The position numbers and the translations under genes were made by a program. From an uncultured Thermoleophilia bacterium (lineage in GTDB: Bacteria > Actinomycetota > Thermoleophilia > UBA2241), in contig CAIOZS010000216.1 of assembly GCA_903862845.1 (NCBI GenBank), positions 1-37,265 on the forward strand: DNA of 37,265 bases, given 5' to 3'. Below, in pieces: positions 1 to 37,265 of this stretch. Below the pieces are notes generated by a model. That model did not search any database and had not been told where the DNA came from. It worked only from the letters and a program-made list of their open reading frames with translations. Position 1 is the stretch's first letter, and each line of letters starts with the position of its first letter.

Positions 1-218
<218 letters not shown>

Positions 219-302
219 TTGAACTTCAATGCCGCTCTGCAGTTTTCAGGTCCGTGCCCGCGTGCCGGCATGAAGATTTGTGCGCCGTGACGGCGCCAGG
301 TT

Positions 303-418
303 TTCGGCGGTCATAGCGGAGGGGTCACACCTCTTCCCATTCCGAACAGAGTAGTTAAGCCCTCCAGCGCCGATGGTACTTCAGGGGCAACCCTGCGGGA
401 GAGTAGGACGCCGCCGGA
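303..418 (+). rRNA. rrf: 5S ribosomal RNA
   Basis: This ~116-base gene has the standard 5S landmarks: 'cggcggtcatagcgg' at the 5' end, the loop 'cccattccgaacagag', 'taagccctccagcgccgatg', and the 3' 'gagagtaggacgccgccgga'. The 5' 'ttcggcgg' pairs with the 3' 'ccgccgga' to form helix I, which sets the ends. The overall form resembles actinobacterial 5S genes. It is the last gene of the rRNA operon, followed 10 bases later by a terminator. Confidence 0.95.
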
Positions 419-427
419 TTAGTGAGA

Positions 428-463
428 CAAAGGCCCGCGACTCGTAAGAGTCGCGGGCCTTTG
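428..463 (+). terminator. rRNA operon terminator
   Basis: A perfect 16-bp inverted repeat (arms beginning 'caaaggcccgcgactc') closes on a GTAA tetraloop, and its 3' arm ends in 'ctttg'. It sits directly after 5S rRNA. It is a strong intrinsic terminator for the rRNA operon and may also help stop the convergent NHLM operon. Confidence 0.9.
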
Positions 464-499
464 TCGTGAAGAACGCGAACAACGATCAGAGCTGCCGCG

Positions 500-532
500 G
501 GCCGGAGGGCTTTCCTCCCCAGGCCTCCGGCC
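500..532 (-). terminator. Possible terminator of the NHLM export operon
   Basis: A 9-bp inverted repeat ('ggccggagg' / 'cctccggcc') with a 15-base loop lies just past the stop codon of the last NHLM gene. There is no T tract, so this is a weak call; read-through into the stronger hairpin at 428-463 is possible. Confidence 0.4.
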
Positions 533-535
533 GGC

Positions 536-3463
536 TCAGATGAGCTGGCGCTCCGCCAGCCGCTTGAACAGGCCCGGCCGGCTCATGAGGTCGTCGTAGC
601 TGCCCTGCTGCGCGACGCGGCCGTCCTCCAGCACGTAGATGCGGTCGGCCGCTCTGACTGTGCTGAGGCGCTGGGCGATCACGACGCGCGTCGCATTGAG
701 CGCCTCGAGGCTCTGCATGACCTTGGCCTGCGTGCGATTGTCCAGGGCGCTCGTGGCCTCGTCGAAGAGCAGGATGGCCGGCTTGGTGCTCAAAGCGCGT
801 GCGATCAGGAGACGCTGCCGTTGGCCGCCCGAGAGCGTCACGCCGCCCTCGGCGACGTAGGTGAACATGCCCATGGGCATGGCCTCGATGTCGTCGGCGA
901 GACCGGCGGCGCGGGCCGCCTCCCAGATCTCGTCCTGCGTGAGATGGGCGGCGCCGGCGATGTTGAGCTGGATCGACCCCGAGAAGACGCGGCCGTTCTG
1001 CAGCACGGTGCTGAGCTGGCGGCGCAGGGCGCCGAGGTCCAGCGTGCGCAGGTCCTGCCCGTCGTAGTGGATCTCTCCGGACTCAGGCGTGTCGAAGCCG
1101 AGGAGCAGGCGGAACAGGGTGGACTTTCCGGCGCCCGAAGGGCCGACGATGGCCACGAACTCGCCGGGCCGCACCTCCAGAGAAAGGTCGTGGAGGGTGG
1201 GCTGCGCATCGGCCTCGTAGGAAAAGGTGACATGGCTCATCTCGATGCGGCCGCGCAGCTCGCCAGGGTCGGCCTTGGTGTCGTCGACCTCGGGCATGGC
1301 CTCGAGGATGGGCTTGGTGCGCTCGTAAAGCGGGGCGGCCGTGGTGAGCGAGACGAGCGCCATGCTCATCGCGAGGAGCCCCGCGAGGAGCTGGGCGAAG
1401 GCTGCCGTGTATGCCATGAACTGGCCGGTCTGGAAGCTGTTGTGGACGAAGAAGAAGAAAACGGCGAAGGCGCCGGCCGAACAGATCAGCGGGAAGGCGG
1501 CATTGAAGACGTTGGCCACGATGGCGATCTTCGAGGCTCTGAGCGTGTGGCGCGTCATCTCGACGAAGCCGTCGCTCCAGCGGGCGAAGGCGCGCTCCTC
1601 AGCGCCCGTGTCGCGCAGCTTGGCGACCGCCGAGACGAGCTGGAGGACGACGCCGGAGAGCTCGCCCTGACGGGCCAGGACGAGGCGTCGCTCACGTAGC
1701 TGCGCCAGGGCCGTGATCAGCGACACCGCGAAGGCGATGGCCATCAGGATGAGCGCCAGCAGTGCGAGCTGCGCGTCGTAGGTGAGGATCAGCACCAGGT
1801 TCACCAGCGAGAACACGGCGCCGAGCAGCGAGCCGAGCACGCTATTGAAGAAGATCGCGCTGATCTGGTTGATGTACATGACTCGCGTGGAAAGGTCGCC
1901 GGCGGTGAACTGGCGGAAGAACGAGGGCGGCAGCGCGAGAAGTCTGTCCCAGAGCGCCGCCTGGAGCTCATTGTCCATGCGCGTCTGGACGCGGACAGTA
2001 GTTACGCCGCGCGTGTAGGAGAACACGCCGAGGGTGACCGCGAGCACGAGGAGGACGGCGGCGATCTGGGTGAGCCCGGAGCTGTTGCCCGCGGGCACGA
2101 CGTAGCTGAACACGATGTTCGTGAAGATGGGCACCGCGAGTCCGATCAGCGCTGCGAGCAGGCTGAGCAGGCCGATGGCGAGGATGTCGCGGCGGCTGCC
2201 GCGCAGCACGTAGGCGAGGATGTCGCGGCCGCGCAGCGGGCGCTCGGGCAGGGGGCGGTAGAACATGTAGCCCGTCGGCTTGAGCGTCGCGGCGAAGGCC
2301 GCGTCCACGACGAGGGGCTGCGGCGAACCCGTCACGTGTGCCCGGTAGCTCTTGGACGAGGCCGGGAGAAGCGCCACAGGCGCGCCGTCGGAGTCGGTGA
2401 AGGCCAGCAGCGGGCCGCTGTCCCGGCGCCACCATCCGCCATCGAGCTTGATCACGCGGAAGCGTACGTGAGAGGCGCGGGCGATCGCCGATACGGGGTC
2501 GTAGATCCTGCCCTTCCAGGTTTCGGGCGGCGGGTGGAAGCGCGCGCCGAGCCGCCCGCCGATGATCCTGCAGGCGCGGAGCAGATCGTCCTCGTCCACG
2601 CCCTCCGTGCCGGGCGCGATGGCGTCGAGCACGCTCGCCTGGCGGGCGAGGGTGTGTGAGAAGGCCTGCTGGAGCACCGTCTCGCGGAGCTGCAGGCGCT
2701 CCAGCTCGGCCTCTTCTTCGCGCTGATAGCGCGCCGAGAGGCCGCGCATGAGGAGGTCGAGCAAGTCGTCCAAGGGGGCCAGCCCGGGCTCGCCCCGCCA
2801 AGCTTGCGCGAGATGCATGACGTCGCAGGTGGCGGCTTCGTGCGCCTCGAGCCACGTGTCGCTGGTGAGAGGGACCCAGCCTTGGCCCGGGTCCAGCGGC
2901 ATGGCTGGATCGGAGACGAGGAGCGCCCGACCCTGGGTGACGCGCACGCAGGTCGCGCCGCCGCGGGCGGTCAGCGACTCCCCTTCGGCCAGCGAAAGGG
3001 TCGTGCCCGGAGCGGCCGCAAGGCAAGCGTACGGACGACGCGCCTCGGGCAGCACGGCGCTCAGCGTCTCTGCCCATTCCGAGAGCGCGAGCACGGCGAG
3101 GAGGCGCTCCTCGGGATCCGCCAGCAGCGCCGACACCTCGGCGCGCGAGAGCGGCACGATCGTGGCCGTACCCGACGGCACGGCGAGCAGCGCCATGCCG
3201 TCGGCGCCCAGGGCGCCGGGCGAGACCGAGTGTCCGGAGATGAACTGGCCCGGCCCGGCCTGAGCCACGTGGTGCCGGGCGCGAGGCTCCCCACCGGCGT
3301 CGATGCTCACGGCGAAGACGTCGATGCCGCCGGCGATGACGGCCCAGTACTGGTCGCGGTCGTCGAGCAACCAGGGCTGGTTGCCCTGCAGTTCGACGTC
3401 GTCGTGGCCGGCGAGCCACGAGCCGTCGTCGGCGGGTGGTCTACTCGCGGACGAGGGCGGCAT
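536..3463 (-). CDS. NHLM bacteriocin system ABC transporter, ATP-binding protein (no peptidase domain)
   Basis: A 975-residue ABC exporter half-transporter of the type found beside C39-peptidase ABC proteins in NHLM (nitrile hydratase leader microcin) export loci. The first ~400 residues are a long soluble region without a C39 peptidase. A six-helix exporter domain follows (about 425-715), then an ATPase domain with Walker A GPSGAGKST (~774), signature LSGGQ (~877) and Walker B ILLFDEATSALD (~897). The length and long N-terminal extension match the second ABC subunit of these systems, which presumably pairs with the upstream gene product in the membrane. Its start overlaps the upstream gene by 23 bases, pointing to translational coupling. 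The likely substrate is a ribosomally made peptide with a double-Gly-type leader, but no precursor gene is visible nearby. Confidence 0.9.
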   Translation of the reverse strand: MPPSSASRPPADDGSWLAGHDDVELQGNQPWLLDDRDQYWAVIAGGIDVFAVSIDAGGEPRARHHVAQAGPGQFISGHSVSPGALGADGMALLAVPSGTATIVPLSRAEVSALLADPEERLLAVLALSEWAETLSAVLPEARRPYACLAAAPGTTLSLAEGESLTARGGATCVRVTQGRALLVSDPAMPLDPGQGWVPLTSDTWLEAHEAATCDVMHLAQAWRGEPGLAPLDDLLDLLMRGLSARYQREEEAELERLQLRETVLQQAFSHTLARQASVLDAIAPGTEGVDEDDLLRACRIIGGRLGARFHPPPETWKGRIYDPVSAIARASHVRFRVIKLDGGWWRRDSGPLLAFTDSDGAPVALLPASSKSYRAHVTGSPQPLVVDAAFAATLKPTGYMFYRPLPERPLRGRDILAYVLRGSRRDILAIGLLSLLAALIGLAVPIFTNIVFSYVVPAGNSSGLTQIAAVLLVLAVTLGVFSYTRGVTTVRVQTRMDNELQAALWDRLLALPPSFFRQFTAGDLSTRVMYINQISAIFFNSVLGSLLGAVFSLVNLVLILTYDAQLALLALILMAIAFAVSLITALAQLRERRLVLARQGELSGVVLQLVSAVAKLRDTGAEERAFARWSDGFVEMTRHTLRASKIAIVANVFNAAFPLICSAGAFAVFFFFVHNSFQTGQFMAYTAAFAQLLAGLLAMSMALVSLTTAAPLYERTKPILEAMPEVDDTKADPGELRGRIEMSHVTFSYEADAQPTLHDLSLEVRPGEFVAIVGPSGAGKSTLFRLLLGFDTPESGEIHYDGQDLRTLDLGALRRQLSTVLQNGRVFSGSIQLNIAGAAHLTQDEIWEAARAAGLADDIEAMPMGMFTYVAEGGVTLSGGQRQRLLIARALSTKPAILLFDEATSALDNRTQAKVMQSLEALNATRVVIAQRLSTVRAADRIYVLEDGRVAQQGSYDDLMSRPGLFKRLAERQLI

Positions 3464-5600
3464 AGAATCCCTTCAGGTCCAAGAGCTGATCGTGCGTGCC
3501 TCGCTCGACGATGACTCCGTTGTCGAGCACCAGGATCTCGTCGCAATCGCGGATCGTGCTCAGCCGGTGAGCGATGATCAAGCACGTGCAGCCGCGGCGT
3601 CGCAAGGCGCGGTCGATTCTCGCTTCGGTCACCGGATCGAGAGCGCTCGTGGCCTCGTCGAGGATGACGATGCGCGGGTTCACGGCAAGCGCGCGCGCGA
3701 TCTCGAGGCGCTGGCGCTCACCGCCGCTGAAGTTGACTCCCCCCTCTGCGATGGGACCGGAAAAGCCACCGCGGCGGCTCGCCAGAACGTCCCGCGCGCA
3801 CGCGTCCTCGGCGGCGCGCAGCACCCAATCCTCGGGCACAGTCGTGTCCCACATCGTGAGGTTGTCCGTGCCGCTCCCGGCGAACAGGTAGATATCCTGG
3901 CTGACGCGCGATACTGATCCGACCATGACCTCGCGGGGTATCTGCTCGCGCGGCCTGCCGTCGAAGAGGATCTGACCTTCCCATGGCTCGAAGAGGCCGC
4001 AGACGAGGTTGGCGATCGTGGTCTTGCCGCTCCCCGAGCCTCCGACGATCGCCACGCGCCGGCCGGGTCGCACGACCAGATTGAAGTCGCGGATCAAGGG
4101 CTCCTCGAGGGGGCTGTACCCGAAGACGAGGCCGCGGACCTCGAGGTGGCCGTCGAGCTTGGGCGTGACGTCGATCCGTGACGGCGCGGAAGACCCGCCT
4201 TCGAGCTGAGGATCGATCGGCGCCTTGAGGACGTCGTCCAGACGGTTCATGTCTCCGTGGGCCTCCTGGACTGTGGCGCCGAGGGTGACGAGCGTCGCGA
4301 ACGGCGCGATGAACGCGGCCATGAGCGCCATGAAGGCGGCCAGCATACCGACCGTTAGCTGGCCCTGGATGACGAACCACGCGCCCCAGGTGAGCATGAT
4401 CAGGGCGTTGAACTGGCCGAGGAAGACGGGCACGGAGTTGAGGAGCTGCGTCTTGACGCCGAGCGTCTGGGTGGCGTCGACCACGGCCGCCTGGAACCCG
4501 CCGAAGCGCGCAAAGAAGCTGTCCTCCATGCCGCTGGCCTTGATCGTCTCGATCATCTGCAGACCGGCCATGGTGGTGCCGGTCAGCTTGCCCGACTCCT
4601 GCAACATGCGCCTGTTGGCGTCGGTGCGGCGCCTCGAGACCACGCGCAGGGCGATCAGATTGAGGGCGGCGACGAGGATGCCGGTCAGCGTGAGCGGCCA
4701 CGAATAGGCGCCCATCATGACGAGATAGAAGACCAGCGTGAGCAGCGTGATCACCGTGGTCGCGAGCTGGCCGGACAAGAGCGTGGCGACGATGTCGTTG
4801 AGCGCCACGCGGCTGCCGATCTCGCCGGCGTAGCGCTGCGAGAAGAACTGCACCGGCAGACGCAGCACGTGCCAGAAGAAGCGGCTTGACGTGGTCACGG
4901 AGAGCTTGACCTGCAGGCGCAGGAGGTAGATCTGCTGGAGCCAGGTGAGAAATGCGACCACGACGGCGGTCGCGACCATGATGCCGAGCAGGGGGATCAC
5001 CCAGGACTCGACGCCCTGCACCAGGTAGCCGTCCACGAAGACCTGGGTGAACACCGGCGAGACCAGCGCCGGAACCACCAGCGCCAGCCCGGCGAGGATC
5101 ACGAAGGCCAGGCCGCCGTGAGACGTTGCAAGGCGCGGCCGCAACGCTGAGACCAGGCTCGGCGGCCGGCCGCCGGTCTGGAAGTCCGGTCCTTTCTCGA
5201 ACAGCAGGGCGACGCCCGTGTAGCTCTCGCCGAACTCTTCGTAGGTCACCCAGCGAGGTCCGCTGGCGGGGTCGTTGAGAAACACGCGCTTCCTGCCAAA
5301 ACCTTCGACGACCACGAAGTGGCTGAACTTCCAAAACACGATGAGCGGCGGCGTGCGGCGCCGCAGCTCGGCGACCTCGAGCCGCCAGCCACCCGCCTCG
5401 AGGCCCAGGGCGCGCGCCGCCTTGAGGATGCTCGTGGCCTTGCTGCCGTCGCGCGAGACGCCGCAGCGGACGCGCAGCTCCTCGAGCGGCACGTAGCGGC
5501 CATAGTACGCGAGGATGATGCCGAGCGCGGCGGCGCCGCACTCTACCGCTTCCATCTGAAGGACCGTCGGGGTCCGCACCCGGCGGTGGGGCTGCTCCAT
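3441..5600 (-). CDS. NHLM bacteriocin system ABC transporter, C39 peptidase/ATP-binding protein
   Basis: A 719-residue peptidase-containing ABC exporter. The N-terminal C39 peptidase domain has Gln15 and the nucleophile Cys21 (in QMEAVECG), His94 (in FSHFVVV) and Asp110 (in NDPASG), the full catalytic set for cleaving leader peptides after a Gly-Gly-type motif. The transmembrane domain spans about 160-450. The ATPase domain has Walker A GGSGSGKTT (~520), signature FSGGERQ (~624) and Walker B IVILDEATSALD (~644). The start codon overlaps the stop of the HlyD-like gene by one base (TGATG) and the 3' end overlaps the next gene by 23 bases, so all three genes form one tightly coupled operon. It should cleave and export a peptide across the cytoplasmic membrane. 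Confidence 0.93.
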   Translation of the reverse strand: MEQPHRRVRTPTVLQMEAVECGAAALGIILAYYGRYVPLEELRVRCGVSRDGSKATSILKAARALGLEAGGWRLEVAELRRRTPPLIVFWKFSHFVVVEGFGRKRVFLNDPASGPRWVTYEEFGESYTGVALLFEKGPDFQTGGRPPSLVSALRPRLATSHGGLAFVILAGLALVVPALVSPVFTQVFVDGYLVQGVESWVIPLLGIMVATAVVVAFLTWLQQIYLLRLQVKLSVTTSSRFFWHVLRLPVQFFSQRYAGEIGSRVALNDIVATLLSGQLATTVITLLTLVFYLVMMGAYSWPLTLTGILVAALNLIALRVVSRRRTDANRRMLQESGKLTGTTMAGLQMIETIKASGMEDSFFARFGGFQAAVVDATQTLGVKTQLLNSVPVFLGQFNALIMLTWGAWFVIQGQLTVGMLAAFMALMAAFIAPFATLVTLGATVQEAHGDMNRLDDVLKAPIDPQLEGGSSAPSRIDVTPKLDGHLEVRGLVFGYSPLEEPLIRDFNLVVRPGRRVAIVGGSGSGKTTIANLVCGLFEPWEGQILFDGRPREQIPREVMVGSVSRVSQDIYLFAGSGTDNLTMWDTTVPEDWVLRAAEDACARDVLASRRGGFSGPIAEGGVNFSGGERQRLEIARALAVNPRIVILDEATSALDPVTEARIDRALRRRGCTCLIIAHRLSTIRDCDEILVLDNGVIVERGTHDQLLDLKGFYAALVRE

Positions 5601-6469
5601 CAGTCCGTGCCACCAAAGAAGCGTTTAAGCGAAGGGAAGGCGTAGGTGATCGGCGGGTCCTCCGACAGAACGATGCGGGCGCTGAAGGCGGTACCGGAGG
5701 AGATCTTCGTGTCGGGGCCGTTGGATGACGACCACGCGTAGCCGCTGGGGTTGCCGGGCGCCTCGATCAGTCTCGCCTGGATGCGCAGCGTCGGCCCGGC
5801 GGCGGAGAACTGCTGCACCAGGTAGTCGTTCTGAAGGACAGCGGACATGCTCTCGGGAGTGGACGGCAGAATGGCCACGAAAACGACGACGCCGCGCAGA
5901 TAACCATACTGCTCGACGTTCACGGTGGCAGGGATGATCTGGACCTGCTGACCGAGCTTGACCTTCTTGCCGATCTCGTCGGGCAGATAGAGCGTCGCCA
6001 TGAGGGGCTCGTCGGTGGCCTCGATGGTGACGATGGGCCCCCCCGGCGCAACGTACTGTCCCTCATAGGCCTGGAGTGAGTCCACGACGCCCGAATACGG
6101 CGAGATGACGTCTGCTGCCATGGTCTGCGTCGCGGCCGGAAGGTCGGCGACGGCCACGGTGGCGATCGCCTGTCCGGTGCTGACGCGGTCGCCGAGGTGG
6201 ACCTTGAGCGTCGCCAGCTCGCCACCGTACAGCGTGACGACGCGCTGCGTATGGCCACCTCGCAGCAGCATGCCCTCGCCGCTGACCGTGGTGGCCAGCT
6301 TGCCGACGGAGGCCCACACCGCGGCGGTGATGATGAGCGCGGCGACCGCGCCGAGCGTGAGCCACGCGCGCGGATGCGTGACCGTGACGAGGCGGTCGAG
6401 CTCGTCGATATCGTTGAGGCGCGCCAGCGCCTCGCGCCGGAAGAGGGTGTTCTTGTCCTGGCGCGGCAT
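5600..6469 (-). CDS. NHLM bacteriocin system secretion protein (HlyD-like adaptor)
   Basis: A 289-residue membrane-fusion-type protein. It has a short cytoplasmic N-terminus (LFRREALARLNDIDELDRL, typical of NHLM HlyD proteins), one membrane helix at about 37-54 (LTLGAVAALIITAAVWA), and then biotinyl-lipoyl-like β segments (LKVHLGDRVSTGQAIA and ISPYSGVVDSLQAYEGQYV). It lacks the long coiled-coil hairpin of Gram-negative HlyD, as is usual for this short family. It probably forms the extracytoplasmic adaptor for the two ABC proteins encoded downstream. The ATG has a GAGGAGGT SD 11 bases upstream. It is the first gene of the operon and is divergent from the mttB-like genes. Confidence 0.9.
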   Translation of the reverse strand: MPRQDKNTLFRREALARLNDIDELDRLVTVTHPRAWLTLGAVAALIITAAVWASVGKLATTVSGEGMLLRGGHTQRVVTLYGGELATLKVHLGDRVSTGQAIATVAVADLPAATQTMAADVISPYSGVVDSLQAYEGQYVAPGGPIVTIEATDEPLMATLYLPDEIGKKVKLGQQVQIIPATVNVEQYGYLRGVVVFVAILPSTPESMSAVLQNDYLVQQFSAAGPTLRIQARLIEAPGNPSGYAWSSSNGPDTKISSGTAFSARIVLSEDPPITYAFPSLKRFFGGTD

Positions 6470-6729
6470 GGGGTTCGAGTACCTCCTCGGTCACCGCGCA
6501 GAGCATATGCTATTTCGGGCGCGAGTTTCGTCCGGGCTCCCGGCCGCGCCGACGTCTCTCGGCGCCGCGGCCGCGGCCCGTCGATCGCTCGCGCTCTCGT
6601 AGGCGGCGAAGTTCGCATTCCTCGCGATCCGTGCGACGAATCGTGCGGCAAACCTCGCGCGCCGGCTGCGAACCAGGTCTGCCGGGCGAGCCCTATGGTA
6701 CCCTGTCGCCGGGCGAAGAAGGAGGCCTT
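6470..6729. other. Divergent intergenic region between NHLM operon and mttB-like cluster
   Basis: A 260-base region that must hold the promoters of both divergent operons. It contains a perfect 10-base palindrome 'agcatatgct' (6502-6511), AT-rich against a GC-rich background and placed where a minus-strand -10 region would fall. On the plus strand 'tatggtaccct' (about 6693-6703) could give a -10 for the first mttB-like gene. No convincing -35 boxes and no small ORF resembling an NHLP or Nif11 leader peptide were found on either strand. Confidence 0.4.
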
Positions 6730-8154
6730 GTGGCCAGGGCGAGAGCGACGTATCTGTCTGAGCGCGAGAAGGACTTCCTCCACGAGAAGACTCTCGAGGT
6801 CCTCGAGAAGGTCGGCGTGGCGTACAACACGCCCAAGGCGATCGACCTGCTCGCGGCCGCGGGGGCCGAGGTGGACCGGGACGCGCTCACGGCGAAGCTC
6901 ACCTGGGAGATCATCGAGCCGTGCCTGAGGAGCGTGCCGAAGACGGTGCTCCTGGCCGGCCGGCGGCCGGAGAACGATCGTGTGCTGGGCGAATGGCCCC
7001 TGCACGCGACCACCGACGGCATCCAGACCTACGTGTACGACGATCTCAGCGGCCGGCGGCGCGAAGGCACGGCTGCCGATCTGGAGACCTTCGTCAAGCT
7101 TGGCGATGCTCTTTCGGAGGTCGACGCCATCTGGCCGTCCCCACAGGCCAGCGACATCGACCCGTACATGCTTCCCGTCAAGTTCGCCGAGCTCACGATC
7201 CGCAACACGAGCAAGCACGTTCAGGACGAGGTCCGCGAGCCGGACCTCGTTGAGCCCATTCTCGCCATGTACGAGGCAGCGGCCGGCGCGCCGCTGACCG
7301 AGCGGCCCTGTTTCTCGGTGACCAACTGTACTATCGCGCCGCTGCAGCACGACCGCGACATGACCGAAGCGGCGCTCAAGATGATCACGCGCGGCGTGCC
7401 GATCTTCATCCTGCCGATGCCGCAGGCGGGCACCACAGGGCCGATGACCCTGGCGAGCACGTGCATCGTCAACATGGCCGAGCTGCTCTCTGCCGTGGTC
7501 CTCTTTCAGCTCGCCGCGCCCGGCTGCGCGCTCATCTCCGGGGTCGGCTCGGCGGTCGCGGAGATGCGCACCGGCGGGTACATCGCGGCCGCGCCCGAGA
7601 TCGGCCTCATCAACCTGACGTGCATTGAGATGAGCAAGTACTACGGCCTGCTGACGCAGGCGACCGGCATTTCCGCGGATGCCAAGGCGCCGAATTTCCA
7701 GGCCGGCTCCGAAGGCGGCATGACCGGCCTGTGCGCGGCGCTCGCCGGCGCCGACTCTCTGATCGCCACGGGGGCCTTCGATGGCGTGCAGACCGAGAGC
7801 CTGGCCAAGGCCGTGCTCGACAACGACCAGCTCGGGGCGCTGCGCCGGTATGTCCGAGAGAGTCCTATCGACGAGAGCACCGCCCTGATGGACGACATCC
7901 TCGAGGTCGGCATCGGCGGGCATTTCCTGGCGCGCAAGAGCACGCGCGCCTTTTCGCGCAGCGAGATCTGGCGGCCGCAGGTGTTTCAGCGCGGCTCGTT
8001 CGAAGAGCACCAGGCGCCCGGGCGCGCGCTGATCGAAGTGGCCGTCCAGCGCGCCCACGACCTGCTCGCCGGCCACGAGGTCGCGCCGCTCGCCGAGGAC
8101 GCCGCTCGCGAGATCGCCGCGATCGTGGCGCGTCACGAGGCGGCGCGGCCCTGA
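6730..8154 (+). CDS. MttB-superfamily (non-pyrrolysine) methyltransferase, paralogue 1
   Basis: A 474-residue member of the trimethylamine methyltransferase MttB superfamily (COG5598). Its characterised non-pyrrolysine members (MtgB, MtpB, MtcB, MtyB) move a methyl group from quaternary amines to a corrinoid protein. Recognisable segments shared with its two neighbours are NCTIAPLQHD, NMAELLSAVVLFQLAAPGC, GSAVAEMRTG, NLTCIEMSK and DAKAPNFQAGSEGG. No in-frame TAG interrupts the ORF, so it is not a pyrrolysine enzyme. The ORF-track start at 6631 is too far upstream: GTG at 6730 has the SD AAGAAGGAGG and yields the N-terminus MARARATYLSE, matching paralogue 3 (MARPRLSYLTD). No corrinoid protein or reactivase is nearby, so the substrate and acceptor are unknown. 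Confidence 0.88.
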   Translation: MARARATYLSEREKDFLHEKTLEVLEKVGVAYNTPKAIDLLAAAGAEVDRDALTAKLTWEIIEPCLRSVPKTVLLAGRRPENDRVLGEWPLHATTDGIQTYVYDDLSGRRREGTAADLETFVKLGDALSEVDAIWPSPQASDIDPYMLPVKFAELTIRNTSKHVQDEVREPDLVEPILAMYEAAAGAPLTERPCFSVTNCTIAPLQHDRDMTEAALKMITRGVPIFILPMPQAGTTGPMTLASTCIVNMAELLSAVVLFQLAAPGCALISGVGSAVAEMRTGGYIAAAPEIGLINLTCIEMSKYYGLLTQATGISADAKAPNFQAGSEGGMTGLCAALAGADSLIATGAFDGVQTESLAKAVLDNDQLGALRRYVRESPIDESTALMDDILEVGIGGHFLARKSTRAFSRSEIWRPQVFQRGSFEEHQAPGRALIEVAVQRAHDLLAGHEVAPLAEDAAREIAAIVARHEAARP

Positions 8155-8163
8155 CATCGGCGT

Positions 8164-8196
8164 CGCGCCGGCGCCCCATGCGCTGTGGCCGGCGCG
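8164..8196 (+). other. Intercistronic hairpin after mttB-like 1
   Basis: A 9-bp inverted repeat ('cgcgccggc' / 'gccggcgcg') with a 15-base loop begins 10 bases after the stop codon. It has no T tract. It could be a weak terminator or an mRNA-stabilising hairpin between paralogues 1 and 2. Confidence 0.35.
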
Positions 8197-8307
8197 CCGC
8201 GGGCGTCGCTCTCGCGATAGAGTGAAGGCGGACGCCGCTCCTCTGCAGATGGCGTCTGCTGAAGCAGCTGCGGGAAGAACGAGGAGGGCACGCTGGCGAG
8301 AGCCCGC

Positions 8308-9750
8308 ATGACGTACCTCTCCGAGGTGGAGAGGCAGTTCGTCCACGAGCAGACGATGCGCGTCCTCGCGGAGGTCGGCGTCGGCTACAACTCGGCGGCC
8401 GCGATCGACCTGCTCGAGGAGGCCGGCGCCGAGGTCGATCGGGCGCGCCTGCGCGCGCGGCTCCCGTGGGAGCTCGTCGAGCGCTGCCTCAGGACCTGTC
8501 CGCGCCGGGTACGCCTGGCGGGACGCGCGCCGGGCACAGACGTCGTGCTCGGGGACGGCTCGCTCACCTTCTGCACGGACGGCACGGGCACGTACATGTA
8601 CGACGACGTCACCGGGATCCGCAGCGAAGGCACGGCGCAGGCGCTGCGGCAGGTGATGCGCCTGTTCGACGCGCTTCCCGAGGTGGACTATGCGTGGCCT
8701 TCCATCTCGGCCCGCGACCTCGACCCGCTGACGGCCGGTCTGGAGATCGAAGCGATATCGCTGGACTGCTTCAGCAGGCATATTCAGGACGAGGTCCGCG
8801 AGGCGGCGCACGTGAAGCCGCTGCTGGAGATCCTTGAGGCGGTGGCCGGTGGCTCTCTTTGGGACCGGCCCGTCTTCAGCACGATCAACTGCACCATCGC
8901 CCCTCTGCAGCACGAGCGCGAGATGACTGCGGCGACGATGGAGCTCGTCAAGGCCGGCGTGCCGGTGTTGATCCTGCCGATGCCCCTCAGCGGCACGACC
9001 TCGCCGATGACCGTCCTCGGCACGACCATCGTCAACATGGCCGAGCTGCTCAGCGCCGTCGTGCTCTTCCAGCTCGCGCAGCCCGGCTGCGGGCTGATCT
9101 CCGGAGTGGGTGCGGCGGTCGCCAATATGCGCACCGGCGCCTACCTCTGCGGAGCGCCCGAGGTCGGGCTCATCAACGTGATCTGCATCGAGATGAGCCG
9201 TTTCTACGGACTGCCGGTGACCGGCAGCGCCGTGACCAGCGACGCCAAAGCGAGCAACCTGCAGGCCGGCTCCGAGGGCATGCTCACCGGTCTCGCCTGC
9301 GCCCTCGCGGGGGCCGACAGCATGCTGGCCTTCGGCCTGATGGACGGCGCCGAGACGGTGAGCCTGGCCAAGATCATCCTGGACTGCGACGTCGTGGGCG
9401 CGATCAAGCGCTTCGCCCGGGAGGACCCCATTGACGCCATGACGGCGCTCACCGGCGACATCGCCGCCGTGGGGGTAGGCGGGCACTTCTTGGGCGCGAG
9501 GAGCACGCGGCAGTTCTACCGCGCGGGCGAGCTCTGGCAGCCGCGCGTGTTCCAGCGAGACCCGTTCGAGACCTACGCCGGCGGGAGCCTGATCGACGAC
9601 GCGGCCGAACAGGCCCGCGAGCTGCTGGCCGCTCACGCAGTGCCGCCTCTCGCCGACGATGTCGCCGCTGAGATCGAGCGCGTCCTCGAGAGCTACGCGC
9701 GGAGTGTGGGCGCCCCCGAGTCGCGCATCCGCTGGCGCGAGCCTGCGTGA
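8308..9750 (+). CDS. MttB-superfamily (non-pyrrolysine) methyltransferase, paralogue 2
   Basis: A 480-residue paralogue of its two neighbours, colinear throughout (NCTIAPLQHE, NMAELLSAVVLFQLAQPGC, GAAVANMRTG, DAKASNLQAGSEGM, STRQFYRAGELWQP). The predicted role is the same: corrinoid-dependent demethylation of a methylated or quaternary amine, with a different substrate likely. The first ATG (8308) has no well-placed SD. An in-frame CTG at 8293 lies four bases after GAGGAGGG and would give the N-terminus (M)ARARMTYLSE, which aligns exactly with the starts of paralogues 1 and 3, so translation may begin at 8293. The protein has a slightly longer C-terminal tail than its paralogues. The reading frame has no internal stop. 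Confidence 0.88.
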   Translation: MTYLSEVERQFVHEQTMRVLAEVGVGYNSAAAIDLLEEAGAEVDRARLRARLPWELVERCLRTCPRRVRLAGRAPGTDVVLGDGSLTFCTDGTGTYMYDDVTGIRSEGTAQALRQVMRLFDALPEVDYAWPSISARDLDPLTAGLEIEAISLDCFSRHIQDEVREAAHVKPLLEILEAVAGGSLWDRPVFSTINCTIAPLQHEREMTAATMELVKAGVPVLILPMPLSGTTSPMTVLGTTIVNMAELLSAVVLFQLAQPGCGLISGVGAAVANMRTGAYLCGAPEVGLINVICIEMSRFYGLPVTGSAVTSDAKASNLQAGSEGMLTGLACALAGADSMLAFGLMDGAETVSLAKIILDCDVVGAIKRFAREDPIDAMTALTGDIAAVGVGGHFLGARSTRQFYRAGELWQPRVFQRDPFETYAGGSLIDDAAEQARELLAAHAVPPLADDVAAEIERVLESYARSVGAPESRIRWREPA

Positions 9751-9959
9751 GCGACGAGCACGTGCTCCTCGGCGTCACGTACGTGTCCGTTCTTCCGCAC
9801 GTACGGCTGCGCCGCGGTGGCGTTCGGCCACGAGCGCGATATCCTCATGGGTGAACGCCCGCGCCGCGAGCAGTTCGGCCGCGGCTGCGAACCGCGGGCG
9901 CTGACGAAACGGATCGACGACACCGGCCCGCCGGATGGGCCGCGAAGCAAGGGGGAGGC
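9751..9959 (+). promoter_or_regulatory. mttB-like 2/3 spacer with clustered CACGT palindromes
   Basis: A 209-base spacer, the longest gap in the cluster. It holds a perfect 12-base palindrome 'gagcacgtgctc' (9756-9767), a 10-base palindrome 'cacgtacgtg' (9776-9785), and an inverted repeat 'cgtacgtg'/'cacgtacg' (9778-9785 and 9798-9805). Three ACGT-core sites within 50 bases look like a binding site or a processed hairpin. No recognisable gene lies in the spacer; short ORFs in it resemble nothing I know. Confidence 0.35.
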
Positions 9960-11384
9960 GTGGCACGACCGCGACTGAGCTATCTGACCGACAGTGACAA
10001 GGAGCTCGTCCACGAGCAGACGCTGCGCGTGCTCGCCGAGGTCGGCGTCGGCTACGGCACGCCGACACTGACCGCGCTGCTCGCCGACGCAGGCGCGACC
10101 GTGGACGCCGAGGCGCTCACTGCGAAGCTGCCGTGGGAGCTCATCCAGCGCTGCCTGAAGATGGTCCCGCGAGACGTTCATCTGGCGGGGCGCGATCCGG
10201 CCTACGACTGCTGGATCAACGACCAGGGGATGCTATACACGAGCGACGGCGCCGCCACCTACATGCTCGACGACCTGACCGGTGAGCGGCACGAAGGCAC
10301 CGCCGCCGATCTGGCCACGATGATGTGCCTCTACGACGCGATGCCCGAGATCGACTTCACCTGGGCCACCATCACCCCCGGCGACGTTGACGCGCGAGTC
10401 GGCAACCTCGAGATGGCGCGCATCACGTACGAGAGCTCGCGCAAGCATCTGCAGGACGAGGTCCGGCATCCAGACCAGGTGCCGGTGTTCATCGACATGC
10501 TCCAGGCGATCGCCGGAGCGCCGCTCCGCGAGCGCCCGATCTGGTCGGCGACCAACTGCACGATCGCTCCGCTGCAGCACGACGCCGAGATGACCGAGGC
10601 GCACATCCTCATGGCGCGAGCCGGCTGCCCCATCTTCGTGCTGCCGATGCCCCAGATGGGTACGACCGGGCCAATGAGCGTGCTTGGTACCAGCGTCGTC
10701 AACATGGCCGAGCTGCTGAGCGCGGTCGTGCTGTTCCAGCTCGCGGCCCCCGGGTGCGCGATGGTCTCCGCCGTCGGCTCGGCCGTCGCGGAGATGCGCA
10801 GCGGTCTTTACCTGTCGGGGACGCCCGAAGACGGGCTCATCAACCTCACCTGCATCGAGATGAGCAAGTTCTACGGGCTGCGCAGCCAGGGCAGCGCCGT
10901 GAGCTGCGACGCCAAGGCCTGCGACCTGCAGGCCGGCGCCGAGGGTATGCTCACGGGACTGGCGACGGCTCTCGCCGGGGCCGACGTCATGCTCGCCTTC
11001 GGCCTCATGGACAGCGCCCAGACGGCGAGCCTGGCGAAGACGGTGCTCGACGCCGACACGGTTAACGCCATTGAGCGCTTTCTGCGCGACGATCCGATTG
11101 ACGAGGCGCGTGCGCTGGTCGACGACATCGTCGCGGTTGGCATCGGCGGGCACTACTTGACGCGCAAGAGCACGCGGCAGTTCTATCGCGCCGGTGAGCT
11201 CTGGCAACCGCGGCTCTGGCACCGGGAGTCGTTCGAGCACTACGTCGACACTCCACTTGTGAAGGACGCCTGGGAACGCGCCCACGAGCTGATCGAGAAC
11301 AACGACGTGCCGCCGCTGCCCGAAGACGTTCAGCGGCACGTGAGCACGCTCATCGCCGACTACCTGCGCAGCCGCGAGCAATGA
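9960..11384 (+). CDS. MttB-superfamily (non-pyrrolysine) methyltransferase, paralogue 3
   Basis: A 474-residue third tandem member, very similar to paralogues 1 and 2 by eye over its full length (NCTIAPLQHD, NMAELLSAVVLFQLAAPGC, GSAVAEMRSG, NLTCIEMSKF, DAKACDLQAGAEGM). The GTG start at 9960 follows the purine run AAGGGGGAGG closely; the spacing is short, but the N-terminus MARPRLSYL agrees with paralogue 1. Its stop codon overlaps the next gene's start as ATGA, so the SpeE-like/IscX fusion is translationally coupled to it. A methyltransferase acting on a quaternary or tertiary amine through a corrinoid protein is the family expectation; neither substrate nor corrinoid partner can be told from this window. 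Confidence 0.88.
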   Translation: MARPRLSYLTDSDKELVHEQTLRVLAEVGVGYGTPTLTALLADAGATVDAEALTAKLPWELIQRCLKMVPRDVHLAGRDPAYDCWINDQGMLYTSDGAATYMLDDLTGERHEGTAADLATMMCLYDAMPEIDFTWATITPGDVDARVGNLEMARITYESSRKHLQDEVRHPDQVPVFIDMLQAIAGAPLRERPIWSATNCTIAPLQHDAEMTEAHILMARAGCPIFVLPMPQMGTTGPMSVLGTSVVNMAELLSAVVLFQLAAPGCAMVSAVGSAVAEMRSGLYLSGTPEDGLINLTCIEMSKFYGLRSQGSAVSCDAKACDLQAGAEGMLTGLATALAGADVMLAFGLMDSAQTASLAKTVLDADTVNAIERFLRDDPIDEARALVDDIVAVGIGGHYLTRKSTRQFYRAGELWQPRLWHRESFEHYVDTPLVKDAWERAHELIENNDVPPLPEDVQRHVSTLIADYLRSREQ

Positions 11385-12358
11385 AGCCGGGGGGCGCCCG
11401 CGCGACGCGCACGGCGCCCGTGCGCGTGTGGCCGGCCGGCGTGAGCGCGGTGGTCGAGGTGCTCGAGCGCGAAGCGGGGCGCAGCGGCGAGCTGGTGCTG
11501 CGCCGCAGCGGCGCCGCTCTCGAGGTGATCCTGAACGGCGCCTTCCTCATCTCTACCGCCAACGAGGTCTCCAGCCGCGCCATGGTGACGGCCGCCCTGC
11601 CGCACCTCGCCGGCGACGCTCTCGAGGTGCTCATCGGCGGCCTCGGCCTCGGCTACGCTCTCGACGAAGCGCTCGCCGGCGGGCGCGTCTCGGGCGTGAC
11701 CGTGGCGGAGTACGAGCCGGCGATCGTGCGCTGGTTTCGCGCCTACGGGGAGGGGCGCGCGGAGCGCGCCGCCGCCGGCGAGCGCGCCGGGCAAGCCACC
11801 ATTGCGGTCGCGGACGTGGTCGACGTGCTGAAGGCACGCCCGGAGGGCTTCGATCTGGTTGCGCTCGACACCGACAACGGCCCGGACTGGCTGGTGCGCG
11901 AGGCCAACGCCGGCCTCTACTCCGAGGCCGGCGTGCAGCTCGCGTGCCGCGCCCTGCGGCCGGGCGGAGCCGTCGTCTTCTGGTCACCCGAACGCTACAC
12001 CGGGTTCGAGCGGTCGCTGGCCGGGGTCTTCGCTCGTGTCGAGCGCGTCTCTGCCTTCGATGTCGTGCAGGGCCGCCGTCACGAGTACACCATGTACGTG
12101 GGTCTGCGGGACGACGCCCGTCGCGAGGATAGGATAGGTGCAGAGGCTGAAGGAGGCCGCATGGGGCTCACATGGACGGAGCCGGGCGAGATAGCTTGGG
12201 CGTTGATCGACGCGCACCCGGACGCAGACCCTCTCGATCTCAACTTCGTGGATTTGCAGCGCATGATCGTGGCGCTTCCCGACTTCGGCGACGATCCCGA
12301 CGAGGCCAGCGAGACCAGGCTCGAGGCCGTCGTGGTGGCTTGGCATGAGCAGCGCTGA
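11381..12358 (+). CDS. Spermidine-synthase-like protein fused to IscX
   Basis: A 325-residue protein of two parts. Residues ~1-245 have a Rossmann methyltransferase-like fold of the spermidine synthase family: motif I VLIGGLGLGYALDEAL, acidic strand VTVAEYEP, and FDLVALDTDNGPDWL. Residues ~261-325 are a complete IscX (YfhJ) protein: MGLTWTEPGEIAWAL, FVDLQRMIVALPDFGDDP and LEAVVVAWHEQ correspond to E. coli IscX end to end. The linker (DARREDRIGAEAEGGR) is polar and contains no stop. A strong SD (TGAAGGAGG) lies inside the linker, five bases before the IscX ATG at 12161, so IscX may also be made separately. The gene is ATGA-coupled to mttB-like 3 and overlaps the Lon-domain gene by 14 bases. 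No iscS or iscU is nearby. The activity of the SpeE-like part is unknown. Confidence 0.8.
   Translation: MKPGGARATRTAPVRVWPAGVSAVVEVLEREAGRSGELVLRRSGAALEVILNGAFLISTANEVSSRAMVTAALPHLAGDALEVLIGGLGLGYALDEALAGGRVSGVTVAEYEPAIVRWFRAYGEGRAERAAAGERAGQATIAVADVVDVLKARPEGFDLVALDTDNGPDWLVREANAGLYSEAGVQLACRALRPGGAVVFWSPERYTGFERSLAGVFARVERVSAFDVVQGRRHEYTMYVGLRDDARREDRIGAEAEGGRMGLTWTEPGEIAWALIDAHPDADPLDLNFVDLQRMIVALPDFGDDPDEASETRLEAVVVAWHEQR
12161..12358 (+). CDS. iscX: IscX produced from an internal start (alternative product)
   Basis: The last 65 codons of the preceding ORF form a full-length IscX by themselves. IscX is a small acidic protein that binds IscS and modulates Fe-S cluster assembly. The ATG at 12161 has the near-ideal SD 'aaggagg' five bases upstream, better than that of most genes in the window. 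Either IscX is made both fused and free, or the upstream gene has lost its own stop codon. The conserved FDDDP-type acidic motif is present as DFGDDP. Confidence 0.55.
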   Translation: MGLTWTEPGEIAWALIDAHPDADPLDLNFVDLQRMIVALPDFGDDPDEASETRLEAVVVAWHEQR

Positions 12359-12974
12359 GGAGGCCACCCTCGGGCTCTTCCCGCTGGGCCTCGTGCTGCT
12401 GCCCGGCGAGGTGGTGCCGCTGCACATCTTCGAGGAGCGCTACAAGCTGCTCGTGCACGAACGGCTCGACGGCGGCGAGCTCGGCATCGTCCTCACGGAG
12501 AACGGCGAGCTGCACGAGTGCGGGTGCACCGCGCGCGTGGCTGAGCTTCTCGAAGAGCTCGACGACGGGCGCATGAACATCCTCGTCGAGGGCGGGCGGC
12601 GTTTTCGCCTTCTGGAGCTGCGCTCGCCGGCCGACCCGGAGGCTCAGTACCTCAGCGGCCTGATCGACTACTACGAGGATGAGGAGCCCGAGGCGCCGGC
12701 GGCGCTGCGTGCCGGCGTGCTTGAGGTCTTTCGCAAGATGCTCCTTCTGATGGACGTGGAGTCGCCGAAAGAGCCGGTCGGCGCAGGCGCGCTTTCCTTT
12801 CGCGTGGCGGCCGCCTTCGACTTCGGCGCGCCGCTCAAACAGGAGCTGCTCGAATCTCTCAGCGAGGCGCAGCGCCTCGAGACCCTTCTCCGCGTCATGG
12901 AGGCGCTGCTGCCTCAGCTCAAGCTGCGCAAGGACCGCGAACAAGCTATCCGCGGCAACGGCAAGGGGTATTAG
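12345..12974 (+). CDS. LON peptidase substrate-binding domain protein
   Basis: A 209-residue protein made only of a Lon N-terminal (PUA-like) domain, with no AAA ATPase or Ser-Lys protease part. The typical start LGLFPLGLVLLPGEVVPLHIFEERY and the strand NILVEGGRRFRLLEL are present, followed by a helical C-terminal half. Such stand-alone proteins are widespread and poorly characterised. The ATG overlaps the end of the IscX ORF by 14 bases, so it is probably translated from the same message. It ends nine bases before the convergent MDR gene. Confidence 0.85.
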   Translation: MSSAEEATLGLFPLGLVLLPGEVVPLHIFEERYKLLVHERLDGGELGIVLTENGELHECGCTARVAELLEELDDGRMNILVEGGRRFRLLELRSPADPEAQYLSGLIDYYEDEEPEAPAALRAGVLEVFRKMLLLMDVESPKEPVGAGALSFRVAAAFDFGAPLKQELLESLSEAQRLETLLRVMEALLPQLKLRKDREQAIRGNGKGY

Positions 12975-12983
12975 AAGCCGCGA

Positions 12984-13958
12984 CTACGGCAGCAGCACGA
13001 TCTTGCCGAGGTGCGGGCCGGCAAGCAGCTCGTGGGCGCGGCGCGCGTCGGCCAGGGGCAGCGACTCTCCGATCACCGGCCTGACCTTGCCCTCCGCCGC
13101 CATCCGCCCGATCTCGGCGGCGATGGCGGCCACGCCGGCGCGCTTCGCGTTGCTCAGGTTCATGAACAGCAGCGTGGCGTCTTTGGCGAGCGCCTCGCCG
13201 ATGGGCACCGCGGCCTCCGGCGACGGACCCTGCCCGGTGCACACGATGCGCCCGCCCGTGGCAACGAGGCCGATATCGGCGGGAAGGTTCACGCTGACGA
13301 CGAGCTCGTGCACCAGGTCGACGCCCTTGCCGCCAGTCAGCTCCAGAGTGCGGGCGACGACGTCCTCAGTCTTGTAGTCGATGACCTCGTCGGCGCCGAG
13401 GCTGCGCGCGAGGTCCGCCTCTGCGGCGCCGGCCACGGTGGCGAGCACCCGCGCCCCCAGGGCCTTGGCGAGCTGCACTGAGGCGGAGCCGACGCCGCCG
13501 GCCGCGCCCTGCACGAGCACGGTCTCGCCGGGCTGCAGGGCTCCACGCCGCACGAGGCCGTAGTAGGCGGCGGGGAAGACCATGCCCAGCGCCGCCGCCT
13601 CGGCGAACGACAGGCCGGCAGGCACGGGGACGGCCTGGGCCTCGGCGAGCACGACGTACTCGGCGTAGCTGCCCTCACTGCCGACGCCGAGGCCGCTGAA
13701 GAAGACCTGGTCACCCGGCTTGACGGCGGTGATCTCGGCGCCGACCGTCTCGACGACGCCCGCCCCGTCGGAGCCGAGGATCTTCGGCGGCTGCTTCGGC
13801 GTGGGGAAGCGGTTTTCGCGGACCGAGACGTCGATGGGATTCACCGTCGCGGCCGCGACGCGGACGAGGATCTGGTTCGCCTGCGGCGTGGGCTTCTGGA
13901 CCTCTTCGTACACCAGGACCTCGGGACCGCCGTACTCGTGGATCCGCACCGCTTTCAT
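12984..13958 (-). CDS. NADPH:quinone oxidoreductase-like MDR family protein
   Basis: A 324-residue medium-chain dehydrogenase/reductase of the zinc-free quinone oxidoreductase type. The N-terminal GroES-like domain starts MKAVRIHEYGGPEVL and carries DGAGVVETVG. The NADP-binding domain has VQGAAGGVGSASVQLAK and YKTEDVV. The structural and catalytic zinc ligands of alcohol dehydrogenases are absent. It probably reduces quinones or enones with NADPH. The ATG has a GAGGAGG SD. It seems monocistronic, being preceded by the terminator-like hairpin of the DUF4349 gene. Confidence 0.87.
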   Translation of the reverse strand: MKAVRIHEYGGPEVLVYEEVQKPTPQANQILVRVAAATVNPIDVSVRENRFPTPKQPPKILGSDGAGVVETVGAEITAVKPGDQVFFSGLGVGSEGSYAEYVVLAEAQAVPVPAGLSFAEAAALGMVFPAAYYGLVRRGALQPGETVLVQGAAGGVGSASVQLAKALGARVLATVAGAAEADLARSLGADEVIDYKTEDVVARTLELTGGKGVDLVHELVVSVNLPADIGLVATGGRIVCTGQGPSPEAAVPIGEALAKDATLLFMNLSNAKRAGVAAIAAEIGRMAAEGKVRPVIGESLPLADARRAHELLAGPHLGKIVLLP

Positions 13959-13980
13959 CGTCGCCTCCTCGCGCCGCCGT

Positions 13981-14021
13981 GTTGCCGCCTCGCGTCCAGA
14001 CTCTACCCGCGAGGCGGCAAC
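13981..14021 (-). terminator. Terminator downstream of the DUF4349-like gene
   Basis: A perfect 14-bp inverted repeat ('gttgccgcctcgcg' / 'cgcgaggcggcaac') with a 13-base loop lies 20 bases past the stop of the gene at 14041 and before the MDR gene start. There is no T tract. Confidence 0.65.
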
Positions 14022-14040
14022 GTCTATCGAAGCAGGGCGC

Positions 14041-15093
14041 TCAGGCCGGCAGCGACGGCTGCGCCGGCTGCCGGCGGCCGCGCCGCACCCGGCGCGCGAC
14101 GAACCACGCGACGAGGCCTATGCCACCGAACACGACCACGAAAGGCAGCAGGGCGGTGAGCACCAGGCCGGTGACGCGGGCGCCGTGACCGAGCACCTTG
14201 ATGGAGTGCAGCAAGGTGCCCGAAAACGTGTCGGTCGGGTCTGTGGCTGCGGCCTGCGGCACGCCCTTCTCGCGCAGGAAGATCGAGAGGGTGCCGTAGG
14301 TCGTGGTCTCACGCAGCGACTTGAGCTGGGCGCTCAGCTGCTCGATGGTGAGCTGCACGTTGTCGATGCGATCCTGGACGGCGAGCATCTGGTTGACGTT
14401 GTCGGTGGCGGCCAGGAAACGGACCAGACGCTGCTCCACGGCGTGGTAGTGGCGCAGGCGCGCCTGGAGGTCGACGTACTGCGACGTGACGTCTTCGCTC
14501 GACGTTGACACGCTCTGCACGTCGCCGAGAGCGGCGAACCGCTTCACGGCGACGTCGAAGCTGCGCTCGGGCACGCGCACGCTGAGCGTGGCGTACGGGT
14601 GCGTCGCGATGGTACTGGCGGGCTCGGCGCTCGTGGAGGAGGCAGCCCCGGAGTCGAGCGCGAGGGGCTGGGCGAGGCCCGGCAAACCAGGCGACTCGCT
14701 GCCGAGGGCGCTGGACATCACGTAGCCGCCCATGCCCAGGGTCATCGCGTTGATGCGGTCGACGCTGGACAGGAGCGTGCCGCGGGCGACCAGCAGCGAG
14801 AGATCGCCGGTCCGCACGAGGTGGTGGGTGGAGAAGGCGGAGGCCGGCGGCACGGCTGCGGCGATGTCGCCACCGGTGCTCTTCGAGGCGGTGTCCGCCC
14901 CGACGCCCTGCACCGCCTCGCCGGCGCCGGCGCTGCCGGCAGCGTCGAGGGCGGCAGAAGCGCGGTTCGCCGCCGGCTCGCTGGCGGTGCCCGCCAAGCC
15001 GCCCCGGCTGAGCACGCCGACGACGGCGAACACAACTAGTAGCGCCACGGCGACGGCGGGGATAAGGATCCTGAGTCTCGGTCTGCGCCCCAT
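14041..15093 (-). CDS. DUF4349 domain-containing membrane protein
   Basis: A 350-residue protein with a basic N-terminus followed by a membrane helix (IPAVAVALLVVFAVVGVL, about 9-26), an Ala/Ser/Gly-rich outer linker, a folded region (THHLVRTGDLSLLV, YATLSVRVPERSFDVAVKRFAALG, VTSQYVDLQARL), a heptad-like helix (AVQDRIDNVQLTIEQLSAQLKSLRE) and a C-terminal helix (FVVVFGGIGLVAWFVA) ending in a basic tail. This order matches DUF4349 proteins, whose function is unknown. The ORF track begins at 15240, but the ATG at 15093 has the strong SD GAGGAGGAGG and starts directly at the signal anchor. Confidence 0.82.
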   Translation of the reverse strand: MGRRPRLRILIPAVAVALLVVFAVVGVLSRGGLAGTASEPAANRASAALDAAGSAGAGEAVQGVGADTASKSTGGDIAAAVPPASAFSTHHLVRTGDLSLLVARGTLLSSVDRINAMTLGMGGYVMSSALGSESPGLPGLAQPLALDSGAASSTSAEPASTIATHPYATLSVRVPERSFDVAVKRFAALGDVQSVSTSSEDVTSQYVDLQARLRHYHAVEQRLVRFLAATDNVNQMLAVQDRIDNVQLTIEQLSAQLKSLRETTTYGTLSIFLREKGVPQAAATDPTDTFSGTLLHSIKVLGHGARVTGLVLTALLPFVVVFGGIGLVAWFVARRVRRGRRQPAQPSLPA

Positions 15094-15383
15094 GGTCTTC
15101 CTCCTCCTCGGGCCGCGCTGGCCGCGGCCGGTGTACCATGCGGTGAGACGCGGCCGTTCCCGCCGGGGTTCGCCGGCGCGGCCCATGCGGCCGCGCCGCC
15201 AGGGTACGTGCAGGACCGTCCCTGGGAAGACAAGGTGCACGTCACCGGGGAGCTGCGCGCCGACCTGCGGCTCGGCCGGACGGTCGCCGGCGACGCGGCA
15301 GTCGTCCCCGGCGCCGAAACCGGGCTGTTCCTCAGACAGGTCGTGCGCGCCGGCAGACGGGGCCGGTGCTGTCGCGCGGCCTG
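15094..15383. other. Intergenic region between DUF4349-like gene and putA
   Basis: A 290-base gap. It should contain the promoter of the DUF4349-like gene, but no clear -35/-10 pair was found. The putA-proximal part has coding-like composition on the plus strand (see the small ORF at 15208). No clear terminator for putA was seen. Confidence 0.4.
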
Positions 15384-15387
15384 CTAG
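15208..15387 (+). CDS. Possible small protein or gene remnant (59 aa)
   Basis: A short GTG-initiated ORF, below the size limit of the ORF track. Its third codon positions are almost all G or C while its second positions are mixed, as in real genes here. The product reads VQDRPWEDKVHVTGELRADL and on, and I do not recognise it. Its TAG stop shares the tetranucleotide CTAG with the TAG stop of convergent putA. The SD is weak (AGGG). The frame stays open upstream without an obvious better start, so it may be the tail of a decayed gene. Confidence 0.3.
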   Translation: MQDRPWEDKVHVTGELRADLRLGRTVAGDAAVVPGAETGLFLRQVVRAGRRGRCCRAAC

Positions 15388-18300
15388 AGGTCGTCGAGGA
15401 GCTCGTCGGGCGGCGCAAAACCGCGGCGCATCGTGTTCTCTGTCGTCACGCGCGGCTCGAGGAATTGCAGCAGGTAGTCGGGGCCGCCCGCCTTTGAACC
15501 GACGCCGCTCATCTTGAAGCCGCCGAACGGCTGGCGCTCGACGAGCGCCCCGGTGATGCCGCGGTTGATATAGAGGTTGCCGACGCGAAGCTCGCGGCGG
15601 ACCCGCGCGATCGTAGCCGGGCTGCGGCTGATGAGGCCGCCGGTGAGGGCGTACCTGACGCCGTTGGCGATGGCCAGCGCCTCGTCCATGTCCGCGGCCT
15701 TCAGGACGGCGACCACGGGGCCGAAGATCTCCTCTTGCGCGATGACCGCGTCCGGGCGCACGTCGACGAAGACGTGGGGGGCGACGAAATAGCCGCCGCC
15801 GGGCCAGCCGCCCTCAGGCGGCTCGGTGGTGGCGGCCAGCGTCGCCTCGCGCTTGCCCTGCTCGATGTAGCCCTCGATCTTCGCCATCGCGTCGGCGCTG
15901 ATGACCGGGCCGACGCGGACGCGAACGTCCTCGGGCGGCCCGAGCGCGAGGCTGCGGGTGGCCTCCACGAGGCGGGCCACGAAGTCATCGTAGGCCGCCT
16001 CGAGCACGATCACCCGCGAGGCGGCCGAGCACTTCTGCCCGGAATAGTGGAAGGCCGAGACGACGGTCTCGCCGACGGCCACGTCGAGGTCAGCGTCGGC
16101 GTCGACGATGATCGCGTTCTTGCCGCCCATCTCGGCGATGACCTTCTTGACGCCGTCGGCGGCGGGGTTCTGGGCGGCTTGGCTGATGATGCGCAGCCCG
16201 ACCTCCATGGAGCCGGTGAAGGCGATGAGGTCGACGCCCGGGTGGCGCACGAGAAAGTCGCCGACCTCGCCGCCGGGGCAGGGCAGAAAGTTGACCGTGC
16301 CCGGCGGCGCGCCGGCCGCCTCGAGGAGGCGCGCCATCTGCGCGGCGATCACGGGAGTGGGGCCGGCCGGCTTGACGATGACCGGGTTGCCGGCCACAAG
16401 CGCTGCGCTCGTCATGCCGGTGAGGATCGCGAGGGGGAAGTTCCACGGGGCGATCACGAGCGCCACGCCGCGCGGCTCGTAGAAGTAGACGTTGTGCTCG
16501 CCGGGAACGCGACCCATGCGCCGCGGTCTGCCGAGGCGCAGCATCTCGCGGCCGTAGTACTCGAGGAAGTCGACGGCCTCGTCCACGTCGCCGTTGGCCT
16601 CGCGGCGCGTCTTGCCGGCCTCGAGTGTCATCAGCGCGGCGAGCACGAACGACTCGGCGCGCATGAGCTCGGCGGCCTTGAAGAGCACGGCGGCGCGCTC
16701 TTTGGGCGCGGCGTCGCGCCACGCCGGGAGCGCTGCCCGGGCAGCCGCCACGGCGGCTTCGGCCTCGGCACGGCCGCCGTAGGCGACCGTGCCGACCACC
16801 TCGTCCGGGGCCGCCGGGTTCACCGACGTCAGAGTCCTCGCAGTCTCGATGTCGCGGCCGCCGATGCGCAGCGGGTGGTGCGCTCCGCAGCCGCCGCGCA
16901 CCTTTTCGAGCGCCGCGTCGTAGGCGTCGCGGTTCTCGCGGCGCGAGAAGTCGGCGTGCGGCTGGTTGACGAACGGCGCCGGATCGTCGGGATCGGTGGC
17001 GTCGACCACGGGAAGCCTGGCGGCAGCGGCACCGAAGTCCGCCGACGGCTGCGGGGGCTGGATGAGCTCCTCCACGGCGGCGCCTTCGACAAACGTCTGC
17101 CGCAGGAAGGAGTCGTTGGCCGTGTTCTCGAGCAGCCGCCGCACCAGGTAGGCCATGCCGGGAATGAGCTCGCCGACCGGCGCGTACTCGCGCAGACGCA
17201 GGCCCATGCTCCGAATGGCCTGCTTGACGGGCTCGCCCATGCCGTGCAGCATCTGGATCTCGAAGGCGTTGTCGGCGAGCCCGAGCTCGCGCGCCGTCTC
17301 GATGACCGCGGCCAGCGAGCGCACATTGTGGCTGGCGAAGGCCGGCCGTACGTGCGCGGGTTCCTGCAGCATGGTCCGCGCCAGCTTCTCGAACATAGCG
17401 TCGGTGTCGGGCTTGTGCGTGAAGACCGGCACCGGCCAGCCTTCCTGTGCGGCGAGCACCGTCTCGTAGTCCCAGTAGGCGCCCTTCACGAGCCGCAGGT
17501 TGAACACGCGGTCGCGCTCCCTGGCCCAAGAAAGGAGCTCGTCAAGGTCGCGGGCGGCGTCGCGAAGATAGGCTTGAAGCACGACGCCGGCATCGTTGTA
17601 GCCGCGCAGCTCCGCTTCGTCGAGCAGCGACGTGAACACGCCGAATGTGAGGTCGCGATAGCGGAACTGCTCGAGGTCGAGGGTAAGGGCGGCGCCCGTG
17701 TCGACGGCCCTGCGGAAGATCGGCCGCAGCCGGTCCTTCACCGCGGTCACGCTGCCCGCGAAGTCCAGCGCGTCGATCTGCGAGTACAGCGAGGTGATCT
17801 TGAGACTGAGGTTGACGCGCGGCAGGGATCCCCAGGCGCTGTCGTCGACCACGGGTTGCGGCGTCCATCCTGTCGCCGCGGCGGAGAGACCGTCGAGGAG
17901 CGCCAGGTACGTCTGCTGATAGGCGTGAGCCTCGGTCTCGCTGAGCGAGGCCTCGCCGAGCACATCGAGGGTGAAGCCGGTGCCGTGGTCGCGCAGCGCC
18001 TTGAGGGCCGGGATGGCGCCGCGCGCGTCCCGGCCCACGATGAAGCGCTGCGCGAAGCCCTTCATCTGCCGCTTGATCACGCCGCTCGCCAGCGGAGCCA
18101 CCGGCGAGTGGTCTCCCGCGAGGCTGATGCCCCAGCGCAGAACCTTGGGTGCAGCGACGCCCTGCCGCGCGAAGTACTCGTGCAGGTGGCGGCTCATCTC
18201 GCGGCGGCTGCGCAGCGTGGGGAAGACGTCGACGAAACGCAGCATCTCGACCTTGAGACGCTCGTCCGCCATGGCCCACTCCATCATCTCGCCCTGCCAG

Positions 18301-18401
18301 CGCTCGGGCGAGAGCAGCGAGGGCTTGTCCTCGCGGGTGGCAGCGAAGATCTGCCGGGCCGTAGCCTGGATGCGTTCCTCGCGCGTCGTGCCCGCTTCCA
18401 T
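15384..18401 (-). CDS. putA: Bifunctional proline dehydrogenase / L-glutamate γ-semialdehyde dehydrogenase (PutA)
   Basis: A 1005-residue enzyme that oxidises proline to glutamate in two steps, FAD-linked then NAD-linked. The PRODH barrel fills the N-terminal half (LDLEQFRYRDLTFGVFTSLL, LVKGAYWDYE, FEIQMLHGMGEP, LRLREYAPVGELIPGMAYLVRRLLEN). The aldehyde dehydrogenase half has VIAPWNFPLAILTGM, AEMGGKNA and the catalytic Cys ~791 in SGQKCSAASR. It lacks the N-terminal ribbon-helix-helix DNA-binding domain and the extra C-terminal domain, so it is a minimal, non-regulatory PutA. The ORF track runs to 19157, but ATG 18401 has SD AAGGAAAGG and a normal N-terminus; the extra 252 residues are a shadow of the divergent genes. 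Confidence 0.95.
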   Translation of the reverse strand: MEAGTTREERIQATARQIFAATREDKPSLLSPERWQGEMMEWAMADERLKVEMLRFVDVFPTLRSRREMSRHLHEYFARQGVAAPKVLRWGISLAGDHSPVAPLASGVIKRQMKGFAQRFIVGRDARGAIPALKALRDHGTGFTLDVLGEASLSETEAHAYQQTYLALLDGLSAAATGWTPQPVVDDSAWGSLPRVNLSLKITSLYSQIDALDFAGSVTAVKDRLRPIFRRAVDTGAALTLDLEQFRYRDLTFGVFTSLLDEAELRGYNDAGVVLQAYLRDAARDLDELLSWARERDRVFNLRLVKGAYWDYETVLAAQEGWPVPVFTHKPDTDAMFEKLARTMLQEPAHVRPAFASHNVRSLAAVIETARELGLADNAFEIQMLHGMGEPVKQAIRSMGLRLREYAPVGELIPGMAYLVRRLLENTANDSFLRQTFVEGAAVEELIQPPQPSADFGAAAARLPVVDATDPDDPAPFVNQPHADFSRRENRDAYDAALEKVRGGCGAHHPLRIGGRDIETARTLTSVNPAAPDEVVGTVAYGGRAEAEAAVAAARAALPAWRDAAPKERAAVLFKAAELMRAESFVLAALMTLEAGKTRREANGDVDEAVDFLEYYGREMLRLGRPRRMGRVPGEHNVYFYEPRGVALVIAPWNFPLAILTGMTSAALVAGNPVIVKPAGPTPVIAAQMARLLEAAGAPPGTVNFLPCPGGEVGDFLVRHPGVDLIAFTGSMEVGLRIISQAAQNPAADGVKKVIAEMGGKNAIIVDADADLDVAVGETVVSAFHYSGQKCSAASRVIVLEAAYDDFVARLVEATRSLALGPPEDVRVRVGPVISADAMAKIEGYIEQGKREATLAATTEPPEGGWPGGGYFVAPHVFVDVRPDAVIAQEEIFGPVVAVLKAADMDEALAIANGVRYALTGGLISRSPATIARVRRELRVGNLYINRGITGALVERQPFGGFKMSGVGSKAGGPDYLLQFLEPRVTTENTMRRGFAPPDELLDDL

Positions 18402-18439
18402 GCAGTCGGCCTTTCCTTGCTGTGGGTGGGGCTGTGCCG

Positions 18440-18466
18440 ATTGTACCGCCGGGATCGCCGGTCCAA
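18440..18466 (-). promoter_or_regulatory. Probable putA promoter
   Basis: On the minus strand, TTGGAC (18466-18461), a 15-base spacer and TACAAT (18445-18440) lie ~32 bases before the expected leader start and putA ATG. The spacer is short. A plus-strand TAGAAT (18485-18490) could be the -10 of the divergent GNAT gene. Confidence 0.4.
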
Positions 18467-18512
18467 TCTCGGGTGTCTGGCCGATAGAATCGGCGCAGCC
18501 GAGAGGAGCCCG

Positions 18513-18974
18513 ATGCCCACTGCGCACGACCGAGTCACCATCACCGAGGTCACCATGGACGACTACCCAGTGGTCCACGTCCTCTGGCAGCGCGGCGACC
18601 TGTGGATGCGGCCCTCGGACGGGCCGCAGGCGACGCTGCTGAAGCTCAAGCGCGACCCCGGGCTGTTTCTCGGCGCGCGCGACGTGCGCGGGCGCCTGGT
18701 CGGCACCGTGATGGGCGGCTGGGACGGTCGCCGCGCCTACGTGTACCACCTCGCGGTGCTTCCCGAGAAGCGGCGACAGGGCATTGCCGACGCCCTCATG
18801 GACGAGCTCGAGGAACGCTTTCGCCGGCTGGGCGCGCTCAAGGCAAAGACGCAGATCCTCGTCGACAACGTGGCCTCGCGCGCCTTCTTCACCCGCCGCG
18901 GCTATCTGCGCGAGGACGACTGCGAGCCGTGGGGCAAGGAGCTCGTGGAGGGCGGGGCGCCGCCTTGCCGGTGA
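18513..18974 (+). CDS. GNAT family N-acetyltransferase
   Basis: A 153-residue single-domain acetyltransferase of the RimI-like type. The acetyl-CoA-binding motif A is clear: YVYHLAVLPEKRRQGIADALMDELEERF. The late segment ILVDNVASRAFFTRRGYLRED is the usual final strand and helix. The ATG at 18513 has SD GAGAGGAG; the ORF-track line that starts at 15735 is an open shadow across putA. It is divergent from putA and 31 bases upstream of the TauE-like gene, so those two are probably co-transcribed. The substrate cannot be inferred. Confidence 0.85.
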   Translation: MPTAHDRVTITEVTMDDYPVVHVLWQRGDLWMRPSDGPQATLLKLKRDPGLFLGARDVRGRLVGTVMGGWDGRRAYVYHLAVLPEKRRQGIADALMDELEERFRRLGALKAKTQILVDNVASRAFFTRRGYLREDDCEPWGKELVEGGAPPCR

Positions 18975-19005
18975 TGAGCTCCGGCGCCTCCGTGGGGGGC
19001 GCGAG

Positions 19006-19776
19006 GTGAACCCGCCGGCCCTCGAGCTCGCGCTGCTCGGCCTGGCCGCCGTCGCCGGCGGGGCCGTGAACGCGCTCGCCGGCGGGGGCACGCTGATCAC
19101 GTTCCCCGCTCTGATCGCGGCGGGCGTGCCTGCACTGAGCGCCAACGTGACCAACACGGTGGCGCTGGTGCCCGGCTATCTCGGCGGCGCGGTAGCGCAG
19201 CGCGACGACCTGAGCGGGCAGCGAAGCCGCGTTACGGCGGCGGCCGTGCCGGCCGCCGCCGGCGGCCTTCTCGGCGGCGGCCTGCTGCTGTGGACCGGCG
19301 GAAGGCTGTTCGAGGCGCTCGTGCCGTGGCTGATTCTCAGCGCCACGGCGCTCCTCGCCGCCGAGCCCTGGCTGAAGAAGTCCGTCGTGCGGCGCCTGGA
19401 GTCGCCGTCAGCGGGCGCGCGGCCGCATCTCTTAGGCGTGGCCGCCGCCGCCTTCGCCGGCTCGGTGTACGGCGGCTACTTCGGCGCCGGGCTCGGCATC
19501 ATCCTGCTGGCGCTGTTCTCACTCGTGCTACCCGACTCGCTCACGCGTGTCAACGCGCTCAAGCAGACCGTGTCGTTGCTCGCCAACGGGGCGGCCGCGG
19601 TGCTGTTTGCCGCCACGGGCAACGTGGTGTGGGCGGCGGCTGCGGTGATGGCCGTGGGGGCATTGCTCGGCGGAGCCCTGGGTGGCCGGTTCGCCGACAG
19701 GGTGCCGGCGACCGTCCTGAGGGCGGTCATCGTCGCCCTGGGGCTGGCGGTGGCGACCGTCTACTTCGTGCGCTGA
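19006..19776 (+). CDS. Sulfite exporter TauE/SafE family permease
   Basis: A 256-residue polytopic membrane protein with about eight hydrophobic helices in two related halves. The family repeats NALAGGGTLITFPALIAAGVPALSANVTNTVALVPGYLGG and VYGGYFGAGLGIILLALFSL are present. TauE/SafE proteins export sulfoacetate, sulfite or other small anions; the substrate here is unknown. The GTG at 19006 follows a G-rich SD and starts at the first helix; the upstream part of the ORF-track entry (from 18784) is a shadow of the GNAT gene. Confidence 0.85.
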   Translation: MNPPALELALLGLAAVAGGAVNALAGGGTLITFPALIAAGVPALSANVTNTVALVPGYLGGAVAQRDDLSGQRSRVTAAAVPAAAGGLLGGGLLLWTGGRLFEALVPWLILSATALLAAEPWLKKSVVRRLESPSAGARPHLLGVAAAAFAGSVYGGYFGAGLGIILLALFSLVLPDSLTRVNALKQTVSLLANGAAAVLFAATGNVVWAAAAVMAVGALLGGALGGRFADRVPATVLRAVIVALGLAVATVYFVR

Positions 19777-19777
19777 G

Positions 19778-19822
19778 CCTCAGGGAACGCCGGCCGAGAT
19801 GGCCGGCCGGCGTTCCCTGAGG
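19778..19822. terminator. Bidirectional terminator between tauE-like and aguA
   Basis: A perfect 18-bp inverted repeat ('cctcagggaacgccggcc' and its complement) with a 9-base loop sits exactly between two convergent genes, two bases after the tauE-like stop and four before the aguA stop. The symmetrical position suggests it serves both strands. Confidence 0.85.
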
Positions 19823-19826
19823 TGCC

Positions 19827-20921
19827 TCAGCCCTTCGGCTGCTGCTGCGTGATGCAGTGCACGTTGCCGCCGCCGAGCACGATCTCGCGGCCGGGCACGG
19901 TGACCACCTTGCGGTCGGCAAACAGGCGTTGCAGCGTGCTCAGCGCGACGGCGTCATTGGGGCCGTCGAAGGCGGGCATGATCACGCCGCCGTTGACGAT
20001 GAGGAAGTTGAGGTACGAGGCGGCCGTCTTGTCGCCGGGCACTCGCGGGATGGTGCCCTCGGCGGCGTCCACGCCCCAAGCCTCGTCCTCGGTGATCACC
20101 ATGATCGCCGGCATGGGCATGGTGTGCACCTCGAGCTTGCGCCCCTTGGCGTCGGTGGCCGCCTGCAGGCGCCGCAGGTTGTCCTGCAGGAGCTCGTAGC
20201 GCCAGTCGGCCTTGTCTTCGGTGATCGCGGCCAGCACGACGCCGGGCTTCACGAAGCAGGCGACATCGTCCACGTGGCCGTTGGTCTCTTCGGGGTCGAT
20301 ACCCTTGGCCAGCCAGATGACCGTGTCCACGTTCAGGTAGTCACGCAGGTGCTGTTCGATCTCTTCGCGGCTGAGCTGCGGGTTGCGACCGGGGGAGAGG
20401 AGGCACTCCTCCGTGGTGATCACGGTGCCTTCTCCGTCGACGTGGATCGAGCCGCCCTCCATGACCAGATGCGCCTTGTAGCGGTCGACGCGCTCGAGCT
20501 CGGAGATCTTGAGCGGGACCATCTGGTCCTTGTCCCAGGGAAAGTAGAGGCCGTCGTAGAGGCCGCCCCAGGCGTTGAAGTCCCAGTCGACCAGGCGCAC
20601 GTCGCCCTTGTCGTTGACAAGGAACGTGGGCCCGCAGTCGCGCATCCAGGCGTCGTTGCTGGAGATCTCGACGACGCGCACGTGCGCCGGCAGCAGGTTG
20701 CGGGCGTTTTCGTACTGGTCGTTGTTCACGCCGACCGTCACCGGCTCGAACTGCGAGACGGCAGTCGCCACCTGGACCCAGGCGCGCTGCGCCGGCTTGG
20801 CGCCCAGGCGCCAGTTGTCGGGGCGCTGCGGCCAGAGCATCCAGAGCTGCGCGTGCGGCTCGAACTCGCCGGGCATGCGAAAGCCGTCGGCGCGGGGTGT
20901 GCTGTCGATGGTGGTGCTCAT
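19827..20921 (-). CDS. aguA: Agmatine deiminase
   Basis: A 364-residue enzyme that converts agmatine to N-carbamoylputrescine and ammonia. The family signatures are all present: [16 protein letters not shown] at the N-terminus, [14 protein letters not shown], the metal/substrate segment [24 protein letters not shown], and the catalytic cysteine near the C-terminus in [11 protein letters not shown]. The ORF-track start at 22142 is an artefact spanning the permease; ATG 20921 has a GGAGG SD and overlaps the permease stop as ATGA, so the two are translationally coupled. It is the last gene of the agmatine operon. The product is expected to be split by the carbamoyltransferase encoded first in the operon. 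Confidence 0.95.
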
Positions 20922-22366
20922 GCTCTGCCTCCGGAGGCTTGCTTGCTGGTATCTGACTTGCGGCTCGCCTGCCAGTAGAGCCACCAGCCGATGAGCAGCG
21001 AGATGATCGTGCCCCCGCCGGTGATCGCCCAGAACGCGCCCTTCGACGTGCCCTCCACCGGGAAGTAGAAGAACAGGAACAGGGTCAGAACGATGCCCGC
21101 TTCGCACAGGATGGTGGCGATCCACGCGCCCGCCGCGCCACCCGGCACCGTGTACGGCCGCGGCTGGTCGGGGAACTTGCGGCGCAGCACGAGGAGCGCG
21201 GGGAACATCAGCAGATACGGGATGAGGAACACGATCGACGAAAGCGCGAAGAGCGTCCAGAAGACGCTCGCCTGACTCGGGTCGAGGACGTAGGCCAGCA
21301 CGGTGATGCCGGTCGCGATGAGGCCCATCAGGACGAACGCGTAGTCGGGCGTGCCGAAGCGCTTGTTCACATGCCCGAACACGCCCGGGGCGGTATCGTC
21401 GAGGCCGGTGGCGCTGATCGTCTGGTTGGCGCCGATCGACCACGTCACCATGTTGCCGAAGAACGTGAAGAGCAGGCCGACGACGACGATGTCGAAGAGC
21501 CACGTCGCGCCGCCGAAGACGTCGTTGAACATGAGCTTGAGCGCGTCGACGATGCCGGTGACGATGCTGACGTCGGCGGTCTTGGTCGCCGCCAGGACCC
21601 CGAAGGTGGCAAAGCAGTACACGGCGAGGATCGCCGCGCCGGCGACGATGATCATCTTGGGCACGTCGCGCTTGGGGTTCTTGATCGCGCCGCCGGCCGA
21701 GCTCATGAGCTCGAAGCCCATGTACGAGTAGATGATGATGGGGAGGAACGAGAGGCTGTCCGTGTTCCACGCCGGCACCCACTGGCTGAACGCGAACGAG
21801 TTGGCGGTACCGTGCTTGATCGCGAACACCACGCCCATGAGTCCCAAGCCGACCAGCACGATGACCTTGAGGGCTGCGCTCAGGTTGGGGATGAACTTGC
21901 TCCATTCGAGCGGCAGGATGCCGACGATCACGATCGCCCACACCATGCCGATGACGATGACGGCCTCCCAGAAGGGCGGCACGTCGACGTTGAACGCCAC
22001 CTCGATGGCGCCCACGAACAGCACGAAGACGGACGGCGCCCACAGGGCCACGTTGACCCAGTACATCCACGAGGTCACGGTGCCCAAGCCGGGGCCAAAG
22101 GCCTCCTTGACCCAGACGTAGATGCCGCCCTCGTCCGGCCACGCGCTGCCCAGCTCGGCGGTGACGAAGCCGTAGGGGATGAAGAAGAGCAGCCCCAGGA
22201 TGATCCAGAAGCCAAGCCCCTGGACACCCATCGCCGCCGAGCTGGCGACGGTGTCGGCGACGAGGATGGCCGAGACGCTGAACAGCACCATGCTGAACAG
22301 GCCAAACACCTTGGGCTTCTCGGCGAGCGTTGCGTCCATCGCTCCGGACTGCAGGTCAGTGGCCAT
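20918..22366 (-). CDS. APC family permease, probable agmatine/putrescine antiporter
   Basis: A 482-residue transporter with about 12 membrane helices. The N-terminal APC pattern is clear ([49 protein letters not shown]), as is [23 protein letters not shown]. It lies between the carbamoyltransferase gene (33-base gap) and agmatine deiminase (4-base ATGA overlap), which points to import of agmatine in exchange for putrescine, the role of AguD in lactic acid bacteria. The specificity is inferred from context. The ATG has SD AAGGAAG. Confidence 0.88.
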
Positions 22367-22399
22367 CGCGGTGCTTCCTTTCGCTGAAGCGGGTGGTGC

Positions 22400-23410
22400 T
22401 TAGATGAGCAGGGCCTTGCCGATCGGCTGCAGATCGAGATCGGCCGGAAGCGCGTCGATGCCGATGAGCGCGAGCATGAGTGCCTTCTGGAAGTGCATGC
22501 GGTTCTGGGCCTGCGGGAAGATGATCGAGGCGTCGCTGTCGGCGACGTCGTCGGTGACCTCCTCGCCGCGCATGGCCGGCAGGCAGTGCATGAACCGCGC
22601 GCCGGCTTTCGTGTGGCTCCAGAAGTCCTTGTTGACCTGGAACGGCTGGAACGCGGCGATGCGGTCCTTGTACTCCTCCTCCTGGCCGGTCCACCACCAG
22701 CAGTCGGTGTAGATGAAGTCGGCGTCGGCGATGGCCTCGAGCGGGTCGTTGGTGAGCAGGAACGAGCCGCCGCTCTGCGCGGCGAACCCGGCGGCCAGCG
22801 CGGCCAGCTCGGGGGACATCTCGTAGCCGGCGGCGTTGCCGATGCGCACGTTGAGGCCGAGCTTGGTGAGCGTTGTCGACAGGGAGTTGCAGGGGTGGGC
22901 GGCGTCACCGACGTAGGCGAACGTGACGCCGGCCAGCGTGCCGGCGTGCTCGAGGATGGTGAACGCGTCGCTCATGCTCTGGCACGGGTGACGGTCGTGG
23001 TCCATGCCGTTGATCACCGGGACCGTCGACCACTCGGCGAGCTCGTTGACGGTCTCGTTGAGCTTGCTGCGAATCTCGATGGCGGAGTTGTACTGGGACA
23101 GGGTGCGTGCCGTGTCGGCGATGCTTTCGCGGCCTGGCAGGTGGATCTCGCCGGGGCGCAGGTAGAGGGCGTTGCCGCCGAGCTCGGCGAAGCCGTTCTC
23201 GAAGCTGACGCGCGTGCGCGTTGAGGCCGCTTCGAAGATCATTGCCAGGTGCTGGCCGGGGAGGAACGGCGTGAGCGGGCGCTTCTTCCACAGCGCCTTG
23301 AGGTTCACGGCGAGCTTGAGCAGGTCCTCGAGCTCCTCACGCGTGTAGTCGAGGTCGGTCAGGAAGTGGCGGCCGCGAAACTTCCTGAGGGCGGGGAGCG
23401 TGGTGTCCAA
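22400..23410 (-). CDS. ptcA: Putrescine carbamoyltransferase
   Basis: A 336-residue member of the aspartate/ornithine carbamoyltransferase family. The carbamoyl-phosphate site is STRTR in FEAASTRTRVSFE, with NGMDHDRHPCQSMSD and MHCLPAMRGEEVTDDV further on. The ornithine-binding SMG loop of true ornithine transcarbamylases is replaced by WTG (TDCWWWTGQEEEY), as expected for an enzyme acting on N-carbamoylputrescine rather than ornithine. With phosphate it would yield putrescine and carbamoyl phosphate. The start is TTG with GGAGG seven bases upstream. It is the first gene of the agmatine operon. The carbamate kinase that normally harvests ATP in this pathway is not in the window. Confidence 0.88.
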   Translation of the reverse strand: MDTTLPALRKFRGRHFLTDLDYTREELEDLLKLAVNLKALWKKRPLTPFLPGQHLAMIFEAASTRTRVSFENGFAELGGNALYLRPGEIHLPGRESIADTARTLSQYNSAIEIRSKLNETVNELAEWSTVPVINGMDHDRHPCQSMSDAFTILEHAGTLAGVTFAYVGDAAHPCNSLSTTLTKLGLNVRIGNAAGYEMSPELAALAAGFAAQSGGSFLLTNDPLEAIADADFIYTDCWWWTGQEEEYKDRIAAFQPFQVNKDFWSHTKAGARFMHCLPAMRGEEVTDDVADSDASIIFPQAQNRMHFQKALMLALIGIDALPADLDLQPIGKALLI

Positions 23411-23434
23411 GGTGGTGCCTCCTGCCGGCGGTGT

Positions 23435-23454
23435 TTGTCTGTCCGGACGGACAA
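23435..23454. promoter_or_regulatory. Probable TetR operator
   Basis: A near-perfect palindrome, TTGTCTGTCC-GGACGGACAA (9 of 10 paired positions), lies in the 118-base gap between ptcA and the divergent tetR. It sits between the -35 and -10 of the tetR promoter and over the predicted start point of ptcA, so one bound dimer could repress both. It is the likely self-operator of the TetR protein encoded at 23529. Confidence 0.7.
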
Positions 23455-23463
23455 GTGTATGCT
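23435..23463 (+). promoter_or_regulatory. tetR promoter
   Basis: TTGTCT (23435-23440), a 17-base spacer and TATGCT (23458-23463) make a good σ70-type promoter. The spacer is filled by the rest of the operator palindrome, which implies autoregulation. Confidence 0.65.
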
Positions 23464-23487
23464 AGCAACCATGGCACGTGATGGCAA
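23459..23487 (-). promoter_or_regulatory. Agmatine operon (ptcA) promoter
   Basis: On the minus strand, TTGCCA (23487-23482), a 17-base spacer and TAGCAT (23464-23459). Its -10 coincides with the tetR -10 on the other strand, so the two promoters face each other across the same bases. The operator at 23435-23454 lies directly downstream. Confidence 0.6.
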
Positions 23488-23528
23488 GCCTTTGCGGTCG
23501 ACGAGCGGGATCGGGCTGAGGTGAAGCG

Positions 23529-24191
23529 ATGGACGAGAAGCGCGTGAGCCTGGCGCGCGACGAAGGGCTCCTCGAGCCACTCCTCCTGGATGACCCCATG
23601 GAAGCACTGGCCCCGACGGCGCGACGCCTGCTGGCCGCCGCCCAGCGCCTGCTGGCGAGCGGCGGCTTCGAGGCGCTGAAGCTGTCGGCGATCGCCCGCG
23701 AGGCCGGCGAATCGAAGGCCAGCATCGGCTATCACTTCGGCAACAAGGCCGGGCTGGTCACGGCGCTCGTCGACTCCTTCGCGCACGACGCCAACCGTGG
23801 GCTCATGGAGGAGACCGGTGAGATGCCCAGGGGGGAGGAGCGCATCCACGCGCTCATCGACGGCGAGAGGCGCATCGCCGCGGACGCCGAGTCCTTTCAG
23901 TCGTTCTTCGAGGTGCTGCCCCATGCGCTTCGCGACGAGGACCTGCGCGAGCGCGTCGCGGCGCTCTACGACGGCTACCGCGACACCGTGCTGCGCTGCC
24001 TGGGCGCGACCGACCCGGCGGCGGCAGAGCGGCTGCGGCCCTTCGCCATGCTCATGATCGCGATCGTCGACGGCCTCGCGATCCAGCACGGCCTCGACTC
24101 CGAGGGGGCCGACGTGGCCGCCGCGACGGATCTCTGGGAGCGGCTCGCGCGGCCGTATCTCACCGCGGCCGGGTCGCTCGAACAGGGCTGA
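23529..24191 (+). CDS. TetR/AcrR family transcriptional regulator
   Basis: A 220-residue regulator. The N-terminal TetR DNA-binding domain covers about residues 28-75 (ARRLLAAAQRLLASGGFEALKLSAIAREAGESKASIGYHFGNKAGLVTAL); the rest is a helical ligand-binding domain. It is divergent from the agmatine operon and shares a promoter region containing a palindromic operator, so it probably represses both transcription units, with agmatine or a related amine as a plausible inducer. The ATG at 23529 follows GAGGTGAAG; ATG 23598 is a possible later start just before the DNA-binding domain. Confidence 0.9.
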   Translation: MDEKRVSLARDEGLLEPLLLDDPMEALAPTARRLLAAAQRLLASGGFEALKLSAIAREAGESKASIGYHFGNKAGLVTALVDSFAHDANRGLMEETGEMPRGEERIHALIDGERRIAADAESFQSFFEVLPHALRDEDLRERVAALYDGYRDTVLRCLGATDPAAAERLRPFAMLMIAIVDGLAIQHGLDSEGADVAAATDLWERLARPYLTAAGSLEQG

Positions 24192-24242
24192 CGCGGGCCG
24201 GCGGCGTGACTGCGGCGCCCTTTCGCAGGTATCCTAGGCGCC

Positions 24243-25259
24243 ATGGACGCGGCCATCATCTGGGACGAGGCCTACGCCGAGCACGAGACCGGCGCCCACC
24301 CCGAGGGCGCCGATCGCATCGCCAGGGTGGTCGAGCACCTGCGCACCACCGATCTGTGGCCGCGCCTCGCCGTCGTGAAGCCCGAGCCGGCCACCGAGGA
24401 CGATGTCCTGCTCGTGCACACGCGCTTGCACCTGAACACGGTGAAGCGAGCTGCGGCGGGGGGCAGCAGCTGGCTCGACCCCGACACGCACGTCTCGCCG
24501 CGCAGCTACGAGATCGCGTTGCTCTCGGCGGGCGGCGCCATCGCGGCGACGAGGCTGTGGAGCCGCGGCCTCGTACCGTTCGCGCTCATCCGCCCGCCCG
24601 GCCATCACGCGACGCCCGACCGCGCCATGGGCTTCTGCCTCTTCAACAACATCGCCATCGCCGCGGCGCGGCTGCTGGCCGAAGGCTACGTGCGCGTCGC
24701 CATCATCGACTGGGACGTGCACCACGGCAACGGCACCCAGGCCGCGTTCTACGCCGAGCCGAGGGTCCTGTTCGTGAGCCTGCACCAGTGGCCCCACTAC
24801 CCCGGCAGCGGCTTCTTCAACGAGTGCGGCGAGGGTGACGCCCTGGGCCGCACCGTCAACCTGCCGCTGCCGTCCGGGTCGACAGATGCCGACTACGCGC
24901 ACGCCTTCGAGGCGGTCGTCGAGCCCATCGTCAGGCAGTTTGCGCCGCAGGCGATCCTCGTCTCGGCCGGGGAGGACATCCACCGCGACGATCCGCTGGG
25001 GAGCATGCTGGTCACGGAGGCGGGCTTCGCGGACATGGCGCTGCGCTGCGTGCGCCTCGCCCGCGAGCTCTGCGAGGGCCGCCTCGCCTTTGTGCTCGAG
25101 GGCGGCTACGACCGCGACGCGACGGCGCGCTCCGTCGAAGCCATCCTGCGCGCCGTCAGCGACGAGGCGGCGCCGGCCATCGCGGCGGAGGGCACGGAGC
25201 GTGCCGCCGCCGCCATCGCGCGGGCGCGCGCGACCCAAGCGGCGTACTGGGAGCTGTAG
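24243..25259 (+). CDS. Histone deacetylase family protein, possibly acetylpolyamine amidohydrolase
   Basis: A 338-residue zinc amidohydrolase of the arginase/deacetylase fold. It keeps the active-site His pair 121-122 (RPPGHHA), zinc ligands Asp158 and His160 (IDWDVHHGNGT) and Asp245 (SAGEDIHRDDPLG), and the catalytic Tyr289 (EGGYD). Bacterial members deacetylate acetylpolyamines or related amides, or work in acetoin-related regulation. It lies 51 bases after tetR on the same strand and beside an agmatine/putrescine operon, which favours a polyamine substrate; this is inference. The usual Phe of SAGFD is Glu here, close to the zinc ligand. The SD before the ATG is weak. Confidence 0.87.
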   Translation: MDAAIIWDEAYAEHETGAHPEGADRIARVVEHLRTTDLWPRLAVVKPEPATEDDVLLVHTRLHLNTVKRAAAGGSSWLDPDTHVSPRSYEIALLSAGGAIAATRLWSRGLVPFALIRPPGHHATPDRAMGFCLFNNIAIAAARLLAEGYVRVAIIDWDVHHGNGTQAAFYAEPRVLFVSLHQWPHYPGSGFFNECGEGDALGRTVNLPLPSGSTDADYAHAFEAVVEPIVRQFAPQAILVSAGEDIHRDDPLGSMLVTEAGFADMALRCVRLARELCEGRLAFVLEGGYDRDATARSVEAILRAVSDEAAPAIAAEGTERAAAAIARARATQAAYWEL

Positions 25260-25280
25260 CTCCCGTCCGCCGGGTGCGGC

Positions 25281-26471
<1,191 letters not shown>

Positions 26472-26540
26472 GTCGCTCCTGCCTCACATGTTCGATTGCG
26501 TGCGTCTTGTCGCGGGGTCATAGCCGCCGCGTGCCGCGTC

Positions 26541-27335
26541 TTAGACGACGATGCAGCGCGGCCCGAGTCGCCCGATCTCCTCACGCATGTCTCCGTCGAC
26601 GCCGTCATCGACGATGACGGCGTCGACCCGGTCGAGCGTGCAGATCACGACGTCGCCGACGACGCCGAACTTGCTGCTGTCGGCGAGCACGATCACCTCG
26701 CCGCGGGTCTGGCGCATCATGGCGCGCTCAACGCCGGCCAGGCCGAGGCTCGGCGTCGTGACGCCCTCTTCGAGGCTGAGGGCGTCGGCTCCCAGGATGA
26801 AACGGGAGGCGTGAAAGTGGCCGGCGACCTCGATGGGAAGCGCCCCCTGCAGCGTGTTGGAGCGCGGCCGATACGAGCCCCCCAGGAGGATCACGTCGAG
26901 AGAGGTCCTCTGCGCCGAGGACACCGCGCCGACGTTGTGAGTCACGATGCGCGCCTTGATCTGCGGGTCGACGTGACTGAGGACCTGAGTGGCGGTAGTG
27001 CCGGAGCTGAGAAACACCGTCTCGCCCGGCTTTATCAGCGCCGCCGCTGCCTGCGCGATGCGGCGTTTCTCCTCCGAGTGGGCGCGGACGTTGGTGACGT
27101 ACAGCGGCTCCTCGATCATGCGTCGCTTGAGAATTGCGCCGCCGTGCGTGCGCGACAGCACCCCTTCCTGCTCCAGGCGCTCGAGGTCGCGGCGGATGGT
27201 CATCTCGGAGACGCTGAGGTTCTCGCTGAGCAGCGACACACGGACGGCGCGCCGCTCTTCGAGGAGCTCGACGATGCGCGCGCGGCGCTCGGCCGGGATC
27301 ATCTCACGGACTTCGGGTGCACCCTCTGGTGGCAT
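26541..27335 (-). CDS. DeoR/GlpR family transcriptional regulator A
   Basis: A 264-residue regulator. A DeoR-type winged helix-turn-helix lies at about 15-70 (PAERRARIVELLEERRAVRVSLLSENLSVSEMTIRRDLERLEQEG). The sensor domain follows, with the phosphosugar-pocket-like SSGTT (VFLSSGTTATQV), VILLGGSYRP and CTLDRVDAVIVDDG. It is a close paralogue of regulator B (32030). The ATG at 27335 has SD GGGGGAGG, whereas the internal ATG at 27302 has none. It is the first gene of a unit that includes the APH-type kinase. DeoR regulators usually sense phosphorylated sugars or polyols, so the kinase product could be the effector. Confidence 0.9.
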   Translation of the reverse strand: MPPEGAPEVREMIPAERRARIVELLEERRAVRVSLLSENLSVSEMTIRRDLERLEQEGVLSRTHGGAILKRRMIEEPLYVTNVRAHSEEKRRIAQAAAALIKPGETVFLSSGTTATQVLSHVDPQIKARIVTHNVGAVSSAQRTSLDVILLGGSYRPRSNTLQGALPIEVAGHFHASRFILGADALSLEEGVTTPSLGLAGVERAMMRQTRGEVIVLADSSKFGVVGDVVICTLDRVDAVIVDDGVDGDMREEIGRLGPRCIVV

Positions 27336-27392
27336 CGGCCTCCCCCAGCCGTCGCGGCTCGCTGTCCGTCAAGACCGAACAGAGTCGCACAC

Positions 27393-27420
27393 ATCATAGG
27401 CTGGGGTCGCGGACTGTCAA
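27393..27420 (-). promoter_or_regulatory. deoR-A promoter
   Basis: On the minus strand, a perfect TTGACA (27420-27415), a 16-base spacer and TATGAT (27398-27393). Same two boxes and same spacing as the deoR-B promoter. The stretch just downstream contains TGTTCGGTC, a possible DeoR half-site. Confidence 0.7.
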
Positions 27421-27479
27421 GCAAAGGCACGCGGGAGAGCACAGAGCCGACCTCGAAGCGCGTCGCCGCGGCCGCCAGA

Positions 27480-27517
27480 CGCCGGAACGCCGGGCCGACT
27501 GGCCCGGCGTTCCGGCG
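27480..27517 (-). terminator. Terminator of the permease operon
   Basis: A perfect 17-bp inverted repeat ('cgccggaacgccgggcc' and complement) with a 4-base loop lies 25 bases past the permease stop. It separates the deoR-B operon from the deoR-A promoter. There is no T tract. Confidence 0.8.
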
Positions 27518-27542
27518 CTTGCGTCTTGCGCGTGCTAGATCG

Positions 27543-29177
27543 TCACTCCGGCGGCACCTCGAGGAAGGCGTAGGACACGTCGATGCCCTTGCCCTTGTTG
27601 TACTGCCGGCCGATCCAGTAGCCGACGAAGCAGACCAGGAAGACGGCGGCGACGACGATGTACGGGGTCGTGCCCTTGAGGCCGTAGCCCGCCTCTGTGA
27701 GGAATGCGATCAGGGCGCCGAGGCCGAAGACAAAGCCGATGATGCCGAAGATCGTGACCAGCGGGAAGCCGCCGAGCGTGTACTTGGCGCCCGGCGAAGC
27801 CTCGTACAGCGCCTTGGCGCGATACGGCATGAGCGCGGCCGCGAGACAGCTGATCGTGAAGACGTAGCCGCAGGCGAACGTCACGCCCAGGGTCAGGTTG
27901 TACCAGCTTGCCCAGTAGTTGTAGCCGTAGATCGCGACGCACCCCAGCAGGAAGTAGATGAGGTGCGCGTTCATCGGGGAACGATAGCGCGGGCTGACCT
28001 TGGAGAGCCAGGCGGGCAGCGTGCGGTCGAGCGACATGCCCACCATGACGCGCGTCATGCCAATGTAGCAGTTGCAGGTGATCTGCAGCGACGCGAGGAT
28101 GAAGCAGAGCGCCACGATGATCGTGATGATCGGGTTGGGCGAGATCACGATGGCGAACATGCCGGGGAAGGGAAGGACGCTGCCTATCCCGTCGCCGGAG
28201 GCGCTCACCAGGTAGTAGTACGAGTGAGACACCGCGTTGAAGAACGCTGTGCCTACCGCATGCTCCTCGGCCCACGCCAGGACGGCGAGGCTGATGCCCA
28301 TGGCGACCATCGAGCCGACGATGATGAACATCTGGTTCTTGAAGACGCGGGCGCCCTTGATCTCGCCGCCCTGCTCCACGCTGTACGTCGCCCACTGCAG
28401 GCTCGTCCAGACGATCGGCATGGCCAGCAGCGTGGCCCCGAGCGCGAACTTGGGCAGGAGGTTGACGCCCGCGGCGGCGACGTCCTTCTGGACCCAGTGG
28501 TAGTAGTCCGTCCGGCCATCGACGACATTGGAGAAGTGGTTCATGGCCGTTGCGAACTGCTCCGGCGACGTGCGCAGGAACTGCACCAGCAGGATGACCA
28601 CCAGGATGGCGGTCGCGGCGAACATGAAGTACTGCAGGCGCACGTAGTGCTTGAAGCCGGCCACCAGCAGCGCTGCCATCGCCGCCGCGCCGATGATGCT
28701 AATGATGACGTGGCCCTGCGCCGACTGTGCCCAGACGGCGGCGTCGATGAGGCTCTTGCTGTCGTAGTAGACGCCGAGGCCCATGAACAGCGGCGCCACG
28801 CCGAGGGTGGCGAGAAGCCAGCCGGCGAGCGCGACCCACTGCAGGATCCAGATCACGAACCCGCTCATCACCACCGGGAACCCGATGGCGCCGCCGAGCA
28901 CGCGGCTCTGGAACACGTAGTCGCCGCCGCTGCGCGGCATGGCGGTGGCCATCCACACGTAGGCCAGTGCGATCGGAAGCTCCAGAAGGATCGCGAAGAG
29001 GCACGCCTTCCACACGGAGACGCCCGGGAACGCCGCCGGCGCCCAGACGAAGGTCCACGGGAAGATGACGCCCATGGTGAGGAAGTTGTACATGAACGCT
29101 GACCAGGGCGACATCACCCTGGAGAGCCCCGAGGCTTTGCGGCTGAAGACCTCAGGCTTTGCTGCTGCTGTTGCCAT
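27543..29177 (-). CDS. APC family amino acid/amine permease
   Basis: A 544-residue transporter with about 12 membrane helices of the amino acid-polyamine-organocation superfamily (MSPWSAFMYNFLTMGVIFPW, PIALAYVWMATAMPRSGGDYVFQSRVLG, TSLQWATYSVEQGGEIKGARVFKNQ). It is not closely similar to the agmatine permease at 20918. The track's first codon at 29195 is a TTG without a good SD; the ATG at 29177 follows ACGGGGGGT and is preferred. It begins 55 bases after the metallophosphoesterase stop and is the last gene of the deoR-B operon. It probably imports the compound handled by this set of enzymes; the substrate is unknown. Confidence 0.87.
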   Translation of the reverse strand: MATAAAKPEVFSRKASGLSRVMSPWSAFMYNFLTMGVIFPWTFVWAPAAFPGVSVWKACLFAILLELPIALAYVWMATAMPRSGGDYVFQSRVLGGAIGFPVVMSGFVIWILQWVALAGWLLATLGVAPLFMGLGVYYDSKSLIDAAVWAQSAQGHVIISIIGAAAMAALLVAGFKHYVRLQYFMFAATAILVVILLVQFLRTSPEQFATAMNHFSNVVDGRTDYYHWVQKDVAAAGVNLLPKFALGATLLAMPIVWTSLQWATYSVEQGGEIKGARVFKNQMFIIVGSMVAMGISLAVLAWAEEHAVGTAFFNAVSHSYYYLVSASGDGIGSVLPFPGMFAIVISPNPIITIIVALCFILASLQITCNCYIGMTRVMVGMSLDRTLPAWLSKVSPRYRSPMNAHLIYFLLGCVAIYGYNYWASWYNLTLGVTFACGYVFTISCLAAALMPYRAKALYEASPGAKYTLGGFPLVTIFGIIGFVFGLGALIAFLTEAGYGLKGTTPYIVVAAVFLVCFVGYWIGRQYNKGKGIDVSYAFLEVPPE

Positions 29178-29232
29178 CTCTACCCCCCGTATCAAGTAGC
29201 GAAGCGGACTGGACTGACGCGCGCCGGCGACG

Positions 29233-30234
29233 TCACCCCGACGTCATCTGATAGCCGACGACCTTTCCCGGCTGAAGATTCAAGATGCATCCCCTCAGGA
29301 TGCCCTCGCCGTACTCACTGCCAGGGTTGATCACCGTCGTCTTGCCGACTTTGACCAGGCCCCGCGACTCGTGGATATGGCCGGTGAGCATGAGCATCGG
29401 CTGGTACTTCTCTACGACCTTGCGCACTGCGGTGCTGCCGGCCGGGGCGGACTGTGCGACGCCCCCCACCACCACGGGGGTGGGGGGGTCCGTGGACCAG
29501 TCCAGCTTGGGGCAGTCGTCCAGCGTGCAATCGTAGGGCGGCACGTGGAAGTTGAAGATCGCGCTCGTGAAGTCGTCGATGCCCTGCACTGCTTGTTCCA
29601 GGTGTTCCTCCAGCACCTCCTCCTCGACCTCCCGCGGGGTATCCCAGGGAGTTGGGTTGCTGTATCCGCAGTTGGCCATCGGATACAGGTCGTCCATCAT
29701 GACAACCTTGCCCTCGCAGTTGACGATGTGCTCGCTGTCGATGTTCTCGAGCACGCTCAGCACGTCCATGGGGTCGTCGTTCCCCCCCGTCACGTACCAT
29801 TTGACGCTCGTGCCCGCGAGCCTTTCGTCGGCCAGCGCGATCCAGCGCTCCAGGCGCTCGCGGCCGAGCTGGCGGAACAGGGCGTCGATCTCGCCCTGGC
29901 TCTCCTGCATAGCGTGAAGCTCGTCTTCCTCGAGGGTCACGTGGTAGAAGCCCAGGGTCTCGATGCGCTCCTTGACGGCCTGCAGGGCCGAGTCGCCGTC
30001 GAGGGACTCGGTCGTCCCTTGCAGCGTGACTCGGTAGTGGCCGTCGTGCTCGTGGACGATCGGCACGAGGAACTTGCCGGTGATGTCGCCGCCCATGATG
30101 ATGTGGTCGACCTTGTAGAACTTGGCGCCGTTCAGAAACTTGCGGAAGGTCCGCTCGGACCCATGGATGTCCGTCGCGTAGAACACCCGCGTCTGCTTCG
30201 ATCCGGCGTCATCCTTCTTTTTCCAGAATGCCAT
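29233..30234 (-). CDS. Metallophosphoesterase family protein
   Basis: A 333-residue calcineurin-like phosphoesterase. The metal-binding residues are all visible: Asp22 and His24 (YATDIHGS), Asp50 (MGGDITG), Asn152 and Asp153 (TGGNDDP), His230 (FNFHVPP) and His286/His288 (LTGHIHES). A long insert between the second and third motifs (about 60-145) is rich in acidic and amphipathic helix. It could hydrolyse a phosphomonoester, phosphodiester or nucleotide-linked intermediate. The ATG at 30234 has an AGGTGA SD; the ORF-track extension to 30378 has no support. It lies between the nucleotidyltransferase and the permease genes on the same strand. Confidence 0.88.
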   Translation of the reverse strand: MAFWKKKDDAGSKQTRVFYATDIHGSERTFRKFLNGAKFYKVDHIIMGGDITGKFLVPIVHEHDGHYRVTLQGTTESLDGDSALQAVKERIETLGFYHVTLEEDELHAMQESQGEIDALFRQLGRERLERWIALADERLAGTSVKWYVTGGNDDPMDVLSVLENIDSEHIVNCEGKVVMMDDLYPMANCGYSNPTPWDTPREVEEEVLEEHLEQAVQGIDDFTSAIFNFHVPPYDCTLDDCPKLDWSTDPPTPVVVGGVAQSAPAGSTAVRKVVEKYQPMLMLTGHIHESRGLVKVGKTTVINPGSEYGEGILRGCILNLQPGKVVGYQMTSG

Positions 30235-30356
30235 CGTGCGGTCACCTGTCCTGAGGTCCGTGTGGGGGGGCCTGTAGCGCCCCCGGCTTGGCTGCACTGC
30301 GTTGTGGCTAGGAGCGGCGCGCCGACGGCGCCCCCACGCTAGCGCGTCTTCGGTGG

Positions 30357-31160
30357 CTAATCGATGGTCTTGTACCACCTCACTTTGTCACCGACCCTGG
30401 CGCGGAGCTTCCACTTCGTGCCCTTCGGATAGTCGTCCATCGCCGTGCGAAGCTCGGCGATGCGCCGTGCCACGATGCCCTTGTCCTCTTCCGTCAGGTC
30501 GAGGTGGGGGAGGTAGTCGCGCACCTTGTCGAGGTTCATCGTCGTGGTGCGCCAAAGGCCCCATTCCGCCGCGCACAACTTGGCCACGTGCGCGGAGTTG
30601 ATGCACTCCTCGTCGCTCGCGTCGACGCGATGCTCTCGAAGCAGCATGATGGTGTCGATGATGTCCTTCTCGTTGATCTTGACGATCTGCATCTTCTCGA
30701 GCATGAGCTCCGCGAGCGGGATCGTGGGATCGTCGACTTCGAGGCGGCCTTTCCAGTAGATGGGATGGCAGAAGTCGAGCTTGTCCATGAAGACGTCGAC
30801 GTGGAGCGGGATGCTGGGGTTGTTGAAGATGAGGCGCCCGCCCTCGGCATGAAAGGCGTTGATCTCCACGTCCTCGTCGTAGCCGATCGACTTGAAGAGG
30901 TCGCGGATCGGCTTGGACTGCTTGCCGTATCCGGCGAAGTCGATGTCGGTGTAGACACGGTTCAGCTTCTCCTGAAAGTAGCCGAACTCGGGGCAGTGGT
31001 TGTGGAACGCCAGGGCGCCGATGATGCGCAGCGTCACGCCTTTCTGCTTGCCCGCATCGACGACTCGCACGGCCTCCTCCTGGAAGACCTTGGCCTGCTC
31101 CTTGTCGACTGTGCCCATGCCGATCTCCTCGTCGATGGGCTGCGTCTCTTCGTCGGTCAT
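30357..31160 (-). CDS. Nucleotidyltransferase-fold protein
   Basis: A 267-residue protein with the DNA polymerase β nucleotidyltransferase pattern: RIIGALAFHNH (helix-turn with Gly48), TDIDFAG (Asp72 and Asp74) and a third acidic residue in PLHVDVF (Asp122). A helical C-terminal part follows. Proteins of this kind are annotated as uncharacterised nucleotidyltransferases, related to the AbiEii/MNT group, which transfer a nucleotide or are inactive relatives. The ATG has SD GGGAG. It lies 84 bases after deoR-B and 122 bases before the metallophosphoesterase gene, all on one strand. Operon membership suggests metabolic rather than toxin use, but this is not proven; I see no antitoxin partner. 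Confidence 0.7.
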   Translation of the reverse strand: MTDEETQPIDEEIGMGTVDKEQAKVFQEEAVRVVDAGKQKGVTLRIIGALAFHNHCPEFGYFQEKLNRVYTDIDFAGYGKQSKPIRDLFKSIGYDEDVEINAFHAEGGRLIFNNPSIPLHVDVFMDKLDFCHPIYWKGRLEVDDPTIPLAELMLEKMQIVKINEKDIIDTIMLLREHRVDASDEECINSAHVAKLCAAEWGLWRTTTMNLDKVRDYLPHLDLTEEDKGIVARRIAELRTAMDDYPKGTKWKLRARVGDKVRWYKTID

Positions 31161-31244
31161 GTGATGCTCCCGTGTCGTCTCTTTCGATGCTCACAGTAGT
31201 GACAGTCGCCGTCGGCGGTGTCTGGCGGGCAGTCCAAGGCATCC

Positions 31245-32030
31245 TCAGACCGCCTCACAACGCGGTCCGGCTCGTTGGATCTCGTCGCGGACCTTCTTGT
31301 CGACCCCGGTGTCGACCAGCACCACGTCGATCTGATCGAGAGGGCAGATGACCACTGCGCACACGAGCCCGATCTTGTTGAAGTCGGCGACCACCACGAC
31401 CTCACCGCGCGTGCGGCGGATCATGGCGAGCTCGATCGCGGCCACGGCGATGCTCGGCGTCGTGAGGCCCGCCTTCAAGTCCAGGCCGTCGGCCCCGAGG
31501 ATCGCCTTGTCGGCGTGGAACTGCCCGATCATGTCGAGCGGCCAGGTGCCTTCGACGGAGTTCAGCTGAGGGCGGTAGAGACCTCCCAGAAAGACGATCT
31601 CGAGGCGAAGGCCCTGGGTCTCCGCGGCGGCTCCCAAGCTGGGAGTTACGATGCGTGCCTCGAGCTCCGGATCTACGTAGCGCAGAACATGCGCCACCGT
31701 CGTGCCCGAGCCGAGGAACACGGTATCGTGCGGCTCGATCATCGCGGCGGCAGCCTTGGCGATCCGCGCCTTCTCTGCCGCCTGCTTCACCTCGGCGCCT
31801 TCGCGGCCTTGATCGTCCGTCGAGCGCTTCCTCAGCACGGCGCCGCCGTAGGAGCGGGCGAGCAAGCCCTCCCGCTCGAGGATGTCCAGGTCGCGACGAA
31901 TGGTGATCTCCGAGACGCCGAGAGCCTCGCTCAGCGTGGCGACCTTCACGACGCGCTGGACCTCCAGCGCTTCGACGATGCGCGTGCGCCTCTCGGCGGG
32001 GATCATCTCTGGAGCGTGAGACACGGGCAA
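31245..32030 (-). CDS. DeoR/GlpR family transcriptional regulator B
   Basis: A 261-residue paralogue of regulator A: DeoR helix-turn-helix at about 10-65 (PAERRTRIVEALEVQRVVKVATLSEALGVSEITIRRDLDILEREG), then the sensor domain with VFLGSGTTVAHV, IVFLGGLYRP and CPLDQIDVVLVDTG. It probably starts at TTG 32030, which has GAGGAG at good spacing; GTG 32024 and ATG 32006 are alternatives. It leads the operon with the nucleotidyltransferase, metallophosphoesterase and permease genes and probably represses it, with a phosphorylated metabolite as the likely effector. Confidence 0.9.
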   Translation of the reverse strand: MPVSHAPEMIPAERRTRIVEALEVQRVVKVATLSEALGVSEITIRRDLDILEREGLLARSYGGAVLRKRSTDDQGREGAEVKQAAEKARIAKAAAAMIEPHDTVFLGSGTTVAHVLRYVDPELEARIVTPSLGAAAETQGLRLEIVFLGGLYRPQLNSVEGTWPLDMIGQFHADKAILGADGLDLKAGLTTPSIAVAAIELAMIRRTRGEVVVVADFNKIGLVCAVVICPLDQIDVVLVDTGVDKKVRDEIQRAGPRCEAV

Positions 32031-32102
32031 CGGGCTCTCCTCGCAGTCTTGCGACCATGACTGATCGATCAGAGTCGGGCATAATCGTTCAGAGATGATC
32101 GC

Positions 32103-32130
32103 ATCATATGATTGCGGGACCAGTTGTCAA
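32103..32130 (-). promoter_or_regulatory. deoR-B operon promoter
   Basis: On the minus strand, a perfect TTGACA (32130-32125), a 16-base spacer and TATGAT (32108-32103), with a predicted leader of ~66 bases. The leader begins GCGATCATCTCTGAACGATT, which has small inverted repeats and a GAACGA element that could be an operator. Confidence 0.75.
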
Positions 32131-32320
32131 GGGGGGTCTGCGAGGCGAACGGCGTCGGCCGCGCCACGAGTGTCGTCAGGCTCTCAGGTGCGCTGCGCGG
32201 CGCGCCCTCCAAGGGCGTCTCTGCGGCGGCAGCGCGCCGTGCGGAGAAGCCCGGTCCACCCACCCACCCCACGCTGATCGTCTGGTGAGCAGGGCGCGCT
32301 CGACGAAGGGATAGAAGAAC

Positions 32321-32353
32321 GCGCCGGGGCGCCGCTTGGCGGCGCCCCGGCGC
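32321..32353 (-). terminator. Transketolase terminator
   Basis: A perfect 15-bp inverted repeat ('gcgccggggcgccgc' and complement) with a 3-base loop lies 22 bases past the tkt stop codon. No T tract follows. Confidence 0.8.
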
Positions 32354-32375
32354 GAAGTACGATCTCGCCGAGTGT

Positions 32376-34409
32376 CTACTCGGCGGCACCGTCGAGCAGG
32401 TTCTTGGCGCTCTGGTAGACGTTGTCGGCGGTGAAGCCGAATTCCTTAAAGAGCGTGCCGGCGGGAGCCGAGGCGCCGAAACGGTCGAGAGCGATGATCT
32501 GGCCGCCGTCACCGACCCAGCGCTCCCAGCCCATCGAGACGCCCGCCTCGACGGCCAGACGGCGGCTGCACGAGAGCGGCAGCACGTCCTCGCGATAGTC
32601 GGCGTTCTGCCGGCGGAACAGCTGCCACGACGCCATGTTGACCACGCGGGAGCGCACGCCCTCGGCCACAAGGCGCTCGTGCGCCTCGAGTACCAGAGCC
32701 ACCTCGCTGCCGCTGGCCATGAGGATCACGTCGGGGGCGCCACCCTCGGAGGCGTCGGCCACCACGTAGGCGCCGCGGGCGATGCCGCTCGCCGGAGCGT
32801 ACTTGGTGCGGTCGATCGTCGGCAGGTTCTGGCGCGTCAGCATGAGTCCGACAGGGCCGTCGCCGGTCTGAAGGGCGATCTTCCAGGCCTCGATGGTCTC
32901 GTTGGCGTCGGCCGGACGCAGATCGATGAAGTTCGGCGTGGCCCGCAGCATGGCCAGATGCTCGACCGGCTGGTGAGTGGGACCGTCCTCCCCCACCCCG
33001 ATGCTGTCGTGCGTCAGCACGTAGGTCACGGGGATCCCCATGAGCGCGGCGAGCCGCATCGCGGGGCGCATGTAGTCGACGAACACGAAGAACGTGGCCA
33101 CGTACGGGCGGACGCCGCCGTGCACGGCCATTCCGTTGCCCATCGCCGCCATGGCCAGCTCGCGCACGCCGAAGTGAAAGTTGCGCCCGGCGGGAGTGGC
33201 CGCCTGCTGGTCGGGCGCGTCCTTGATCCAGGTGTTGTTGGAGGGCGCCAGATCGGCCGAGCCACCAATGAGCGTCGGCAGGTGCGGCGCCAGAGCGTTG
33301 ATGGCCTTGCCAGAGGCGGATCGCGTCGCCACGGCGCCATCCTCAGGCTTGAACACCGGCAGGTCGACATCCCAGCCGGCCGGCAGTTCGCGGCTCCAGG
33401 CGGTCTCCCACTGCGCGGCGCGTGCGGGGTCCGCCGCGGTCCATGCGGCGTAGCGCTCGCGCCAAGCCGCGTGCGCGGCTGCGCCGCGCTTCCCGGCCTC
33501 TTCGTAGAACGCTCTCACGTCGCCCGCCACAAAGAACGCCGGCTCGAGCGGCCAGCCGCAGGCTTCCTTCGTGAGCTTGACCTCGTCTTCGCCGAGCGGA
33601 GCGCCGTGGGCGCCCGCCGTATCTTGCTTGTTGGGCGAGCCGCAGCCGATGTGCGTGCGCACGGCGATGAGCGACGGCTTGCCCGTCTCGGCCTTCGCCG
33701 CGGCGATTGCCGCATCGATGGCCTCCACGTCGTTGCCGTCCGCGACCTTCTGCACGTGCCAGTGATAGGCCTCAAAGCGCGCACACACATCTTCGGTGAA
33801 GGCGAGGTCGGTCGAGCCGTCGATGGTGATGTGGTTGTCGTCGTAAAGGACGACGAGCTTGCCCAGCTTCTGATGGCCGGCGAACGAGGCGGCCTCGCTG
33901 CTGATGCCCTCCATCATGTCGCCGTCGCCGGCGAGCGCGTAGGTGAAGTGGTCCATTACCGCCGGACCGTCGCCGTTGAACGTCGCCCCGAGGAAGCGCT
34001 CGGTCACGGCCATGCCGACGGCGTTCGCGAAGCCCTGGCCGAGGGGCCCCGTGGTCGTCTCGACGCCCGCGGTGTGCCCGTACTCGGGGTGGCCGGGCGT
34101 CTTGCTGCCCCACTGGCGGAAGGCGCGCAGATCATCGAGGGTCAGGTCGTAGCCGGTGAGATGGAGCAGAGAGTAGAGCAGCATGCTCGCGTGACCCGCC
34201 GAGAGCACGAAGCGGTCGCGATCGGGCCAGGCCGGATCGGCCGGATCGAAGCGCAGGTGCCGCGTGAACAGTGTGTGCGCCACGGCGGCGGCGCCCATGG
34301 GCATACCTGGGTGACCGGACTTGGCTTTCTGCACGCCGTCGACGGAGAGAAAGCGGATGGTTTCGATGCAGCGCTCTTCGAGGGTCTGTGCGCTCGCCAC
34401 TGGGCTCAC
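32376..34409 (-). CDS. tkt: Transketolase
   Basis: A 677-residue thiamine diphosphate enzyme of the non-oxidative pentose phosphate pathway, moving two-carbon ketol units between sugar phosphates. Seen in order: [27 protein letters not shown], the ThDP motif beginning GDGDMMEG and ending DDNHITIDG, and in the pyrimidine-binding half [25 protein letters not shown] and [20 protein letters not shown]. Length is normal for the family. The start is GTG with SD AAAGGA. It lies 121 bases downstream of the aminotransferase gene on the same strand, with a terminator-like hairpin between, so it may be partly expressed by read-through from the transaldolase promoter. Confidence 0.96.
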
Positions 34410-34455
34410 CTGGATCCTTTCGTCCTAGTTCGTCCGCCGCGGTCGGGGGCGGAAG

Positions 34456-34508
34456 CCCGTCAGCCTCCGCCCTCCAGTGAAGACGGGAGGGCGGAGGCTG
34501 CGGACGGG
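34456..34508 (-). terminator. Terminator or attenuator between hisC-like and tkt
   Basis: A 15-bp inverted repeat ('cagcctccgccctcc' and complement, 34461-34475 and 34486-34500) with a 10-base loop; outer CCCGT/ACGGG arms extend it across a 3-base bulge. It lies 22 bases past the hisC-like stop. No separate tkt promoter was found after it, so partial read-through is likely. Confidence 0.7.
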
Positions 34509-34530
34509 CGTCATACGCGCGTCAGACTTC

Positions 34531-35613
34531 TCAGAAGTACTCGCGCACGAAGGTCACGAAGCGCTCGCTCTCTTCGGGGGTGCCCGGCGTGACGCGGAAG
34601 TAGCCTTCTTTGCCGTTGATCGGCTTGATGCTCTTGATGAAGAGCTTCTGCATGTCCGCGCCCGCCTGGACGATCTCGGCGCTGGTCTTGCCGCTCGACG
34701 AGGCGTCGATGAGCATGTAGTTGCCGTGGGGCGGGAACGGCTTGAGGCCCTTTGCCTCGAGCTCCTTTACAAAGGTAGCCATCCACTCGTTGTTGTACTT
34801 GACCTTCTCCTTGACCTCGCCGGTGTCGAGGATCGCCTCGGCCGCTGCCATGGCCATGAGGCTGAGGTTCCACGGCAGGTACATGAGGTTGAAGGCGTCG
34901 ACCAGGGTCGGCGACGCGACGACGTAGCCAAAGCGCACGCCGGCCAAGCCGAAGGCCTTCGAGAAGGTGTGCGAGAGAAAGACGTGCGGGTACTTCTTGA
35001 CGAGGTCGATCTTGGCCTCGACCTGCGGATGATAGTCCAGGTAGGCCTCGTCGATGCAGAGCGGGATGCCGAGCTCGCAGAACTTGATGAGGTCGTCGTC
35101 CTCGATGAAGATGCCCGTCGGGTTGTTCGGGTTGATGATGAGGATGAGCTTGGTCTTGTCGGTGACCGCCGCCAGCATCGCGGGGACGTCGTACTGCAGG
35201 TCCGGCTCGCGCAGGTTGACCTGCACGGTCTTCGCGTTACAGAGGCCGGCGCGCGAGGGGAACATCTCGAAGGTCGGGTTGGAGCAGAGGAATTCATCGC
35301 CCGGCTGCAGGAAGATGCGCATCATCGCGTCGATCGTCTCGGAGGAGCCGTTGGCGAGGGCGATGTTCTCCGCCGCCACGCCGTGGAGCTTGCCCAGCTT
35401 CTCACGCAGCCGGTAGGCGCGATCCGGATAGCGGTTGCCCCTCTTGGCCATGTCGGTGATGGCTTCGACGACCGCGTCCGACGGCGGCACAGGGTTCTCA
35501 TTGAGCATCATGCGGCCCATCTCGGGCTGCGCCCAGGCCTTATCGAGGATGCCGGTGTTGTACTCGGGAGCCGTCCACACGTAGGGGTTGATGAGATCTT
35601 TGATGTCGGCCAT
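34531..35613 (-). CDS. Histidinol-phosphate aminotransferase-like PLP enzyme
   Basis: A 360-residue fold-type I aminotransferase of the HisC group. PLP-site features are NGSSETIDAMMR (phosphate-binding region), NPNNPTG (161-167), CIDEAYLDY (Asp188), the Schiff-base Lys219 in SHTFSKAFGLAGVRFGY, and a C-terminal YFRVTPGTPEE. True HisC uses histidinol phosphate, but many relatives act on other amino acids or phosphorylated amino compounds. Here it is 25 bases downstream of transaldolase and no other his genes are present, so histidine synthesis is not supported by context. The N-terminus (PYVWTAPEYNTGILDKAW) is unusual for HisC. The ATG has SD AAAGGAAA. Confidence 0.85.
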   Translation of the reverse strand: MADIKDLINPYVWTAPEYNTGILDKAWAQPEMGRMMLNENPVPPSDAVVEAITDMAKRGNRYPDRAYRLREKLGKLHGVAAENIALANGSSETIDAMMRIFLQPGDEFLCSNPTFEMFPSRAGLCNAKTVQVNLREPDLQYDVPAMLAAVTDKTKLILIINPNNPTGIFIEDDDLIKFCELGIPLCIDEAYLDYHPQVEAKIDLVKKYPHVFLSHTFSKAFGLAGVRFGYVVASPTLVDAFNLMYLPWNLSLMAMAAAEAILDTGEVKEKVKYNNEWMATFVKELEAKGLKPFPPHGNYMLIDASSSGKTSAEIVQAGADMQKLFIKSIKPINGKEGYFRVTPGTPEESERFVTFVREYF

Positions 35614-35638
35614 GCTCTATTTCCTTTCGTCAGCGCGG

Positions 35639-36838
35639 TCAGACGTCCGCGAGGCAGCTGCCCGCGAACGCGACCATCTCGTTGGTGGCCTTCGAGAAGG
35701 CCTCCGCGGTCTTGACCAGCGCCGGATGCGTGTTGTACTCGGCACGGGTGTAGCCGTCTTCGTCGTAGGCCCGCGAGAAGTACGGGATCTGCATGAGCTT
35801 GTCCATGACTTCCTTGGGCGGATCGACGGCGATGCGATTCTCTTCGAACTTGATATCTTCGGGATGCGGGAAGTTGATGCATTCGTCGATAAGCGACGGC
35901 GGGCAGGTGACGACGATGTCGGCGCCGGCCTTCTCCTCGAGGTGCCAGATCCGCTGCTTGCCGTCCACCGTTGGGCCCAGGCGCAGTGAGCAGGAGAGCA
36001 TCTTGCTCTGGTAGTCGCGCTCCTTGAGGGTGCGGTAGGCCTTCTTGAAGATCGCCAGCTCGGCGAGGCGCACGTCGCCCTCGGTGATCTCGATGCCCTT
36101 CTCTGCGCCTGCCTCGCGCAGACCGCCGAGGTCGCCGTAGCGGGCCTCCATGTGGGTGATCACCGAGCGCCACTTCGAAAGGTCGACGCCGTTCGCTTTG
36201 GCTTTCTCCAGGCCCCTCATCACCGACTTCGCGCAGTCCAGGAGCTGCGAGAGGACGAAGGTCAGGGTGTTGTTCGTGGCGATGCCGCGAGAGGTGAGCT
36301 CCTCGATGACCCCGTAGCCCTCCGCGGTGCCGGGCACCTTGATCATCACGTTGGGGTTGATGGTGTGGATCTCAAGGGCCTGCGCCAGCATCGCGTCCGC
36401 GTCGAAGGCGCTGCGCGGATCGACCTGACCGGACAGGAAGCCCTCCTTGTACCCCGACGCCTCGAACAGCGGCAGGAACATGTCGGAGCCCTGCTTGACG
36501 ACCTGCTTGTAGAGGAGCCAGAAGAGGCCTTCGGTGTCGAGGCCCTCGTTCTCAGCCAAGATCTTCGCGGCGACCTTCTGCCAGCGCGCCGGGTCGTCCT
36601 TGATGGCCGCCAGCGACAGGGGCGGGTTGGTGGTGACGCCGCGGAACAGCTGCCCCATGGGGTCATCCAGGTTGTACATGCGTGTGAACTGGTGCTTGAG
36701 GTTGTCCCGATCGCCGGCGTCCGCCTTGGCGAGCATCTTCTGGCACCAGTTGCCGAAGATCACCGGTGAGGAGTCCCACCAGATCTCCATTCCAGGACTG
36801 ACTGCGACAAGGTCTTCCAAGAGATTGCGTTCTTGCAT
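35639..36838 (-). CDS. Transaldolase family protein
   Basis: A 399-residue transaldolase, longer than the ~320-residue E. coli enzyme. It shows GVTTNPPL (strand 1 motif), GQVDPR, and the Schiff-base Lys167 in NVMIKVPGTAEGYGVIEEL, followed by NNTLTFVLSQL. It transfers a dihydroxyacetone unit between sugar phosphates in the non-oxidative pentose phosphate pathway, or acts in a variant pathway. The C-terminal part (ADIVVTCPPSLIDECINFPHPE) is not typical of short transaldolases. The ATG has SD GGGGGAG. It is the first gene of an operon with the HisC-like gene and perhaps tkt. Confidence 0.88.
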   Translation of the reverse strand: MQERNLLEDLVAVSPGMEIWWDSSPVIFGNWCQKMLAKADAGDRDNLKHQFTRMYNLDDPMGQLFRGVTTNPPLSLAAIKDDPARWQKVAAKILAENEGLDTEGLFWLLYKQVVKQGSDMFLPLFEASGYKEGFLSGQVDPRSAFDADAMLAQALEIHTINPNVMIKVPGTAEGYGVIEELTSRGIATNNTLTFVLSQLLDCAKSVMRGLEKAKANGVDLSKWRSVITHMEARYGDLGGLREAGAEKGIEITEGDVRLAELAIFKKAYRTLKERDYQSKMLSCSLRLGPTVDGKQRIWHLEEKAGADIVVTCPPSLIDECINFPHPEDIKFEENRIAVDPPKEVMDKLMQIPYFSRAYDEDGYTRAEYNTHPALVKTAEAFSKATNEMVAFAGSCLADV

Positions 36839-36944
36839 GTCTCCCCCTAGCTGATTGATTCCGCGAACGAGGCGCTGCGCACAGAGAGCCGAGCCGAGCC
36901 GGTCGCCGAGGCTCGGCGAGCGATCGTCTTCGAGTGAAGCTCAC

Positions 36945-36970
36945 AAACGAGCACTGAAACGAACAGTTTC
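36945..36970. promoter_or_regulatory. Operator-like direct repeats before transaldolase
   Basis: Two direct repeats, AAACGAGCA (36945-36953) and AAACGAACA (36957-36965), are 12 bases apart; the second overlaps an inverted repeat GAAAC-N5-GTTTC (36956-36970). They lie just downstream of the predicted transcription start, a repressing position. The TTCGTTT-type core (minus strand) resembles sites of DeoR-family regulators. Confidence 0.5.
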
Positions 36971-36992
36971 GCTCCTTTGATACCTGCTGCGC

Positions 36993-37021
36993 ATGTTAGT
37001 TCACGTTCTTCTACGTGTCTA
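36993..37021 (-). promoter_or_regulatory. Transaldolase operon promoter
   Basis: On the minus strand, TAGACA (37021-37016), a 17-base spacer and TAACAT (36998-36993). The predicted leader is ~150 bases and contains the operator-like repeats and a hairpin. Confidence 0.5.
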
Positions 37022-37148
37022 GCGCCGCGCCGTAGCTTCGTGCTCAACAGCCTGAGAGCGCCGCGGTCTCGCCGCGCGACAGGCTGCGCCGGTTGACGCG
37101 CGAGCGCCGCACGGCGGCGGTGCGGCATGGGGGTCGGGCAAGCGAAGA

Positions 37149-37175
37149 GGCGCGGCGGGCTTTGCCCGCCGCGCC
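37149..37175. terminator. Intergenic terminator hairpin
   Basis: A perfect 12-bp inverted repeat ('ggcgcggcgggc' and complement) with a TTT loop. It probably ends transcription of a gene beyond the right edge of the window, on whichever strand that gene lies. Confidence 0.6.
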
Positions 37176-37241
37176 CAGGATCTGACCTGCGCAACGGCGC
37201 GCCGGCAAGCGCCGTGCAGGCTTCGCTCCAGAAGGAAGGGC

Positions 37242-37265
37242 CGGGCGGCGCTTTCGCGCCGCCCG
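37242..37265. terminator. Second terminator-like hairpin at window end
   Basis: A 10-bp inverted repeat ('cgggcggcgc' and complement) with a TTTC loop runs to the last base of the window; it may extend further outside. Confidence 0.5.

Follow-up and report, generated by a model that had tools for sequence, protein, structure and literature searches.

A SpeE-like gene and iscX in one open frame in a Thermoleophilia draft genome, with the two genes separate in relatives

The SpeE-like/iscX locus and its operon

The DNA analysed here (the window) is a stretch of 37,265 nucleotides from an uncultured Thermoleophilia bacterium, corresponding to contig C216 of a 352-contig draft MAG of 4.38 Mb. Positions 11381-12358 of the forward strand form one uninterrupted ORF of 325 amino acids, with an ATG start and a TGA stop, in which a SpeE-like part (residues ~24-245) is followed by a full IscX (residues 261-325). 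The features of the locus are as follows.

6631-8154, plus strand: MttB-like methyltransferase 1 (PF06253)
8308-9750, plus strand: MttB-like methyltransferase 2 (PF06253)
9960-11384, plus strand: MttB-like methyltransferase 3 (PF06253), whose stop and the SpeE-like start overlap
11381-12115, plus strand: SpeE-like protein with an aminopropyltransferase (Rossmann) fold; its homologous domain runs to about residue 245, and the motifs GGLGxG and LDTDNGPDW are shared with homologues
12116-12160, plus strand: linker, codons 246-260, an apparent former intergenic spacer now read through, with a net +1 base relative to the family genome G001; it includes the iscX Shine-Dalgarno
12149-12155, plus strand: Shine-Dalgarno AAGGAGG of iscX, just before the ATG at 12161; similar purine-rich sites precede iscX in close relatives
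12161-12358, plus strand: iscX, 65 amino acids, complete (PF04384, TIGR03412 and alignment to E. coli IscX)
12345-12974, plus strand: LON substrate-binding-domain protein (PF02190), overlapping the end of iscX by 14 nucleotides

At the threshold used, Pfam gave no match for the first part of the ORF, and residues ~36-203 match polyamine aminopropyltransferase models weakly, at scores far below the SpeE equivalog cut-offs (26.5 bits against 472, and 23.5 bits against 260). The aminopropyltransferase fold is nonetheless recovered when the AlphaFold model is compared with spermidine synthases (Foldseek E ~1e-13, TM ~0.6). Where the GGGDG motif is expected, the protein has GGLGLG, with GGLGxG in its homologues, and its LDTDNGPDW stretch is common to homologues in Thermoleophilia, Nocardiopsis, Pseudonocardia, Marinococcus and others. 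The proper name for this part should be SpeE-like, not spermidine synthase. A gene 64% identical to it, with no MttB or IscX nearby, is present on a contig of 1.17 Mb that bears the label Kiritimatiellae (L045:8001-8672), and reflects either transfer or a mislabelled bin.

The assignment of the second part is straightforward. Residues 263-324 match the Pfam IscX family PF04384 with 73.6 bits (cut-off 25) and NCBIfam TIGR03412 with 71 bits (cut-off 40.4), and E. coli IscX (PDB 2bzt/1uj8) aligns over 63 residues, beginning at residue 261, an internal methionine (E 8e-13). The open frame, the fold match and the PF04384 score thus bear out the first-pass annotation in its description of a single ORF that joins a SpeE-like Rossmann domain to a full-length IscX. 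Its statement that the ORF is coupled to an MttB-like methyltransferase gene is likewise confirmed, by a 4-nucleotide overlap (ATGA, 11381-11384) between the stop of that gene and the SpeE-like start.

The three consecutive MttB-like methyltransferases (6631-11384) are kept in much of the family, and among the part of the window's genes that was scanned, none next to them was recognised as coding for a corrinoid protein. Upstream, on the minus strand at 536-6469, an HlyD-like protein and two ABC exporters, of which one has a C39 peptidase domain, are encoded and together look like a peptide export cluster.

Separate genes in relatives and the DNA between them

The family sample comprised 15 genomes, eight of which, the window's included, carry iscX. 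In all eight, iscX is positioned between the SpeE-like gene and the LON substrate-binding-domain gene, and in each of the seven genomes other than the window's the SpeE-like frame ends in TAA, TAG or TGA, with the iscX start 23-129 nucleotides past that stop at frame offsets of 0, 1 or 2. A second genome with a fused frame was therefore not found among the seven relatives having both genes. In four further family genomes (G005, G009, G010 and G014), the SpeE-like gene adjoins LON and there is no iscX.

The junction sequences were judged sufficient for this comparison, being clean throughout in G006, G007 and G011, and clean at the SpeE-IscX junction in G001. Some of the other MAGs carry defects in the same operon. 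For instance, G001 (L025) has a deletion across the IscX-LON junction and is without the iscX end, G004 (L032) is missing most of the SpeE-like gene (residues ~1-196), and G008 (L034) has internal gaps in the MttB and SpeE-like genes, while G012 has a run of Ns near the SpeE-like end.

More widely, homology in 84,980 species genomes gave 72 loci, and in none of them do SpeE-like and IscX share a frame; two of the 72 have IscX, each with a stop between it and the SpeE-like gene. No shared neighbours of the SpeE-like gene were visible in Marinococcus, Halalkalibacterium and others, and neither IscX nor MttB was matched near it there. A conserved fusion is rejected, as no second genome has it, and a conserved SpeE-like/IscX partnership was not found outside the family. 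The suggestion of an evolved two-domain SpeE-IscX architecture does not survive these comparisons, given a linker stop and separate genes in all seven relatives with both genes, and linker DNA that resembles an intergenic spacer.

This resemblance is evident from several measures. Scored against the window's own codon usage, the SpeE-like part averages +0.50 and IscX +0.33 bits per codon, whereas the linker (codons 246-260) averages -0.60, and a value as low is reached by just 0.36% of 9529 in-gene windows of 15 codons. The rare codons AGG, ATA and GGA are present in it, and its third-position GC is 47%, against 91% in the SpeE-like part and 83% in IscX. In the predicted structural model, pLDDT falls below 50 at residues 248-259, between two confident domains. 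The codons and the low-pLDDT region fit a spacer across which translation now continues. Such evidence does not separate a true mutation from an assembly error, and a genuine fusion of recent date would show the same features.

In the case of G001, the best-matching relative at the junction, alignment shows the window to be longer by one net base in the interval from the shared MYVGLRDD to the iscX Shine-Dalgarno, and the aligner puts this base just before GGATAGG. The corresponding stretch reads RGVD-stop in G001 and DGVN-stop in G006. A single inserted base is the parsimonious reading of this alignment; from the placed gap up to the Shine-Dalgarno, the window and G001 differ enough that it falls short of proof.

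The strong Shine-Dalgarno within the linker had been taken as a sign of two products, fused and free. The site is indeed present, and counterparts of AAGGAGG precede iscX in G001 (GAAGGAGG), G004 (GAGGAGG) and G006 (GAAGGGGG). This is the normal ribosome site of iscX, found in close relatives too, and it does not argue for dual products by design.

How the frame may have become open

Very probably, the locus consists of ordinary adjacent operon genes, speE-like and iscX, that are joined in frame in this assembly only, by mutation or by assembly error. The DNA between the two domains has one net extra base relative to G001, which on this reading removes the usual SpeE-like stop and carries the SpeE-like frame into the iscX frame. 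Since the iscX ATG retains its own strong Shine-Dalgarno, free IscX is most likely still produced, probably as the main product. It would presumably act in trans on IscS, the cysteine desulfurase, whose gene lies at another place in the genome. The read-through SpeE-like-IscX protein would be a by-product, provided that the extra base is real, and we infer that the fusion has no selected role. As a counterpoint, the assembled ORF is open, and the fusion may exist in the organism.

An assembly or sequencing error, with a normal stop and two genes in the organism and the extra base an artefact of draft metagenome assembly, is a sub-case to which we give slightly less than an even chance. The 352 contigs of the MAG, the stop present in every relative and the damage to the same operon in other family MAGs (G001, G004 and G008) are consistent with it, whereas the remainder of the operon on the window's contig is intact and the site, AGGATAGGATAGG, is not a homopolymer. 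A true, recently formed fusion with a selected function, in which a tethered SpeE-like-IscX is made alongside free IscX from the internal start, would account for the open frame, the two intact domains and the strong internal Shine-Dalgarno. Such a fusion is very unlikely, however, as it is seen in no second genome, its linker is intergenic-like, its Shine-Dalgarno is inherited from a separate gene, and SpeE-like/IscX co-occurrence was not found outside the family. Intergenic-like linker codons and an internal ribosome site would also be kept by a young fusion. There is at best a slim chance that the base is real and that the species makes tethered and free forms, in which case the tether would supply the SpeE-like/MttB pathway with an IscX of its own. 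The preferred reading, of adjacent genes joined in this assembly only, keeps a single-base event in a draft genome from entering the record as a new protein architecture.

Distribution of iscX and comparison with known systems

All eight of the iscX genes found in 399 class genomes belong to the window's actinobacterial (Thermoleophilia) family, with none in the 384 class genomes sampled outside it, and in a spread of 396 phylum genomes the window's own was the only one. An iscX that is restricted to one family, always between SpeE-like and LON genes and away from iscSU, suggests horizontal acquisition.

Genes of the IscU/NifU type are present in all 15 family genomes. In the window's genome, an IscS-like aminotransferase lies beside IscU (L127, 8922-10595), adjoining alaS-, yqgF-, mltG- and aspS-like genes (named from reading their sequences), and a second, NifS-NifU-like pair is found elsewhere (L128, 8931-10956). 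These pairs are on other contigs, in keeping with the earlier remark that the ORF is far from iscS and iscU. IscX is reported to bind IscS and to depend on IscS in its distribution (PMC5801593), and the distribution seen here agrees with that dependence.

A SufB/D core was found in five of the seven family genomes that lack iscX, as against none of the eight that have it (Fisher p = 0.007, not corrected for phylogeny), the absences of SufB/D and iscX being provisional in incomplete MAGs. In G009 (L132:9196-10886), a 315-residue SufB-like gene lies beside a SufC-like ATPase, an arrangement that resembles the minimal SMS pair as outlined in PMC12192291. The iscX-bearing genomes of the family, in which no SufB/D-type gene was found, may be a useful natural case for testing the importance of IscX where IscSU is the only route.

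With respect to known systems, all three upstream genes match the non-pyrrolysine MttB superfamily (PF06253) over their full length, and the one tested scores 316 bits against the TIGR02369 equivalog cut-off of 525, and so is not the trimethylamine enzyme proper. The SpeE-like protein resembles spermidine synthase (polyamine aminopropyltransferase, SpeE) in its predicted fold but scores well under the family cut-offs, and in place of the GGGDG and TDSSDP stretch of human spermidine synthase it has GGLGxG and LDTDNGPDW; its activity probably differs from that of SpeE. The IscX part is the same full-length 65-residue domain as E. coli IscX (YfhJ; PDB 2bzt/1uj8; PF04384/TIGR03412). Whereas the E. 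coli gene lies at the end of the isc operon, the window's iscX belongs to an mttB/speE-like/LON operon away from iscSU and, unlike its E. coli counterpart, reads in frame with the upstream gene.
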